DNA of 64,000 nucleotides from Corynebacterium efficiens YS-314 (GTDB lineage: Bacteria > Actinomycetota > Actinomycetes > Mycobacteriales > Mycobacteriaceae). Numbering within the stretch: the stretch's first letter is position 1; each line of letters opens with the position of its first letter. Positions 1 through 64,000 of the stretch are shown piece by piece. The translations under genes were made by a program, and so were the position numbers. Under the pieces are notes generated by a model that worked only from the letters and a program-made list of their open reading frames with translations, had not been told where the DNA came from and did no database searches. The stretch is taken from NCBI RefSeq assembly GCF_000011305.1, contig NC_004369.1, positions 2,232,001 to 2,296,000 on the forward strand, written 5' to 3'.

Positions 1-137
1 GATCACCCGCGGGGGAGTTTTCGTGCGCTGGGCCCACTCACCTGGGTACCCGCCCTGCCATTGCCAGCGCCTTGCCAGCTCGTGGTAATACGCATGTCAT
101 TTTCGAATGGTCGGCTAGATCACCTATTGTTGAGGGC

Positions 138-920
138 ATGGCAGACGCGAAGAAGCAGGCGGCGAAGGCCGCCAAGAAGGAAGTGGCGGCAGCGAAGAGG
201 GCGCGCCGCAAGGAGACCCGCTCACAGATGTGGCAGGTCTTCAATATGCAGCGCAAGCAGGATAAGGCTCTTATCCCCCTCATGCTGCTGGCTGTCCTCG
301 GTATCCCCCTGATCCTGTTCCTCCTGGGCATGCTCTGGGATGGGCAGTGGTGGATGCTCCCCATCGGCATCATCGCCGGTGTCCTGGCGGCGATGTTCAT
401 CTTCACCCGTCGCGTGGAGCGCGATGTGTTCAAACGTGCTGAGGGCCAGGCCGGTGCCGCCGGTTGGGCTGTGGAGAACCTCCGGTCTGGTGTGGGCATG
501 ACCTGGCGCACCAAGACCGCCGTGGCGATGACCACCCAGATGGATGCTGTGCACCGTGTTGTCGGGTTGTCCGGTGTTGTCCTCGTCGGTGAGGGTGCCG
601 CGCACCGCCTCAAGCCGCTGATGGCCCAGCAGCGCAAGCGACTCAACCGCGTCGCACCGGGTGTCCCGGTCTATGAGATCATCACGGGCACCGGTGAGGG
701 TGAGGTGCCCATCGGCAAGCTGCAGCGTGAGCTGGTGAAGCTGCCGCGAAACTACAAGAAGAATGAGGTGGCCGCCCTCGCCGCCCGCATCGAGGCCATG
801 GACCACATCGGCTCCGGCCCGGGTGCGGCCCTGCCCAAGGGTCCGCTGCCCAAGGGCGCGAAGATGTCCGGTATGAACCGTCGTGCGCGCCGTCAGGCTG
901 AACGTAAGGGCGAGCAGTAA
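138..920 (+). CDS. DUF4191 family membrane protein
   Basis: A 260-aa protein. The first 35 residues are very rich in Lys, Ala and Arg; two adjacent hydrophobic segments follow (about residues 55-100), then a basic soluble C-terminal half ending in RRARRQAERK. This layout matches the actinobacterial DUF4191 family, usually found beside lipoate-synthesis genes and glnA. Its function is unknown and it is probably an inner-membrane protein. I chose the ATG at 138 because TTGAGGG lies just upstream and the longer in-frame extension has no membrane or family character. A strong hairpin with a T-run follows the stop. The family call is from memory of the pattern. Confidence 0.85.
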   Translation: MADAKKQAAKAAKKEVAAAKRARRKETRSQMWQVFNMQRKQDKALIPLMLLAVLGIPLILFLLGMLWDGQWWMLPIGIIAGVLAAMFIFTRRVERDVFKRAEGQAGAAGWAVENLRSGVGMTWRTKTAVAMTTQMDAVHRVVGLSGVVLVGEGAAHRLKPLMAQQRKRLNRVAPGVPVYEIITGTGEGEVPIGKLQRELVKLPRNYKKNEVAALAARIEAMDHIGSGPGAALPKGPLPKGAKMSGMNRRARRQAERKGEQ

Positions 921-953
921 GGCTCGTCGCCTCCGCGTCCGCGCCGTGATGTG

Positions 954-990
954 AGGGGTGCACCTCCGTGAAGGGGGTGCACCCCTTTTT
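954..990 (+). terminator. Rho-independent terminator after the DUF4191 gene
   Basis: Inverted repeat GGGGTGCACC / GGTGCACCCC with a short loop, followed by TTTTT. It separates the DUF4191 gene from the downstream transporter. Confidence 0.9.
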
Positions 991-1041
991 CCATTCCCTG
1001 ATGCGGGGAAAAATACCTGCCGTGGTGCGATGATGTAGGGC

Positions 1042-2670
1042 GTGAGCATTTTCGTGGAAAATCAGTTGTTGGCCCTGGTGGCCATCATGGGTATCGGTCT
1101 GTTGCTCGGCCGGATCAGGTTCTTCGGGTTCCGGCTCGGGGTGGCGGCGGTGTTGTTCGTGGGTCTGGCCTTCTCCACCATCGAACCGGACATCACGGTG
1201 CCTCCCCTGATCTACGTGGTGGGCCTGGCCCTGTTTGTGTACACCATCGGGCTGGAGGCCGGCCGTGACTTCTTCAGGTCGCTGCGGTCCACCGGCCTGC
1301 GTAACAACGGGCTGGCCCTCGGTGCCATCATCGCCACCACCGCGATCGCCTGGGTGGTCATCAAGGCGCTGGGCCTGGCACCCGCGACGGGTGCCGGCAT
1401 GTTGACCGGTGCGCTGACCAACACCCCGGCGATGGCGGCGGTGGTCGACGCCCTACCGGCGCTTATCGACGACAACCCCACCGACGCAGCACGCATCCTG
1501 GAGCTGCCTGTGGTGGCCTATTCCCTCACCTACCCGCTCGGTGTCCTGGTGGTGATCCTCACGATCGCGGTCTGCGGGGGCCTGTTCAAGGTCAACCATG
1601 AGAAGGAGGCGAAGAATGCCGGCGTGGCCGTTCAGGAGCTGACGGGACGCCGTGTCCGGGTCACCCGGGATGATCTGCCCGCCATCAGCAATATCCCGGA
1701 ACTGCTGGACCTGGAGGTCATCGTCTCCCGTGTGGAGCGCCGGGGGCAGCATGACCAGTTCATCCCCGAGGAGGGTGATCGCACCCGGTTGGGTGACATT
1801 CTCACCGTGGTGGGCTCCGATGATGAGCTCGAGCGCGCGGTGGGTCTGCTCGGCGAATTCGTCGACGGCCATCCATACAGCGATATCGATCTGGATTACC
1901 GCAGGATCTTCGTCTCTGATGAATCCATGGTCGGTGTGCCCTTGGCGAAACTGCGCAACCGTATTCCCGGCATGTTGATCACCCGGATCAGGCGGGGTGA
2001 CACCGACCTGATTGCGCATCCGGATATGACCCTCCAGCTGGGTGATCTGGTCCGCGTGGTTGCCCCCGCCGAGCGGATCAAGGAGGCCACCCACATCTTC
2101 GGTGACTCCTACAAACGCCTCGCTGATTTCAATCTGGTTCCCCTGGTGGTCGGTCTCTCCCTCGGGGTGCTGGTGGGCATGATGGAATTCCCCCTGCCCG
2201 GTGGAAGCGCCCTGTCCCTGGGCAATGCCGGTGGGCCCCTGTTGATCGCGCTGCTGCTGGGGGCGATGGGCCGCACCGGCAAGGTGGTCTGGCAGATCCC
2301 CTACAGTGCCAACCTCGCCCTCCGACAGCTGGGCATCACCATGTTTCTGGCGGCCATCGGGACGACCGCGGGTGCCGGGTTCCGGTCCGCGCTGAGCGAT
2401 CCGGCCTCCCTGCTGATCATCGGGGTGGGTGCCCTGCTGACCCTGGTGATCTCCGTGCTGGTTCTTGTCATCGGGCACAAGGTCATGCGTATCCCCTTCG
2501 GCGAGACCGCCGGCATCCTCGCCGGCACCCAGACCCATCCTGCGGTGTTGAGCTACATATCGGAGGCCTCGCGCAATGAACTGCCGGCGATGGGTTACAC
2601 CTCCGTCTATCCCCTCGCCATGGTGGCGAAGATCATCGCCGCACAGGTGCTGTTGTTCCTGCTGATATAG
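1042..2670 (+). CDS. AspT/YidE-type transporter with central TrkA-C domains
   Basis: A 542-aa polytopic membrane protein. It has an N-terminal block of about five hydrophobic helices (residues 5-180), a soluble middle (about 200-355) holding two TrkA-C-like segments (for example LGDILTVVGSDDEL and LGDLVRVVAPAE), and a C-terminal block of about five helices. Both membrane halves carry the family's Gly/Ala-rich motif with T-N/H-P (GALTNTPAM and GTQTHPAVL). This duplicated architecture is that of the aspartate:alanine exchanger family. The substrate cannot be read from sequence. The GTG start has no clear ribosome site, so the mRNA may be leaderless. Confidence 0.88.
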   Translation: MSIFVENQLLALVAIMGIGLLLGRIRFFGFRLGVAAVLFVGLAFSTIEPDITVPPLIYVVGLALFVYTIGLEAGRDFFRSLRSTGLRNNGLALGAIIATTAIAWVVIKALGLAPATGAGMLTGALTNTPAMAAVVDALPALIDDNPTDAARILELPVVAYSLTYPLGVLVVILTIAVCGGLFKVNHEKEAKNAGVAVQELTGRRVRVTRDDLPAISNIPELLDLEVIVSRVERRGQHDQFIPEEGDRTRLGDILTVVGSDDELERAVGLLGEFVDGHPYSDIDLDYRRIFVSDESMVGVPLAKLRNRIPGMLITRIRRGDTDLIAHPDMTLQLGDLVRVVAPAERIKEATHIFGDSYKRLADFNLVPLVVGLSLGVLVGMMEFPLPGGSALSLGNAGGPLLIALLLGAMGRTGKVVWQIPYSANLALRQLGITMFLAAIGTTAGAGFRSALSDPASLLIIGVGALLTLVISVLVLVIGHKVMRIPFGETAGILAGTQTHPAVLSYISEASRNELPAMGYTSVYPLAMVAKIIAAQVLLFLLI

Positions 2671-2675
2671 GAAAA

Positions 2676-2705
2676 CGGCTGGCACCCGGGGTGGGTATCC
2701 AGCCG
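2676..2705. terminator. Bidirectional hairpin between convergent genes
   Basis: CGGCTGG / CCAGCCG with a 16-nt loop lies between the stops of the transporter (+) and the RDD protein (-). On the minus strand the stem is followed by TTTTCC, so it works best as the RDD gene terminator. Confidence 0.7.
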
Positions 2706-2714
2706 TCGATAAGC
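2704..2714 (-). repeat. GCTTATCGACG, one-mismatch copy of the 3'-end 11-mer
   Basis: Read on the minus strand it lies 8 nt after the RDD gene stop and runs into the terminator stem. It differs at one base from GCTTGTCGACG, which recurs after other stop codons in the window. Confidence 0.7.
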
Positions 2715-2722
2715 TCCGTGGT

Positions 2723-3196
2723 CTAGCCGCGGATCACCGCGGTGCCGGTCGCCTTGTCGTGGAGACCGCGGCCGTCGGAGTCCACCATGGCTGCGGGCAG
2801 GATGAGGATGGTGAGCAGGGAGCGCACCAGTGCACGCCACCAGCCGACCCGTTCCTCGGCATCGATGCGTGCAAGGCCCATGCCGAGCATGGCGTGTCCG
2901 GGTGTCCGTGCGAAGATCCACCCGGTGAGCCAGCCCATGAGCACGAAGATGATGAGCGTGGAGGTGGCCACGTCACCGAGGGCGTCGGTGAAGTTGGTGA
3001 GTACGATGGCAATGATCCAGGAGATGATCCAGTCGATGCACACACCACCGATGCGCCTGGCCACAGACACCAGGGACCCCGGACCGCTTTCGGGGAGACC
3101 CAGTTTCTCACCGGGCCAGCGGCCGGGGGCATCGGGATCATCAAAGTCTGCGGGGATCTCCGGACCATCGAGCCAGGATCTTCTCGGTTTAGCCAT
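2723..3196 (-). CDS. RDD family membrane protein
   Basis: A 157-aa protein with a soluble N-terminus, two hydrophobic helices (about residues 55-105) and the motif ARRIGGVCIDWIISW at the start of the first helix, the Arg...Asp arrangement typical of RDD proteins. The second membrane block contains PGHAMLGMGLARID, also characteristic. The function is unknown. I chose the ATG at 3196; TAAGTT about 12 nt upstream looks like a -10 box, which would make a nearly leaderless mRNA. It is divergent from glnA, the usual corynebacterial arrangement. Confidence 0.85.
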   Translation of the reverse strand: MAKPRRSWLDGPEIPADFDDPDAPGRWPGEKLGLPESGPGSLVSVARRIGGVCIDWIISWIIAIVLTNFTDALGDVATSTLIIFVLMGWLTGWIFARTPGHAMLGMGLARIDAEERVGWWRALVRSLLTILILPAAMVDSDGRGLHDKATGTAVIRG

Positions 3197-3352
3197 GGTC
3201 TTAAACTTAGCCAACGGATAGACAAACGGGAAACGCCGTGGGGAGATCTCCTGTGATAGCGACGTACCTCACCGTCGGCATGCTGGCCGGGTGGGGTGAT
3301 GTGGCACTATTGTGGGCTGGTATCCGCTGCTCAGCGGGGAATCCACGAAAAG

Positions 3353-3384
3353 TTTTGATAGATCGACAGATAATGCCGTATACT
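3353..3384 (+). promoter_or_regulatory. glnA promoter with overlapping AmtR-like operator
   Basis: TTGATA (3355-3360) and TATACT (3379-3384) are separated by 18 nt, a very good sigma-A promoter. The sequence GATAGATCGACAGATA between and over these boxes resembles the AmtR nitrogen-control operator (consensus of the CTAT-N6-ATAG type), though it is degenerate. AmtR represses glnA in C. glutamicum; binding here is inference. About 110 nt of leader follow before the glnA start. Confidence 0.65.
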
Positions 3385-3497
3385 GGCCCGTGTCGCAAGG
3401 TGTACATCTGCACTTGAGTCTAGTCCCACTAGGTTTCAGGACCGTTAGCTTGCCCGGCGCGAAAACACCCTATACCCCATGCCAATGAGGAGTCACC

Positions 3498-4931
3498 GTG
3501 GCGTTTAACACCCCGGAAGAAGTAACCAAGTTCATCAAGGATGAAAACGTTGAGTTCGTCGATGTCCGATTCACCGACCTTCCCGGAATCGAGCAGCACT
3601 TCAGCATCCCCGCATCCGCTCTTGATGAGGACGCCATCGAGGAGGGCCTCGCCTTCGACGGTTCCTCCATCCGTGGTTTCACCACCATTGATGAATCCGA
3701 CATGAACCTGCTGCCGGATCTGGCCACCGCGAAGATCGATCCGTTCCGCAAGGCGAAGACCCTGAACATCAAGTTCTTCGTCCATGACCCCTTCACCCGT
3801 GAGGCGTTCTCCCGCGACCCCCGCAATGTGGCACGTAAGGCCGAGCAGTTCCTGGCCTCCACCGGCATCGCCGACACCTGCAACTTCGGCGCCGAGGCCG
3901 AGTTCTATCTCTTCGACTCCGTCCGTTACTCCACCGACATCAACTCCGGTTTCTACCATGTGGACACCAACGAGGGTTGGTGGAACCGTGGCCGTGAGAC
4001 CAACCTCGATGGCACCCCCAACACCGGTTCCAAGAACCGCCTCAAGGGCGGTTACTTCCCCGTCGCACCCTACGACCAGACCGTGGACGTCCGCGATGAG
4101 ATGGTCCGCAACCTGCGTGACGCCGGTTTCCACCTGGAGCGTTTCCACCACGAGGTCGGTGGCGGCCAGCAGGAGATCAACTACCGCTTCAACACCCTCC
4201 TGCACGCAGCCGATGACATTCAGACCTTCAAGTACATCGTGAAGAACACCGCAGCCCTGCACGGCAAGGCTGCCACCTTCATGCCCAAGCCGCTGGCCGG
4301 TGACAACGGCTCCGGCATGCACGCCCACCAGTCCCTGTGGAAGGACGGCAAGCCACTCTTCCACGACGAGTCCGGCTACGCCGGCCTGTCCGACATCGCC
4401 CGTTACTACATCGGTGGCATCCTCCACCACGCCGGTGCGGTCCTGGCGTTCACCAACCCGACCCTGAACTCCTACCATCGCCTGGTGCCGGGCTTCGAGG
4501 CCCCCATCAACCTGGTCTACTCCCAGCGCAACCGCTCCGCGGCCGTGCGTATCCCGATCACCGGTTCCAACCCGAAGGCCAAGCGCATCGAGTTCCGCGC
4601 ACCGGACCCATCCGGCAACCCCTACCTGGGCTTCGCCGCCATGATGATGGCCGGCCTGGACGGTGTGAAGAACCGCATCGAGCCGCACGCACCGGTGGAC
4701 AAGGACCTCTACGAGCTCCCACCGGAGGAGGCCGCCTCCATCCCGCAGGCACCGACCTCCCTGGAGGCATCCCTGAAGGCCCTGCAGGAGGACTCCGACT
4801 TCCTCACCGAGTCCGACGTGTTCACCGAGGACCTCATCGAGGCCTACATCCAGTACAAGTACGACAACGAGATCACCCCGGTCCGCCTGCGCCCCACCCC
4901 GCAGGAGTTCGAGCTGTACTTCGACTGCTAG
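3498..4931 (+). CDS. glnA: Glutamine synthetase I (type I-beta)
   Basis: A 477-aa cytosolic dodecameric enzyme that makes glutamine from glutamate, ammonia and ATP. Visible signatures are [12 protein letters not shown] (metal-binding Glu), [20 protein letters not shown] (the ATP and His region), [17 protein letters not shown] and NRSAAVRIP. The adenylylation loop DLYELPPEE places the modifiable tyrosine at residue 405, as known for C. glutamicum GlnA, so the GlnE encoded near 24-27 kb should regulate it. GAGGAG lies 8 nt before the GTG start. A hairpin terminator follows, so it is monocistronic. Confidence 0.98.
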
Positions 4932-4955
4932 ACCCGATAGGTCACAGCCCATGCC

Positions 4956-4993
4956 ACACCCCCTGGTGTCCACCACACCAGGGGGTGTTGTTG
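4956..4993 (+). terminator. glnA terminator
   Basis: ACACCCCCTGGTGT / ACACCAGGGGGTGT with a 5-nt loop, followed by TGTTGTTGTC, 25 nt after the glnA stop. Confidence 0.9.
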
Positions 4994-5072
4994 TCACCCG
5001 GGGTTGATGGAACATCACAGTTCAGATCACAATCCGCCCTGACAGTGGCCGCCCACCCCTCAAGGCGGTTCA

Positions 5073-5906
5073 ATGGGAGCTATGGATAAGGGCGACACCA
5101 GATCCGCGAAACGGACGATCGAACGGGCTGCCGACCAGGCCGAGGACCACCCCGCGCTGACCACCCTGGCCAGAGGTGGTTTCATTGTCCTGGGCATACT
5201 GCACATCCTCATCGGGTGGATCGCGGTGCGCATCGCCACTGGATCCGGCGGTTCGGGTGATGAGGCCTCGAATTCAGGTGCCCTGGCCACCATCGCGGAG
5301 GCTCCGGGTGGGCAGTTCCTCCTGTGGGTTGCCGTCATCGCCCTGGCGGCCCTGGGACTCTGGCAATTGAGCCAGCTGCTGGCGGGCGAGGACCTCAAGG
5401 AAAGGGCCAAGGGGGCGGTCATGGCCATGGTCTACTTCTCCCTGGCGGTGACCACCTCCACCTTCGCCCGGGGCGGCAGCACCTCCGATGGGGAGACCGC
5501 CACCGATGTCACCGCCACCGTCCTATCCCAACCCTGGGGTGTGGTGCTGGTTGTGGTCGCCGGGCTGGTGGTACTGGGGGCGGGTGTCTACAACCTCTGG
5601 AAGGGGGCCACCCGGGATTTCCGGGAGGATCTGGAGGCGGGTGCGGGGTCAGGGCAGGTCGGGACCGCGATCATCATCACCGGAACAGCCGGTTATGTCG
5701 CCCGTGGTATCGCCTTCGGGATCCTGGGGGTGTTGATCGTCATCGCCGGTTGGGCCCATGATCCGGAGCAGGCCGCAGGTCTGGACTCGGCTCTGCGCAC
5801 CCTCGGGGAACAACCCTTCGGCAGTGTGCTGCTCATCATCGTCGGCATCGGGCTCATCCTCTATGGTGCGTACTCCATCGCCCGCGCGCGCTATGTGCGG
5901 ATGTGA
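5073..5906 (+). CDS. DUF1206 membrane protein
   Basis: A 277-aa integral membrane protein with six hydrophobic helices arranged as three repeats of about 80 residues. Each repeat starts with a similar ARGGFIVLG / ARGIAFGILG-type helix, which is the DUF1206 pattern. No function is known for the family. AAGGCGG 5-6 nt before the ATG at 5073 supports this start; an ATG nine bases downstream is possible. It converges with the SGNH lipoprotein gene. Confidence 0.85.
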   Translation: MGAMDKGDTRSAKRTIERAADQAEDHPALTTLARGGFIVLGILHILIGWIAVRIATGSGGSGDEASNSGALATIAEAPGGQFLLWVAVIALAALGLWQLSQLLAGEDLKERAKGAVMAMVYFSLAVTTSTFARGGSTSDGETATDVTATVLSQPWGVVLVVVAGLVVLGAGVYNLWKGATRDFREDLEAGAGSGQVGTAIIITGTAGYVARGIAFGILGVLIVIAGWAHDPEQAAGLDSALRTLGEQPFGSVLLIIVGIGLILYGAYSIARARYVRM

Positions 5907-5928
5907 CTGCAGCCTGGCATGGGTTGGT

Positions 5929-5939
5929 CGTCGACAAGC
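5929..5939 (-). repeat. GCTTGTCGACG 3'-end motif (exact)
   Basis: An exact copy on the minus strand, 12 nt after the stop codon of the SGNH lipoprotein gene and in its sense direction. Confidence 0.75.
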
Positions 5940-5951
5940 GCGCGCCCGGCG

Positions 5952-6854
5952 CTACGGCTGGACCGGTTCCAGGCCCAGCGCGTCCCGGACGGCGGCGGCC
6001 ATCGCCTCATGGCCGGCGGAGGTCGGGTGCAGCGGATAGGCATCGGTCTGTTGGCCCTGGATATCCGCCCAGCGCTGCTGTGGGGGTGCACAACTGGTGT
6101 GCTCATCGGCATCGTCGGGCAGGACAAAGAGGGCATCGTGTCGTTCGGCCGCCTCGCGCACGGTCTCGTTGATCTGCCCGGTCAGCTCAACCGCCCAACG
6201 ACGATCCGCCTCGGAGACATCCCCCAGTTCGGGGCAGTCCCCGGCAGACACGAGCGGCAGGTAACCGGTGACCACAACCTGCGCGTCCCCGGCGCGGTCC
6301 CGGATAGCCTCGTGCACGCGGTCCAGCTGCGGGGGAAGCTGATCGAGCTGCTCCCCGATGGTTTCCCCCAGCAGGTCCACGCAATCATCAGCGTTCTCCC
6401 CGGCGATCCGTTCCCGGATGCATCCCGCCACCTCCCCGAATCCGAGGTCATTGCCCCCGATGGAGAGGGTGACCAGGGTGGTGTCCTCCGTCAGCGCATC
6501 CACCTGCGCCGGCAGCGTGCGCTCCCCCAGCGTCCTGGGTTCGAGCAGATCCCCGGTCACCGCCCCCTGGCAGGTGAGATCGGTGACCTCTGCGTGGAGG
6601 AGTTCCGGGTAATTACCGGACGAGCGCAGGCAGAACGGCTCACCCCGTAACGGCTGATCCCGCCCGCCCATCGCCGCATAGGAATCCCCGAGGGCGATGT
6701 AGACGTCGGTGATGCTTGTCGACGCCTCCGCCCCCTCCTCCCGGATGCCCCCGGAGGACTCACCCGGCGGTGCACCGGCGGTCTCCTCCCGGGCCCCATC
6801 CGCGCATCCGGCGAGAAGGAGTAATGCGCTTGCTGCGATGACCGTTGTCCTCAT
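5952..6854 (-). CDS. Secreted SGNH/GDSL-family lipase-esterase lipoprotein
   Basis: A 300-aa protein. A lipoprotein signal peptide ends in LLAGC, with the lipidated Cys at residue 17, and a low-complexity Glu/Gly/Ser linker follows. The catalytic domain shows SGNH block I ALGDSYAAM (nucleophile Ser), block III SIGGNDLGF (Gly and Asn) and block V HPTSAGH (catalytic Asp/His region). It is likely a cell-envelope acyl-ester hydrolase with unknown substrate. I chose the ATG at 6854, with GGGGAG upstream; a GTG nine bases earlier is possible. An exact GCTTGTCGACG copy (6714-6724, plus strand) lies inside the linker-coding part. Confidence 0.88.
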   Translation of the reverse strand: MRTTVIAASALLLLAGCADGAREETAGAPPGESSGGIREEGAEASTSITDVYIALGDSYAAMGGRDQPLRGEPFCLRSSGNYPELLHAEVTDLTCQGAVTGDLLEPRTLGERTLPAQVDALTEDTTLVTLSIGGNDLGFGEVAGCIRERIAGENADDCVDLLGETIGEQLDQLPPQLDRVHEAIRDRAGDAQVVVTGYLPLVSAGDCPELGDVSEADRRWAVELTGQINETVREAAERHDALFVLPDDADEHTSCAPPQQRWADIQGQQTDAYPLHPTSAGHEAMAAAVRDALGLEPVQP

Positions 6855-7139
6855 GGTGTCCACGTCTCCCCTGTCTACCGCAACCCGCGGGCTCCCGCGC
6901 GCCGGGGACGGGGTCAGGACGAAAGGGGCGGATACCTAAAACCAACCGTGATGAAGGTTACAGAATGATTTTATTCACCGCGGGGTACCGGCCAGATCCG
7001 CCGATGCCGACGATCCTGCGGGGCACGGCGCCTCCCACGGAACCGCGACCAGGGCTCCCACCACCCATTTTGTGTGACAGGGATTACTTGATGACGATTT
7101 GACCACAGCCAGCCTGTGGGATATGGACCAATTCCTAAA

Positions 7140-7156
7140 ATAACAGAAAAATAACA
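7140..7156 (+). promoter_or_regulatory. Paired ATAACA direct repeat, MtrA-like box
   Basis: ATAACA-N5-ATAACA (11-bp period) lies 54 nt before the PRC-barrel gene start. The same element with the same spacing precedes the next gene (7976-7992). Response regulator MtrA of actinobacteria binds GTAAC-like direct repeats with this spacing; assigning it here is inference. Both copies are followed by a shared CTAC(C)G(T)GGTA block that could hold the -10 region. Confidence 0.5.
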
Positions 7157-7209
7157 GTTGCATTCAGCCCTACCGTGGTAGTACCAGACACCGACAGCAA
7201 AGGAAGATC

Positions 7210-7755
7210 ATGTCTGAGCACACCGACAAATATGAGATCGTTTCCCTTCTGGATGCCAGCGCCTACGACAACTCCGGCCACAAGCTGGGTGCGGTGGAGG
7301 GCGTGTTCCTCAATGATGACACGGGACTACCCACCTTCGTTGAGGTCCACCACGGGCTCTTCGGCCGTCATTCCAGCCTCGTCCCGCTCCGTGGTGCGAA
7401 ATTGGAAGCCCACAAGCTGCACCTCGGTTTCAGCAAGGACGCCATCAAGGACGCCCCCGATATCGATCCGGAGAGTGGCCTGAGCACCCTCGAGCAGGAT
7501 GAGATCTTCGCCCACTATGGCGTCACCGACGCATCGGATGCCACCTACTTCCACCCGGAGCTGCCCGAATTGCCGGATGGCGCCGAAGTGGGCATCCGGG
7601 ATGAGACCACCGGTGTATCACTCCCCGGTGATCATTTCGCCTTCCAGGGACAGCAGGCAGAACAGCCGAGGGACGCCAAGACCCGGGAGCGCGATGCTGC
7701 CGACAGCATGGCCGAGTCCGAGAGGATCCGACTGCGTAGACACTCCGGGCGCTGA
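7210..7755 (+). CDS. PRC-barrel domain protein (short paralog)
   Basis: A 181-aa soluble acidic protein. Residues 5-85 form a PRC-barrel-like domain (LLDASAYDNSGHKLGAVEGV, then LVPLRGAKLEAHKLHLGFSK), followed by an acidic segment and a conserved basic end RIRLRRHSGR. Residues 1-120 clearly resemble the downstream gene at 8049, so the pair arose by duplication. PRC-barrel proteins of this type are often stress-linked, but no function can be assigned. AAAGGAAG lies 6 nt before the ATG. GC and codon use look native. Confidence 0.85.
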   Translation: MSEHTDKYEIVSLLDASAYDNSGHKLGAVEGVFLNDDTGLPTFVEVHHGLFGRHSSLVPLRGAKLEAHKLHLGFSKDAIKDAPDIDPESGLSTLEQDEIFAHYGVTDASDATYFHPELPELPDGAEVGIRDETTGVSLPGDHFAFQGQQAEQPRDAKTRERDAADSMAESERIRLRRHSGR

Positions 7756-7975
7756 CCTCCCCGACGGGGTGGGCACGGGATGCTGATTACAGCCGGATTT
7801 CATTCACCGCTCACCGGGGCCGGGGGTCGCGGGGCACCACAGAGCCCGCCGCCCCCTCATGGCGACACAGCCCCGCCCACCTCATTCCCACCGCTCAGGG
7901 CACTCATTCTCGGCTGTTGGACACAAAAGTCCCCCGTGAATACCCCACCTGGCGGGATCCACCCAGGACGAGCCG

Positions 7976-7992
7976 ATAACAACCCCATAACA
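7976..7992 (+). promoter_or_regulatory. Second paired ATAACA direct repeat, MtrA-like box
   Basis: ATAACA-N5-ATAACA lies 57 nt before the second PRC-barrel gene, with the same spacing and distance as before its paralog. This points to co-regulation by one direct-repeat-binding regulator, possibly MtrA. Confidence 0.5.
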
Positions 7993-8048
7993 CCCCAGAA
8001 TTCTCTACGGTGGTACCCACTCCACCATCCCCGTGAGGAAGGAAGAAC

Positions 8049-9188
8049 ATGACTGAGGCAACACCAAACAAGAGCGAGATCCGAGCACTTTTCGACGCCA
8101 CCGCCATCGACAAATCCGGTGACAAACTGGGTTCCATCAAGGAGGTCTTCGTTGATGACCGGACAGGCCAGCCCACCTTCGTCGAGGTCGGCCATGGGCT
8201 CTTCGGCATGTCCTCCAGCCTGGTCCCCCTCCGCGGCTCCTCACTCAGTGGCGATACCCTCCACCTCGGGTTCTCCAAGGATGCGATCAAGGATGCCCCT
8301 GATCTCGACGCCGACAACGGCCTGTCAGTGGAGGAGGAGAACCGGATCTACGAGCACTACCAGCTCACCGACGCCCGGGATGTGGACTATTTCCATGCAG
8401 ACACCACCAACACCTCCACTGACCGCAACCGCAGCGACCTGACCGGGGCGGATCGGGATGTGGATACCCACACCGACCGCGGGGCCGTCAGCGATGACAG
8501 CGGACATGTCACCACCACCGACCATGATGATTATGTCATCCCCGCAGACGGCACCCGGGATGCAACAGGGGTGGACGGTGGACGGCGTGATCCCATGGAG
8601 GCCCGAAACACAGGTGACCCAGCCACCCCGGGCGTCTCCGCAGTTCCAGGTGATGTGGGAGCACCACTGGATGACCACCTCAGGGACCGCGCTGGGACAG
8701 ACACCCGCGATGATGCCACCACCCCACGGGCTTCGAAGCTGCCCTCCGATGTCAGCGCCCCGGTGGATGAGGAGCTTGTCCGTCGCGAGGAGGAGACCGT
8801 GGCCCGCAACCGCACCCCTGACGATGAGCGCGCCGCAGCTGACACCACCGTGACCGCGGAGGGTGCGCGGGATGAGACCTTCGTCGATCGCCTGCGTGGC
8901 TCCCGCGTCGACACCACCGATGATGTGGACAACTACGCGAACACGGGCATGGGCGCCGGCGCAGCTGGTGGCGCGGTACGGTCCGACACGGATACCACCA
9001 TCACCGAGGAAACCGATGTCAACGCCTCACGCGATGTCGATGAGGCCAATGCCCACGGTCGCCATACCAAGGACGATGTGGTCAATGAGGTCGTGGAGGG
9101 CAAGGCACCCGGTGATTTCCAGACGCAGCAGGACCGCTTCAGGCTGCGTCGCTACTCCGACCGCCAGACCGGCACCGTCAAGGACTAG
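8049..9188 (+). CDS. PRC-barrel protein with long disordered acidic region
   Basis: A 379-aa protein. Residues 7-120 repeat the PRC-barrel domain of the upstream paralog (GDKLGSIKEVFVDDRTGQP, LVPLRGSSLSGDTLHLGFSK). Residues 120-360 are highly acidic, rich in Asp, Thr and Arg with repeated DTTD/RDATG-like strings, and look intrinsically disordered. The protein ends in RFRLRRYSDR, matching the paralog's tail. A disordered polyampholyte joined to a PRC barrel suggests a stress or envelope-associated role, but that is inference. GAGGAAGG lies before the ATG, and a strong terminator follows. Confidence 0.83.
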   Translation: MTEATPNKSEIRALFDATAIDKSGDKLGSIKEVFVDDRTGQPTFVEVGHGLFGMSSSLVPLRGSSLSGDTLHLGFSKDAIKDAPDLDADNGLSVEEENRIYEHYQLTDARDVDYFHADTTNTSTDRNRSDLTGADRDVDTHTDRGAVSDDSGHVTTTDHDDYVIPADGTRDATGVDGGRRDPMEARNTGDPATPGVSAVPGDVGAPLDDHLRDRAGTDTRDDATTPRASKLPSDVSAPVDEELVRREEETVARNRTPDDERAAADTTVTAEGARDETFVDRLRGSRVDTTDDVDNYANTGMGAGAAGGAVRSDTDTTITEETDVNASRDVDEANAHGRHTKDDVVNEVVEGKAPGDFQTQQDRFRLRRYSDRQTGTVKD

Positions 9189-9237
9189 TTAATCCCGCTG
9201 AGGACCGGGATGAGAACCCGCCCCCGCTCCCAACGCG

Positions 9238-9273
9238 ACTCCCCACCGGAGGTTATCCGGTGGGGAGTTCTAT
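9238..9273 (+). terminator. Terminator after the PRC-barrel pair
   Basis: ACTCCCCACCGG / CCGGTGGGGAGT with a 7-nt loop, followed by TCTATTT. Confidence 0.88.
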
Positions 9274-9525
9274 TTCCCCCACCCCGGGGGTCTGCCACCA
9301 CTTCGTCGGCACTCTCATCCGCCCCCGCTCCGTTAGTCAATGCAGTTCACGGGCAGGTGTGCTATTTTTTGTTATCGATCTCTCCCCCCTCCGGGCGGAG
9401 TCAATAAGCCCCACCCGCACCTGTGGGAGCATGTCCGAATCCGGGGCCCCACCAAATGGGAGATACATGATGCATGGGGGATTCTGCTCGCTTCCCACCG
9501 GCTTTTGGGCATTTTGCGAGCTTAG
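9274..9525. other. Non-coding stretch before the truncated reductase
   Basis: About 250 nt between a terminator and the reductase fragment. I see no credible gene. It is the site where the 5' part of the reductase has been lost: the fragment's reading frame runs straight into TAG at 9523-9525. No insertion-sequence ends were recognised. Confidence 0.5.
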
Positions 9526-9960
9526 GATATCAACCAGTTCTCCGACCGCTACGAGGAGGGCGTCCAGCTGCTGACCTGCGGCCCGGACCGCTTCACCAAC
9601 GCTGTCCTCGAGGCAACGAAGAACTGGCCGGAGGACACGGTGCGCCGTGAGTCCTTCACCCCCACCACCCTGATCGACCCCTCGAAGAACAAGGCCTTCA
9701 CCGTGGTGAAGAACTCCACCGGTAAGGAGTTTAAGGTGCCCGCCAACATGACCCTCCTGGAGACCCTGGAGGCCGCCGGTGAGGATCTCTACGCGGAGTG
9801 CCGTGAGGACATCTGTGGCACCTGTGAGGTCGGCATCATCTCGGGTGAGGCTGAGCACCGCGATGTCATCCTCTCCGAGAAGGAGAGGAAGAGCAACAAC
9901 TCCCTCATGGCCTGCGTGTCCCGTGGACGCTGCGGTCAGAAGCTCGTCCTGGACATCTAG
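9526..9960 (+). pseudogene. 5'-truncated PDR/VanB-type oxygenase reductase
   Basis: The open frame gives about 144 residues of the C-terminal half of a phthalate-dioxygenase-reductase/VanB-like protein: the end of the NAD-binding domain (LLTCGPDRFTNAVLEA) and a complete plant-type 2Fe-2S ferredoxin domain with CREDICGTCEVG and a later SLMACVSRGRCG holding the fourth Cys. The N-terminal FMN-binding part is absent and a stop lies directly upstream in frame, so the gene is a remnant. Intact family members pass electrons from NADH to a Rieske or related oxygenase. It is followed at 79 nt by an IS-broken small gene, so the operon is doubly damaged. A GTG at 9640 could start a ferredoxin-only protein. 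Confidence 0.8.
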
Positions 9961-10038
9961 GGACACCCTGAATCCGCAACCCCAGGGGTTGGAACCACCC
10001 TCTTCATTGCCCACCCCGTGACAACAGGAGAAACAACC

Positions 10039-10111
10039 ATGGCACATGTTGATACCTGGGATATCTTCAAGGACGTCCCCGAGCAGGCCCTTGCCGTGCC
10101 AGGAGCGGATT
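10039..10111 (+). pseudogene. 5' part of an 87-aa small gene split by IS21
   Basis: It starts at ATG 10039 with ACAGGAG 8 nt upstream and encodes MAHVDTWDIFKDVPEQ... before the insertion sequence begins. Removing the element and one copy of the GATT duplication joins it in frame to 12725-12912. The result is an 87-aa acidic protein with no Cys. I do not recognise the family. Its position behind an oxygenase reductase suggests a small accessory subunit of that lost system. Confidence 0.75.
10108..10111 (+). repeat. Target-site duplication GATT, left copy
   Basis: GATT directly precedes the insertion-sequence left end and is repeated after the right end at 12721-12724. Using one copy restores the small gene's frame exactly, which supports these boundaries to within a few bases. 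Confidence 0.7.
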
Positions 10112-10207
10112 GGTGGTAGTGGTGTTCCGGGGACACGGTAGACCCGGTTTCCAGATAGTTGGTAGTAGTGGCCGGTCGGCTGGGGAGCACCGACCGGCCA
10201 TCCCCGG

Positions 10208-10972
10208 TTAGTCTGAGTGGTCTCGGATCCTTTCTTCAGCGAGCTGCTTGCGGATGTCGTGGGTACCGATCTGGATGCGTCGGCCGTTATTGAGTCGACT
10301 GACTAAGGATTCAGCGCCGATGCGGTTTGGCAGGATCTCAACCCAGTAGGCCGCGGTGGACTGCGAGGAGATGATCGTCGGGAGTCGACCGTCTCGGTCG
10401 ATGATGATCTTGGTCAGGTCCTCTTGCCCGCGTTGATCGATGCTCATGGTCAGAAAGTCATCGATGATGAGCAGATCGACGTTGATCAGTTTTCGCATTG
10501 CGGCTGTGTAGTCCGATCCGGTGGGTTCCAGGACCGCCAACTCCGCGACCAGTTGATCGAGCCGGTAATACGCCACCGCATGCCCTGACTGGCAGGCGGC
10601 CACACCCAAGGCGCAGGCGATATAGGTCTTGCCGGTGCCGGTGGGGGCGAAGATGTGCAGGTTGACCGGGTGCTCACGCCACCGGGTGGTGGCAAGGCGC
10701 TTGAGTTGCCGGTCATTGATGCCACGGGCTTCGTGGTCGGTGACATCCGCGATGGTGGCCTGCGGGTACGCGAATCTGGCGTGGGTGATTGCTTTGATGA
10801 TGTTGCGTTCCCGGCGTGCGTCCAGAGCTTTATCCACGGCGGCGAAGAAGATGTCCTCGGGGAGTTCATCGGCGTTCGCGTCATCGTTGAGCAGGTCGAA
10901 GAAGACGTCCGCGAAGGTCGAGAGTCGCAGCTGGCGTAGTTTCCTGCGGGTTGGTTCATCGATATCGATCAT
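10208..10972 (-). CDS. istB: IS21 transposition helper ATPase IstB
   Basis: A 254-aa DnaC-like AAA+ ATPase. Walker A is PTGTGKT (residues 110-116), Walker B LLIIDDF lies around residues 165-171, and a sensor-like serine stretch IISSQS follows. It assembles on target DNA and stimulates IstA. The start codon is 3 nt past the istA stop, and its ribosome site GGAGGACT is within the istA end, so translation is coupled. Full length. Confidence 0.95.
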   Translation of the reverse strand: MIDIDEPTRRKLRQLRLSTFADVFFDLLNDDANADELPEDIFFAAVDKALDARRERNIIKAITHARFAYPQATIADVTDHEARGINDRQLKRLATTRWREHPVNLHIFAPTGTGKTYIACALGVAACQSGHAVAYYRLDQLVAELAVLEPTGSDYTAAMRKLINVDLLIIDDFLTMSIDQRGQEDLTKIIIDRDGRLPTIISSQSTAAYWVEILPNRIGAESLVSRLNNGRRIQIGTHDIRKQLAEERIRDHSD

Positions 10973-10975
10973 GAT

Positions 10976-12571
10976 TTAGTCCTCCTGCCCCGGGCTGGCG
11001 TAGTGACTGGCCGGGCGGATGAACACCGCATCACCGAACTGGGAAATGTCGACGGTGCGTGGCCCGTCGGTGGTCGAGGTTGCCGTTGGTGGCCGGTTGT
11101 GGGCGATGTCGGCTTGAACGCGTTTGATGACCGCGAAGTTGACCGCCAGCTGTTTATCCACCACGACCTGGCAGGCCGGTTCGAGTGTGGCTTTGTCGTG
11201 CTTGGATCCCAGCTTCGCCAGGATGTTGCGTCCTTGGGCCAGACCCCGGGGTACCGAGGCGCTGTTGACGTTGAGGATCGTGGTGATCACCATGACGGTG
11301 GCCGGTCCGAAGGACGATGCCCAATTGACCAGTTCGTCATGGGTCATGACGTTATGGCCGGTGTCGACACCGTCTGGTCCGTGGTCAGGGTTGGTGGAGT
11401 AACGGTAGCGGAAACCGTGCATGCGCTCATGCTCGGCAATGAGACGGTCGCCATCGTAGACACTGACCAGTGTGGTGGTCAATCGTGCCCGCAGGGTCTT
11501 GCCGACGAGCTGGAAAGGAACGGAATAGTACTGGTAGTCACAGCAGATGTGCCAGTTCCGGTCGACTTTGGGGCTGCGCCATAAGACCTCGCTGAACGAC
11601 TCGGGCGGCAGATCCCGCATCAGGGGCGCTTCGTCGGTGTCGAAGCGTTCCCGCCTGGTCGACCCGTCCGGACGGGTCAGGACGTAGTTGATCTCTTCAA
11701 TGCGTTCTGCGATCGCGTCGTTGAGTTCATCAAGGGTGTAGAAGACCTCGCCGTCGAAGTAGCCGAGGATCCGGGTGTAGGCGATCTGGACTGCGCGTTC
11801 GACAGCGGCTTTGTCGCGCGGTTTGCCCGGGCGTGCCGGCACGATCAGGATGTCGTAGAACTCCGCGAAATCCGCGTACCGAGCGGTCACCGCACGGTAG
11901 GATTGGTTTTTCTTCGGCCGGTAGGTCGCGGTGGGCGCATTGTCCGGCACGATCATCGCCGGCACTTTGCCCAGGTAATTTAGTGCCCTGACATGGCAGT
12001 CGATCCAGGCGGGCATCTTCTCATTCGCCGTCGCCGTGGCAAACAATAACCCAGAATACGGGCACACCGCGATAAACAACGAGGCCTTGAACGCCACCTC
12101 CCCAGTGGCCTGGTCGGTGATGCTGATCTTGTCACCGGCCCAGTCCACGTATAGCTCCTGGCCCGGTTCATGAGTGATGACGTCGCGGAGATCATTGGCC
12201 TGGATATAGGCTAAGAGTCCGTCGCAGAACTGGGAGTACTGGTACTTCGCCAAGCCCGCGGCACATGAGGTGGACATGTAGTCCAGCCAGAGTTTGTTTC
12301 GGGTCAGGTGCCTGTTGTTTTTCAGCTTCTTCGCCAGAGCTTTGAAGTCCGGCTGGTCATAGGCCTGGGAACGGCGCCGGCGGCCATCAGCGAAGATGTC
12401 CTCGAACCATCCCGGGGACAGTTCCCGGAAGCAGTCAGGGTCGATGCGTTCTTGGGCGATCACGGCTTTCACCCGGGCGATGTCCCGGTGTGAGCATCCT
12501 AGGACGGTGGTTATCTGGGAATAACTCTTCCCGTCCAGGCACAGCGCCATGATTTCTTTGTAGTTGGCCAT
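10976..12571 (-). CDS. istA: IS21 transposase IstA
   Basis: A 531-aa DDE transposase. An N-terminal helix-turn-helix (residues 10-45, YSQITTVLGCSHRDIARVK) recognises the terminal repeats. The catalytic triad appears as D143 (YVDWAGD), D210 (VPDNAPT) and E258 (KPRDKAAVERA). A beta-barrel region follows. AAGGAGG lies before the ATG. Full length with no frameshift. Confidence 0.95.
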   Translation of the reverse strand: MANYKEIMALCLDGKSYSQITTVLGCSHRDIARVKAVIAQERIDPDCFRELSPGWFEDIFADGRRRRSQAYDQPDFKALAKKLKNNRHLTRNKLWLDYMSTSCAAGLAKYQYSQFCDGLLAYIQANDLRDVITHEPGQELYVDWAGDKISITDQATGEVAFKASLFIAVCPYSGLLFATATANEKMPAWIDCHVRALNYLGKVPAMIVPDNAPTATYRPKKNQSYRAVTARYADFAEFYDILIVPARPGKPRDKAAVERAVQIAYTRILGYFDGEVFYTLDELNDAIAERIEEINYVLTRPDGSTRRERFDTDEAPLMRDLPPESFSEVLWRSPKVDRNWHICCDYQYYSVPFQLVGKTLRARLTTTLVSVYDGDRLIAEHERMHGFRYRYSTNPDHGPDGVDTGHNVMTHDELVNWASSFGPATVMVITTILNVNSASVPRGLAQGRNILAKLGSKHDKATLEPACQVVVDKQLAVNFAVIKRVQADIAHNRPPTATSTTDGPRTVDISQFGDAVFIRPASHYASPGQED

Positions 12572-12720
12572 CGTCGGCCTCCTTGATCAACAATCATGAT
12601 GAGACACGGCACCACCGGAATGCGGTGCCGTCATCTGCAACAGTGACTCAGAACGCTTGCCTCTACCACCTATCCGGAAGGCTTCTACCAACTACGCAGA
12701 ACCGCTCTACCAACCACCCC

Positions 12721-12724
12721 GATT
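12721..12724 (+). repeat. Target-site duplication GATT, right copy
   Basis: Matches the left copy at 10108-10111. Confidence 0.7.
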
Positions 12725-12912
12725 CGGCACTTGCCGGCCATTTCCGCCGCTACCTGGAGAACAACCCGGAGCGCACCCTCATCGAGGGGAAATCCGATGC
12801 CGAGCTCGCCGATCTGCTCGTCACCGCCTCCACCAAGGCTGATGATGATTTCGCCATCACCCGGATCTTCGACTACGCGATGAAGTTCATCCGGCATGAG
12901 GGTGAGGATTAG
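12725..12912 (+). pseudogene. 3' part of the IS-split 87-aa small gene
   Basis: Continues the frame of 10039-10111 after the insertion sequence: GHFRRYLENNPERT, then an acidic and helical stretch ending in FIRHEGED. Together the halves give 264 nt, that is 87 codons plus stop, without frameshift. The cut is therefore recent or harmless. A terminator follows at once, which marks the end of the reductase operon. Confidence 0.75.
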
Positions 12913-12944
12913 AGCCTCACTCCGGTTGAGGAATCACCCCTCCC

Positions 12945-12984
12945 CCGCCCCCGCCTGCAGAAACCCTTCTGCATGCGGGGGCGG
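12945..12984 (+). terminator. Terminator after the disrupted small gene
   Basis: CCGCCCCCGC / GCGGGGGCGG with an inner CTGCAGAA / TTCTGCA pair, followed by TTGTGGTTTC. Confidence 0.88.
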
Positions 12985-13404
12985 TTGTGGTTTCTCACGG
13001 CCACCTTCATACGCCCAGAGACAGTGAGGTGCGGTGATATCTGCCCTCACCACCCACCCATCACCCCCGAAAGTGTATGCTCACCGTTTCTGATGAGACA
13101 CGCTCTGGCATGGCATTTCGTCCCTATTGTTCATATTTTCTTATCAGAAACCCGTTAATTAATTGATACTTCAGACCCACTCGCCTGTTTTTCTCGATAG
13201 AATATGGGGATGGGGGTTGACTTTTCAGCCCGAATACAACCTAGAACTACCGAAGTGTCGGCGATGATGACATCAGGATTCTTATGTGCTGGGCCCGCGG
13301 ACGCACATTCGCGTCGACCCCCGGTAACCTTTGCTGTTTCACGTGTCCCGGGTTTGGTTCCAGGTGTTTGACGTACGTCTGACACGCATCCTTGAAAGGG
13401 AAGC
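12985..13404. other. Intergenic region before the OCD-like gene
   Basis: About 420 nt with lower GC than its surroundings (13060-13210). Possible promoter pieces are TTGATA at 13163 and TAGAAT at 13198, but their spacing (29 nt) is not that of one promoter. GATAGAA at 13196 resembles half an AmtR site only. I see no gene. Confidence 0.4.
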
Positions 13405-14565
13405 GTGAGCGAAAACAACGCACAAGACACCCGAATTGATTTCCTCTATCTCAATGAAGAGGACATGGTCGCAGCGGGTGTCACCGACTCCGCCCGCTGT
13501 GTGGAGACAATGGAGGAGACTCTCATCCTCCTGGCCGACGGTGACTACCGCATGGCCGGCGCCTCAGCGAACTCCCACGGCGCCCAGATCAACTTCCCGG
13601 AGAACCCCGAACATGAGGGTATGCCCGCGGATGGCCCTGACCGCCGTTTCATGGCGATGCCCGCCTACCTGGGCGGTCGCTTCCGTTCCACCGGCGTGAA
13701 GTGGTACGGATCCAATACCGAGAACCGCAAGAAGGATCTCCCCCGCTCCATTCACGTATTTGTGCTTAACGACGCGGACACCGGTGCGCCCAAGGCCATC
13801 ATGTCCGCCAACCTGTTGTCCGCCTACCGCACCGGTGCCGTCCCCGGCGTGGGTGTCAAGCACCTCGCCCTGGAGGACTCGAAGACGGTCGGCATCATCG
13901 GCCCCGGTGTCATGAGCCGCACCATCTTCGATGCAGCCCTCAGCCAGCGCCCCTCCATTGAGGAGGTCAAGATCAAGGGCCGCTCACCTGAGTCCACGCA
14001 GCGTGTGGCGGAGTGGTTCCGCGAGAAGTACCCACAGCTCAGGGATGTCCGCATCGTGGATTCCGAGCAGGAGGCCATCGAGGGGTCCGACATCGTGATC
14101 TCGGGCACCTCGACCTCCCCGGATGGGCCCTCCGGTTTCCCCTACTTCAAGCGGGAGTGGATCAAGCCCGGTGCCCTGCTGCTCATGCCGGCGGCCGCCC
14201 GTCTGGATGATGATTTCACCACCTCGGATGAGGCGAACCTCGTGGTGGACTACCGTGGCCTCTACTCCGAATGGTTCCACGAGAATGGTCCCAATGTCAC
14301 CTATGAGGACCTGCTGGGCATCCCCGGCAACCGCTGGTACGACATGTTCAAGGAGGGCCTGATCCCGGAGGAGAAGATGGTCAACATCGGCGACATCGCC
14401 TCCGGCAAGGCACCGGGACGCCAGAACGATGAGCAGATCTTCTGCTATTCCATCGGTGGCATGCCGGTCGAGGATGTCGCCTGGGCCCATGACCTCTATG
14501 AGAATGCCGTAAAGAAGGGCATCGGCACCGAGCTCAACCTGTGGGACACCCCCATCCTGAAATAA
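13405..14565 (+). CDS. Ornithine cyclodeaminase / mu-crystallin family protein
   Basis: A 386-aa NAD(P)-dependent enzyme of the OCD/mu-crystallin fold. Rossmann motif VGIIGPGVMSRTIF is at about residues 154-167; family signatures KWYGSN and SAYRTGAVPGVGVKHLA lie before it. Family members include ornithine cyclodeaminase, alanine dehydrogenase and ketimine reductases, and the substrate cannot be decided here. It is somewhat longer than the usual 320-350 aa. AAAGGGA precedes the GTG start. A glutamine synthetase gene follows after 50 nt, so the two probably form an operon concerned with amino-acid or amine nitrogen. Confidence 0.85.
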   Translation: MSENNAQDTRIDFLYLNEEDMVAAGVTDSARCVETMEETLILLADGDYRMAGASANSHGAQINFPENPEHEGMPADGPDRRFMAMPAYLGGRFRSTGVKWYGSNTENRKKDLPRSIHVFVLNDADTGAPKAIMSANLLSAYRTGAVPGVGVKHLALEDSKTVGIIGPGVMSRTIFDAALSQRPSIEEVKIKGRSPESTQRVAEWFREKYPQLRDVRIVDSEQEAIEGSDIVISGTSTSPDGPSGFPYFKREWIKPGALLLMPAAARLDDDFTTSDEANLVVDYRGLYSEWFHENGPNVTYEDLLGIPGNRWYDMFKEGLIPEEKMVNIGDIASGKAPGRQNDEQIFCYSIGGMPVEDVAWAHDLYENAVKKGIGTELNLWDTPILK

Positions 14566-14615
14566 CACTGTTTCCCCTGATAACCATCTCCCATTCTTTA
14601 AAGGAATGATTCATC

Positions 14616-16061
14616 GTGGCCTCGAGCCCGACAACCAACCCGGATGAGATCCTCAAGTTCATCCGGGACAATGACATCAACTGGGTGGACGTCCAGTTCA
14701 CCGACGTTCCCGGCACCGAACAGCACCTGTCCGTGCCCGCCGCGGCATTCGACGAATCCGCCATGGAAAACGGACTGGCCTTCGACGGGTCATCGATCAG
14801 CGGATACACCACTGTCGACGATTCCGACATGATGCTGCTGCCGGATCTGTCCACGGCGTTCATCGACCCGTTCCGCAGGTCGAAGACGCTCAACATCAAG
14901 TTCTTCGTCCATGACCCCTATACCCGGGAACCATTTTCCCGGGATCCCCGCAACATCGCCCGCAAGGCGGAGGAGTACCTGGCTTCCACCGGTTTCGCCG
15001 ACAGCTGTAACTTCGGCGCCGAAGCCGAGTTCTACATCTTCGACTCCGTGCGGTTCAGCTCCCAGTCCAATGCGGCATTCCACGAGGTGGATTCCGTGGA
15101 GGGCTGGTGGAACAGTGGTTCCCGGGAGAACCCGGACGGCAGCAGGAACCTGGGTCACAAGGTACGCCAGAAGGGTGGTTACTTCCCGGTGGCACCCTAT
15201 GACCACTTCCAGGACCTGCGCGACACCATTGGTGAGACCCTGGCGGAGATCGGGTTCACCGTGGAGCGTTCCCACCATGAGATGGGCAGTGGTGGTCAGC
15301 AGGAGATCAACTACCGTTTCAACACCCTGCTGCGCGCAGCCGATGACCTCCAGACCTTCAAGTACGTGGTGAAGAACACCGCGAAGGCCGTCGGTAAATC
15401 CGCCACCTTCATGCCCAAGCCGCTGGCTGATGACGGCGGTTCCGGCATGCACATCCACCAGTCGCTGTGGAAGGACGGCAAGCCCCTCTTCCATGATGAG
15501 GCCGGTTATGCCAACCTGTCGGAGATGGCCCGTCACTATGTCGGTGGTCTGCTCAAGCATGCCCCCGCGGTGCTGGCTTTCACCAACCCGACCCTGAATT
15601 CCTACAACCGTCTGGTGCCCGGTTTCGAGGCCCCGGTGAGCCTGGCGTATTCGCAGCAGAACCGTTCCGCCGCGATCCGCATTCCGGCCAGCGGTCCCAA
15701 CCCGAAGGCGACCCGCATCGAGTTCCGCACCCCGGACCCCTCGGGTAACCCCTACCTGGCGTTCACCGCGTCGATGATGGCGGGCCTGGACGGCATCCGC
15801 AACCGCATCGAACCCGACGCCCCTCTGGACAAGGACCTCTATGAGCTCCCGCCCGAGGAGGCTGCCAAGGTCGCCGAGGCCCCCACCTCACTGGAACAGG
15901 CGCTGAAGGCCCTGGAGGAGGACCACGAGTTCCTCACCGAGGGTGACGTGTTCACCGATGATCTCATCGAGGCCTATGTGGCCTACAAGCATGAACATGA
16001 GATCACCCCTGAGCGTCTGCGCCCCACCGCTCTGGATTTCGAGCTGTACTACGACTGCTAG
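14616..16061 (+). CDS. Second GlnA-type glutamine synthetase (paralog)
   Basis: A 481-aa protein that aligns with the glnA product over its full length; by eye well over half the residues are identical. It keeps [32 protein letters not shown] and the adenylylation loop DLYELPPEE with Tyr409. It should be a catalytically competent GSI, or a gamma-glutamyl ligase that acts on another amine, given the OCD-like gene 50 nt upstream and the oxygenase remnants nearby. AAAGGA lies before the GTG start, and a strong terminator follows. It is not glnA2, which lies at 26.9-28.2 kb. Its presence seems strain- or species-specific. Confidence 0.92.
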
Positions 16062-16081
16062 GACCGCTGCTGCCCCAAATT

Positions 16082-16118
16082 GAAGCCACCGGCCGGGTTC
16101 ATCCCGGCCGGTGGCTTC
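16082..16118 (+). terminator. Terminator after the glutamine synthetase paralog
   Basis: GAAGCCACCGGCCGGG / CCCGGCCGGTGGCTTC with a 5-nt loop; a very stable hairpin, but without a long T-run. Confidence 0.88.
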
Positions 16119-16136
16119 ATGCATGTTGGAGGATGG

Positions 16137-16304
16137 TCAGATACCGATGAGTTCGGAGGCGATCACATCGGAGAGCGAGACGATTCCGTGGGGTTCCCCA
16201 CGGAAGAGGAGGAGGTGGTCTGCATTGATGACGCATTCGAGCTGGCGTTCCAGAGTGAAGGTCTCCCACACCTTCATCTCATTCGCGCGGACCTGTAAAC
16301 CCAT
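16137..16304 (-). CDS. Small 55-aa protein resembling half a CBS domain
   Basis: A short frame reading MGLQVRANEMKVWETF... and ending GIVSLSDVIASELIGI. The ending GIVSLSDVIA is the typical last strand and helix of a CBS motif, but only one half-motif is present. GAGAGGAGAGGGG 1-10 nt before the ATG is an excellent ribosome site, so the gene is likely real. It lies between a terminator and 300 nt of non-coding DNA. It may be a remnant of a longer CBS protein or a small regulator. Confidence 0.6.
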   Translation of the reverse strand: MGLQVRANEMKVWETFTLERQLECVINADHLLLFRGEPHGIVSLSDVIASELIGI

Positions 16305-16588
16305 GCCCCTCTCCTCTCGCTATATTCACCCGCTTCATATGTGGGGTAAATCACTTTCTGCGTTCATTGCGTTATCCACCATTCTAATCCCCGGCCGCCG
16401 CGAATATGAAGTTTAAGGAAAAGAAAGTGGGCCTTACCACCCCTTTTTCACCCCCATTCGGGGAAAGATGAGGGTTAACTCATGTTTCAAACCAGACATA
16501 GGGCCGGCATTCCCCACACGACGGGGGCACCCACTCCATCACATGGGACGTTATTCTCGATTCCTCCCGGAGGGTCGAGAGCTGAAAA
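16305..16588. other. Low-GC intergenic region
   Basis: Nothing recognised here. The stretch 16320-16500 is much less GC-rich than the average, so promoters for the minus-strand 55-aa gene are the likeliest content. Confidence 0.4.
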
Positions 16589-16620
16589 GGCCACCGTCGA
16601 CAAGCATGACGACGGTGGCC
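16585..16620 (-). terminator. Terminator of the NUDIX gene
   Basis: GGCCACCGTCG / CGACGGTGGCC followed on the minus strand by TTTTC. The loop and 3' arm hold an exact GCTTGTCGACG (16595-16605). Confidence 0.85.
16595..16605 (-). repeat. GCTTGTCGACG 3'-end motif (exact)
   Basis: 30 nt after the NUDIX stop, in sense direction, forming the loop and 3' arm of the terminator. Confidence 0.75.
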
Positions 16621-16635
16621 GGAAGGACGGGCGCG

Positions 16636-17166
16636 CTACCTGGCGCGCTTCTCGTACCCCATCCTCGGGCGGAACCCCTGGGGGTGCTTGAGCTGAGCGA
16701 TGGCATCGGCGATGACCATCCGGAAACGCGGGTTGGTCACCGGCATGTTGGAGATCGGGAACCACGCCACCTCGGTGTTCTCCTCATCGCCGACCCGGGG
16801 CACATCATCACCCACGACGGTGCAGCGCATCGCGGTATCCATGTAGCTGGAGACATCCCCGTTCTCATAGGTCACCGGGCCCACGGCCCCCACGCCCAGC
16901 AGCGCATCCACGCTCACCTCCAGTCCGGTCTCCTCCTTCACCTCGCGGGCGGCGGTGACATGGGGCTGCTCCCCCGGGTCGCAGATCCCGGTCGGCGGGG
17001 TCCACTCGCCGGTATCCGCGCGTCTGACCAGTAGCACATCCGGGGTGATGTGGAAGGGGGACCCCGGCGGGACATCGCGGATGACCACGGCGGTCACGGC
17101 CGGCAACCACAGCGGAGCGGTGCCGACCTTCTCACGGAGGCTGAGAATGAAGTCCGGAACAGGCAT
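16636..17166 (-). CDS. NUDIX hydrolase
   Basis: A 176-aa protein with a complete Nudix box: G at the start of GICDPGEQ, then REVKEETGL in the G-x5-E-x7-REUxEExGU pattern (about residues 74-96). It hydrolyses a nucleoside diphosphate linked to an unknown moiety. I chose the ATG at 17166 because AGAGGGA lies 7-8 nt upstream; an ATG 21 nt earlier is also in frame. Divergent from the luciferase-like oxidoreductase gene. Confidence 0.88.
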   Translation of the reverse strand: MPVPDFILSLREKVGTAPLWLPAVTAVVIRDVPPGSPFHITPDVLLVRRADTGEWTPPTGICDPGEQPHVTAAREVKEETGLEVSVDALLGVGAVGPVTYENGDVSSYMDTAMRCTVVGDDVPRVGDEENTEVAWFPISNMPVTNPRFRMVIADAIAQLKHPQGFRPRMGYEKRAR

Positions 17167-17264
17167 GAACGGGATCCCTCTTTTCATATCAGGCGTGGGC
17201 AGCTTCTCCCCCACAGACTCCCCCACAGGCTACGCGACGAGCCCCACAGCACCAGCCTGAACCC

Positions 17265-18245
17265 ATGCCTAAGGTGGTGGTTATGGATGCCTCCCCGACC
17301 CCGATCTTCAACCGCGGATACACCCATCTCCGGGGAGGTGACGCCGCCATCAGCCTCGGCCTCATGCTGCCGATCGGCCCCGAACTGGGCCGGGAGGAGA
17401 TGGTGCCCATCCAGCACAGCATCGACCTGACCCGGCGCGCGGAGGAGGCGGGCTTCCAGGGCCTGTGGGTCCGTGATGTGCCCCTGGCCATCCCACAGGG
17501 TCTGTCCCCGGAGAACCAGCAGGCGGTCTTCCTCGACGATCCCTTCCTCCTGCTCGGGGCGATGGCGCAGGCCACCTCCACCATCGCACTGGGCACCGCC
17601 GCGACCGTCCTGCCACTGCGCCATCCACTCCATGTGGCCAAATCGGCCCTCACCCTCGACCGGCTCAGTGGCGGACGGTTCATCCTGGGGATCGGTTCCG
17701 GGGACCGGCCGGAGGAGTTCGAGATCTTCGGCAGGGACCTCGATGGGCGTCGGGAGGCGATCCGCCGGGGCTGGACACTGCTGCGCGCAGCCTTCTCCCC
17801 CGATGAGGCAGGTCGTGCACCGCTGTATGAGGTCACCGGAGGCCATGCGCCCACCACCGCCCCGGAGGCACAAATCCCCCTCATCGCCGTGGGGTCGGCG
17901 CGTCAGACCGTCCAGTGGATCGTCCGCAACGCCGATGGCTGGGCCACCTACTACCGCCCCGCCGAACAGCAGGTGGGCCGGCTGGATCTGTGGAATCAGG
18001 CCCGTGCATCGGTGCGCAACCCCACCAACCCGGACCCGCTGCTCATCTCCTCCATGGGGCTGGAGCTCACCGACACCTCCGGCGAGATTGAGCTGGGTCT
18101 GCGCACCACCAGCCAGGGGCTGATCGACCACCTGCACACCATGCGTGAGCTGGGCATCCACCATGTCATCCTCAACATCTCCGGTCGCCCGGCCGGGGAG
18201 GTCATCGATCAGATCGGCGCGGAGGTGCTTCCGCACCTGGGGTGA
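17265..18245 (+). CDS. Luciferase-like (LLM class) flavin oxidoreductase
   Basis: A 326-aa TIM-barrel flavoprotein. LGLMLPIG opens the barrel, TIALGTAATVLPLRHPLHVAK and LSGGRFILGIGSG are characteristic LLM strands, and VGSARQTVQWIVRNADGWATYY lies near the substrate end. It probably oxidises an unknown small molecule with F420 or FMN. The ATG at 17265 gives the full barrel; ATG 17283 is an alternative. The end overlaps the convergent EamA gene by 44 nt. Confidence 0.85.
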   Translation: MPKVVVMDASPTPIFNRGYTHLRGGDAAISLGLMLPIGPELGREEMVPIQHSIDLTRRAEEAGFQGLWVRDVPLAIPQGLSPENQQAVFLDDPFLLLGAMAQATSTIALGTAATVLPLRHPLHVAKSALTLDRLSGGRFILGIGSGDRPEEFEIFGRDLDGRREAIRRGWTLLRAAFSPDEAGRAPLYEVTGGHAPTTAPEAQIPLIAVGSARQTVQWIVRNADGWATYYRPAEQQVGRLDLWNQARASVRNPTNPDPLLISSMGLELTDTSGEIELGLRTTSQGLIDHLHTMRELGIHHVILNISGRPAGEVIDQIGAEVLPHLG

Positions 18246-19137
18246 GCTCCGGGATGAGCTTGTCGACGCCCGGTTGTCTCCTCCCGCGCCCTCCCCTCCC
18301 CGGTACCGACGCCAGGTTGGCCAGCAGCAACGCCACCACCACCGCGACACCACCCGCCCACTGGACCGGTGACAACCGCTCATCGTTGAACACCACGCCG
18401 ATGAGGGTGGCCGTCAGCGGACTGAGGATGCCGAGCATGGCCACCTGAACCGGATCCAGCAGGGCGATCCCCCGGAACCAGATGCCGTAGGCAAACGCCC
18501 CGCCGATCAACCCCAGGTAGGCGTAGCCCCCGATGTTGGTGGCGGTGAGGTGATCGGGCAACCCCTCGATGAGTAGGAACGGGACCAGGAACAACCCGCC
18601 GATGGTCAGCTGCCAACCGGTGACCGCCAGACCCGGAACCCCCTCCGGGGTGCCGAACTTCTTCGCCAGGATGATGCCGAAGGCCATGCATAGACTGCCA
18701 CCCAGGCCGGTAAGCACACCCAGGGTGTTGAGCTGCACGCCGGGGCCCAACACCAGGGCCGCCACACCGATGATGGCCACCACCCCCGCGATCACCTGCA
18801 TCCCCTTCAACCGGGTGCCCAGGATCAGCGGAGCCAATCCGATGACCCACAGGGGCGCGGTGTTGGTGACCACCGCGGCCACCCCACCGGGCAGCAGGTA
18901 GGCCGTCCAGAACAGGAACCCGAAGAAGGCGCCGATATTGACCACACCGAGCACCGTCGCCTTCCACCACCACTGTCCCCGGGGCAGAACCCGGAACCAG
19001 GCCAGGATGATCAGGCCCGCGGGCAGCGCACGGAGCACACCCGCCAGGATCGGTCGGCCCGGTGGGAGGAACTCCGTGGTCACATAGTAGGTGGTGGCCC
19101 AGATGACAGGGGTGAGCGCTGTGATCAGGAGGTTCAT
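18202..19137 (-). CDS. EamA/DMT-family transporter (drug/metabolite exporter type)
   Basis: A 311-aa membrane protein with ten hydrophobic helices in two EamA halves; the motif TPVIWATTYYVTTEFLPPGRP in helix 1-2 and LTATLIGVVFNDERLSPVQWAGG in the last pair are family hallmarks. It probably exports a metabolite or amino acid. The ATG at 19137 has GGATGG upstream. The C-terminal 25 residues are disordered and overlap the end of the flavin oxidoreductase gene on the other strand. Confidence 0.88.
   Translation of the reverse strand: MNLLITALTPVIWATTYYVTTEFLPPGRPILAGVLRALPAGLIILAWFRVLPRGQWWWKATVLGVVNIGAFFGFLFWTAYLLPGGVAAVVTNTAPLWVIGLAPLILGTRLKGMQVIAGVVAIIGVAALVLGPGVQLNTLGVLTGLGGSLCMAFGIILAKKFGTPEGVPGLAVTGWQLTIGGLFLVPFLLIEGLPDHLTATNIGGYAYLGLIGGAFAYGIWFRGIALLDPVQVAMLGILSPLTATLIGVVFNDERLSPVQWAGGVAVVVALLLANLASVPGRGGRGRRQPGVDKLIPELTPGAEAPPRRSDR
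18258..18268 (+). repeat. GCTTGTCGACG 3'-end motif (exact)
   Basis: 12 nt after the LLM oxidoreductase stop, sense direction. It lies in the loop of a small CCGGG/CCCGG hairpin and also overlaps the coding tail of the convergent EamA gene. Confidence 0.75.
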
Positions 19138-19253
19138 GGGGAGCCATCCTAGTGACCCATACCGCTTCTGCATCCGGCCGGGGTATCGCGGGGTCCCTGT
19201 AGGAGGGCGGGAAAGAGCCGACAACGCCGGTGTTCTTGGCTAGGGTGGGCATC

Positions 19254-19598
19254 ATGTCCAGTGATCACCCCTATTCCCCCGCCAAGCGCGCCGGCAACCA
19301 CATCTACGTGTCCGGTGCCCTCTCCGTTGACCATGACTACCAGCCGGTGTCCGGGCGCAAGGAAGCTGTCGACGCAGCACTCGAGCGCATGCGTGAACGC
19401 CTCGCCACCGAGGGCGGTGAGTTGAGGGACGTGGTTAAGCTGACCTACTTCGTCACCGACATCACCCTCCGCGAGGAATGCAACGAGCAGTTCCGCGAGC
19501 ACTTCATGGACAACCGCCCGGCGCGCAGCTTCGTTGAGGCCTCGGCCCTGCCCTATGGCGCGAGCGTGGAGATCGACGCCATCGCGGTGGTCGAGTAG
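19254..19598 (+). CDS. RidA family protein (reactive imine deaminase type)
   Basis: A 114-aa protein with the YjgF/RidA fold: YSPAKRAGNHIYVSGALS near the start, VVKLTYFVTD in the middle and ARSFVEASALPYGASVEIDAIAV at the end. RidA proteins hydrolyse 2-aminoacrylate imines released by PLP enzymes such as threonine dehydratase. The Arg that binds the carboxylate corresponds to R in PARSFVE. Its neighbour is thrC, a related amino-acid context. It shares a bidirectional terminator with thrC. Confidence 0.9.
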   Translation: MSSDHPYSPAKRAGNHIYVSGALSVDHDYQPVSGRKEAVDAALERMRERLATEGGELRDVVKLTYFVTDITLREECNEQFREHFMDNRPARSFVEASALPYGASVEIDAIAVVE

Positions 19599-19604
19599 GA
19601 AACG

Positions 19605-19638
19605 CGACAGGCCGTGGGGAGTGATCCCCACGGCCTGT
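19605..19638. terminator. Bidirectional terminator between ridA-like gene and thrC
   Basis: GACAGGCCGTGGGGA / TCCCCACGGCCTGTC with a 4-nt loop between two convergent stops. Confidence 0.88.
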
Positions 19639-19666
19639 CCCATGTCGCCGTGTTCCGGGGCGTACG

Positions 19667-21112
19667 TTACTTCACGCTGGTGTTGGCGATCGAGTCCACG
19701 ATGAACTGCTTGACCACCTCGGCATCATTGGGCAGGTCCGACACCTTGTGCTCGGCATCCATGATGGCGGCGAAACGTTCCGGCATCTCCGGCTCCGCAC
19801 CGGTGGCCTCACGGATGATGTCCGCGAACTTCACCGGCAGGGCGGTTTCCAGGCAGATGATCGGGGTGGTGACCTCATCGCGCCATTGGCGTGCGACGTA
19901 CACACCGTCCGCGGTGTGGGGGTCGATGACCACGTCGAGGCGCGTCGCGATATCCCGGATGGTCTCCACACGGTTGGCATGGGTGGAACGACCCGAGGCG
20001 AACCCGTAGCGGTCGGCCGCCTCAAGGAACACCGGATCATCGGCCAGGGAGAAACCACCCTGTTTGACCTGGGTGCCGAACAGATCATTCACGCGGGCTG
20101 CGTCGCGACCCAGCAGGTCGAAGACGAATCGTTCGAAGTTGGAGGCGCGGGAGATGTCCATCGACGGGCTGGAGGTCTCGTGGGTGTCCTCCGAGCTGCG
20201 CACGCGGTACTCGCCGGTGCGGAAGAACTCATCCAGAACATCATTTTCGTTGGTGGCCACGATCAGGCGGTCGATCGGCAGCCCCATCTGACGGGCGATG
20301 TGACCGGCGCAGATATCACCGAAGTTACCGGTGGGAACCGAGAAGCTGACCTTCTGGTCGTTGCTGTCGGTCACCTTGATCCAGGAGGAGATGTAGTACA
20401 CCACCTGGGCCATGAGACGCGCCCAGTTGATGGAGTTGACCGCACCGATACGCTGTTCCCGCTTGAACTCCGCATCCGCGGAGACCGCCTTGACCACATC
20501 CTGGCAGTCATCGAAGACACCGTCCAGGGCGATGTTGAAGATGTTGGGGTCATCCAGACCGAACATCTGGGCCTGCTGGAACGGGGTCATGCGACCGGCC
20601 GGGGTGAGCATGAAGACACGGATACCCTCACGGCCACGCATGGCGTATTCGGCGGCGGAACCGGTGTCACCCGAGGTGGCACCGAGGATGTTGAGGGTCT
20701 CGCCGCGGCGGCGCAGCTCGTACTCAAACAGCTCACCCAGCAGCTGCATGGCCATATCCTTGAATGCAGCAGTGGGCCCCTCGGAGAGGTGGCCGATCCA
20801 CAACCCATCCTCCAGCTCCGTCACGGGAACGATCTCCTCGGAGGAGAACTTGGGATGGGTGTAGGCGCGCGCGGTCATGGCGCGGATGTCCTCGGCCGGG
20901 ATGTCATCGGCGAACAGGGCGATGACCTCGGCGGCCAGGGCTGCATAACCGTCAGTGGCGAGGATGCCACGCCACTCGGTCAGGGTGTCATCGGTGATCT
21001 GGGGATACTCCACCGGCAGGTAGAGTCCACCGTCCGGGGCGAGGCCACCGAGCAGGATATCGCTGAATCGGGCAGGGGTGCGGCTGGAATCACGCGTCGA
21101 AATGTAGTCCAC
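19667..21112 (-). CDS. thrC: Threonine synthase
   Basis: A 481-aa PLP enzyme converting O-phosphohomoserine to threonine. GPTAAFKDMAMQLLGELF carries the PLP lysine, ILGATSGDTGSAAEYAM the phosphate-binding region, and SVPTGNFGDICAGHIARQMG a further cofactor loop. The length equals that known for C. glutamicum ThrC. I chose the GTG start at 21112 (MDYISTRDSSRTPARFSD) from the family N-terminus. TAATCT about 12 nt upstream resembles a -10 box, so the mRNA may be nearly leaderless. Confidence 0.97.
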   Translation of the reverse strand: MDYISTRDSSRTPARFSDILLGGLAPDGGLYLPVEYPQITDDTLTEWRGILATDGYAALAAEVIALFADDIPAEDIRAMTARAYTHPKFSSEEIVPVTELEDGLWIGHLSEGPTAAFKDMAMQLLGELFEYELRRRGETLNILGATSGDTGSAAEYAMRGREGIRVFMLTPAGRMTPFQQAQMFGLDDPNIFNIALDGVFDDCQDVVKAVSADAEFKREQRIGAVNSINWARLMAQVVYYISSWIKVTDSNDQKVSFSVPTGNFGDICAGHIARQMGLPIDRLIVATNENDVLDEFFRTGEYRVRSSEDTHETSSPSMDISRASNFERFVFDLLGRDAARVNDLFGTQVKQGGFSLADDPVFLEAADRYGFASGRSTHANRVETIRDIATRLDVVIDPHTADGVYVARQWRDEVTTPIICLETALPVKFADIIREATGAEPEMPERFAAIMDAEHKVSDLPNDAEVVKQFIVDSIANTSVK

Positions 21113-21245
21113 GCAATACAGATTAGCCCAGGGGGTGGGATAAGACTCCCCCGGATGCCCATCATTTTCGGGATGCCGTGACTTTGACACCCCCAGAGCC
21201 TATAGTGTTCCCCATCACTTTCCGCTCTGTTTGAGGATGAATATC

Positions 21246-21470
21246 ATGACAGCATCGCACCGATCCATCGACGACAACCCGGCGGGTCTGGCACAGGGCA
21301 AGTCCGGCGGACTGGAGACCAGCGGATCCCTCCCCCTTCCGGAGCCTGCCCCGGTATCCAAGCACAATCTCTACGTTCTCATCGGCTGTACTATTCTGGC
21401 CACCCTCATGGTGATTTTCGGCCCCGAGATCTACACCTTCCTCTACCTCAACAACCCCTTCGGGTTCTAG
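21246..21470 (+). CDS. Small single-span membrane protein
   Basis: A 74-aa protein with a polar N-terminal 40 residues and one hydrophobic helix near the end (LYVLIGCTILATLMVIFG). GAGGA lies 8-9 nt before the ATG. Family unknown. It sits between thrC and an MFS gene and may be made with the latter. Confidence 0.65.
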   Translation: MTASHRSIDDNPAGLAQGKSGGLETSGSLPLPEPAPVSKHNLYVLIGCTILATLMVIFGPEIYTFLYLNNPFGF

Positions 21471-21568
21471 GGTCCGCCCGCGGTGACGGGCATGGGTCAC
21501 CCCGGGGAAGGACCACTCGACGCATCTAACGCGCCCTCGCCCCGGCCGGGGGCCTAGTGTTGTCAGTT

Positions 21569-22894
21569 GTGTCCAAGAACAATCAGGCACCCTCGCCGGA
21601 TCCGAGGGAGAAGATCACCGGACGCGCCCTGATCGTATGGGTGTCCGCGGTGCTGGTGTATGTCGCGGCCATCACCAGCCGCACCTCTTTCGGTGTGGCG
21701 GGTGTGGAGGCCATTGACCGGTTCCAGGTGGATGCCACCCGCATCGCGGTGTTCACCGCGGTGCAGGTGGGTGTGTACGCGGCGGCCCAGATACCGATGG
21801 GCATGCTCATCGACAAGTTCGGGCCACGCCGACTGCTGGCCATAGGCGCCCTGATCATGGGACTGGGGCAGATCATCCTCGGCCTCACCGATGTCTACTG
21901 GGTGGCCATCATCGCCCGCGTCCTCATCGGGGCAGGTGACGCCAGCATCTTCCTGTCGGTCATGCGCATCCTGCCGTTCTGGTTCCCGCTGCGCAAAACC
22001 CCCCTGTTCGGTCAGCTCACCACCGCACTCGGCCAGCTGGGGCAGGTGATCTCCGCCGTACCTTTCCTCGCCCTACTCGGCGCTCAGGGGTGGACCGTCT
22101 CCTTTGTCTCCCTCGGTTCCGCGGTGGCCCTGATCGCGCTGCTCGCCCTCGTGGCAGTGCGCGATGTGCCCGCACAACGGGCTCCCCGGGAGGGGACGAC
22201 ACCAGCGGATACCTCCAGCACGCCCGTGAAGCCGTCGATACGCACGGTGTTGCGCCTGATCGTGCGTAATCCCCTGTGCTGGCAGGGATTCTTCATCCAC
22301 TATCTGCTGATGCTCTGGCAGAACGTGTTCACCCTCATGTGGGGCGTTCCCCTGATGACCCTCGGCATGGGCCTGAATGCCGCGCAGGTGGGTGTCCTGC
22401 TGACCATCAACACACTGTGCGCTGTGGCGGCTGGTCCGGTCATCGGTATTGTCTCGGCTCGCCTCGGGCGTCGACGCGATGTGGTGGCGATCATCCTGGC
22501 ACTGGTCCCCGCCCTGGCCTGGTTTGTTTTCCTGTCCTCGGAACAGCCACGCGGGTGGTGGGCCATCGTGATCATCAACGTCATCCTCGGCGCCACCACG
22601 CCCGTCTCCAGCTACGGATTCGACACCATCCGCGAACAGCTGGACCGTACCGTGCTCGCCGCCGGCACCGGGCTGGCCAACATGGGTGGCTTCGTCGCCT
22701 CCATGGCGGCAGCCCAGCTGGTCGGCGTGCTTCTCGACGTCGTGGACACCGACGGTGGTTACGACTGGTCCGACTTCCGTATCGCCTACATCGCGGTGTT
22801 CATCATCTGGGCCATCGGCATGGCGGGATTCCTCATCGCCCGGCTCAAGGGTGGACCCGGTAGGCGGATGATCACCCAGCTGCGCACTCGTTAA
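21569..22894 (+). CDS. MFS transporter
   Basis: A 441-aa major facilitator with twelve hydrophobic helices. The A-motif-like loop GMLIDKFGPRRLLAIGA follows helix 2, and GIVSARLGRRRDVV marks the second half. The substrate is unknown. I chose the GTG at 21569; TAGTGT just upstream may be a -10 box of a leaderless mRNA. A TTG at 21557 is in frame. Confidence 0.88.
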   Translation: MSKNNQAPSPDPREKITGRALIVWVSAVLVYVAAITSRTSFGVAGVEAIDRFQVDATRIAVFTAVQVGVYAAAQIPMGMLIDKFGPRRLLAIGALIMGLGQIILGLTDVYWVAIIARVLIGAGDASIFLSVMRILPFWFPLRKTPLFGQLTTALGQLGQVISAVPFLALLGAQGWTVSFVSLGSAVALIALLALVAVRDVPAQRAPREGTTPADTSSTPVKPSIRTVLRLIVRNPLCWQGFFIHYLLMLWQNVFTLMWGVPLMTLGMGLNAAQVGVLLTINTLCAVAAGPVIGIVSARLGRRRDVVAIILALVPALAWFVFLSSEQPRGWWAIVIINVILGATTPVSSYGFDTIREQLDRTVLAAGTGLANMGGFVASMAAAQLVGVLLDVVDTDGGYDWSDFRIAYIAVFIIWAIGMAGFLIARLKGGPGRRMITQLRTR

Positions 22895-22929
22895 GCCCCG
22901 TTGAGCACAGGGCACGAGCGACGGTGGGA

Positions 22930-22940
22930 CGTCGACAAGC
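22930..22940 (-). repeat. GCTTGTCGACG 3'-end motif (exact)
   Basis: 19 nt after the stop of the minus-strand collagen-tail gene and in its sense direction. Confidence 0.75.
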
Positions 22941-22959
22941 CCCCGAGGCCCTCGTCGTG

Positions 22960-23490
22960 TTAGTAGCGACCCCGTGGGCCGCGTGGGCCGCGTGGTCCCC
23001 GTGGCCCGAACGGGCCGAAGGGTCCAAGTGGTCCGAAGGGACCTGCAGGTCCCCCGAACCCACCACGGAAATCACCGTATCCCCGGTTATCCCGGCCGTT
23101 CATGAAACCCTGGACGAACTTGTTCACAGCCTCACCGATGTCGTTGAGCACATCCTCTGCCGAGGACTCCTCCCTGCGTGCCCCACGGGTGCGATACTGG
23201 CCACGGTCGTCGAAATCGCCGAGGTCCTCGGCATCGATGACATCATCGACATACAGGGGCCCCTCACGATCCTCCGTGGAATCCAGATCGGCGACGTCCT
23301 CCATCCCGTCATCGAAGGTCATGAACAAATCATCAGGCTGCAGATCGCCGTCGAATTCGATGGTGAGGACGGTGCCCTCGAAGGTGAGTTTCTCATCGGG
23401 ATCCACACCGAGCTGGTGTGCATAACCGATAACGGCCGCCATCTCGGCGAAGGTGGCATCGGAGAGATCGATGGAGAGTTTGATAGCCAT
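22960..23490 (-). CDS. Hypothetical protein with collagen-like Gly-Pro-rich tail
   Basis: A 176-aa protein. Residues 1-80 are an acidic folded part (MAIKLSIDLSDATFAEMAAV...), a charged linker follows, and residues 135-176 are a low-complexity tail of GGFGGPAGPFGPLGPFGPFGP type ending in GPRGPRGPRGPRGRY. No signal peptide, so the tail is cytoplasmic unless exported otherwise. AGGAT lies before the ATG at 23490. The tail resembles collagen G-x-y triplets and may oligomerise or phase-separate. Family unknown. Confidence 0.7.
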   Translation of the reverse strand: MAIKLSIDLSDATFAEMAAVIGYAHQLGVDPDEKLTFEGTVLTIEFDGDLQPDDLFMTFDDGMEDVADLDSTEDREGPLYVDDVIDAEDLGDFDDRGQYRTRGARREESSAEDVLNDIGEAVNKFVQGFMNGRDNRGYGDFRGGFGGPAGPFGPLGPFGPFGPRGPRGPRGPRGRY

Positions 23491-23713
23491 GGCAATATCC
23501 TGTCCGTAGTGGTCAATTGTGGTATCGGCTGCTGGTACTGACTCCGACACTACGGGCGCCCGGGCACCCTGTAAACCACTTAAGGGCAAAGATCAGGGAA
23601 CTCCCCGAGCACCCTCGACGTGGGAGAACGTCAGCACGGCTTCACCGATGCCATGGTGGGGGGTGTCCTACGGAATCATCACCCCCCATTATCAGTCCAC
23701 AGGAAGCGTGGCG

Positions 23714-26700
23714 TCATAGTTCACGGCGGGCCTCGACTGAATCCAGACCCCAGAACACCTCCTCCACCACCTGTCGACTCTTGCGGGTGACCTTGAGATA
23801 GTGGTCCAGATATTCCTGGTATTCATCCGGATCCCATCCAGCCGCGCCGGCAACCTGAGCCAGGTGACGCCCCGGCGGTGGCAACTGGTCTGCTCTCTTG
23901 CCCTTGACCAGCACCAGGGCATTACGGGCGGCGGTGGCGGTCAGCCAGGCCTCCCGCAGGGTCTGCGCCTGCAGTGGATTGATGATCCCCTTCTCCTCCA
24001 CCACCTCAAGGACCTCAAGGGTGGAGGTGTTGTGCAGTTCAGGATGCTCGTGGGCGTGGAGCATGGTGAGCAGCTGGACAGTCCACTCGATATCGGCCAG
24101 GGCACCCCGCCCCAGTTTGGTATGGGTGTTGCGGTCCGCACCGCGGGGCAGACGCTCGTTATCCACACGCGCCTTCATCCGACGCACCTCACGGATCTGG
24201 GCATCGGAGGCCCCACCAGCCGGGTATCGGAATTTGTCGATGGTCTCCAGAAAACGGGTACCCAATTCCCGGTCACCCGCCACCCAGGAGGCCCGGAGCA
24301 GCGCCTGGACCTCCCAAGTCTCTCCCCATTTGGCGTAGTAGTTCTCATAGGATTCAATCGTGCGCACCACCGCACCGGAACGCCCCTCGGGTCGCAGCCC
24401 CAGATCGACCTCCAGGGGTGGATCACCGGAGGGTTTGGCCAGACGGGACCTCATGGATTCACAGACGGAGATCGCCCAGGCGATCGCCTCATTCTCATCC
24501 ACTCCAGGGGCCGGTTCCGCGACGAACATGACATCGGCATCCGAACCGTATCCCAGTTCCGCCCCTCCCAGGCGCCCCATGCCGATGACGGAGATCGCTG
24601 CCAGCGGCTCATCTGGTTTCGCCGGATCGGCTGTCGCCGCGCGGATCTCTGCTTCCAGAGCGGCATCCAGAACCGCATCCCACACCAGGGAGAGGCTGTG
24701 GCACACCTCCTGGACGGTGAGCAGATTGAGTAGATCGGCCGAAGCCACCCGCGCCAGTTCCTGTCGTCGAAGTGACCTGGCTGCCTGGATCGCACGGTCG
24801 GGATCATCATGACGGGCGACGGTGGCCTTGAGCGCCTTACACACCCGATCCGGGGCTGTCTCCAACAGCTTCGGCCCGGTGGTGCCGTCACCGAGTTCCG
24901 ACACGAAATCGGGCGTGGCGATGATGAGTTCGGAGGTGTAGGGGGAGGTGCCGAGGATCCGCATGAGACGCTGACCCACCACACCCTCGTCGCGGAGCAT
25001 CCGCAGGAACCAGCTGCGGTCATAGGCTGCATCGGAGAGTTTACGGTAGTTGAGCAGACCCGCATCCGGATCTGCCGTCTGGGACAGCCACTCCATGAGA
25101 GTGGGCAGGAGCATCGCCTGGATCTTGGCCTTACGGCTGGTGCCCGAGGCCAGGGCGGTGAGGTGCTCATAGGCCCGGACGGGGTGCTGGTAACCCAGCG
25201 CACCCAGCTGCAGCTTCGCGGCTTCCTGCGACAACTTCATCGCGTCGACACTGAGATTGACCACGGAATTGAGCAGAGGGCGGTAGAACAGCTGACTGTG
25301 CAGCGACTGGATCTGCAGACGGACCCTGCGCAGGTGGTGTTCCATGGCTCGGGCGGAGCTCTGTCCACCCGAACCCGTGAAACCGGAGGCACGGGCCAGC
25401 CACCGCATGTTCATGCGGTCCTCCACCTTGGGCATGGTGTGGGTCCGCTTGACCCGCTCCAGCTGGAGACGATGCTCCAGCAGTCGCAGGAATTCATAGG
25501 ACTCGATGAGGTTGTGTCCGTCCTCCCGGCCGATATACCCCTGGTCGACCAGCACCTGCAATGCCTCCACGGTGGAGCGCACGCGGAGCGTTTCATCGTA
25601 ACGGCCGTGCACCATCTGCAGCAGCTGGACGGCGAACTCAACATCCCGCAACCCGCCGCGACCAAGCTTGAGTTCACGGTCGCGCAGTTCCTCGGGCACG
25701 TTCTCCAGGACACGCCTGCGCATGGCCTGGATGTCATCGACGAAGGAGTCCCGTTGGCTGGCGGTCCACACCATGGGGCCGATCGCATCGAGATACGCCT
25801 GCCCCAGGTCCATGTCACCGGTCATGGGGCGGGCCTTGAGCAGTGCCTGGAATTCCCAGGTCTCCGCCCACCGCTTGTAGTAGGCGATATGCGACTCCAG
25901 GGTGCGCACCAGAGCACCACTCTTGCCCTCCGGACGCAGGGCGGCATCCACCTCGAAGAATGAGCTGCAACCGGTGCGGATGAACTCCGCAGCCAACCGG
26001 GTCGACCTGCTGTGGGCGGGTTCGGCGATGAAGATGACATCCACATCGGAGATGTAGTTGAGTTCCTGGGCGCCGCACTTGCCCATGGCCATGACGGATA
26101 GTCGGGCGTCGACAGGCTTCTGTCCGTACACACCGGTGACCGCGACCGCCAGGGCGGCGGTGAGGGCGGCATCCGCCAGGTTGCTGAGACGACGGGTGAC
26201 CGTGGTGAATTCGACCCTGGGCTGGGATCTGCGACGGGCATCGTTGGGGTAGGTGCCGGCGAGGTCAAGGGCTGCCAGGCGCATCATGAGGGTGCGGTAG
26301 GTAAACCGCAGCGCCCGTTCAGCGTCCACCCCGGTCAGCGTGGCCCGGTAGGTACCCGGCGTGGTGAGATCCTCCGTGGCGGTGTTGGCGACCTGCCGCT
26401 CCTCCCCCTCATCATCAACCGGTACTACCTCGGCGGGGGTCGCCCCGACCGATTCGAGCATCGCGGTGAACATCTCCGCCCGTGTCGGAGCCTCCTCAGT
26501 GAGCAGTTCCCACAGATGGGTGTTGGCCACCAGGTGATCCCCCATCGCGCTCGACCCACCGAGCAGGGCGAGAAGACGCACCCGGAAGGCTTCATCGGCA
26601 CGGATCCGCTGGTCGAGTTCCTCCCGTGCCTGGGGGGATTGGGATTCCAACGTCTGGTACATCCGCACCAGCTGATTGAGGGCGACATCGGGGTCACCCG

Positions 26701-26866
26701 CTCCAGACAACGCCCACATCAGCGGGATCGACTCCACATTGCGCCAACCCAGCCATTCCAGATCTGCCCGGGCGTTGGTGGATTTCAACGACAGCGCACC
26801 CGTGGTGGGCAGGGGATCACGGACGAAGCCCATCACCTTACGGGTGTGGATCAACGGATCAGTCAT
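23714..26866 (-). CDS. glnE: Bifunctional glutamine synthetase adenylyl transferase / adenylyl-removing enzyme
   Basis: A 1050-aa protein with two nucleotidyltransferase domains. The first holds MAMGKCGAQELNYISDVDVIF (about residue 268), the second IGMGRLGGAELGYGSDADVMF (about residue 768); each has the paired Asp of the active site. The N-terminal domain removes AMP and the C-terminal one adds AMP to the GlnA tyrosine. GAAGGAGGGG precedes the ATG. glnA2 lies 36 nt upstream on the same strand, so the two are an operon. Confidence 0.97.
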   Translation of the reverse strand: MTDPLIHTRKVMGFVRDPLPTTGALSLKSTNARADLEWLGWRNVESIPLMWALSGAGDPDVALNQLVRMYQTLESQSPQAREELDQRIRADEAFRVRLLALLGGSSAMGDHLVANTHLWELLTEEAPTRAEMFTAMLESVGATPAEVVPVDDEGEERQVANTATEDLTTPGTYRATLTGVDAERALRFTYRTLMMRLAALDLAGTYPNDARRRSQPRVEFTTVTRRLSNLADAALTAALAVAVTGVYGQKPVDARLSVMAMGKCGAQELNYISDVDVIFIAEPAHSRSTRLAAEFIRTGCSSFFEVDAALRPEGKSGALVRTLESHIAYYKRWAETWEFQALLKARPMTGDMDLGQAYLDAIGPMVWTASQRDSFVDDIQAMRRRVLENVPEELRDRELKLGRGGLRDVEFAVQLLQMVHGRYDETLRVRSTVEALQVLVDQGYIGREDGHNLIESYEFLRLLEHRLQLERVKRTHTMPKVEDRMNMRWLARASGFTGSGGQSSARAMEHHLRRVRLQIQSLHSQLFYRPLLNSVVNLSVDAMKLSQEAAKLQLGALGYQHPVRAYEHLTALASGTSRKAKIQAMLLPTLMEWLSQTADPDAGLLNYRKLSDAAYDRSWFLRMLRDEGVVGQRLMRILGTSPYTSELIIATPDFVSELGDGTTGPKLLETAPDRVCKALKATVARHDDPDRAIQAARSLRRQELARVASADLLNLLTVQEVCHSLSLVWDAVLDAALEAEIRAATADPAKPDEPLAAISVIGMGRLGGAELGYGSDADVMFVAEPAPGVDENEAIAWAISVCESMRSRLAKPSGDPPLEVDLGLRPEGRSGAVVRTIESYENYYAKWGETWEVQALLRASWVAGDRELGTRFLETIDKFRYPAGGASDAQIREVRRMKARVDNERLPRGADRNTHTKLGRGALADIEWTVQLLTMLHAHEHPELHNTSTLEVLEVVEEKGIINPLQAQTLREAWLTATAARNALVLVKGKRADQLPPPGRHLAQVAGAAGWDPDEYQEYLDHYLKVTRKSRQVVEEVFWGLDSVEARREL

Positions 26867-26902
26867 GGGAAGCTACCCCTCCTTCAACGGGTGCCGGTGG
26901 AT

Positions 26903-28243
26903 CTAGTAGTCAAGGTTGGTGCGCAGTTCCCAGGGGGTGATCTGGGCCTGGTACTCCCGCCATTCGCGCCACTTGTTCCGCAGGAAATACTCGAAGACGT
27001 GCTCGCCGAGGATATCGGCGACCAGATCGGAACGCTCCATCAGTCGCAGCGCGTGATCGAAGCTGCTGGGCAGATCCTTGTACCCCATGGCACGACGTTC
27101 GCGGAGACTCAGGGAGGAGATATCATCCTCGGCCGGATCCTCCAGTTCGTAGCCCTCCTTGATGCCCTTCAGGCCCGCACCGAGCAGCACCGAGAACGCC
27201 AGGTAGGGGTTGCAGGCGGAGTCGGGGATGCGGATCTCCACCCGGCGGGAGTCCGCCTTGTTCAGACGGTAGGTGGGTACGCGAACCAGGGCCGAACGGT
27301 TGGACATGCCCCAGGTTGCGGCGGTGGGTGCCTCATTGCCGTAGACGATGCGCTTGTAGGAATTCACCCACTGGTTGGTCACCGCGCAGAACTCCGGGGC
27401 GTGACGCAGAATGCCGGCGATGAACTGCCGGGCGGTGCGGGACAGCATGAATTCATCATCGGGGTCGTGGAAGGCATTGGTCCCACCCTCGAACAGGGAC
27501 ATGTGGGTGTGGATGGCCGAACCGGCGTGCTCCGCGAAGGGTTTGGGCATGAAGGTGGCGGCCACACCCTGGTCACGCGCCACCTGCTTGATCAGGTAAC
27601 GGAAGGTCATCACATTGTCCGCCATGGTCAGCGCATCAGCGTGGCGGAGATCAATCTCCTGCTGTCCCGGCGCGGTCTCATGGTGGGAGAACTCCACGGG
27701 GATGCCCATCTCCTCCAGCGCCAACATGGCGTGGCGACGGAAGTTGGGAGCTTCATTGAAGGTTGCCTGGTCAAAATAGCCCCCGTTGTCGGTGGGCACC
27801 GGGGGCCGGCCGTCGGTGCGGAGACTCTGGACCAGGAAGAACTCGATCTCCGGGGAGATCATGCAGATGAAACCCTCATCCGCGGCCAGCTGGACCTGTC
27901 GTCGCAGCACCTGACGTGGATCGGAAAAGCTCGGCTGACCATCGGGCATGGTGACGTCGCAGAACATCCGGGCTGCCTGGAGACGGGAGGTCTCAACTTC
28001 CTTGGGCAGGATCTGGAATGTTGACGGATCCGGACGGGCGATGGTGTCAGCCTCGGAGATACGGGCGTAGCCCTCAATGGCTGAACCATCAAAGCCGATG
28101 CCCTCCTCGAAGGCGGATTCCAACTCCGCCGGGGCCACCACCACCGATTTCAACTGACCGACGATGTCGGTGAACCAGAGTCGGACGAATTTGATGTCCC
28201 GCTCCTCGATGGTGCTGAGGACGAATTCCTGTTGGCTGTTCAT
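26903..28243 (-). CDS. glnA2: Glutamine synthetase-like protein GlnA2
   Basis: A 446-aa GSI-alpha-type protein with the same length as C. glutamicum GlnA2. Signatures are ISPEIEFFLV (catalytic Glu), MPKPFAEHAGSAIHTHMSL, NSYKRIVYGNEAPT and NRSALVRVP. It lacks the DLYELPPEE adenylylation loop, so GlnE should not modify it. In mycobacteria and C. glutamicum glnA2 is dispensable, and its true substrate may be an amine or polyamine. The ATG at 28243 gives MNSQQEFVLSTIEER. Confidence 0.95.
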   Translation of the reverse strand: MNSQQEFVLSTIEERDIKFVRLWFTDIVGQLKSVVVAPAELESAFEEGIGFDGSAIEGYARISEADTIARPDPSTFQILPKEVETSRLQAARMFCDVTMPDGQPSFSDPRQVLRRQVQLAADEGFICMISPEIEFFLVQSLRTDGRPPVPTDNGGYFDQATFNEAPNFRRHAMLALEEMGIPVEFSHHETAPGQQEIDLRHADALTMADNVMTFRYLIKQVARDQGVAATFMPKPFAEHAGSAIHTHMSLFEGGTNAFHDPDDEFMLSRTARQFIAGILRHAPEFCAVTNQWVNSYKRIVYGNEAPTAATWGMSNRSALVRVPTYRLNKADSRRVEIRIPDSACNPYLAFSVLLGAGLKGIKEGYELEDPAEDDISSLSLRERRAMGYKDLPSSFDHALRLMERSDLVADILGEHVFEYFLRNKWREWREYQAQITPWELRTNLDY

Positions 28244-28385
28244 GCACACCAATTTACGCAGGCCCCGGACCTGTTCTGGTGAATTGCACGCCCCCACACC
28301 CCGCCGGGGGTGGAAATGGTCGACGAAACAGCAGGTGAGAGCATCAATGGTGCAGGTGGGGGTAGTTGGTGTCCGGCCTGCCTGG

Positions 28386-28415
28386 TTGACTCGGTGACAC
28401 CTTGAAAAATAGAAC
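28386..28415 (+). promoter_or_regulatory. Promoter of the DUF2786 gene
   Basis: TTGACT, 18-nt spacer, TAGAAC, about 26 nt before the start codon. Confidence 0.65.
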
Positions 28416-28441
28416 ACAGATGCTAATTGAAGGAGCCTGTC

Positions 28442-29596
28442 ATGTCCCCGCACCCCTCCGCCTCCGATCCCCGCACCCGCACCCGGGCCCGGTCCGCCGA
28501 GCGCAATTACCACGAGACCCTGGTTGATATGGCCGTCCTGTGGATCACCGACTGTGCAAAGAACGGGTGGACCCCCGCCGATCTCAGGCATGAGTTCACC
28601 GCCCAGATCGACCCCCTGTTATTCCACGCTCTTTCCAGCGTGACCCACAATGTTCCGGATAAGCTCCTGGATCACTGGTTCGCCGGTACGCGCCCCGGGA
28701 ACGTCACCTCGTTGGGTGTGGGTTCGCTGGAGAAGCTCGTGCATCAACTCTCACTGCTCCCGCCCCTGCGGGACTGGACGGTCCTGACTGATCCCCCATC
28801 CGGTGAACAGGAAGCCGAGTACCTCGCCTCACTCTCCCCTGACCAACGCAGGGCCCATGACCGGATCCAGGCGCTGTTACGCAAGGCGGAATCGACCACC
28901 TTCGAACACGAGGCGGAGGCCCTGCTCGAAAAAGCCGAGACCCTGCGTCAGCAGTACCGGGTGGAGGTGCTTCTTTCCGGCACCTACACCGAGCCCACCG
29001 CTCGGCAGGATGTCATCTCCACCCGGGTCCATCTCAGGGCACCGTGGGTGCGCTACCAGCTCCGCCTGCTGAATACCGTTTCCAGAGCCTATTCCTGTGA
29101 AGCCCTGTTACTGACAGAATCCGGGATCGCCACGGTCTTCGGCGATCCTGGGGATGTGGCCCATGTGTTGGATCTCTTCGCCAGCCTCAACCGCCAGCGG
29201 GAACATTTCATGCGCACCGCCGCAGGGGCGAAGACCGCCCAGGAACAGGGGGAGACCTCCCGGTACCGCCGTAGTTTCATGGTGGCGTATGCCAGCAGGA
29301 TCGGGACATTGCTTACCCGGACGAGGGAGGATGTCCTGGGCAACCTGGCTGGTGATGCGCCGATGGCCACCGACACCGTGCTGCCTGTTCTGAGGCACCG
29401 TGCGCAGCAGTCACAGGAAACCCTGACCAGATTGTTTCCGCGCACCCGCACCATGTCGGTGAGCGCGACCCATCATGGCGGGTACAGGGATGGTTACACC
29501 GCGGCCGGGCGCGCACATCTGGGCGGGGATTCTACGGGTATCACCGGTCAGAAGATGCTGAGTACCTGTGATAACCAGGACGGTTTTCCGGCGTAG
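28442..29596 (+). CDS. DUF2786 domain protein
   Basis: A 384-aa soluble protein. A predicted helical segment RIQALLRKAESTTFEHEAEALLEKAETLRQQY (about 140-172; only parts quoted as signature) is the DUF2786 hallmark, normally followed by a metal-protease-like region, as here. The C-terminal part has a short RTMSVSATHHGGYRDGY stretch seen in this family. The function is unknown. GAAGGAG precedes the ATG. Confidence 0.83.
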   Translation: MSPHPSASDPRTRTRARSAERNYHETLVDMAVLWITDCAKNGWTPADLRHEFTAQIDPLLFHALSSVTHNVPDKLLDHWFAGTRPGNVTSLGVGSLEKLVHQLSLLPPLRDWTVLTDPPSGEQEAEYLASLSPDQRRAHDRIQALLRKAESTTFEHEAEALLEKAETLRQQYRVEVLLSGTYTEPTARQDVISTRVHLRAPWVRYQLRLLNTVSRAYSCEALLLTESGIATVFGDPGDVAHVLDLFASLNRQREHFMRTAAGAKTAQEQGETSRYRRSFMVAYASRIGTLLTRTREDVLGNLAGDAPMATDTVLPVLRHRAQQSQETLTRLFPRTRTMSVSATHHGGYRDGYTAAGRAHLGGDSTGITGQKMLSTCDNQDGFPA

Positions 29597-29686
29597 TATT
29601 GAAACGAGGAACCACGTCGGGCAACTCACGGGGAACGCTTCCGTTCCAGCCCGGCGGACACGATGGTTGAAACAAGGGGTTGGAAC

Positions 29687-31561
29687 ATGAGTCAACATCT
29701 GGAAGTGGAAGCCAAATTCTCTGTCAGTGAGTCCACCGAGATCCCGGACCTCACCGGTATCCACGGGGTGACCGGCACCGACCAGAACGAGGTGCATAAC
29801 CTGTCGGCGGTCTATTTCGACACCGAGGATCTGCGATTGACCCGCGCCAAGATCACCCTGCGTCGACGCACCGGTGGTACCGACGCTGGCTGGCACATCA
29901 AATTCCCGGGCACCTTCGGTCGCACGGAGGTGCGCGCCGGGCTGGAGGAACCAGGCGCAGATGAGTCCACTCCCCCACCTGCACTGCTCGGCCATGTTCG
30001 TGCGTTGATCCAGGGCCGTCCCCTCCGTCCCATCGCAGAGGTCTCCAACGAACGCCATGTCTCCTACCTGAAAAATGAGCAGGGCGATATCGTCGCGGAG
30101 TTCTGTGATGATCATGTATCCACGGTGTGCCACCTGCCCGGGGGTGCGAGGAAGCAGTGGCGCGAGTGGGAATTCGAGCTGGCTGAACAACTCGGCGAGC
30201 AGGAGGATGGGTGGCAGTTACTCAAATCCGCCACTGATGTCCTCACCCGTGCCGGGGCCTTCGTCTCCGACAGCCCGTCGAAGCTGGTCTCCGCCCTGGG
30301 TGATGCCATCCGTTATGCACCCACCCCGCCGGAGAAGGCAACCCTGCCGGAGGATGATCCCGCCCACGCCGTGCTGGCCGCGATCGAGGCCAATGTGAAC
30401 AAGATTGTGGAATACGATCCCAAGGTCAGGGCCGATGAGTGGGACTCGGTCCACCAGATGCGTGTGGCCACCCGTGAGCTGCGCAGCCACATGCAGACCT
30501 TCGAAGGCATCCTCGGTGGTGAGGACTATCTCCAGCTGGAGAAGGAACTGAAGCTCCTGGCCACGATTCTTGGCCGCGCCCGGGATGCCGAGGTCATCGA
30601 GGAACGTCTGGCCGCCCTCATCGACACCGAGATCGGTGATGCCATCGATGAGGAGACCACGAAGGATCTGCTGGAGGATCTCAGCAGTGACTACCGACGC
30701 GAGCATGCCCGGGTGATCGCCGCCCTGGACAATGAACGCTATGCCCAGCTGTTGCAGTCCCTTGAGGATCTGCTGGTCAATCCACCCCTGGTGACGGTTG
30801 CTGAGGAGCAGTCAGACGGTGAAACCCCAACGGGCTCAAACGTGCCCGAGGGCTCCACCGGTGCGCCGGCGGAGGTCGTGGAGCAACTTGACCACGCCGG
30901 GGAGGCCGCAGAACTGGAAGACACCCCCGGTGTCATGGAGACCACCGACACCTCCGATGCCACCGACCTGGAGGAAGCCGCAAGCAGGGAGGCGGGGGAT
31001 GCGGCAGAAACCCCGGACCCTGATGAGGTCGACCCCGCCGCCGGGTACAAGGTCGATGCCGCCGCGGTGTTGCTGAAGCATCTGGATAAGACCCACTCCA
31101 AGGTGGTCAAACGGCACAAGAAGGCACTCAAGGAGTGGGAGGATCACGATATTCCCACCGCCGAACGGGAGGAGAACTTCCACAACGTCCGCAAGGCGAT
31201 CAAGAAACTGAGGTACAGCGCCGAGGCGGTGGGTGATGCCACGGAGGTCAACACCAAGAAGCTGTACAAGGCCTGCAGCAAACTGCAGTCCGTACTCGGT
31301 GATTTCCAGGATGCCGTCACCTCACGCGACGAACTTCTCCGCAGGGCGCACACTGCCCACAAGAAGGGGAAGAACACCTTCGCCTACGGTGTGCTCTACC
31401 AGCATGAACAGATGCTCTCCCGGAAATACCTCGAGGGTTACCGGGATGCGTACCAGGGGGTCGCGGCCGCCTACGACAAGTTGGAGAAAACCACCAAGAA
31501 ACTCACCCGGGAGGCGGAGAAGAAAGAGGGGAAGAAGAACCGGAAGAGCCACAAGAAATAA
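29687..31561 (+). CDS. CYTH-CHAD polyphosphate-domain protein with acidic insert
   Basis: A 624-aa protein. The N-terminal CYTH domain (about 1-215) starts with the defining ExExK motif (EVEAKF) and has the TLRRRTGG strand; CYTH domains bind triphosphate. Two CHAD segments follow (about 235-370 and 455-605), which are helical, Lys/Arg/His-rich and bind polyphosphate. A roughly 80-residue acidic, disordered insert (about 375-455) separates them, and the end is very Lys-rich. AAGGGGT lies before the ATG at 29687. Probably linked to polyphosphate granules. Confidence 0.9.
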   Translation: MSQHLEVEAKFSVSESTEIPDLTGIHGVTGTDQNEVHNLSAVYFDTEDLRLTRAKITLRRRTGGTDAGWHIKFPGTFGRTEVRAGLEEPGADESTPPPALLGHVRALIQGRPLRPIAEVSNERHVSYLKNEQGDIVAEFCDDHVSTVCHLPGGARKQWREWEFELAEQLGEQEDGWQLLKSATDVLTRAGAFVSDSPSKLVSALGDAIRYAPTPPEKATLPEDDPAHAVLAAIEANVNKIVEYDPKVRADEWDSVHQMRVATRELRSHMQTFEGILGGEDYLQLEKELKLLATILGRARDAEVIEERLAALIDTEIGDAIDEETTKDLLEDLSSDYRREHARVIAALDNERYAQLLQSLEDLLVNPPLVTVAEEQSDGETPTGSNVPEGSTGAPAEVVEQLDHAGEAAELEDTPGVMETTDTSDATDLEEAASREAGDAAETPDPDEVDPAAGYKVDAAAVLLKHLDKTHSKVVKRHKKALKEWEDHDIPTAEREENFHNVRKAIKKLRYSAEAVGDATEVNTKKLYKACSKLQSVLGDFQDAVTSRDELLRRAHTAHKKGKNTFAYGVLYQHEQMLSRKYLEGYRDAYQGVAAAYDKLEKTTKKLTREAEKKEGKKNRKSHKK

Positions 31562-31567
31562 CAGCGT

Positions 31568-31635
31568 CCGGTGCACCCTGCACCGGATCAGACCTCACGG
31601 GATGTCATCCGGGGCCATAACCCGGATGACATCCC
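31568..31635 (+). terminator. Double hairpin terminator after CYTH-CHAD gene
   Basis: CCGGTGCA / TGCACCGG (31568-31586), then GGGATGTCATCCGGG / CCCGGATGACATCCC (31599-31635). Confidence 0.85.
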
Positions 31636-31683
31636 GCCCCTGGCCCCCTGGTTCCGACAGATCGGGGGGACGGTTAAATCGTC

Positions 31684-31869
31684 TTAATCGTCTTCAGTCT
31701 CATCCCAGGTATCGGCGATCTCGTTGCGTCCCTGGGCGATCTCGAGCGCGTTGCGGGCTTCCGCCTGCGTCTCGTAGGGGCCCATGCGGTTTTTGAAACC
31801 GGTGGCCTTGCCCTGGGTCACCTCTCCGGTGGACAGATCGTAGTACCACTTTAGATCGTTCTCATGCAT
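31684..31869 (-). CDS. Small SPOR-like protein (61 aa)
   Basis: A 61-aa soluble, acidic-ended protein with the pattern KWYYDLSTGEV...YETQAEARNALEIAQGRN, similar to a minimal SPOR/peptidoglycan-associated repeat found as an actinobacterial small protein. Perfect AGGAGGT 8 nt before the ATG. Monocistronic. Confidence 0.78.
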   Translation of the reverse strand: MHENDLKWYYDLSTGEVTQGKATGFKNRMGPYETQAEARNALEIAQGRNEIADTWDETEDD

Positions 31870-32030
31870 GCCCTATACCTCCTACGTAATCGCGAATCGG
31901 CTGCGTGCGCCCCACTATAGTGACGTGCACTGTTTGCAGGGGAGGATCAGGTCGATTCGGCAACGGGCTAAAGTAGATCTGTTCACTACCGTTTCGTCAT
32001 TCCATCCAGTTCAGGGAGGCCGGCCACCCC

Positions 32031-33341
32031 ATGCCCATCTGGCAGCCAGTATTTTCCGATCCAGCGGACACCACCGCTGAGATGACACCCCAGAGGCTGC
32101 TCGACGCCGCATGTTCCCGTCATAGAGGCATTTTCGGCACGGACCCCACCGGTGGTGCCACGGCCCCCTCGACGTGGTCACTGCTCGGTGAGCACACCGA
32201 CCACAGCGGTGGCATCGTGCTCGCCTCGTGGGCGCAGTGGTCAGTGGCGGTGGCGGTCAGCCCCAACACCGACGATGTGATCACCGTAGCGACGGTAACG
32301 GGTGGGGAGATGGACGTCGAGAAGCACTCACTCGGGGTGGACGAGGTCGCGGCACGCGCCGCCGCGCAGCAGACAACGGTCAACGCACATGGTCGTCCCT
32401 CCCCCGCCCCGGTACCGGAGGGTGGGATCGCGGCGCGGCTGGGTGGCCTCGCCTGGACGATGATCCACCGCCAGATGCTGTCGAGGGACACCTGTGGCCT
32501 GGATATCACCGTGGTTTCCACCATCCCGGAGGGCATCGGATTGGGTGAGGTGGCCGCGACTGATGTGGCAACAGCTCTCGCGTTGTTCACCGAGGACACC
32601 GACGAGGCCCCGATCCGGGCTCGTCTCGCTGAGATCTGCTCCCAGTCCGCTGCCATGTTCGCCGAGATCCCCCCGCTGCGGGCGCGACACACCACCGCGT
32701 TGCGGGGTGAACGGGGGAAAATAGCCGTGATCGACTACGCCGACGGATCCGTCACCCAGGTTCCCCATCCGGTCAACCGGTCCGCGGGCCTGTCGGCCTA
32801 CCTGGTTGCACCCCCCACCCCCGACCTCGACCTCGACCCCCAGGAAACTCGACGTCGGCAGTACTTCATCGATGAGGCCACCCGGGCGTTCAGTGTGGAA
32901 TCACTGCGTCTGCTACCCGATGCCCCCGTCCGGGTCACGGAGTGGCTGGAGGCGGTCATCGAGGTCGCCGGCAGGAAGAACCTGCCGCCGGTGGAACAGG
33001 CCCGCAACTGGTTGAGCTTCTGGGAGGCGGAGACCATCCGGGCGCAACGGTTGACCCGCGCGCTGCGGGCCCGCCGCCGTCAGGACATCGCCCACCTCGT
33101 CACCACGTCGCAGAATGATCTGAGCTGCGTGTACGGTGTCCCGGACAGTGAACGCGCCCTGGTGGATCTGTGCCAGGCACGGGGGGCGGTGTGCGCCCGC
33201 AGCGCCAGCGCAGGCATCACCCGCGGGGTGGTTGTGCTTGTCGACGCCCGCCACGCCACCAACTTCGCCGCCGACCTGGCGGACGACGGTCTGCTCGTGG
33301 TGCCCCTCGGCCACGGCGAGGTGGCCGAGAAGGCTTTCTAG
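32031..33341 (+). CDS. Galactokinase-like GHMP protein with degenerate ATP loop
   Basis: A 436-aa protein with the galactokinase N-terminal signature GEHTDHSGG (about 61-69). The GHMP ATP loop, normally P-x3-G-L-S-S-S/A, reads IPEGIGLGEVAA here, so the serines that contact phosphate are missing. The C-terminal part has RGVVVLVDAR, the family's final strand region. It may have lost kinase activity or bind another ligand. AGGGAGG lies upstream of the ATG. An exact GCTTGTCGACG (33236-33246) is inside the coding end. Confidence 0.8.
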   Translation: MPIWQPVFSDPADTTAEMTPQRLLDAACSRHRGIFGTDPTGGATAPSTWSLLGEHTDHSGGIVLASWAQWSVAVAVSPNTDDVITVATVTGGEMDVEKHSLGVDEVAARAAAQQTTVNAHGRPSPAPVPEGGIAARLGGLAWTMIHRQMLSRDTCGLDITVVSTIPEGIGLGEVAATDVATALALFTEDTDEAPIRARLAEICSQSAAMFAEIPPLRARHTTALRGERGKIAVIDYADGSVTQVPHPVNRSAGLSAYLVAPPTPDLDLDPQETRRRQYFIDEATRAFSVESLRLLPDAPVRVTEWLEAVIEVAGRKNLPPVEQARNWLSFWEAETIRAQRLTRALRARRRQDIAHLVTTSQNDLSCVYGVPDSERALVDLCQARGAVCARSASAGITRGVVVLVDARHATNFAADLADDGLLVVPLGHGEVAEKAF

Positions 33342-33352
33342 TAGTACCCCGC

Positions 33353-34762
33353 TCAGTCCGCCGGCCAGGCGAACTGCACGGTGCGGGTCACCGGATCCGC
33401 GGTGATGAGTGTGAACTTCCGTCGGGTCCCGGCCTGCGGAGCACCCTGGCACCGGGCGAACACGGGCGGGTCCACGATGAACAACCGGGCGGTGGACCTT
33501 TCCTCCTCGCTGGAGAGCACCACCCCGGTGAAATTCTGCCCCACCCACGGCCGCAGCACCGTGGCCTCCGCGAGATCCAGACAGGCGTTATCCACCTGGC
33601 TGGCCAGCTGCGAGGTGCGTTTCATCGATTCCAGCACCGCTTCCTCGGTGTCCAGCACCCAGGCGGGTACGTCGTATCCACCGGCGATGGCCAGACAGTG
33701 CTCGGTGGCGAAACGGTCCACCAGCCTGCGCAGCGGTGCGGTGACGTGGGCGTAGAATCCCCCCACCCCGTTGTGCACCTCGGTGCCACCCGTGGCGATG
33801 CTGACATACCCGGACCCCCGCAGCAGCTTCTGGGCCTCGCGCTGTATCGCCATGCCGGTGGGGTTGTTCGGATCCACCGACTGCAGGAACTCACCGATCG
33901 GCTGATCCACGGGCAGGTCATAGCCCAGGGCCCCGGCCTCGAAACGGAACATCGACTCGGAATCCTCTGTGGCGGGTGCCAGGGTGCGCAGCAGGCCGTG
34001 ACCGGCCTGGACCATCATGGTCCCGGCGACCATCCCGGTGAGCAGGGAGATCTCCGAGTTGTAGTCCATGATCGGGTGACGAGGCTCAATGATGACCTCG
34101 AAATGCCCGTCGGTGTCCTCCCCGGGGACCCGGACGACCCGCTGGCTCGGGATGGAGAGGTTGATGGCCTCGCGTCGTAAAGCGCTTTCCTGCCGCAACC
34201 GGCCCACCGCGGGCAGGTGCTGGATGCTGGGGTGCAGACACCCCCGGTCCAGGTCCGCCTGGGCCTGGTCGTAGTCCAGACGGGCCCGGGACCGGACCAG
34301 GGCACGCCGCACATCCGCACCGGTGACCTCCCCGGCCTCATCAAGATCAATGGACCACACCACCGCCGGGCGGTCCTGCCCCTCCAAGAGGCTGGCTGAC
34401 CCCTCGGATATTTCCTGTGGGTGCAGACGCGCCGGGGAATCAGGCAGGTAGATGGTCTGTCCGCGTTCCAGGGACACCCGTTCCAGCTCGCTGCCGGGGG
34501 TGATGAAGGCGGCGACATCGGCGATGGCGTAGTGGACAAGGAAACCGGAGTCACGGCGCTCGATGTAGACGGCCTGGTCCAGATCACGGGACCCTACAGG
34601 GTCAACCGTGACAAAGGGCATGTCCCGCAGATCCACGCGCTGATCCGCGAACCGGTCCCGGGCAGCTGCCGCCTCACGGTGCAGCGCGGCCGGGAAATCC
34701 CGTTCCACCCCGAATTCCTCGGCGATGGGATCGAAGTCGAGGGCTGCAGCATAAAGCTTCAT
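33353..34762 (-). CDS. RNase II-family exoribonuclease (RNB domain)
   Basis: A 469-aa protein. The RNB catalytic core starts with VTVDPVGSRDLDQAVYI, which holds the Asp cluster that binds Mg; further on come VHYAIADVAAFI, IYLPDSPARLHPQEISEG and YAHVTAPLRRLVDRF. It degrades RNA 3' to 5'. Compared with full RNase II/R it lacks large N-terminal cold-shock domains, a form common in actinobacteria. TTGGAG precedes the ATG at 34762. It lies directly downstream of rnpB. Confidence 0.88.
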   Translation of the reverse strand: MKLYAAALDFDPIAEEFGVERDFPAALHREAAAARDRFADQRVDLRDMPFVTVDPVGSRDLDQAVYIERRDSGFLVHYAIADVAAFITPGSELERVSLERGQTIYLPDSPARLHPQEISEGSASLLEGQDRPAVVWSIDLDEAGEVTGADVRRALVRSRARLDYDQAQADLDRGCLHPSIQHLPAVGRLRQESALRREAINLSIPSQRVVRVPGEDTDGHFEVIIEPRHPIMDYNSEISLLTGMVAGTMMVQAGHGLLRTLAPATEDSESMFRFEAGALGYDLPVDQPIGEFLQSVDPNNPTGMAIQREAQKLLRGSGYVSIATGGTEVHNGVGGFYAHVTAPLRRLVDRFATEHCLAIAGGYDVPAWVLDTEEAVLESMKRTSQLASQVDNACLDLAEATVLRPWVGQNFTGVVLSSEEERSTARLFIVDPPVFARCQGAPQAGTRRKFTLITADPVTRTVQFAWPAD

Positions 34763-34800
34763 GCGCTCCAATTGTTCCACAGCCCAAAAATACGTGCAGG

Positions 34801-35234
<434 letters not shown>

Positions 35235-35310
35235 AAGCTGTGATTCTACCCGTGTCATACCGGATGACGGTAACCGCCCCGGCGAGCACCCGGAGAACGC
35301 CCAGAGAGCG

Positions 35311-35380
35311 CCCGGCAAGCACCCCGGCGCGCGCCCGGCAAGCACCCCGGCGCGCGCCCGGCAAGCACCCCGGCGCGCGC
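35311..35380 (+). repeat. Three tandem copies of a 23-bp GC-rich repeat
   Basis: Units start CCCGGCAAGCACCCCGG at 35311, 35334 and 35357, exactly 23 bp apart; each ends in CGCGCG. Imperfect, shorter relatives (GCCCGGCGAGCACCCGGA-like) lie just upstream. They lie between rnpB and the stop of the RNase H/phosphatase gene. Confidence 0.85.
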
Positions 35381-35408
35381 CCCGGTGAGCGCCCTGGTCC
35401 CTGCCGGT

Positions 35409-36584
35409 TCAGCTGTCCAGATGCGAGGTGTCGTTGAACAGGCGGACGCAGGTGGGGCCATCGGAGTAGAACTCGGCGATCGACAACGAGGCCAGGTCCA
35501 GGTGTGTCTTCTTGAAGAAGGACGGGCTGGCATCCAGTGCCTGCCGCAGAATCGACTTGATAGGGGTGACATGGCTGACCACCAGAACATTGGCTGCGCC
35601 GTAGTCCTTCTCGATCAGTTCACGGGCCTTCTTCACCCGACGGTGCACCTGCTGGAGGGATTCACCCCCGGGTGGTGCCACCGAGGTGTCGGTCAGCCAG
35701 CGGCTGTGCAGTTCCGGATCGGATTCATGGGCTTCGGAGAAGGTCTTGCCATCCCACAGCCCGAAATCAGCCTCGATGAGGTCATCGATGATCCGGACCT
35801 CCAGCCCCATCTGGTCCGCCGCCGCCCCGGCGGTCTGCACGCACCGGCGCAGCGGGGAACTGACGATGACATCAATACCCCCACGTTCAGCGAGTTTCCT
35901 GGCCGCCGCCTGAACCTGACGCTGTCCCAGCTCGGACAGTTCCGGGTTGGAGCGGCCGGAGTACTGCCGCGCCGCGGACATGGCGGTCTGGCCGTGCCGG
36001 AGCAGGAGCAGACGGGTGGGGTCGGTGGTGGCACCGTTCCAGGTCGCCGGCTTGGTGGTGGGACAGTTGAGGTCCTCACCGGTGGGCTTGTCGACGCCCG
36101 TGACGGTCGCATCCGTCGGATCGGTCATATCCGACACCACCGGCGTGCCATCATCGATGGGGCCCTCCGGTTTCCCCGCGGCCGCGGCATCCATCGCCAC
36201 ATTGGACAGGTGATCGGCGGCCTTGTTCTTCTCCCGGGGAATCCACGTGTAGGTGACCCGTCCGATGTCACCGGCGAGGTTGCGGGCCTCCATCGCGAGG
36301 GTCTTCATGTCCGGGTGTTTGATCTTCCACCGGCCGGACATCTGCTCGACCACGAGCTTGGAGTCCATGAACACCTCCACCTCGGTGGCCCCGAGTTCAC
36401 GTGCCACGCGCAAGCCCTCAATGAGCCCACGGTATTCCGCGACGTTGTTGGTCGAGCGGGTACCCACCACATAGGCGATCTCGCGGAGGATCCTCTCCCT
36501 GTTCTCGGAGTAGACCACGGTGCCGGATCCGGCGACGCCGGGGTTTCCGCGGGAGCCACCATCGGCTTCGATAATCAGTTTCAT
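35409..36584 (-). CDS. Bifunctional RNase HI / histidine phosphatase
   Basis: A 391-aa fusion. Residues 1-135 are RNase HI with EADGGSRGNPG (first catalytic Asp), AEYRGLIEGL (Glu), FMDSKLVVEQMSG (Asp) and WIPREKNKAADHLS (His/Asp region). A Pro/Asp linker follows, then a phosphoglycerate-mutase-like domain from about residue 185 with LLRHGQTAMS (catalytic His). It corresponds to the mycobacterial RNase H/acid phosphatase (Rv2228c type), where the second domain acts as CobC-like phosphatase. ATG at 36584. An exact GCTTGTCGACG (36086-36096, plus strand) lies in the linker-coding DNA. Confidence 0.93.
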   Translation of the reverse strand: MKLIIEADGGSRGNPGVAGSGTVVYSENRERILREIAYVVGTRSTNNVAEYRGLIEGLRVARELGATEVEVFMDSKLVVEQMSGRWKIKHPDMKTLAMEARNLAGDIGRVTYTWIPREKNKAADHLSNVAMDAAAAGKPEGPIDDGTPVVSDMTDPTDATVTGVDKPTGEDLNCPTTKPATWNGATTDPTRLLLLRHGQTAMSAARQYSGRSNPELSELGQRQVQAAARKLAERGGIDVIVSSPLRRCVQTAGAAADQMGLEVRIIDDLIEADFGLWDGKTFSEAHESDPELHSRWLTDTSVAPPGGESLQQVHRRVKKARELIEKDYGAANVLVVSHVTPIKSILRQALDASPSFFKKTHLDLASLSIAEFYSDGPTCVRLFNDTSHLDS

Positions 36585-36725
36585 TGACACATCATTTCCA
36601 TAAAAGTCATGAACCGGCTGGCAGCTGCGCCTCTTCCGCAGCCCACCGCCGGTTGTGGTGATCCGCCCGGAATCATCCGGGGTGTAGGTGGTGACCCCAA
36701 CGCAGCAGGTCACCACATGAGGGTT

Positions 36726-37445
36726 CTAGGAGATGTCGCGGATCAGGTAGGACCCACACTCCGGACACTGTGGAAGCTCATCGGCCGGTGCATTACGCAC
36801 CTCGGAGACCATGCCGGCGGGCAGGACCATGGCGCACCCGCCACAGGAACGGCCGTTGAACTGCGCTGCACCCACACCGTTTTCCATGCGCTGGGCCTGG
36901 TATTCGGTGATGACCTCGGCGGGCAGCTGTGCGGTCAGGCGGGCGATGCGGTCGCGGGGGTCCTCCTCACCGGCGGTGAGATCCCGGGCGGCCTCCAGCG
37001 CCTCGCGGGCCTGTGCGACCTCGCGTTCCGCGTCTTGAACCCGAGACTGGGCGAGATCGCGGTTGTTGCGCAGCGCGTGGATCTCATTGTGCGCCTCCTG
37101 CAGTTCACTCATGAGATCGGCGATGCGGGACTTCGCGGTGTACAGGTCATGCTGGAGGTCCCGGCGGCGGTCCTCATCGGTCTCCGCCCCCAGTGCATCC
37201 TGGCTGTCCTTCTTGCGGCGGCGCAGTTTGCGTTCATCGGACTGGATGCGCAGGATCTCGTTTTCCATGTCATCGACGACCATCTGCGCGGCCGCCGCGG
37301 CGTCACGCAGGCGGATGAGGTCAGCCTGGGCCTTGTCCATGGTCTCCTGCTCGGGGGACAGTTTGCTCTGGGCACCTGCGGTGAGGGCACGTTCGGCGTT
37401 GGCCAGCTCAAGAAGGGTCTTCTGCTGCTGCTGATCAAGTTTCAT
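36726..37445 (-). CDS. Zinc-ribbon coiled-coil protein (DUF164-like)
   Basis: A 239-aa protein. Residues 1-175 are a long, heptad-rich coiled coil; residues 195-235 form a C4 zinc ribbon with CGGCAM and CPECGSYL. This matches bacterial DUF164/CT398-type proteins, thought to be scaffold or tethering factors. AGGAG lies before the ATG. It is in the conserved gene order Nif3 - zinc ribbon - RNase H. Confidence 0.9.
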   Translation of the reverse strand: MKLDQQQQKTLLELANAERALTAGAQSKLSPEQETMDKAQADLIRLRDAAAAAQMVVDDMENEILRIQSDERKLRRRKKDSQDALGAETDEDRRRDLQHDLYTAKSRIADLMSELQEAHNEIHALRNNRDLAQSRVQDAEREVAQAREALEAARDLTAGEEDPRDRIARLTAQLPAEVITEYQAQRMENGVGAAQFNGRSCGGCAMVLPAGMVSEVRNAPADELPQCPECGSYLIRDIS

Positions 37446-37627
37446 CTGTGGTTCTCCTACCGTGACATCTCCCGGGGGCTGCCCGTCGGTTGTCTACAGT
37501 TGTGTCGTTCTATCGCATCTGAGCATTATGTGGGACCGGTGCGGGTCCGGTCCGGTGTTGTCGTCATGTCAGTTAAGTCTAGGCGCTCGGGTGATACAAC
37601 CAGGGGTCGGTGTGGTGCTGGGCGGAT

Positions 37628-37638
37628 CGTCAACAAGC
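37628..37638 (-). repeat. GCTTGTTGACG, one-mismatch copy of the 3'-end motif
   Basis: 12 nt after the Nif3 stop, sense direction, in the loop of a hairpin with arms GGTCGGTGGTGC / GCACCACACCGACC. Confidence 0.7.
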
Positions 37639-37650
37639 ACCACCGACCGC

Positions 37651-38793
37651 CTACCGCGCCGGGGTGGCGGACATGGTCCAGGGATCGGTCCGGATGTTGA
37701 GCACCTCCACGGACACCTCCGGGGCCTGCGCGGCCAGCAGGTCACGCACCTGGGCGGTCCAGGGGAATTCACTGGCCCAGTGCGCGGTGTCAACCACGGC
37801 GGGCCCCCCGGCGCGCAGATACTCATCGACCGGGTGGTGGCGCAGATCCGAGGTGACGTACACATCGACCCCGAGGCGGCGGACATCATCGAGGAAACTG
37901 TCACCGGAACCGGAGGACACCGCCACGGTGGAGACCATCTGGTCCGGGTCGCCGGTGGCCCGCACACCCCACACGGTGGCGGGCAGCTGATCGGCGACCT
38001 GCTGGACGAAATCCGCCAGACGCATCGGCTCCGGCAGCTGGCCCACCCGGCCCAGCCCGTAGGCGGTCTCCAGGGCGTCGGTGGCGGGCAGCTCCACCAC
38101 ATCGAAGGCGGGTTCCTCATAGGGGTGCGCTTCCCGCACCACCTCCAGCAGGCGCGCGCGCAGGCGGCGCGGGGCCACGAACTCCACCCGGAGTTCGGAA
38201 TCCCGGAAGAGTTCACCGACGGTGCCCTCGGTCGGGTCGGCCTCCCCCACGGGGCGGAACTGGCCGGTGCCGTTGATCTCGAAGACGCATTCGGTGTACT
38301 CGCCGATTTCACCCGCCCCGGCGTCGAAGAGCGCCCGTTTCACCTGGCGTGCATCCTTCTCCAGGACATGCACACCCCACTTGTCCAGGGCGTCCAGGTA
38401 GCGGGGGGCGATGGGACGGCCCGGGGTGATGCCGACCAGTTCGGCGAGTTTGTCATTGACACCCGGGCGCGCCGAATCGGCGTTGGTGTGCGCGGAGAAC
38501 AACGCCACCCCGCCGCGGATGAGGGTGTGGATGACCCTGCCCTTGGGTTCGTCAGCGGCCACGGAGGTCACCCCGCGCAGCAGCAGGGGGTGGTGGATGA
38601 TGAGCATGTCCACGCCGAGCTCCACGGCGCGGTCGGCGACCTCCTGGGTGCAGTCGAGAGCCAGGGCAACCCGGCGCACCGGTTCCCCGGGATCCCCGCA
38701 GATCAACCCGACCTTGTCCCAGCTCTCTGCCAGGGCGGGCGGATACGCCTGGTTCATGATGGTGCGGATATGGCCAATGGTCAGATCACTCAC
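37651..38793 (-). CDS. Nif3-like dinuclear metal-centre hexameric protein
   Basis: A 380-aa protein. The Nif3/DUF34 core has DMLIIHHPLLLRG (metal-binding His pair), LFSAHTNADSA and HWASEFPW near the end, and the middle PII-like insertion (about 130-240) that lengthens actinobacterial members. A dinuclear-metal hydrolase with unsettled substrate; GTP cyclohydrolase-like or FolE-like proposals exist. I prefer the GTG at 38793, with AGGGG 7 nt upstream. Operon-like with the zinc-ribbon gene. Confidence 0.9.
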   Translation of the reverse strand: MSDLTIGHIRTIMNQAYPPALAESWDKVGLICGDPGEPVRRVALALDCTQEVADRAVELGVDMLIIHHPLLLRGVTSVAADEPKGRVIHTLIRGGVALFSAHTNADSARPGVNDKLAELVGITPGRPIAPRYLDALDKWGVHVLEKDARQVKRALFDAGAGEIGEYTECVFEINGTGQFRPVGEADPTEGTVGELFRDSELRVEFVAPRRLRARLLEVVREAHPYEEPAFDVVELPATDALETAYGLGRVGQLPEPMRLADFVQQVADQLPATVWGVRATGDPDQMVSTVAVSSGSGDSFLDDVRRLGVDVYVTSDLRHHPVDEYLRAGGPAVVDTAHWASEFPWTAQVRDLLAAQAPEVSVEVLNIRTDPWTMSATPAR

Positions 38794-38846
38794 GTGTGGT
38801 CCCCTCATGGTTGTGTTCGGTCGTGGGGTGCAGCATTCTCCTGCGC

Positions 38847-39935
38847 TCATGCCCCGATATCGGCGATGGCCTGCAGCAGTGCCGCCACCTGTGCGGGTTC
38901 GCGGACAGCCAGGCGCCAGAACCCCGAGTCTAACCCAGGGAAGGTGTCGCACCGCCGTACCGCGATCCCTCGGTCGGCCAGGGCACGCCGTGTCCGCTCC
39001 GCGCGGTCCGCCCCACCGGGTGGCTGCACCAGGAGGTACGGTGCCGCGGAGGGGTGGACGGTGAATCCCGCTGTCTCCAGTGCCGTCACCATGGACTCCC
39101 GGTTGCGTGCGATGTCGGCGGTGATGGTTGGCAGATGCGGTGTGCCCTGCTCCATGACCGCCTGGATGGCCCGGAGCTGGAGGGTGCCCAGGGGCCAGTG
39201 GGCCCGACCGCGAGACAGACGCGTCACGGTCTCCGCGTCGGAGATGAGGTACCCGCACCGCAGCCCCGCCAGGGACCATGTCTTGGTCAGGCTGCGCAGC
39301 ACGATCAGTCCGGGGATCTGCCCGATCCGGGAGATCATCGATGTGGCATGGGTGTGGTCGGCGACATCGAGGAAGGCCTCGTCGATCACCAGATACCGCC
39401 ATGGTTCCGCGAGGCGGGACAGTTCATCCACACCGTAGAGACGCCCGGTGGGGTTGGTCGGATTGCCGATGACCACCAGGTCCGCCTCCTCATGGACCTC
39501 ACCGAACCCGAGCGCGTCGATGGCGCGATCCAGATCAAACGGTGCGCGCAGCACCACCCGGTCGACATCGATGCCGGCATCCACCAGGCAGGCCTCCGGT
39601 TCGGTGAAACCGGGATGGATGATCACCGGCCACGCTGGCCGCAGCCGGGCCAGCAGTGAGAACCCCTCGGCCGCACCGTTGAGCAGCAGCACCTGTTCCG
39701 GGGTGACACCGTGGTGGGCGGCGACCGCGGCGGTGGCGTCGCGGTACAGCTCGTGCCCGGGGTAGGAACCGAGCGTGTCGACGCCCGACCTCACCACCTC
39801 CCGCAACCAGTCCGGCGGGGCATCGGCCTGCACATTGACGGCGAAATCAAGCACCGCACCGTCCGCAGCCCGGTCACCGTGGTAGCGGAGGGGATCACAC
39901 AGGGGATCATCGTGGGATGTAGTCACGCGGTTCAT
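38847..39935 (-). CDS. CobC-like PLP aminotransferase (threonine-phosphate decarboxylase type)
   Basis: A 362-aa fold-type I PLP enzyme. VIGNPTNPTGRLYGVDEL holds the substrate Asn, YLVIDEAFLDV the cofactor Asp, and VLRSLTKTWSLAGLRCGYL the Schiff-base Lys. Similar to HisC and CobC/CobD. In actinobacteria this gene often neighbours cobalamin or RNase H/phosphatase genes, and it may decarboxylate threonine phosphate for the aminopropanol arm of cobalamin. Its start lies next to the divergent HAD gene, so promoters must overlap coding ends. Confidence 0.83.
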   Translation of the reverse strand: MNRVTTSHDDPLCDPLRYHGDRAADGAVLDFAVNVQADAPPDWLREVVRSGVDTLGSYPGHELYRDATAAVAAHHGVTPEQVLLLNGAAEGFSLLARLRPAWPVIIHPGFTEPEACLVDAGIDVDRVVLRAPFDLDRAIDALGFGEVHEEADLVVIGNPTNPTGRLYGVDELSRLAEPWRYLVIDEAFLDVADHTHATSMISRIGQIPGLIVLRSLTKTWSLAGLRCGYLISDAETVTRLSRGRAHWPLGTLQLRAIQAVMEQGTPHLPTITADIARNRESMVTALETAGFTVHPSAAPYLLVQPPGGADRAERTRRALADRGIAVRRCDTFPGLDSGFWRLAVREPAQVAALLQAIADIGA

Positions 39936-39951
39936 AGTACTTTCTGGCACT

Positions 39952-40629
39952 GTGGGTCATGTGACTGAGCAAGTTGGAAAAACGCTGTTGTTTGACCTGG
40001 ATGGCACCCTGGTGGATTCCTTCCCCGGCATCCGGGAGTCCTTCCTCCACACCCTGACGGTGATGGATTGGGAGATCCCCCCGGAGGAACGGATCAACCG
40101 GGTGCCGGGCCCACCGATGGAACAGACCCTGCAGGATCTGGGGATGTCCCCGGAGATGGCGCAGGAGGGACTCCAGATCTATCTTGCCCACTACGGTGAG
40201 GTCGGATGGGACATGTCGACGGAGTTCTCCGGCATGCGTGAGCTGTTGATCCGGCTGAAGGAGCAGGGTTACCGCCTGTGCACCGCCACCTCCAAGGGTG
40301 AGCGTTTCGCGGAGCGGGCCCTGCGGAAATTCCACATGTTCGATCTCTTCGACTTCATGGGGGCGGCCCAGGAGAACGGTCCCCGCCGTGAGAAGTCTGC
40401 GGTGATCCGGCACGTCATCGACCATGTGGATCTCACCGCCGGCGATCCGGGCTTGGATCGCGTCCTCATGATCGGGGACCGCTCACATGACATCGAGGGC
40501 GCAGCACAGTTCGGTATCGATTGCGTCGCGGTAACCTGGGGTTATGGCACGCCGGAGGAATGGGCACACGCCCGCCACACCGTGACTGATGCCCATGAGC
40601 TTGAAAGGATTATCCATGAGTGGACCTGA
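39952..40629 (+). CDS. HAD-superfamily phosphatase (Gph/PGP type)
   Basis: A 225-aa protein. LLFDLDGTLVDS is HAD motif I with the nucleophile Asp; TATSKG is motif II; MIGDRSHDIEGA is motif IV. Type C1 cap. The family includes phosphoglycolate phosphatases. GTG 39952 or GTG 39961 may be the start; no ribosome site is seen and a leaderless mRNA is possible. The stop overlaps the next gene by 14 nt. Confidence 0.88.
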   Translation: MGHVTEQVGKTLLFDLDGTLVDSFPGIRESFLHTLTVMDWEIPPEERINRVPGPPMEQTLQDLGMSPEMAQEGLQIYLAHYGEVGWDMSTEFSGMRELLIRLKEQGYRLCTATSKGERFAERALRKFHMFDLFDFMGAAQENGPRREKSAVIRHVIDHVDLTAGDPGLDRVLMIGDRSHDIEGAAQFGIDCVAVTWGYGTPEEWAHARHTVTDAHELERIIHEWT

Positions 40630-41116
40630 ACCGGGGCGACCGCTGGAGATCGTCTTCGTGTGCACGGGTAACATCTGTCGCTCCCCCATGGCCGAGGTCA
40701 TGGCGCGGCAGGAGGCGGAGCGGGCCGGACTGGGTGATGCAGTCATCTTCTCCTCCTGCGGCATGGGCCACTGGCACATCGGGCAGCCCGCGGATCGCCG
40801 GGCGGTGGTTGAACTGCGCGCCGGTGGTTATGACGGTTCCACCCACCGTGCTGCCCAGCTCGGCCCGGAACACATGCGCGCCGATCTCTTCGTGGCCATG
40901 GACGGCGGACATGCCCATGAACTGGCTGCAACCGGTGCCCCGAATGACAAGATCCGCCTCCTGCGTTCCTTCGACCCCGGGTCCGATCCCAGCGATGATG
41001 TGGCGGATCCCTATTACGGCACAGACCGGGACTTCACCCTGGTCCGGGAGAACATCAGGGATGCCCTGCCGGGTTTGCTGGACTGGGTACGCGAACAGAC
41101 TTCCCCGGCATCCTGA
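40616..41116 (+). CDS. Low-molecular-weight protein tyrosine phosphatase
   Basis: A 166-aa protein with the P-loop FVCTGNICRSPM (CX5RS) close to the N-terminus and DPYYG (general acid Asp) late. AAAGGA is upstream of the ATG at 40616, inside the HAD gene end, so translation is coupled. In actinobacteria such enzymes dephosphorylate protein tyrosines, including envelope regulators. Confidence 0.93.
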   Translation: MSGPEPGRPLEIVFVCTGNICRSPMAEVMARQEAERAGLGDAVIFSSCGMGHWHIGQPADRRAVVELRAGGYDGSTHRAAQLGPEHMRADLFVAMDGGHAHELAATGAPNDKIRLLRSFDPGSDPSDDVADPYYGTDRDFTLVRENIRDALPGLLDWVREQTSPAS

Positions 41117-41195
41117 CCGCGGTATCCTGTGATCTTCGCGGGATGTGGTAGAGACGGCTTAGGTCTTTGCCGCATTTAGTTCTAAGGTGTGAGGT

Positions 41196-42290
41196 GTGGA
41201 AAGCAAGGTAACGGGCCCGGAGACCGGGCGCAGCGGAAGTACCCGGGACCGGAATGTGCGCAGCCGTTATTCGGGTGAAGTGACAACAGGTGCCACCAGG
41301 ACCTCCCAACAGAAACCCAAGGGCCTGAGGGCTTTCCTCTCGCCCGGGTGGATCCTGTCGCTGCTGGTGATGCTCACCTTCTCCTATGCGGCGTTCACCA
41401 TGCTGGCACCGTGGCAGTTGAACAAGGATGAGGAGATCATCCAGCGCAACACCCAGATCCAGGAGGGTTATAACCGCGAGGTGGTTCCCTACTCCGAGGT
41501 GTTTGATGCCGATGGCAGCGTACCACCGGAAAACGAATGGTATCGGGTGTCGCTGACCGGGCAGTACCTCCCGCAGAATGAGGCACTGCTGCGCCTTCGC
41601 CCCGTCGAAACCACCCCGGCATTCCAGTCCCTGACCCCCTTCCAGCTCGAGGATGGCCGGACCGTTCTGGTCAACCGTGGTTTCGAGGCCTCCCAGGGCA
41701 CGATCGTTCCGGAGATGGAACCCGCACCGTCCACCCCGGTCACCATCGTCGGCATTGCGCGTCTCAACGAGGGCATGCCCGAGAACGCCCCCCTGGAGGA
41801 CAGCGGGTACAAGCAGGTCTACGGCATCAACACCCAGCAGGTGGGTGAGCTGGTCGGCCTGGACCTGGGCGAGGACTACGTCCAGCTTCTCGACGACCAA
41901 CCCGGTGTCCTCAACGCCATGCCCATCCCCCAGCTCGACCGCGGCAGCCACCTGTCCTACGGCATGCAGTGGATCGCCTTCGGTGTGATGGCTCCGATCG
42001 GCCTGGGTTATTTCATCTGGGCGGAGATGCGTGAGCGTCGCCGTGACAAGGCTGAGCGCGCCGAGATGTCCAGCCAGCCGGACTCCGTGCTCGCCGCTGG
42101 ACCGGCAGGATCCGCCAACACCCCCGATGCCACCGTGCCCACCGCATCCGCCGTCAGCACCACGGAGGATACCGCCCCGACCCCGGCACCCACATCAACA
42201 GCCAGGGAGCGTCACCGCCGGTCGCGGTATGGCGACCAGCACCCCGATCACTACCGGAAGATCGGCAGGCGCTCGGAGGAGCGCTTCTAG
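41196..42290 (+). CDS. SURF1 family cytochrome oxidase assembly protein
   Basis: A 364-aa protein. First membrane helix at about 45-68 (WILSLLVMLTFSYAAFTMLAPWQL), an extracytoplasmic SURF1 domain with FQSLTPFQLEDGRTVLVNRG, and a second helix at about 253-275 (WIAFGVMAPIGLGYFIW), then a long disordered, Ala/Pro/Thr-rich cytoplasmic tail. SURF1 delivers heme a to cytochrome oxidase. The GTG start lies in a GAGGTGTG context. Its end overlaps the convergent cobD by 4 nt. Confidence 0.92.
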   Translation: MESKVTGPETGRSGSTRDRNVRSRYSGEVTTGATRTSQQKPKGLRAFLSPGWILSLLVMLTFSYAAFTMLAPWQLNKDEEIIQRNTQIQEGYNREVVPYSEVFDADGSVPPENEWYRVSLTGQYLPQNEALLRLRPVETTPAFQSLTPFQLEDGRTVLVNRGFEASQGTIVPEMEPAPSTPVTIVGIARLNEGMPENAPLEDSGYKQVYGINTQQVGELVGLDLGEDYVQLLDDQPGVLNAMPIPQLDRGSHLSYGMQWIAFGVMAPIGLGYFIWAEMRERRRDKAERAEMSSQPDSVLAAGPAGSANTPDATVPTASAVSTTEDTAPTPAPTSTARERHRRSRYGDQHPDHYRKIGRRSEERF

Positions 42291-43207
42291 CGCCGTCGAC
42301 CTCCTACCATCGCCAGCCCCGCGGCCACCGCGGCGCTGGCGATCTGTGTTGTACGGGACAGGGACACGGCACGGCGCACATCACCCGCCACCGGGGCAGG
42401 GCCACGGCCCATGCGTGGGCGGTTCTCCGCCCCGTGCGCATAGATCGTTGCCCCGCCCAGGGTCACTCCCAGCGCCGCCGCGGCGGTGGCCTCCACCGGC
42501 CCGGCATTGGGACTGGGGTGCCGCGGGGCATCCTTCCGCCAGGCACGAACCGCCTCCCCGCTGCGTCCCTCCACGCCCGCCAGTCCGGTGTGGATGAGCG
42601 CGGTCAACCGGGCAGGCACCCAGGCGGCGAGATCATCCATCCTGGCCGCTGCCCATCCGAAATCCCGGTACCGGTCATTGCGGTAGCCCACCATGGCATC
42701 GAGGGTGTTGATACACCGGTGTGCCACCACCCCGGGTGCGCCCGCCATACCGGCCCAGAACAAGGAGGCGACCGCCGCATCCGAGGTGTTCTCCGCCAGG
42801 GACTCCACCGTGGCACGGGCGATGCCGGGGGCGTCGAGAAGCTCCGGGTCCCGGGAGCACAACCAGGGCACCAGTTCGCGGGCCTGCTCCACCCTGTCCG
42901 CCTCCAGGTGGTCCGCCATGCGGGTTCCCGTGCGTTCCAGCAGGGATCCACCCAGGCATGACCACAATGTCGCTGCTGTCGTGGCGGCCGGCCACCGCCG
43001 GTGAGCGATCGCGGAGACCACCACGGGCGGGATCACGGCCGCAGCGAGGAAGAGAATGCCGCTGCGGCGGTCGTCCCGGTGGAGCCTGCCCTCCAACCAG
43101 GATGCATAGGCTCCATATACAGCCACCGGGTGCCAGGAATGCTGTGGATCGGGAAGAAGGCGATCAGTCACGACTCCCGCGATGATCCCCCGGACTCTGG
43201 CGTTCAT
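42287..43207 (-). CDS. cobD: Adenosylcobinamide-phosphate synthase (CobD/CbiB)
   Basis: A 306-aa membrane protein with the CbiB motifs LLPDPQHSWHPVAVYGAYASW near the start, ESLAENTSDAAVASLFW and NTLDAMVGYRNDRYRDFGWAAARMDD. It attaches aminopropanol phosphate to adenosylcobyric acid. AGGGGAAC precedes the ATG at 43207. No other cobalamin genes except the CobC-like aminotransferase (3 kb away) are in the window. Confidence 0.93.
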   Translation of the reverse strand: MNARVRGIIAGVVTDRLLPDPQHSWHPVAVYGAYASWLEGRLHRDDRRSGILFLAAAVIPPVVVSAIAHRRWPAATTAATLWSCLGGSLLERTGTRMADHLEADRVEQARELVPWLCSRDPELLDAPGIARATVESLAENTSDAAVASLFWAGMAGAPGVVAHRCINTLDAMVGYRNDRYRDFGWAAARMDDLAAWVPARLTALIHTGLAGVEGRSGEAVRAWRKDAPRHPSPNAGPVEATAAAALGVTLGGATIYAHGAENRPRMGRGPAPVAGDVRRAVSLSRTTQIASAAVAAGLAMVGGRRR

Positions 43208-43297
43208 GTGTTCCCCTGCGGATTGGTGGCACTGACGAATGACAACAGGCCACATGAGGTTTCCCTCATGTGGCCTGTTGTCCAGATACTGCTTCTG

Positions 43298-43370
43298 TGC
43301 GCCCTGACGGGCTCGAACCGCCGACCTGCTGGGTGTAAACCAGCTGCTCTTCCAGCTGAGCTAAAGGCGC
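43298..43370 (-). tRNA. tRNA-Val (anticodon TAC)
   Basis: A 73-nt cloverleaf on the minus strand. The D-arm is GCTC...GAGC, the anticodon arm is GCTGG TTTACAC CCAGC with TAC, and the T-arm has GGTTCGAGCCC. The acceptor stem pairs GCGCCTT with AGGGCGC, with one G-T pair. CCA is not encoded. Confidence 0.95.
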
Positions 43371-43489
43371 GCACGTCCCCCACGGATTGTCAGATAATCC
43401 GTGAAAGCAACGAGGGATACCCTATCACACCACCACACGGGCCCGGAAATCGGACCCCGTGGCCCGTGACCACCGCGGTGGGGACGGGA

Positions 43490-43921
43490 CTAGGCCTTCT
43501 TGGCGCTGCGCTGGACCAGGCAGGAACCCTGCCAGGCACCCAGACGCTCAGCCTTGGTCTGAACCATGCCCGCGAGCTGGGCCGATTCTGAGATCACACC
43601 GGGCGAGAGAGCGCCGACCTTCCCGATACCAGGCGTGAGCAGCCACACACGACCGTTCTCAGCGAGGGAACGAATGGAGTCAACGAGGCCGTCGACGAGA
43701 TCGCCGTCCTCCTCGCGCCACCAGAGCAGCACGACATCGCACAGCTCATCGGTATCCTCATCCAGGAGTTCCGCGCCGATGACATCCTCGACAGACTCAC
43801 TGATCTGCGAATCGCAGTCTTCGTCCCATCCGATTTCCTGGACGCTCTGACCCGATTCGATCCCGAGTAGTTGAGCATAATCCTGGGCACCCTGCTTGAC
43901 TGTGCCCGGAGCGTCGGCCAC
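43490..43921 (-). CDS. DUF3052 protein
   Basis: A 143-aa acidic soluble protein with the DUF3052 pattern AQLLGIESGQSVQEIGWDEDCD and DVVLLWWREEDGDLVDGLVD. The family is always found next to aceE in mycolic-acid actinobacteria, as here, divergently. Its function is unknown. AGGAGG precedes the GTG start. Confidence 0.9.
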   Translation of the reverse strand: MADAPGTVKQGAQDYAQLLGIESGQSVQEIGWDEDCDSQISESVEDVIGAELLDEDTDELCDVVLLWWREEDGDLVDGLVDSIRSLAENGRVWLLTPGIGKVGALSPGVISESAQLAGMVQTKAERLGAWQGSCLVQRSAKKA

Positions 43922-44705
43922 TGTATGTTCCTCCTGTGAATTGAACCCCCGATATGAAGAAGGGGCAGTTCACCTTTGGAACCACCTCCCGAGGGCTATT
44001 GACGTTTGCCCTTCGCACAATACCGCGCATAGCGCAGAAGTTCCCATATTTCCTGGGAAATATTCCCCAATTCTCCCCCACTTTAAGCAAGAACATCCTT
44101 TTGACGGATTTCCCACCTATCCCAAGTCGGATGCCCAGCCCCTACCAAACGCTCCCCGGATTCCCGCCCATGAACCACCCGGGGCCACCACCGCGGACAT
44201 ACACAGGACCCCCGGAGACCAAAAGTCGACATCAGACCTCATTTTGATTCGCAGCACGGCCAAACATGAGAGAAACTTCACATTTTGAATTTCCCCTTTC
44301 CTGCATATGGAAAACCGCCGGTGACACCCCTGCCATTTGGGCAGCTCCCCCCACCTCACCATGTCCACATTTTCCATAATGTGGCCTGTAACACCCTTGG
44401 GCTCAAGGCTTCCACGCCCCACCGGGACCCTCATCAGCAGGTGAAACAGACCCTCCTGCAATGCTTTGTTAAAAAGAACCGCCCTTTGTGCGTATCCTTG
44501 TGTCAATTGTGCGCGCACTGCCACCAGCTTTCCTCAGGATTGAACACGGTCGGGAAATCCTCCCCGGATACCCTGCACGCCCCACCTCCCACACCGACAC
44601 CGGCGGGGAGGGCCGGGCACGTTTTCAGCTGCGGGTGATGGAAGCGGTCGCCGGTCCCCCGGTCGCATAAACGAAATGAAAAACATTCCAACAGGAGGTG
44701 TGGAA
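43922..44705 (+). other. Long aceE upstream region
   Basis: About 785 nt without a credible gene, less GC-rich than the coding parts. It holds a small hairpin CCACATT / AATGTGG (44365-44384). TTGTTA (44466) and TATCCT (44493) are promoter-like but 21 nt apart, so no promoter can be named with confidence. No clear GlxR or RamB site was seen. Confidence 0.4.
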
Positions 44706-47477
44706 ATGGCCGATCAAGCAAAACTTGGTGGCAAACCCACAGATGACACCAACTTCGCGATGATCCGTGATGGCGTTGCATCTTATTTGAACGACTCCGA
44801 CCCGGAGGAGACCAAGGAGTGGATGGACTCCCTAGACGGTCTACTGCAGGATTCCTCTCCGGAGCGCGCCCGTTACCTGATGCTGCGCCTGCTGGAGCGG
44901 GCATCCGCCAAGCGTGTCCCACTGCCCCCGATGACGTCCACCGATTACGTCAACACCATCCCCACATCCATGGAGCCCGATTTCCCGGGTGATGAGGAGA
45001 TGGAGAAGCGCTACCGCCGCTGGATGCGCTGGAACGCCGCCATCATGGTGCACCGTGCCCAGCGCCCGGGAATCGGTGTGGGTGGGCACATCTCCACCTA
45101 CGCCGGCGCCGCCCCACTCTACGAGGTCGGTTTCAACCACTTCTTCCGCGGCAAGGACCACCCGGGTGGCGGTGACCAGGTCTTCTTCCAGGGTCACGCC
45201 TCCCCGGGCATGTACGCCCGCGCCTTCCTCGAGGGCCGTCTCACCGAGAGCGATCTGGACAGCTTCCGCCAGGAGGTCTCCTACGAAGGTGGTGGCATCC
45301 CGTCCTACCCGCACCCGCACGGCATGCCGGACTTCTGGGAGTTCCCGACCGTGTCCATGGGCCTCGGGCCCATGGATGCCATCTACCAGGCGCGCTTCAA
45401 CCGCTACCTGCACAACCGTGGCATCAAGGACACCTCGGAGCAGCACGTCTGGGCATTCCTCGGTGACGGCGAGATGGATGAGCCGGAGTCCCGTGGTCTC
45501 ATCCACCAGGCTGCGCTGAACAACCTGGACAACCTCACCTTCGTGATCAACTGCAACCTGCAGCGTCTTGATGGCCCGGTCCGCGGTAACACCAAGATCA
45601 TCCAGGAACTCGAGTCCTTCTTCCGTGGTGCCGGCTGGTCCGTCATCAAGGTCATCTGGGGCCGTGAGTGGGATGAACTGCTGGAGAAGGACCAGGACGG
45701 TGCTCTTGTCGAGGTCATGAACAACACCTCCGACGGTGACTACCAGACCTTCAAGGCCAATGACGGTGCCTACGTCCGTGAGCACTTCTTCGGCCGTGAC
45801 CCCCGCACCCTCAAGCTCGTCGAGGACATGACCGACGAGGAGATCTGGAAGCTGCCCCGTGGTGGCCATGACTACCGTAAGGTCTACGCCGCCTACAAGC
45901 GTGCGCTGGAGACCAAGGACCGCCCGACCGTCATTCTCGCCCATACCATCAAGGGCTACGGCCTGGGCCACAACTTCGAGGGCCGCAACGCGACCCACCA
46001 GATGAAGAAGCTGACCCTGGATGACCTGAAGCTGTTCCGTGACAAGCAGGGTCTGCCCATCACCGATGAGGAGCTGGAGAAGGATCCCTACCTGCCTCCG
46101 TACTACCACCCGGGTGAGGACGCACCGGAGATCAAGTACATGAAGGAGCGTCGCCAGGCGCTCGGTGGTTTCCTGCCGGAGCGCCGTGAGAAGTACGAGC
46201 CACTGCAGGTTCCCCCGCTGGACAAGCTGCGGTCCGTGCGCAAGGGTTCCGGCAAGCAGCAGGTGGCCACCACCATGGCCACGGTGCGTACCTTCAAGGA
46301 ACTCATGCGGGACAAGAACCTGGCCGACCGCTTGGTCCCGATCATCCCGGATGAGGCCCGCACCTTCGGCCTGGACTCCTGGTTCCCGACCCTGAAAATC
46401 TACAACCCGCACGGTCAGAACTACGTGCCGGTCGACCATGACCTCATGCTGTCCTACCGTGAGGCCAAGGACGGCCAGATCCTGCATGAGGGCATCAACG
46501 AGGCCGGTTCCGTGGCATCGTTTATCGCCGCCGGAACCTCCTACGCCACCCATGGCGAGGCCATGATCCCGCTGTACATCTTCTACTCGATGTTCGGCTT
46601 CCAGCGCACCGGTGACGGCATCTGGGCCGCAGCCGACCAGATGACGCGTGGTTTCCTCCTGGGCGCCACCGCCGGTCGCACCACCCTGACCGGTGAGGGC
46701 CTCCAGCACATGGATGGCCACTCCCCGATCCTGGCCTCCACCAACCCCGGTGTGGAGACCTATGACCCGGCGTTCTCCTACGAGATCGCGCACCTGGTCC
46801 ACCGCGGCATCGACCGCATGTACGGACCGGGCAAGGGTGAGAATGTCATCTACTACCTCACCATCTACAACGAGCCAACCCCGCAGCCGGCTGAGCCTGA
46901 GGATCTGGACGTCGAGGGCCTGCACAAGGGCATCTACCTCTACGACAAGGCCGCCGAGGGTGAGGGCCATGAGGCCTCGATCCTGGCCTCCGGCATCGGC
47001 ATGCAGTGGGCACTGCGCGCCCGTGACATCCTCGCCGAGGATTACGGCATCCGTGCCAACATCTTCTCCGCCACCTCGTGGGTGGAGCTGGCCCGCGACG
47101 GTGCCCGCCGTAACCTGGAGGCGCTGCGCAACCCGGGTGCGGATGTCGGTGAGGCATTCGTGACCACCCAGCTGAAGAAGGGTTCCGGCCCCTACGTCGC
47201 GGTGTCCGACTTCGCGACCGACCTGCCGAACCAGATCCGCGAGTGGGTTCCCGGTGACTACATCGTCCTCGGTGCCGACGGCTTCGGTTTCTCCGATACC
47301 CGTCCGGCAGCCCGTCGTTACTTCAACATCGACGCCGAGTCCATCGTCGTGGCGGTCCTGCGCGGCCTGGTCCGCGAGGGTGTCATCGATGCCTCCGTGG
47401 CGGCGCACGCGGCTGAGAAGTACAAGCTGTCCGACCCGACGGCACCACAGGTCGATCCGGACGCACCGATCGAGTAG
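44706..47477 (+). CDS. aceE: Pyruvate dehydrogenase E1 component (homodimeric type)
   Basis: A 923-aa thiamine-diphosphate enzyme that decarboxylates pyruvate in the pyruvate/2-oxoglutarate dehydrogenase supercomplex. The ThDP motif spans [14 protein letters not shown] to [16 protein letters not shown] (about 257-307); the C-terminal transketolase-like half has GVMMEDGH-like [10 protein letters not shown]. The start [11 protein letters not shown] matches the known C. glutamicum AceE. AGGAGGT lies 8 nt upstream. A large terminator follows. Confidence 0.98.
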
Positions 47478-47481
47478 ACCT

Positions 47482-47492
47482 GCTTGTCGACG
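47482..47492 (+). repeat. GCTTGTCGACG 3'-end motif (exact)
   Basis: 4 nt after the aceE stop, sense direction, directly before the terminator stem. Confidence 0.78.
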
Positions 47493-47496
47493 AAAA

Positions 47497-47536
47497 ACAC
47501 CCCCGCCCCCTCACATGATGAGGGGGGCGGGGGTGT
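47497..47536 (+). terminator. aceE terminator
   Basis: ACACCCCCGCCCCCT / AGGGGGGCGGGGGTGT with a 9-nt loop; also serves the convergent ABC operon. Confidence 0.9.
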
Positions 47537-47564
47537 GCTCGTTTACGGCGGGTACAGGGGGGTA

Positions 47565-48368
47565 TCAGCCCAGCATCGCCTTATCGGAGAGCGTCGCGCC
47601 CTTGATCTTGGCGAATTCCTGCAGCAGATCCCGCACGGTGAGCTTCTGCTTCACCTCTGCGCTGGCCTCATAGACGATCCGTCCCTCGTGCATCATGATG
47701 AGGCGGTTACCCAGGCGGATAGCCTGTTCCATGTTGTGGGTGACCATGAGGGTGGTCAGTTTGCCGTCCTCGACGATCTTCTCGGTCAGGGTGGTGACCA
47801 GTTCGGCTCGCTGGGGGTCCAGGGCGGCGGTGTGTTCGTCGAGAAGCATGATCTTGGGCTGGGTGTACCCGGCCATGAGCAGTGACAGCGCCTGTCGCTG
47901 ACCACCGGAGAGCAGACCCACCTTGGCGGTGAGTCGGTTTTCCAGGCCGAGTTCAAGCCGGGCCAGTTCCTGCCGGTACAATTCCCGCCGTTTGGTCGAC
48001 AGGGCCATGCCCAAACCGCGCTTGCGGCCGCGCAGCAGCGCCAGCGAGAGGTTCTCCTCGATGGTGAGATTGGGGGCGGTGCCGGCCAGGGGATCCTGGA
48101 ACACCCGTCCGATGAACCGGGCCCGCTTATGCTCGGTCATCCTGTTGACCTGGGTGCCGTCGATGGTGATGGTGCCGGAATCCATGAGCAACCGCCCGGA
48201 GATGGCGTTGAGCATGGTGGATTTACCGGCACCGTTGGACCCGATGACGGTGACGAAGTCGCCTTCCTTCATCTCCAGACTGAGGTCGGAGAGCGCCCGG
48301 CGCTCATTGACCGTACCGGGGAAGAAGGTCTTGCTGATATTGGAGAGGGTCAACATGGGCTGGCTCAC
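47565..48368 (-). CDS. ABC importer ATPase (ABC.X4 type)
   Basis: A 267-aa ATPase with Walker A GSNGAGKST (43-51), signature LSGGQRQ and Walker B IMLLDEH. The GTG start overlaps the permease stop by 4 nt (GTGA), so the two are translationally coupled. It powers the import system whose binding protein is encoded first in the operon. Confidence 0.95.
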   Translation of the reverse strand: MSQPMLTLSNISKTFFPGTVNERRALSDLSLEMKEGDFVTVIGSNGAGKSTMLNAISGRLLMDSGTITIDGTQVNRMTEHKRARFIGRVFQDPLAGTAPNLTIEENLSLALLRGRKRGLGMALSTKRRELYRQELARLELGLENRLTAKVGLLSGGQRQALSLLMAGYTQPKIMLLDEHTAALDPQRAELVTTLTEKIVEDGKLTTLMVTHNMEQAIRLGNRLIMMHEGRIVYEASAEVKQKLTVRDLLQEFAKIKGATLSDKAMLG

Positions 48369-49306
48369 GCGTCCTTTCCGACGGACAGGGGTTCGGTGGG
48401 TTTGTCCGTGGCCACCGCTGCCGCGGGGACCGCAGGCGCGGGGGTCTTCCGGAATCGGGAGGTCATCCCCTTCCACCGTGGCAGGAGCAGGGCGATGATC
48501 ACCAGCACGGCGGTGATCGCCTTCATGTCGTTGGGATCAAGTCCGACGCGCAGCGCCGCGAAGATGATGAGGCGGTAGAGGATCGCGCCGATGATGACGG
48601 CGATGACCGACAGCCACACCCGTCGCTGACCCAGCAGCGCCTGGCCGAGGATGACCGAGGCCAGGCCCACCAGGATCAGACCGATGCCCATCGAGATATC
48701 GGCGAAGCCCTGGTACTGCCCCACCAGGGCACCGCACATGCCCACGAACCCATTGGACAGGGCGATGGTGAGTGTTTTGGTGAAGTCCGTGGACACACCG
48801 AAGGACTGGACCATGGGGCCGTTGTCACCGGTGGCGCGCAGGGACAGGCCGAGGTCGGTGTTGAGGAACCACACCACCACCGCCCCGAGGACCGCCACGG
48901 CCACCAGCAGAATGCCCGGTCCCGCCCAGGTGCCGAGCAGGCCGGCCTCACGCAGTGGGGTGAACAGGGTGTCCTGTCGTAGCAGGGGCACGTTCGCCCC
49001 GTCCATGATGCGCAGGTTGATCGACCATAGGGCAATCATGGTGAGGATACCGGCCAGCAACCCGTCGATCCTGCCCTTGGTGTGTAGCAGGCCCGTGATC
49101 AGGCCGGCGATGAAGCCGGTGACAAATCCGGCGAGCGTGGCGAGGACGGGATTCCATCCGGCCATGATCGCCATCGCGGCGGTGGCCGCACCGGTGGTGA
49201 AGCTGCCGTCCACCGTGAGGTCGGCGAAGTTGAGGACACGGAAGGTGAGGTAGACCCCCAGTGCCATCACGCCGTAGATGAGCCCGACTTCGAAAGCGCC
49301 GATCAT
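48365..49306 (-). CDS. ABC importer permease (ABC.X4 type)
   Basis: A 313-aa membrane protein with eight to nine hydrophobic helices in the branched-chain amino-acid permease style (YLTFRVLNFADLTVDGSF, SVILGQALLGQRRVW). It overlaps the binding-protein gene by 4 nt (ATGA). Forms the channel. Confidence 0.92.
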   Translation of the reverse strand: MIGAFEVGLIYGVMALGVYLTFRVLNFADLTVDGSFTTGAATAAMAIMAGWNPVLATLAGFVTGFIAGLITGLLHTKGRIDGLLAGILTMIALWSINLRIMDGANVPLLRQDTLFTPLREAGLLGTWAGPGILLVAVAVLGAVVVWFLNTDLGLSLRATGDNGPMVQSFGVSTDFTKTLTIALSNGFVGMCGALVGQYQGFADISMGIGLILVGLASVILGQALLGQRRVWLSVIAVIIGAILYRLIIFAALRVGLDPNDMKAITAVLVIIALLLPRWKGMTSRFRKTPAPAVPAAAVATDKPTEPLSVGKDA

Positions 49307-50298
49307 ACGCGCTCAGCCTTGTCCAGGATCTCCTGTGGGATCTCCACACCCTGACGCTCGGCGGCGTCCTCATTGATCACGTAGGTGAACTCGGTGGCGG
49401 TCTCCACTGGCATGGTCGCCGGGTCGGCACCGTCCTGCAGGATGCGCAGGGCCATCTCGCCGGTCTGTCGGCCGAGCTCGGTGTAGTCAATGCCCAGGGT
49501 CGCGATCGCGCCACCCTCCACGGTGCCGGCTTCCGCGCCGATCACGGGGATCTGGTTCTGTTCAGCAACCTGGACCAGGGAAGCGATACCAGACACCACC
49601 ATGTTGTCGGTGGGAACGTAGATGGCATCCACATCACCGAGTGCGTCCACGGCCTGCTGGATCTCATTGACGGTGGTCACGGTCTGGGTCTTGACCTCGA
49701 TCCCGAGGGGGCCTGCGGCCTCCTCCACGGCGTCCACCTGGACCTGGGAGTTGACCTCACCGGAGGCGTAGACAATGCCGATGCTGTCCACATCCGGGAC
49801 GAGCTGACGGAGGAGTTCGAGCTGATCCTCGATCGGGGCGGCATCAGAGGTGCCGGTGACATTGCCCCCCGGAGCCTCATTGGAGTCCACGAGGTCGGCG
49901 GACTCCGCATCGGTGACCGCGGTGAACAGAACGGGGATATCCGTGATGTTCTGGGCGGTGGCCTGCGCCGCCGGGGTGGCCACAGCCAGGACCAGGTCCA
50001 GATTGTCGGAGGCGAACTGCTGGGCGATGGTCAGCGCGGTGCCTTGTTCACCGTTGGCGTTCTGCTCCTCGAAGGTGACCTCCACACCCGCATCCTCGAA
50101 TGCCTGCTTGAACCCTGCGGTGGCGGAGTCCAGAGCGGGATGCTGGACAAGCTGGTTGATACCGATGGTGTAGGAATCACCATCCCCGGATGCACCGGTG
50201 GTGGTGTCGGTGTCCTCGGAGTCGCTGCTGCAGGATGCCAGAGCAAGCGCGCCGACGGTCAGGATGCCGGCGAGGGTCGTCGAACGGGAAGAGAACAT
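49303..50298 (-). CDS. ABC importer substrate-binding lipoprotein
   Basis: A 331-aa secreted protein with lipobox LASC (Cys23), followed by a low-complexity Ser/Asp/Thr linker and a two-lobe periplasmic-binding fold of the PF04392 type (QLVQHPALDSATAGFKQAFEDAG; AFEDAGVEVTFEEQNANG). Relatives in firmicutes bind tryptophan or tyrosine, so an aromatic amino-acid ligand is possible but unproven. First gene of a three-gene operon. Confidence 0.9.
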   Translation of the reverse strand: MFSSRSTTLAGILTVGALALASCSSDSEDTDTTTGASGDGDSYTIGINQLVQHPALDSATAGFKQAFEDAGVEVTFEEQNANGEQGTALTIAQQFASDNLDLVLAVATPAAQATAQNITDIPVLFTAVTDAESADLVDSNEAPGGNVTGTSDAAPIEDQLELLRQLVPDVDSIGIVYASGEVNSQVQVDAVEEAAGPLGIEVKTQTVTTVNEIQQAVDALGDVDAIYVPTDNMVVSGIASLVQVAEQNQIPVIGAEAGTVEGGAIATLGIDYTELGRQTGEMALRILQDGADPATMPVETATEFTYVINEDAAERQGVEIPQEILDKAERV

Positions 50299-50538
50299 GG
50301 CACATCTCCTTTAGTAGATTTCTTGGCCCAGGGTGTTCACTCGTGTCACGTAAAAATCATCTGTGAGATGATTCATACTAGAACTTACTGGCCTGACAGG
50401 TCATATGGGTAAACCCGCCGTCACCATGGGTGCCCCGGGTGGGTTTTGTCGCTGCCCACCGGCTACCCACCGGCTGGCCACCGGCTGCAGACCAAACGAG
50501 AGCGGGGGTCACGACGCGGCGCTAGAGTGGAGACCACC

Positions 50539-51261
50539 ATGAACGTTCCATCTAATAAGCCCAGCGATGCCGACCGCGAATATCTCCAGGCTGAACTGAC
50601 CCGCCTCGTCGGGCAGGGTCGCCTGGATCTGACCACCTACCAGGACCTGGTGGATATTGTTTGGTCCACGGAGAACAACACCGACCTCATGCAGATCCGC
50701 GCGCGGTATTTCGGTGGGCCCACGGTACAGCAGTCACCGGCGCAACAGCCCTCCGTACCGCCGCAGCAGTACCGGTATGGCCACCCCCCGGCACAGCAGC
50801 CGCCCCATCCACATTCCCCCCACGGCATCCCCATGGGGGGACACCTGGCCCAGCCCCACCAGTTCACCCCTCCGGCGGTGGCCGGTTCCGAACCGGAGCA
50901 GTCGACGATGGGCTCTATCAAGAAAACCGGTCAGTGGGCCGTCCCGGCGTACTCCGCCTACAAGCTCAACGGCTCGGATCTCCACCTGGATCTGCGCAGG
51001 GCGACGGCTGCGGCGCCAGTGGTCACCATCGACATCACCATGAACATGTCGGCGGCCACCCTGGTGGTGCCCCCGGGTGTGCACGTGGATGTGCAGATGG
51101 CCAGCAAGAACTGGTCGGAGTTCAATGTGGACACCTCCACCCCCATCCCCGGCGCCCCACGCGTGGTGCTCACCGGTGTCGCCCGTGCGTCGACGTTGAA
51201 GGTGATCACCAAGAACCCGAATGAGCCTCTGGGGCTGTGGCAGCAGGTCTTCGGCTCCTGA
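50539..51261 (+). CDS. DUF1707 domain protein
   Basis: A 240-aa protein. The N-terminal DUF1707 (about 5-60) has the SDADREYLQAELTRLVGQGRLDLTTYQ-type pattern with the conserved D-R and G-R-L. A Gln/Pro/His-rich disordered linker follows, then a beta-rich C-terminal DUF2154/LiaF-like strand region (MNMSAATLVVPPGVHVDVQ). Probably an envelope-stress or cell-wall related factor. ATG at 50539. Confidence 0.83.
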   Translation: MNVPSNKPSDADREYLQAELTRLVGQGRLDLTTYQDLVDIVWSTENNTDLMQIRARYFGGPTVQQSPAQQPSVPPQQYRYGHPPAQQPPHPHSPHGIPMGGHLAQPHQFTPPAVAGSEPEQSTMGSIKKTGQWAVPAYSAYKLNGSDLHLDLRRATAAAPVVTIDITMNMSAATLVVPPGVHVDVQMASKNWSEFNVDTSTPIPGAPRVVLTGVARASTLKVITKNPNEPLGLWQQVFGS

Positions 51262-51263
51262 TC

Positions 51264-52295
51264 TCAGGAACGTGACGGGGCCCCGAGCGTCCGGTCCAGC
51301 AGCATGTGGATGGCGTTGTTGAGAATACCCGGTGCCTCCAGGGGCAGCATGTGCCCGGCACCCTCCGCGATCTGGCGTTTCGCATCGGGCCAGAGTTCGC
51401 AGATGCGCTCGGACTGACTGAGGGGGGTGACCTCATCCTTCTCCCCCGCCAGGACATATCCACCCATGCCCACCAGGGCCGGGGCGGCGTCCAGTTCGTC
51501 ATGGTCCTGGAGATCATCGAAGAAACCCACGAAGGTGTCCAGAGGGGTTTCGTGGATCATCGCGGCGTGGAATTCCACGACGTGGTCGTTGATGGGTCGT
51601 TTGAACACCGCGGTGGACAGTGCGGGGGCGATGAAGGAGGAGATGTAATCCCGGAATGCATCCACGTCATCCGGGGAGGCCTCGGTGGTGTCCCTGACCT
51701 TCTCGGCGATCGGTGAGGCGAGGATCTGGGGCAGTCCCTGGGCGGAGAGCGATTCGATGGAGGCGGCGGCGAGGATGACACCCTTGATCCTGTCGCGGAG
51801 TTCGGCAGGGGCACGTTTGACCAGGTTGAGCGCTGTCAGACCTCCGAGGGAGTGCCCCACGATAAGCAGGGGCCCGGTGGGGGCGTGCGCCCGGATGGTG
51901 GCCAGGGCATCGTCAGCGGTGCCGTCGACGGTACACAGCTCCGGTTCCACCCGGCCGGTGCGCCCATGACCGCGGACGTCGAAAAGCACGCTTTTGACCT
52001 GGGGGAAATGCTCCTGCAGATAATCCACCTGCATATAGAACACCTCGGCGGCGAGGGTGAATCCATGGATGAACACGACGGTGGCCTCCGCATCCGCGGG
52101 GCCGACCACATAGGTGCGGACCGCGATCCCACCGGAGTCCACGGTCGCCTCCTCGTCCACGTGAACCAGGCCGGGCCGACGGGTACGGCTATGCAGCGCG
52201 CGGTGCTCCCGCGCCAGACTACGCCTCCCCTTCTTCGTGAGGCGCAGTCCTGCAGCGCGGAGTGATGATCGTAACCTCGTGGGGTCCAGAGCCAT
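51264..52295 (-). CDS. Alpha/beta hydrolase
   Basis: A 343-aa protein. VVFIHGFTLAAEVF is the oxyanion HG motif, LLIVGHSLGGLTAL the nucleophile elbow with Ser, and GEKDEVTPLS the Asp region; HMLPLEAP holds the catalytic His. Substrate unknown. The N-terminal 35 residues are basic. Divergent from the acyl carrier protein gene by 63 nt. Confidence 0.9.
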   Translation of the reverse strand: MALDPTRLRSSLRAAGLRLTKKGRRSLAREHRALHSRTRRPGLVHVDEEATVDSGGIAVRTYVVGPADAEATVVFIHGFTLAAEVFYMQVDYLQEHFPQVKSVLFDVRGHGRTGRVEPELCTVDGTADDALATIRAHAPTGPLLIVGHSLGGLTALNLVKRAPAELRDRIKGVILAAASIESLSAQGLPQILASPIAEKVRDTTEASPDDVDAFRDYISSFIAPALSTAVFKRPINDHVVEFHAAMIHETPLDTFVGFFDDLQDHDELDAAPALVGMGGYVLAGEKDEVTPLSQSERICELWPDAKRQIAEGAGHMLPLEAPGILNNAIHMLLDRTLGAPSRS

Positions 52296-52358
52296 GGCAC
52301 CCAGACTACAAGCCACGACAACTGGCTCCGGGAAGCGCACAACGGTAACTTTGATGTC

Positions 52359-52652
52359 ATGATCCCGAACTCCACCAATACCCCTGAAACCCCCGATGAC
52401 GCCCGGACGGGCATGCTCACCACCCTGGTCGGGATCCTGTCGGATGTGGGTGGGGTGAGTGCCGAGGACATCACCACCACCGCCCGCCTGCGCGAGGACC
52501 TGGCCATCAGCTCCCTCAACCTCATCGAGGCTGTCGTGCGGGTGGAGGATGCTTTCGGGGTGCGCATCGAGGATGCTGATGTACAGGGATTCACCACCAC
52601 CGGTGACATCGTTGATTTCCTGGAGGCCAACCGTTCGGAAACAGTGACCTAA
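52359..52652 (+). CDS. Acyl carrier protein
   Basis: A 97-aa acidic protein. RLREDLAISSLNLIEAVVRVEDAFGVRIEDADV is the ACP helix II region; the phosphopantetheine Ser is in DLAISSLNL, an unusual form of the usual D-S-L. It has a Thr/Pro-rich N-terminal 20 residues. It probably serves a dedicated acyl pathway rather than the main type I fatty-acid synthase. Monocistronic and followed by the HAD gene after 50 nt. Confidence 0.9.
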   Translation: MIPNSTNTPETPDDARTGMLTTLVGILSDVGGVSAEDITTTARLREDLAISSLNLIEAVVRVEDAFGVRIEDADVQGFTTTGDIVDFLEANRSETVT

Positions 52653-52703
52653 AACTTCCCGGATAAACGGGACTTTCCGGGGATCTACACGCACAATGGT
52701 CAT

Positions 52704-53552
52704 ATGACTGTGAACATCTCCTATCTCACCGACATGGATGGCGTCCTCATCAGGGAAGGCGACATGATCCCCGGTGCGGACCGGTTCCTACATGCCCTGG
52801 TCCACAACGACATCGAGTTCATGGTGTTGACCAACAACTCCATCTTCACCCCCCGCGATCTCTCCGCCCGTCTGCGCAGCTCGGGGTTGGATATCCCGCC
52901 CGAGCGCATCTGGACCTCCGCCACCGCCACTGCACATTTCCTGAAATCACAGGTCAGCGAGGGGACCGCATATGTGGTCGGGGAATCCGGTCTCACCACC
53001 GCGCTGCACACCGCCGGGTGGATCCTCACTGATTCCAATCCGGAGTTCGTAGTTCTGGGCGAGACCCGCACGTACTCCTTCGAGGCCATCACCACCGCCA
53101 TCAACCTCATCCTGGGTGGTGCCCGGTTCATCTGCACCAACCCCGATGTCACCGGCCCCTCCCCCACGGGAATCCTGCCCGCCACCGGTTCAGTGGCCGC
53201 GCTGATCACCGCGGCGACAGGTGCGGAACCGTACTACATCGGTAAACCCAATCCGGTGATGATGCGCAGCGCCCTCAACACCATCGGTGCACACTCGGAG
53301 CACACGGTCATGATCGGCGACCGCATGGATACCGACGTGATCTCCGGTCTGGAGGCCGGGATGCGCACCGTCCTGGTCAAGAGTGGCATCTCGAATGAGG
53401 CTGAGATCAGGCGGTACCCGTTCCGTCCGACCATGGTCGTGGACTCCATCGCCGACATCGCCGAACGGTGGGATGATCCCTTCGGTGATGGTTCCTTCCA
53501 AGTCCCGGATCACGCCGAACAGGACGCCGAACAGGACGCTGAACAGAACTAG
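52704..53552 (+). CDS. NagD-type HAD phosphatase (class IIA)
   Basis: A 282-aa protein. YLTDMDGVLIREG is motif I, MVLTNNS motif II, YYIGKPNPVMMR motif III and MIGDRMDTDVISGLEAGM motif IV; cap C2A. Family members dephosphorylate sugar or nucleotide phosphates. The last 15 residues are a repeated EQDAEQ string. Confidence 0.92.
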   Translation: MTVNISYLTDMDGVLIREGDMIPGADRFLHALVHNDIEFMVLTNNSIFTPRDLSARLRSSGLDIPPERIWTSATATAHFLKSQVSEGTAYVVGESGLTTALHTAGWILTDSNPEFVVLGETRTYSFEAITTAINLILGGARFICTNPDVTGPSPTGILPATGSVAALITAATGAEPYYIGKPNPVMMRSALNTIGAHSEHTVMIGDRMDTDVISGLEAGMRTVLVKSGISNEAEIRRYPFRPTMVVDSIADIAERWDDPFGDGSFQVPDHAEQDAEQDAEQN

Positions 53553-53594
53553 GAATCCCCCGCACCGCTCCGTGCCCTGCACACGGACGGTCAG

Positions 53595-54698
53595 ATGTCT
53601 ACTGTCGTGGACATGGCGATTTCTGACATTGCACGCAAAGGCGAACGTTGGGCGAACCGGGCAACCCTGAAACGGGCCATCCGTAGGGGTTGGACCCCCG
53701 AGGTCACCGGGTTCTCCGGATATGGTTCACAGCGACGGGTCCGTGTTCTTGCGCGGATCCTCATGACCAATCCGGATGCCCCTCAGGATCCCCTGGAAGG
53801 CAGCGAGGAGGGCCAGATGTCCCTGGGCGAGCAGGCACAACGGGGTTGGCGGCAGTTCTTCACCATCCAGGTTCCCCACCACCCCGTCCGGGTGCATGTC
53901 GGCGACAAGACGGTGGATTCCACCACTGATGGCAACGGGTACCTTGACCTGCTCGTGGAGGACCACGGGTTGGATGCCGGATGGCATGAGGTCTCCGTCG
54001 AGGCCGAGGGGGCGACCCCCGCCACCGCCAGGGTGCTCATCGTTGACCAGTCCGCCCGGCTGGGGTTGATCTCGGATATCGATGACACCATCATGGTCAC
54101 CTGGCTCCCCCGGGCCCTGCTCGCGGCATGGAACTCGTGGATCCGCCACACCGACACCCGCAAGCCGGTCCCCGGAATGGGTGAGTTCTATGCCGAGCTG
54201 CTGCGCAATGATCCCCATGCACCGGTGTTCTATCTGTCCACAGGCGCATGGAACACCTTCGAAACCCTCAGCGCCTTCCTGAAACGGCACCGCCTCCCCG
54301 ATGGCCCGATGCTGCTGACTGATTGGGGCCCCACCCCGACCGGGGTGTTCAGATCCGGTCAGGAGCACAAGAAGGTGCAGTTGAGGAACCTCATCATCGA
54401 CTACCCCGACATCAAATGGATTCTCGTGGGTGATGACGGCCAGCATGACCCGTTGATCTACGGTGAGGCCGTCGCGGAACACCCGGATCGGATTGCAGGT
54501 GTGGCTATCCGTGAGCTCTCCCCCGGGGAGCATGTGTTGTCCCACGGCACCACGGGTGCGCTGACCACCATCACCACCAATGGTGGGCAGGGTGTGCCCG
54601 CGGTACATGGGCGTGACGGCCATGAGCTGTTGCTCAACTACCGCATCCAGCCTTTTCCCCTGGCTGAACAGGACCCGGCCGGGGAGGTCATCGACTAG
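53595..54698 (+). CDS. App1-type phosphatidate phosphatase (DUF2183)
   Basis: A 367-aa protein. The App1 domain shows LISDIDDTIMVTWLPRALLA (HAD-like DxDxT), FYLSTGAWNTF and KWILVGDDGQHDPLIYGEA. It dephosphorylates phosphatidic acid in yeast relatives; here the substrate is unproven. The first 100 residues are an Ig-like N-terminal part. A GTG/ATG start at 53595 gives MSTVVDMAISDIAR. Confidence 0.9.
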   Translation: MSTVVDMAISDIARKGERWANRATLKRAIRRGWTPEVTGFSGYGSQRRVRVLARILMTNPDAPQDPLEGSEEGQMSLGEQAQRGWRQFFTIQVPHHPVRVHVGDKTVDSTTDGNGYLDLLVEDHGLDAGWHEVSVEAEGATPATARVLIVDQSARLGLISDIDDTIMVTWLPRALLAAWNSWIRHTDTRKPVPGMGEFYAELLRNDPHAPVFYLSTGAWNTFETLSAFLKRHRLPDGPMLLTDWGPTPTGVFRSGQEHKKVQLRNLIIDYPDIKWILVGDDGQHDPLIYGEAVAEHPDRIAGVAIRELSPGEHVLSHGTTGALTTITTNGGQGVPAVHGRDGHELLLNYRIQPFPLAEQDPAGEVID

Positions 54699-54714
54699 CC
54701 CCGGGAATGCAGAA

Positions 54715-54757
54715 AATCCTGCGGTGTCCCCCCTCCTCCCGGAAGGGCCGCAGGATT
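54715..54757. terminator. Bidirectional hairpin
   Basis: AATCCTGCGG / CCGCAGGATT with a 23-nt loop, between two convergent genes. Confidence 0.75.
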
Positions 54758-54798
54758 GGTTGTCCCCCGGATCCCGTGGGATCCTCACCCGCCGTCGT

Positions 54799-55227
54799 CT
54801 AATCAACGATGCGCAGTTCAACCTCAAACCTGTGTTCATCAGCCAGATTCACCAGCAGCTCCCGCAGGCACGAGAGCTCACATGGTGCACCGGTGATCAC
54901 CTCACGGCACTCGACCAGGCCGAGTTCGAAGGGATCGCGACGCCAGGCCGTGAACCACCGTGCGGTGAGCGGATCAGCACCCGGAGCAACAAGCTCCGAC
55001 GGGCTGGGGATGCACACCACCATTGCGGTCTCCACTGTGGGTCGCAGCGTGCGTGGCATTCCGCTGATCGTGAGAACAGCAGTCTGTGCCGGTTCGGCCA
55101 CATCCGTGAATGAAGGTGCAACGGAAGTTTTCAGTTGTGGTAACCCCATGTCCTCCCAGAAGTCTGCCGTGAGCAGGTCCGCCTGATGACGGCTCCGGGT
55201 GGGCACGGTTAATGCTTTGTTCGTCAT
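54799..55227 (-). CDS. Hypothetical protein
   Basis: A 142-aa soluble protein starting MTNKALTVPTRSRHQADLL. No family recognised. It has two halves that both look alpha/beta (TAVLTISGMPRTLRPTVETAMVV; FELGLVECREVIT). No signal peptide. Coding bias fits the neighbourhood. An upstream extension to 55272 is possible but without ribosome site. Confidence 0.65.
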   Translation of the reverse strand: MTNKALTVPTRSRHQADLLTADFWEDMGLPQLKTSVAPSFTDVAEPAQTAVLTISGMPRTLRPTVETAMVVCIPSPSELVAPGADPLTARWFTAWRRDPFELGLVECREVITGAPCELSCLRELLVNLADEHRFEVELRIVD

Positions 55228-55615
55228 GTCGGATTCCTTAGGCAACACCTGACAACCCCCGACCCTGGTCAACCCAGTGCCGTGTGTTGTAAGACGAGGA
55301 TCGTCTTCCCCAACGGCCTCGCGTGTGCGTCATTCTTCCTTCAACGACGTGCTACAGGCGATTGTGGTGAACTCACACCGGACCGGCAACCCTGAACCAC
55401 CACTTTAACCCCCGATCATTAAAGCTGAAGTTCAACTTTAGACTCCCCGTTATGGAAGCAGTCCACCCCATCACCACAGCTCAGAGCACCCCTGGCCACC
55501 CCCACCAGCCCCCCTCGTCAGCGGACCACGGGAACCCGCGAGAGGAAACCCGGGGAAACCACTTGAACAATGCGAACACATGTGCTATCAAGCCGGGCCC
55601 GGGATTCCCGGCCGG
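55228..55615. other. Intergenic, no gene seen
   Basis: About 390 nt; AT-rich patch TTAAAGCTGAAGTTCAACTTTA at 55419-55440 is an imperfect inverted repeat (parts AAAGCTGAA / TTCAACTTT) that might be an operator. Nothing else is supported. Confidence 0.4.
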
Positions 55616-56431
55616 TCAGACCCCGCGCTCAAGTTCAGCCCACACCGCATCGTTGAACTCCGTCCACAGCGGTTTGGCCCAGGCATCGAAATAACGGTCG
55701 GTGAGCACCACACCCGCACGGCCGGTCCCGGGGGCTACCCAGAGGAAGGTGCCGGAATAACCGAAGTGCCCGATGGTGTTCTCCGGCATGGTGGTGCCCG
55801 TCCAATGCGGAGCCTTGGTGCCCTTGATCTCAAAACCCAGTCCCCACGGACACGGCTTCTGCATCCCATATCCCGGCACGGTGCCGATCAGATCCGGATA
55901 CTGCACGGTGAACGCCTCATCGAGGGTCTGGCGTGCCACCAGGGTCGGGTCCAGCAGCTCCCCGGCAAATCTGGTCAGATCCGCCACCGTGGAGCGCATC
56001 GCATGCCCGGCGGATCCGTGCAGCCCGGAGGACTCCATACCCAGCGGCATCAACACCGCCTCACGCAGGTACTGCGCGAACGGCATCTCGGTCTCCTCCT
56101 CCACTGCATGGGCCAGGACATCAAATCCCGCCGATGAATAGATCCGGCGATCCCCCACCGGCCGCTCCACCACCGGGGAACCGAAGGCCAGACCCGAGGC
56201 GTGGGCCAGCAGGTGACGCACCGTGGCCCCCTCTGGGCCGAGCGGGGTGTCGAGCTCGAAGACACCCTCCTCGATGGCGATGAGAAAGGCATAGGCGGTG
56301 ACCAGTTTGGTCACGCTCATGATCTCAAAGACATGATCCACATCGCCGTGGCTGCTGACAGCACCGTCGGCGATGATGCTTGCTGCGACGTTGTCCACCG
56401 GCCACGAGTCAAGTGCGTTCAGGCTCTCCAT
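55616..56431 (-). CDS. Beta-lactamase-family serine hydrolase (class C / esterase)
   Basis: A 271-aa protein. SVTK (Ser39) is the SxxK motif; YSSAG is the YxN-equivalent; HFGYSG is the third box (HxG in place of KTG). It is shorter than typical class C beta-lactamases and has no signal peptide, so it is likely a cytoplasmic esterase or D-amino-acid-peptide hydrolase. It is the last core gene before the mobile element. Confidence 0.88.
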   Translation of the reverse strand: MESLNALDSWPVDNVAASIIADGAVSSHGDVDHVFEIMSVTKLVTAYAFLIAIEEGVFELDTPLGPEGATVRHLLAHASGLAFGSPVVERPVGDRRIYSSAGFDVLAHAVEEETEMPFAQYLREAVLMPLGMESSGLHGSAGHAMRSTVADLTRFAGELLDPTLVARQTLDEAFTVQYPDLIGTVPGYGMQKPCPWGLGFEIKGTKAPHWTGTTMPENTIGHFGYSGTFLWVAPGTGRAGVVLTDRYFDAWAKPLWTEFNDAVWAELERGV

Positions 56432-56499
56432 GGACTCCGACCCTAGCAACTCCCCCACCCGGAACGGCTGAGGCGGGGCCGGGGCGGACCGGAAAATGA

Positions 56500-56535
56500 C
56501 AGAGGCCGCCATGCATACACGCATGGCGGCCTCTG
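56500..56535. terminator. Strong hairpin at the core/element border
   Basis: CAGAGGCCGCCATGC / GCATGGCGGCCTCTG with a 6-nt loop and no T-run. It lies upstream of the hydrolase gene and just before the element-type DNA, so it may be the terminator of a gene on the other side of the insertion. Confidence 0.6.
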
Positions 56536-56682
56536 ACCACGGACATCGGTGGGGCCAGCGGGGCTACACACTCAAAGTGCTGTTAATGCAGGTCAAAGCA
56601 CCAAACACAGGCAACCCAACCCAGCCTGTACGCAATGTGTACGCAAACACACCACGCAACCACCAGGGAAAGGACAACCCCA

Positions 56683-56841
56683 ATGCGAGCACCAACCCCC
56701 AACCCACACCCCGTAGGCACACCAGAATGGGCCGCGCATGAAGATGCATGGTTCCGTGAGTTCCATTCCTCTGGAGAGCTCCACACCCTCATGGCCACCA
56801 TCTCCCACGTCGGTGCCCTCCACGACCAGGCAGGGGCGTAA
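56683..56841 (+). CDS. Small hypothetical element protein (52 aa)
   Basis: GGGAAAGGA lies before the ATG. The protein begins MRAPTPNPHPVGTPEW and contains His-rich WFREFHSSGELHTLM. It overlaps nothing and is 3 nt from the next start, so it is the first gene of a three-gene small operon. Family unknown. Confidence 0.55.
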   Translation: MRAPTPNPHPVGTPEWAAHEDAWFREFHSSGELHTLMATISHVGALHDQAGA

Positions 56842-56844
56842 CCC

Positions 56845-57066
56845 ATGACCACCACACACCAGCCCACCCCGGCGCGCCGGGAACACCAGCACCAGGGCCC
56901 CAAGCTGCCCAAGCTCTCCCACCTCGTTAAGTACGTCGATGTAGACGGCACCGTCACCACCATGTGCGGCAAACAGTGGAAAGACACCCTAACGGTCGCT
57001 GGATCCACCCACACACCCTGTGCTGCCTGCCACGCGGCTAAGCATCTCTATGAGGTCATGCCATGA
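56845..57066 (+). CDS. DUF3039-like small Zn-binding protein (73 aa)
   Basis: It contains HLVKYVDVDGTVTTMCGKQW and later CAACHAAKHLYE, the H/C...CxxC arrangement of DUF3039, a family common in actinobacteria and their phages. It probably binds zinc. It overlaps the following gene by 4 nt (ATGA). Confidence 0.68.
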   Translation: MTTTHQPTPARREHQHQGPKLPKLSHLVKYVDVDGTVTTMCGKQWKDTLTVAGSTHTPCAACHAAKHLYEVMP

Positions 57067-57434
57067 CACTGCCCCGAGACGATCAACCAGACACCTACAC
57101 CGGCATCTGGAACCGGGTGCAGATCACCCACGTGGTGCCGGACTCCAGCCGTGGGGTGATGCATCTTGTCATGCCCAAGGACACGGTGCGTACCTTTTGC
57201 ACCACCACCAACCCGGTGTGGGTATGCACCACCCGTAGGCCCGAGACCATCGGCGCGTACATCCAAGGCAGGGCAGATAAATGGCGGCTGCACGGCGGGC
57301 CCATCCTCACCCCCTGCCCCGAGTGCTTAACGTTGGCGGCGGTGGAGGCGGAAATGAGGGGGCAGAATAAGTACCCCATCCAACGCCTGTTAGACGGGTT
57401 GGCACGCACTACCACACCACAGGCGAAGTCTTAA
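57063..57434 (+). CDS. Hypothetical Cys-rich protein (123 aa)
   Basis: It has TFCTTTNPVWVC and, near residue 85, CPECLTL, so a zinc site is plausible. It may be a longer relative of the preceding 73-aa protein. Translationally coupled to it. Function unknown. Confidence 0.62.
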   Translation: MTLPRDDQPDTYTGIWNRVQITHVVPDSSRGVMHLVMPKDTVRTFCTTTNPVWVCTTRRPETIGAYIQGRADKWRLHGGPILTPCPECLTLAAVEAEMRGQNKYPIQRLLDGLARTTTPQAKS

Positions 57435-58180
57435 CCGCTTAGACGGCGTTTCTGACCTGGGGTTATGCAGCCCCGATTACCTCCCCGGCGCGATACTGGC
57501 ACCAGCTCCAGGCGCGCCGGGTTTCTTCATCCCTGCCCGAGCTCCAGGCCCCGCGCACGCGGGGAAGGTATTTTAAAACTTTTAAATAGTCGGTAGTGCC
57601 ACGCCAGGGCCCGCGCGCGGGGAAAGTATTTGAAATTTTCAAAATGTAAATACCGGGTCAGGCCTCGCACCCGCGCACGCGGGGAGCTGAGTGACGATCA
57701 TCGTAACGCAGACCTTAGCTCAGCCCCACGCCTCTTTTGGTGAGGTAACCGAAGATCTTCGTTTATCTGAATGCCCATGAGGGACAGGCAGGCCCGATAG
57801 GTCGGGATCCCTACCTAACAACCCCCGCGTACGTAGTCATGCGTAGCTGGACGCCACCCCACCCCGGGGTGCCGGAAATATCCAGCCCTCCCCACAATTC
57901 ACAACCCCCCCTGCCCGGTAGTGAAAATATCTCTCTGCCGTACGACACCGGGGGTGTGAGCTGGGGATAAACGGGAATTTCCCATATTTCCCCAGGTGCG
58001 TTTTATTTCAGTGCGTACACCATGCCAGACCCTAAGCCACCCGGCGCGTACCAGGCCCCCACCCCGGGGCACTCCCCCACCCCTCCAGGACACCTACAGG
58101 CGGCGGAGAGAGAGGGTCTAACCGTGAGCAAAGAGCGGGGTCAGGAACCCCAACCCCCGGATATTATCGGCGGCGGGTAG
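57435..58180. other. Non-coding structured region of the element
   Basis: About 750 nt with no credible gene. It contains the 60-bp repeats (57551-57684), an imperfect stem GGGGAGCTGAG / CTTAGCTCAGCCCC (57681-57725), and the near-perfect palindrome TAGGTCGGGATCCCTACCTA (57798-57817). It may be a transfer or single-strand origin, an RNA gene or a control region. Confidence 0.55.
57551..57684 (+). repeat. Three 60-bp-spaced hairpin repeats
   Basis: CCGCGC(AC)GCGGGG palindromes begin at 57551, 57611 and 57671, exactly 60 bp apart. After the first two comes an AT-rich inverted repeat (TATTTTAAAACTTTTAAATA at 57569 and a related one at 57628). Such alternating GC hairpins and AT-rich stretches are typical of replication or transfer origins. 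Confidence 0.75.
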
Positions 58181-58555
58181 TTACTGCCCTGCACCGTTGT
58201 TCATCATGGGATCCCACTTGTTGGGCAGGTGAGCATACTTAGTAGGCACCGTGTTATGCCACGCTGGGGTGTTGGTCATACCGTGATAAATGTTCGACTC
58301 CACCAGCGAATCAGGGCGGGTAAAGGCTAGGGAGTCACGTCCCTGGGCCCCATCGTGATAGCGGAACATCCCAGCCCGTATGTTCCCGAGCTCCACCAGG
58401 CGGCGTGTTGCCCGGCGCGCTGCCACATAGTCAGCACGGGTGGGGGCTGGCACGTGTTTGCGAACTACATCAACCACCCAACAGATCTGGTTGGGGGTCA
58501 TGGTCTCCAGCTCTGCCAGTATCCGTTGTTGCCAGATTCCAGGCCCTCTACTCAT
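58181..58555 (-). CDS. Hypothetical element protein (124 aa)
   Basis: It starts MSRGPGIWQQRILAELETMTPNQICWVVDVVRKHV; the helical pattern in the first 75 residues (ILAELETMTPNQICWVV... ADYVAARRATRRLVELG) is like a winged helix-turn-helix, so a regulator is possible. An alternative GTG start lies 9 nt upstream. Low confidence in function. Confidence 0.6.
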   Translation of the reverse strand: MSRGPGIWQQRILAELETMTPNQICWVVDVVRKHVPAPTRADYVAARRATRRLVELGNIRAGMFRYHDGAQGRDSLAFTRPDSLVESNIYHGMTNTPAWHNTVPTKYAHLPNKWDPMMNNGAGQ

Positions 58556-59482
58556 GTTGCCCACCCCATCTGTCTAAGCGTTGCCCTAGGGGTAAACCTA
58601 CCAGGGGCAACACTTAACCAGTGAGGGGAGAATACCCGCGCCGGGTATCCACTGGTCAACCCGTAAGTTTCCCCCACCCTGAAGAAAATAAGGACTCAAG
58701 GCAGGACAGGGGGAGTCCTCTCACGGAACCGTCAATACTTTGCCCACCCCTACACCACTGGAACTTTCCCCCACCCTGAAGAAAGTCCAGACACCAGGAA
58801 ACAATGGGCGGGGTCTAGACCTGCACCCCCTCGGAAAAACAGGCAGGAGTGGTTGCCCGGCACTGTCCCCCCCAGCGTGATGGGACTTTTAGGGCCCGTG
58901 TAAAAAATACCCTGACCGTGATAGCCGGGGAGGGTCAGGGCGGGGCACCCCTCTAAGATTTTCCACCCATCACACCCCCACATAACTAGGTGGGCCCCTG
59001 TTATTTTTCGGATCCAGACGGGGAGAGAGAAACCTGACACATGGCACAGGGGGGAGTCAGTACGGCAGGAACGCTAAGAATACAGGCACCCCTACCACTC
59101 CAGGGCCTCTCCCCCGGCGCGGCGGGTGGTGCTCCCGGGCGCGCCGGGTGCTGGTTGGTCATTTTCGGGAAATTCCCGTTTCTGTCCAGGTGCTCCCGGG
59201 CGCGCCGGGTGCCGGCCTTTTCTGACCGGGTAGGGAGAGAGACACAGGCAGTTCATAACAGGGGGCGATGTGCCAGCATGAGGGGTTGGTATAAAACGCC
59301 TCCCCTGCCCGTGGGCTCTCTGCACCAGTCTTTTTAACCGATCAGTTGGAAAGGCATCTACTCCCCTGCCCCGTGGGGCTCCCGCTTGGGGTGGGGGGTA
59401 ACCCCAGCCCTCGGGCACCATAGTTCGCCCGTTGGTATAGGCGCACGCGGTGTGTACAGGTCTGGGGATCCCCTGCCCCTGC
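58556..59482. other. Non-coding region with direct repeats and hairpins
   Basis: TTTCCCCCACCCTGAAGAAA occurs at 58668-58687 and 58765-58784, 97 bp apart. A stem CCCTGACC / GGTCAGGG is near 58910-58940. A 24-bp GC-rich block with GGCGCGCC is repeated at 59130 and 59190. No gene is supported; short open frames here have no ribosome site or codon bias. Confidence 0.55.
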
Positions 59483-59683
59483 CTAGTCCTCCAGCTCCAG
59501 GCGGCGCGCGTAGCGGGTAACAGCCCGTGCCAGTTCTCGGGCGTACGGCATCATCCTGCCCTCATGCTCTGGGAAGTGCCGCTGTAGATCCTTAATCAAA
59601 AATGCGGTGAGTCGTTCCTCGGGGCTGGTGTTGTATCCGGGGCTAGGCGTACTCAAGTCCATGGCGGTGGCGCCTCCAATCAT
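59483..59683 (-). CDS. Hypothetical small element protein (66 aa)
   Basis: A helical, charged peptide: RLTAFLIKDLQRHFPEHEGRMMPYARELARAVTRYARRLELED at its core. Two possible ATG starts (59683 and 59662), each with a moderate ribosome site. It is separated from the ATPase gene by the iteron array. Confidence 0.5.
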   Translation of the reverse strand: MIGGATAMDLSTPSPGYNTSPEERLTAFLIKDLQRHFPEHEGRMMPYARELARAVTRYARRLELED

Positions 59684-59754
59684 GGGTGTGGGGATCCCCT
59701 GCCCGGCGCGACCGTGGGCATGAGCACCAGGGCGCGCCGGGTGGGTTGGGGTGT

Positions 59755-60002
59755 TGGACCTAACTCCAGTTCCCTATAGGGTGTGGTCCAAACGGTCCAA
59801 TGGTCCAATGCAGGTCAGGGCATGTTTACGGCGGTCCAATCGTGGTCCAATCGTGGTCCAACTGGACCGTGGACCTGGGTTGGTGGTCCACCATTGGACC
59901 TGGGTTGGACCGGTATTGGACCATCACATACCCCCGTTGACCTGGGTTGGACCATTGGACCTGTTGGACCACTCTCTCACCCGGTCCACGCCTTGTGGTC
60001 CA
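59755..60002. repeat. Iteron-like array of TGGACC/GGTCCA
   Basis: About 18 copies in 248 bp, first mainly as GGTCCA (59785, 59794, 59802, 59833, 59844, 59855) and then mainly as TGGACC (59863, 59870, 59895, 59906, 59917, 59948, 59956, 59965), with mixed ones between. Groups are spaced 11 bp (59833/59844/59855 and 59895/59906/59917), about one helical turn. The array covers the 3' end of the ATPase gene. It is the likely origin or Rep-binding region. Confidence 0.8.
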
Positions 60003-61345
60003 TGCACCTGTGCCACTGCCCGGGTGCCCTCCCCAGTAACAGTGATAAGCCCCTCTGCCTCCAATGCTTCAAACACCTCGGGCACTAGTTTTCGTAGGTC
60101 ACTCTTAGCGGCGTACCGACACGCGGCCACGTTGACGGTGCCCTCCCCGGCCTCCAGGCGGCGGACAACATGCGAGCGGGCCCGGGCCTCCATTTTCTCC
60201 AGCCGCGCTATCTCTGCCTCCCGTTGGTTCTGAGTGCGTTGCTCTGCCTCCCGGCGCGCCTTGGTAGCCAGTTCACGCCGGACCAACCCAAGGGTGTCTG
60301 TGTGCTTAAGCAACACAACCCCTGCCAGTTCCCAATCCTCTAGGTCCACATCGGTGTGCCCCTCCAGTAGTGCGAGACCACAGGCAATCTTGATCCGCAA
60401 CATAGTGCGGTGCCCCTCCAGGGGGTCAGCGTCCACGTTGAACGCCTGTGAGCTACGCCTACGGTAATCAGCCACCACATAGGTTTTCACGCTCTCGGGG
60501 AGGTCCATCACTGTTTGGTCCCGGGGGGTGGTTAGTTCCACTTTGAGCGGTGGCACGGTCTCGGGGATCCACTGCCCTGTGTCCTCCATCCAGGCAGGCA
60601 ACCACACGTAACGCTGGGGTAGTCCACTGTCCTCATGCTTGAGAATTGCGGGGGCGTTGGCTGGTTGGACCTGGGTAATCATTCCCAGCCGGTAGGTGTG
60701 GGCCTCTACGTTGGACCGGGTATCTGCACTGGAGTTGTTAAACCCAGCCTGCTCCCCGCTCCACATCTTCAACAGGGTAGGCACCACCGTGGATCCGCTA
60801 CGCCCTGCCAACGCATCCAGGTTGGACACCTCGGATTCATTGACCAGGGCGCGGGTGATCCGGGGTGTGGGCAGTTCATCTTTCTTCGGTGCTGGGGGCT
60901 CCATGAACAGCCGTACCAGGCCCTCCCCGGTGCCGCTGTTGATCTCGGGCACGTGCACCGGGAAACCACCGGTAGCGTCCACTATCTCCACCGCATCACG
61001 GGCGGCACTCATGCAGGCACCTTTTCCACCGCCCGAGTTGGCGGTCAGGGCGATAAAGATATTTAGGGATCCATACCCACCGATCAACGGCGGGGTAACC
61101 AACGTGGGTGGGGTGGAGGCGATCACCCGTGCCAGGACACACCCGAGCATTCCCCACGGGTTGACGTTGCGGGAATGAGCAAACCTCATTAGGTGTGCCA
61201 GGCTATCGCGCCGGGTCCATAGGTCATCCGGGTTGGTGGTCTCCACCGGCACCACGCCGGGTGGTACTTCTACCTCCCCGTTGGCGATACGCTCCACCGG
61301 TGGTGGGGCTGGAGGTAGCTCTACATCATGCATGAACGGTGTCAT
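59924..61345 (-). CDS. P-loop ATPase of the element (helicase-like)
   Basis: A 473-aa protein. The Walker A variant NSGGGKGA (about 103-110) lacks the usual Ser/Thr after Lys. Later come QRYVWLPAWMEDTGQW, and a C-terminal, charged winged-helix-like part (about 380-460). It follows the primase-polymerase with a TAATG overlap, so both are made together and should form a replication module. The last residues are encoded inside the iteron array. Similar to DUF3987-like proteins of plasmids; helicase activity is inference. Confidence 0.82.
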   Translation of the reverse strand: MTPFMHDVELPPAPPPVERIANGEVEVPPGVVPVETTNPDDLWTRRDSLAHLMRFAHSRNVNPWGMLGCVLARVIASTPPTLVTPPLIGGYGSLNIFIALTANSGGGKGACMSAARDAVEIVDATGGFPVHVPEINSGTGEGLVRLFMEPPAPKKDELPTPRITRALVNESEVSNLDALAGRSGSTVVPTLLKMWSGEQAGFNNSSADTRSNVEAHTYRLGMITQVQPANAPAILKHEDSGLPQRYVWLPAWMEDTGQWIPETVPPLKVELTTPRDQTVMDLPESVKTYVVADYRRRSSQAFNVDADPLEGHRTMLRIKIACGLALLEGHTDVDLEDWELAGVVLLKHTDTLGLVRRELATKARREAEQRTQNQREAEIARLEKMEARARSHVVRRLEAGEGTVNVAACRYAAKSDLRKLVPEVFEALEAEGLITVTGEGTRAVAQVHGPQGVDRVREWSNRSNGPTQVNGGM

Positions 61346-62226
61346 TACGCTGCCCTCCCCACCGTGTTGGCGGCGCTAGCCAACGTGCGCTGTATTTCCA
61401 TATCCGACAACCCAATGGACTGTGCAGCGGTGGTGAGCTCTGCTGTGAGGTCTAACCCATCCTCCAGGGCCCGGCACGCTGCCCAATGCAACACGTTGTT
61501 ACGCTGCCCCTCCCCGGCCTGCTCCACCGTGGCCACCAGGCCCGCGCCGGGGGACTCCCCGAGCTGTACCCGGCGCGCCTGCACCGGCTTAGGCAGGGGC
61601 TTATAGACGTGGGCACGCAACCAGGTAGGCAACACCACAGGGGTGCACCAGTGGGCAATGAGGTAATGCATTCCGGTGGTGGGGTGAACACTGGGGGGCA
61701 CGACAACATAACCGGTGTGTGTTTTGACGTCCACACCCTCCCCTGCCGTGCCGCGTACGTCCCCCGAGTACGGCAGGGTGAACCAGTAGTGCAGCCCGTG
61801 GGAACCGGTCAGCATCATCAACGTGTCGGGCACCTCCAGGCCCCCGAGCTCCACCCACGTATCCCACCCACCGTTACGGGGATCAATATCTAGCACCACC
61901 ATGCCCTTAGGTGGGGTGGCACCAATGTTCGCGCCGGGCCACTTCTCCCACCACGCCTGTACCTGTGCCAGGTCGGTGGTGAAGTCCTTGAACCCGTTGG
62001 GGGTCAACGGCACTTTGCCGTTCAGGGGCCCTACCTTGAACCCGAGTTGTGCGTACCGGCGTGCGGCGGTTGGTAACCATTGGTTGGTGGGCAGGGTCTC
62101 GGGGGATCCATCCCACTTCAATGGGGTGTTATGTCCGGCAGGGTTGCTACACTGGTGTTGGTTGTCCACCACCCCGAGTAATGCCCCTGCCTGCACCGTG
62201 GGGGCATTAATCATTGCTGCCACCAC
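61345..62226 (-). CDS. Bifunctional primase-polymerase (AEP/Prim-Pol)
   Basis: A 293-aa protein. Motif I VVLDIDPRNGG (D113, D115), motif II GSHGLHYWFTLP (S142, H146) and DVKTHTGYVVVPPSVHPTTG (motif III region) define an archaeo-eukaryotic prim-pol domain at 55-215. The C-terminal part (about 220-293) is a helical primase accessory region. It would prime or replicate the element's DNA. Starts at GTG 62226 or ATG 62214; its 5' end overlaps the upstream gene. Confidence 0.93.
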   Translation of the reverse strand: MVAAMINAPTVQAGALLGVVDNQHQCSNPAGHNTPLKWDGSPETLPTNQWLPTAARRYAQLGFKVGPLNGKVPLTPNGFKDFTTDLAQVQAWWEKWPGANIGATPPKGMVVLDIDPRNGGWDTWVELGGLEVPDTLMMLTGSHGLHYWFTLPYSGDVRGTAGEGVDVKTHTGYVVVPPSVHPTTGMHYLIAHWCTPVVLPTWLRAHVYKPLPKPVQARRVQLGESPGAGLVATVEQAGEGQRNNVLHWAACRALEDGLDLTAELTTAAQSIGLSDMEIQRTLASAANTVGRAA

Positions 62227-62629
62227 CTTGAATGACAGTCAGCCCGGCGCGCCGGGTCTCTGCCTCCATCTCAGGGTGTGGCAGTCCGTTGGGGTGCTCC
62301 AGGCACACACAGGTGAACTCTTTCCCCTTGGGGCCCATCTCACGCTGTGAGTACACAGGCAGGTGATTGGAGTAGTACACCGGGCGCATGATGGAACCAT
62401 CATTCCGACGGTGGTAAACCCCGGTGTCCATAGCCATGGCGGTGACATCGGCGGCAATGCTGTACAGCGCTGCCATGACCTCGTTCAGGGGCCCGGGTAG
62501 GTATTCCTCCCCGTCGATCAGCTCCAGGCCGTAGGTATCTGCCAGGTGCTCGTGTACCCAATCCAGGGTGTTACGCAATGATTCCCGGGTGTGAATGAGG
62601 GCATCACGCGGTGTGTAATCGGCGGGCAT
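62207..62629 (-). CDS. Hypothetical element protein (140 aa)
   Basis: MPADYTPRDALIHTRESLRNTLDWVHEHLADTY... with helices in the first 75 residues and a C-terminal part with CVCLEHPNGLPHPE. Its ATG overlaps the HTH gene stop (TAATG). The junction reads GCAGCGTAATG, identical to the prim-pol/ATPase junction. Possibly a replication accessory or copy-control protein; unknown. Confidence 0.68.
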   Translation of the reverse strand: MPADYTPRDALIHTRESLRNTLDWVHEHLADTYGLELIDGEEYLPGPLNEVMAALYSIAADVTAMAMDTGVYHRRNDGSIMRPVYYSNHLPVYSQREMGPKGKEFTCVCLEHPNGLPHPEMEAETRRAGLTVIQGGGSND

Positions 62630-62850
62630 TACGCTGCACCCCCATCCCACTGGTTGGTGGCACGGGCCTGTATCAGGGCCTCCAGCGACTCCACAGATAC
62701 GCGCATGGAACGGGGTGTGAGGTAGGTAGCCTGTAGTTCTCCAGCGGCCACCAGGCGGCGGATTGTCTTAGTGGAACAATCCACTAGTTCAGCGGCATTA
62801 GCTACGGTGAGCCACTGTTTATGGGTGGTAGGTGAGGTTGTGGCACTCAT
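62629..62850 (-). CDS. HTH protein, excisionase/MerR-like
   Basis: A 73-aa protein with WLTVANAAELVDCSTKTIRRLVAAGEL, the classic excisionase-type winged helix-turn-helix. It probably acts as recombination directionality factor or repressor. It is the first gene of the minus-strand replication operon. Confidence 0.85.
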   Translation of the reverse strand: MSATTSPTTHKQWLTVANAAELVDCSTKTIRRLVAAGELQATYLTPRSMRVSVESLEALIQARATNQWDGGAA

Positions 62851-62868
62851 GGGTGTGAAACCATATCT

Positions 62869-62887
62869 AGCGTGTTGGGTGCACGCT
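62869..62887. promoter_or_regulatory. Inverted repeat upstream of the HTH gene
   Basis: AGCGTG-N7-CACGCT lies 18 nt before the HTH gene start and may be its operator (autoregulation). Inference only. Confidence 0.4.
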
Positions 62888-63006
62888 TAAACCCCCGGCA
62901 CGCGACTGCCAGGTTGTATAAGCGCGGCACCCTCACTATGAGGCCATGCCCTACAGGTCTAAGTTCCCGCAGATAGTGGAGAGTCTACCACAGGGCACAC
63001 AGGGCA

Positions 63007-63807
63007 CTATAGGGCCTGCACTGCCCTACGGATCATATCTACCGGGATCCGCTGCCTCCCGGCGCGCCTAAATGCATGTAGCACCGGGGCCAGCTTGGTG
63101 GAACGTACACGGTAACCGTCCAGCACCCACACATGGTCATGGTTGGGGCGTTCCTCCCAACTCACCCGAGTAGTTGCACGCAAGCCCGTCACCCCCTGAG
63201 ATCCCATTTCATCCTTGAGAATTTCGGTACTACGTTGCTCTGCATCACCTGGTGATTCCGACAGTTCACCAGCGGCGTAGAGCTCAACAGCCCGTGGCCA
63301 AAAATAGTAGCTACTTGTATGCTTCCCCACCGGGCTAGGTGACCTGCCCTTGAATACCCGCGCTAACCACATCTCTTCCACTTCGTCAGGCGCGTCCAGT
63401 GTGTAATACAGGTAAAAAGTTCCGATAGCTTTCTTGGTGTCCTCACCCCGGTAGATCCGCACCCATTGAAATGTTCCCTCCATCACTCCAACACTCTGGG
63501 GGGCTCTAGGCAAGATTGTGCCCTCCCCATTGGTGAGCAACTTTTCATACGCACCGGGCATTAAGAATTGAGAGTGCAGGGCCGTGCTCACAAGTCTTTT
63601 TGTCTGTTCATCCAGCGCATCAAATTCTGAGGCAGGTAGATCATAGAGCTGAGTCCATAAGCCTTTGGCAGTGTTCTTAGCCAGTCGTAACGCTAGTAAC
63701 GGTGGGGTGCTGCCTATTTCGTCTTGGACATTCCCTATTACAGGCTTAACCAATTCACGCAACTTCTCTAGCGCTTCATCGCGTCCCAGCTGTTCATTCT
63801 CATTCAC
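63007..63807 (-). CDS. Hypothetical cargo protein (266 aa)
   Basis: MNENEQLGRDEALEKLRELV... with a helical N-terminus, a middle with WVRIYRGEDTKKAIGTFYLYYTL and a basic C-terminal helix RRAGRQRIPVDMIRRAVQAL. Lower GC than the neighbouring element genes. It lies between integrase and HTH gene, a usual place for immunity or accessory genes. Starts at GTG 63807, 2 nt after the integrase stop. No family recognised. Confidence 0.7.
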   Translation of the reverse strand: MNENEQLGRDEALEKLRELVKPVIGNVQDEIGSTPPLLALRLAKNTAKGLWTQLYDLPASEFDALDEQTKRLVSTALHSQFLMPGAYEKLLTNGEGTILPRAPQSVGVMEGTFQWVRIYRGEDTKKAIGTFYLYYTLDAPDEVEEMWLARVFKGRSPSPVGKHTSSYYFWPRAVELYAAGELSESPGDAEQRSTEILKDEMGSQGVTGLRATTRVSWEERPNHDHVWVLDGYRVRSTKLAPVLHAFRRAGRQRIPVDMIRRAVQAL

Positions 63808-63809
63808 GA

Positions 63810-64000
63810 TTACAACCCCTGTCCGTTGTCTAGTGTGCTGCCAATCATCCCCATGAGCTCCTGGGGGCGGGACTGCCTCACGCTGGTGTAAATATGGGTG
63901 ATTGTTGATAGGTCGGTATCCCCGAGCACGCTGCCTATCTCAGCTGGGGTGGCCCCCATCTCAGCCAACCGGGTGGTGATCCACCGCCGGCCACTATGAG
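63810..64000 (-). CDS. Tyrosine recombinase (integrase), C-terminal part
   Basis: Cut off by the window end. The visible 62 codons read HSGRRWITTRLAEMGATPAE... and HIYTSVR, which hold the H-x-x-R pair and the catalytic Tyr of the integrase/XerC family. It marks the element's integration module; the att site should lie beyond this gene. Confidence 0.88.
   Translation of the reverse strand, partial: HSGRRWITTRLAEMGATPAEIGSVLGDTDLSTITHIYTSVRQSRPQELMGMIGSTLDNGQGL

Follow-up and report, generated by a model that had tools for sequence, protein, structure and literature searches.

The locus described here can be set against several known systems. Actinobacterial elements shorter than 15 kb have been supposed to be possible satellites or PICIs in the part of PMC10023795 cited here, and the satellites of Streptomyces carry capsid and terminase genes of their own according to the cited sections of PMC10690885. 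For phage lambda, the cited sections of PMC4669245 describe a cosB that is adjacent to cosN and contains three TerS sites, two of which enclose a bend site, and report that re-positioning it harms nicking. For the hairpins treated below, the nearest precedents by analogy are virus-borne mini-CRISPR arrays (PMC6858448) and RNA anti-CRISPRs (PMC10651486), as far as the cited parts of these sources go; about 90% of the viruses that bear solitary repeat units infect hosts with CRISPR-Cas, according to the cited part of PMC10651486.

Our analysis concerns an element of 8.67 kb that begins in the window, by which we mean the whole 64-kb stretch of DNA analysed, and that has a 17-bp att core at both ends, 8669 bp apart. 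Its right end is given in window-equivalent positions. The ORFs of the element were chosen by eye, and its genes other than the following are small ORFs without known function:

56549..56565: attL core, GTGGGGCCAGCGGGGCT, 17 bp
57063..57434, plus strand: small Cys-containing protein of 123 aa, which marks the left operon and is conserved in related elements
59750..59950: TGGACC iteron array, the likely replication origin, with counterparts recognised by eye in relatives
59924..61345, minus strand: DUF3987 protein (PF13148), presumably with a helicase-like replication role
61345..62226, minus strand: Prim-Pol, a bifunctional primase-polymerase (PF09250)
62629..62850, minus strand: small HTH_17 protein, excisionase-like (PF12728)
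63810..64000, continuing to window-equivalent 65096, minus strand: tyrosine integrase (PF00589)
window-equivalent 65218-65234: second copy of the att core, at the 3' end of a tRNA gene (CAT anticodon)

Several properties of satellites are found together here: an integrase, att repeats in a tRNA gene, replication genes of its own (Prim-Pol and DUF3987) and no structural family in ten ORFs. These ten element ORFs, which leave out 56635-56841, were scanned with Pfam and gave no capsid, portal, terminase or relaxase family. Like PICIs and cos-type satellites, the 8.67-kb element sits in a tRNA gene and combines an integrase, an HTH protein, a replication module and cosN-like sites with the lack of a structural family; unlike them, it has a module of Prim-Pol and DUF3987, a degenerate cosN of actinophage type and repeated non-coding modules, and it is known from sequence alone. 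It also differs from the Streptomyces satellites, as described in the cited sections of PMC10690885, in having no capsid or terminase family in the ORFs scanned. Related elements that share the small left-hand protein were found in 9 of the 242 genus genomes and Prim-Pol relatives in 22 of 151, both counts including the own genome, and an element-specific iteron array was seen by eye at the end of the rep operon in all eight related loci that were read.

Two short sequences recur within the family. The 9-mer TGCAGGTCA (TGACCTGCA) is present just inside both ends of the element (56587 and window-equivalent 65161) and in the iteron region (59809), with a further copy of TGCAGGTCA at 66512, outside the element; several relatives have it, or near copies of it, in their iteron regions. 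Directly after the small left-hand gene, the stretch AACGCCTTAAACGGCGATA-TGAACAGGCAAAACG, with variants, is conserved in L038, L053, L054 and L039, and is weaker in the window (after 57434), being attenuator-like by eye.

The non-coding DNA of the relatives contains AACCCGTACA-N12-CTATGCCYTCCGG (also given as AACCCGTACA-N12-CTATGCC), a motif whose spacing is constant and which has a GGGG-CCCC stretch after it. Four contigs in IMG/VR matched it, and in the two whose ORFs were scanned (L068 and L070) the motif lies between an HNH endonuclease gene and a phrog_226 gene, the latter standing directly after the motif or behind a primase-like gene. According to PHROGs, phrog_226 is a minor tail protein; the L068 protein and gene 2 of Juicebox match the Pfam family Terminase_7 (phage terminase small subunit). 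The linear records of the Corynebacterium phages Juicebox and Poushou have a primase-like gene, terS and terL first and HNH last, and by convention such records are taken to start and end at the physical ends of the DNA. Joining the ends of Juicebox yields the motif apart from two differences and puts the cut immediately ahead of ATGCCC, while the joined ends of Poushou give the first half of the motif as far as CCCT/ATG (the slash marking the cut) and then diverge. Because the Juicebox ends rebuild the motif and its gene context is that of HNH, terS and terL, we read it as cosN.

With up to three mismatches, the cosN pattern was found at 41 places in 36 of the 242 genus genomes, against one match for a reversed-pattern control; the own genome has no match within three mismatches. 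A weight matrix was trained on ten distinct sequences (L035, L037, L038, L040, L042, L053, L054 and L067-L070, whose own scores are circular), with the window, L039 and L041 outside the training set, and picked out two sites in the window:

58010..58045, plus strand: cosN-like site 1 (score 16.1), degenerate and followed by a GGGGCACTCCCC stretch
59427..59462, minus strand: cosN-like site 2 (score 21.2), degenerate and followed on that strand by GGGGTTACCCCCC

The next best score in the 64-kb window is 2.4. Nine of ten related loci have scores from 26 to 47, higher than the window sites, and seven of the nine belong to the training set; L043 is without cosN (score -1.6), and later counts omit L036, which nearly duplicates L035. 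The two degenerate sites stand in opposite orientation, 1.4 kb apart, and most relatives have one strong site. The cosN of this copy of the element may have decayed.

The intact motif is common in the relatives, spans the Juicebox ends and adjoins HNH and phrog_226/terS, and for these reasons the family is probably one of cos-carrying Prim-Pol phage satellites, packaged by a helper terminase at a borrowed cosN. We stop at a good level of confidence because the cosN-like sites of this copy are degenerate and fall outside the three-mismatch search. Such an element would excise, replicate from the iteron array and be packaged by the terminase of a helper phage at the borrowed site. A literature search, mostly of open-access texts, gave among its matches nothing on this motif or on Corynebacterium satellites that carry it. 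Other viral contigs (L101, L105, L108, L110, L116, L121 and L134) have cosN-like motifs of the AACCCGTAC type, followed by G/C-rich stretches, close to relatives of the small terminase described above; actinophages may widely have this cos core in common.

The relatives also share a loosely conserved module of about 80-100 nt, in which GGAGAGAGA, CCCTGAAGAAA or CCCGTGTAAAAAA precedes GGGG-GG-GTC. Its candidate copies in the window were picked by eye:

58093..59320, plus strand: candidate copies of the module at about 58105, 58675, 58772, 58886, 59022 and 59234

The 5' part of the module is A/G-rich, and 16 copies aligned from five loci have a mean column identity of 45%. Each element has up to six candidate copies, one of which lies about 85-120 bp before cosN in L035, L038, L040 and L054, and the repeated module is a candidate satellite packaging signal. 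It has no Rfam match in the window and no covariation. Neither the cosN module nor the repeated module shows covariation, and for both a reading as structured RNA was rejected.

Between the stop of the small left-hand gene and 58180, the 746 nt at 57435-58180 contain no ORF of at least 80 aa, in agreement with the gene-free stretch of about 750 nt noted in the preliminary description of this DNA. Within it, GC hairpins and AT-rich dyads alternate:

57549..57564, plus strand: GC hairpin H1, CCCCGCGCACGCGGGG
57569..57588: AT-rich imperfect dyad P1, between H1 and H2
57610..57622, plus strand: GC hairpin H2, CCCGCGCGCGGGG, with a loop 2 nt shorter
57626..57653: AT-rich imperfect dyad P2, between H2 and H3
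57670..57684, plus strand: GC hairpin H3, CCCGCGCACGCGGGG

The left edges (CCCGCG) of the three hairpins are at 57550, 57610 and 57670, which bears out the exact 60-bp steps first reported, and the hairpin centres are 59 and 61 bp apart because H2 is without two loop bases. A similar triple of GC hairpins at steps of 57-63 bp occurs once in the 64-kb window, in none of 2000 dinucleotide shuffles of 57435-58180 and in none of 30 shuffled windows. Over 16 nt that include the loop, H1 and H3 have the same sequence within flanks that differ, which points to sequence-specific recognition; H1 and H2 partly share an AT-rich flank (34 nt at 79%). The related satellite L040 has three hairpins of unrelated sequence (CCCYTTGCCTRCRAGGG) in the same place, at steps of 58 and 61 bp. 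A lack of any conserved step in related elements, which would have spoken against the preliminary description, was therefore not what the comparison gave, since this parallel exists; most related loci have no such hairpins.

These observations bear on whether the array is neutral debris, left by the chance tandem duplication of a GC hairpin. Debris would fit the finding that the hairpin-region DNA has no homologue in 151 genus genomes besides the own genome and no match among phages and plasmids. The shuffles, the sameness of H1 and H3 amid differing flanks and the parallel layout in L040 all count against it, and we consider debris very unlikely; the view of the array as a non-chance feature of a mobile element, separate from the TGGACC array, held up. 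Two repeat classes were also rejected. As to a REP or host-wide repeat, the CCCGCGNNCGCGGGG pattern is found in the own genome only here and in one unrelated palindrome. As to a host CRISPR repeat, the exact 17-mer CCCCGCGCACGCGGGGA is present in 5 of 242 genomes, including the own, once in each and twice in one; outside the window it has five places, and the four inspected by eye are single and protein-coding, three of them being one homologous stretch.

The position of the array invites comparison with packaging sites. Its distance upstream of the 58010 site is 326-461 bp, which places it on the side turned towards terS in phages; with respect to the better-scoring 59462 site, it is on the other (HNH-side) flank. 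The hairpins might be a protein-binding array, with cosB-like sites read by the small terminase of the helper or by a satellite protein and with sequences that track the helper. An array in the same orientation does precede cosN in the window (with the 58010 site as reference), in L040 and in L068. The last of these is a prophage type from IMG/VR (seen again as L290 in genome G129) whose cosN is immediately preceded by two CCCCGC-N4-GCGGGG-like stem-loops with a spacing of 61 bp. The sequence of hairpin and loop is conserved inside each array while the flanks diverge. Moreover, palindrome clusters (two to three dyads, with none of 60 shuffles having as many) were found upstream of cosN in four of the ten Prim-Pol-element loci (the window, L037, L038 and L040) and downstream of it in none; of the five phage loci compared, L068 has its cosN flanked by three dyads on each side.

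Measured against lambda cosB (R3-I1-R2-R1) as given in the cited sections of PMC4669245, the array is similar in its three repeated sites, the AT-rich DNA between them and its place on the terS-side flank of a cosN-like site. It is dissimilar in that lambda has adjacent TerS sites in the arrangement R3, inverted R2, R1, whereas the copies in the window all have one orientation and are too far from the 58010 site, besides being on the wrong flank of the 59462 site. A clearer equivalent of R3-R2-R1, on the description in the same sections, is TGACCTGCA in Juicebox-type corynephages. Relative to cosN its sites are placed at about -154 (>), -67 (<) and -18 (>); Juicebox (L144) and L276 have the complete set, and Poushou (L145), L072-L074, L279 and L291 have one or two of the sites. 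This > < > order, seen in L276, repeats the lambda pattern and looks like a lambda-type cosB on the terS-side flank, which tells against a cosB role for the hairpins. L068 itself has the related TACCAGCA beside cosN by eye, although it is absent from the output of the one-mismatch scan.

How often the hairpins accompany cosN also weighs against such a role. A comparable hairpin pair is absent from 28 of 30 cosN loci in other genomes, a sample that represents 30 of the 41 sites, mixes satellites with prophages and includes low scorers (e.g. L285 and L277) that may be chance matches. On this count the hairpins were rejected as a general cosB, and the array is regarded as an accessory. Six of the ten Prim-Pol loci have no dyad cluster at all, and the relatives carry another repeated module closer to cosN. 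Taken together, a cosB-like function appears rather unlikely for these hairpins.

The folding of the region was considered at the level of RNA, since the hairpins may form a multi-hairpin RNA, as the preliminary description suggested. The z-score of the fold is -2.27 for the plus strand and -0.96 for the minus strand, and the predicted plus-strand fold of 57435-57740 has H1, H3 and P2 as local hairpins, with H2 and P1 pairing elsewhere. Between 56500 and 60000, one promoter-like site was found against 1.0 expected, not at the hairpins, and nine terminator-like sites against 2.6 expected, which include H1 and lack H2 and H3. Tandem terminators, or a structured RNA that trails the small left operon at its 3' end and shields cos and origin from read-through, would accord with the better folding of the plus strand, with the excess of terminator-like sites and with the start of the array 115 nt past a stop codon. 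The L040 region, far more stably folded than its shuffles (z -4.57), offers further support, its last hairpin being followed by TTTT and its two similar dyads differing by a paired C-G to G-C change (by eye). A terminator, however, requires pairing rather than sequence, yet the same loop is kept in H1 and H3; the scan lists neither H2 nor H3, H2 is not local in the predicted fold, and Rfam gave nothing at E <=1. We therefore hold a terminator or trailer function to be unlikely.

The AT-rich palindromes reported between the hairpins fared less well than the hairpins themselves. Imperfect dyads are present there, but when the two AT-rich intervals of the window are treated as RNA "spacers" they fold no better than 300 native CRISPR spacers (sampled from 640), so these palindromes may be little more than AT-rich DNA. 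The same comparison led us to reject, for the window, palindromic "spacers" as a rule. By spacer energy, the interval of L068 and the interval after the last hairpin of L040 fall in the lowest 2%, and the other intervals of L040 do not.

The preliminary description had proposed a single-strand origin or a transfer origin, and a primase site belongs with these proposals. Hairpins serve as primase sites in some plasmids, and the element encodes a Prim-Pol. A transfer origin finds no support, as no relaxase family appeared in the ten element ORFs scanned with Pfam. As for a single-strand origin, the TGGACC array is the better candidate, because iteron arrays end the rep operon in eight related loci (by eye), and just one of these has a regular hairpin array. 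An origin of any of these kinds is, in our assessment, highly improbable.

The array does resemble type I-E CRISPR in stem and period. H1 is an exact I-E stem-loop, CCCCGC-N4-GCGGGG, H3 keeps five of the six pairs and H2 cannot form the stem; the distance from R1 to R3, the first and third units, is 120, which equals twice 61 once the 2 nt that H2 has lost are subtracted. Among the viral loci listed, 104 of 157 CCCCGC-N4-GCGGGG-type pairs at 54-64 bp have a step of exactly 61. I-E-type pairs at 58-63 bp are present in 105 of the 242 genus genomes, and 29 of 30 such genus loci that were read are arrays of three or more pairs, with a period mostly of 61 bp. Judged by their flanks, the window units do not stand out from controls in likeness to native I-E repeats: for R1 and R3, on either strand, a fraction of 0.25-0.80 of 122 controls (counted on both strands) scored as high, and in another flank test 19, 42 and 25 of 50 control hairpins were as good as R1, R2 and R3, respectively. 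Both tests are weakened because some controls may be real solitary repeats. The flanks of L068 lean towards I-E repeats on one strand, with 6 and 8 of the 122 controls as high, and in the other test 9 of 50 controls were as good for both of its units.

The cas context and the possible targets were also searched. The host genome (G000) has no match to Cas6e (PF08798) and no I-E pairs, while Cas6e matches were found in G124 and G129; the latter, with the same prophage type as L068, also has I-E pairs. For two 18-nt spacer cores, the viral contigs gave no exact match. Since its flanks are like those of controls, the stem of H2 is lost, the host has neither Cas6e nor I-E pairs and no spacer match was found, the array was not filed as a CRISPR array. 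The stem of L040 is unlike I-E repeats (all 50 controls did as well), so both arrays could be explained by a function that they have in common and that is not CRISPR; the L040 hairpin was rejected as a genus CRISPR repeat, as no other of the 242 genomes has it within three mismatches. Besides its main array, genome G124, which carries satellite L040, has a second I-E-like array (L330, contig C5; CCACTCCCGCGCGTGCGGGAAAAAC) about 6 kb from a divergent Cas6e match. Among the matches listed, many IMG/VR contigs (L148-L226) have I-E-like repeats at 61 bp in sets of just two or three, in some cases with diverged flanks, and are a possible collection of viral mini-arrays.

Virus-borne mini-CRISPR arrays, to judge from the cited parts of PMC6858448, share with this locus a short, cas-less array that is intergenic in viral or satellite DNA, an I-E-like stem and a period of about 61 bp; the window differs in its non-conserved flanks, in the lack of a spacer match and in a host without a Cas6e match. 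The Racr solitary repeat units, in the cited parts of PMC10651486, likewise combine repeat-like hairpins, an intergenic region of a mobile element and, on the minus strand here, AT-rich DNA directly upstream, whereas the window has three units instead of one, a weak overall similarity to repeats and no cognate Cas found in the host.

Among the readings considered, the single likeliest, which we put forward tentatively, is a worn mini-array of I-E-repeat-like units or a repeat decoy. The hairpins would be the worn stem-loops of a mini-array with an ancestral period of 61 bp, and on the minus strand the AT-rich DNA directly before H2 and H1, promoter-like by eye, could serve as promoters. The likeliest role would be that of a repeat decoy, similar to an RNA anti-CRISPR, or of a former mini-array; a decoy would be useful in those Corynebacterium hosts that have type I-E systems and idle in the present one. 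A more far-reaching form of this proposal, which we find distinctly doubtful, is that small CRISPR-like stem-loop arrays with non-cognate flanks, placed beside a cosN shared by Corynebacterium phages and their Prim-Pol satellites, would serve as array-form RNA decoys against type I-E systems, with packaging site and anti-CRISPR RNA travelling as one cis-acting block.

If the hairpins are CRISPR-like decoys, they would amount to an array-form RNA anti-CRISPR; if instead they bind terminase, they would show how the packaging signal of a satellite tracks its helper. Phage satellites in Actinomycetota seem to have been little tested, and with a cosN motif common to phages and candidate satellites, pairs of helper and satellite in Corynebacterium can be put to a direct test and further satellites can be sought.
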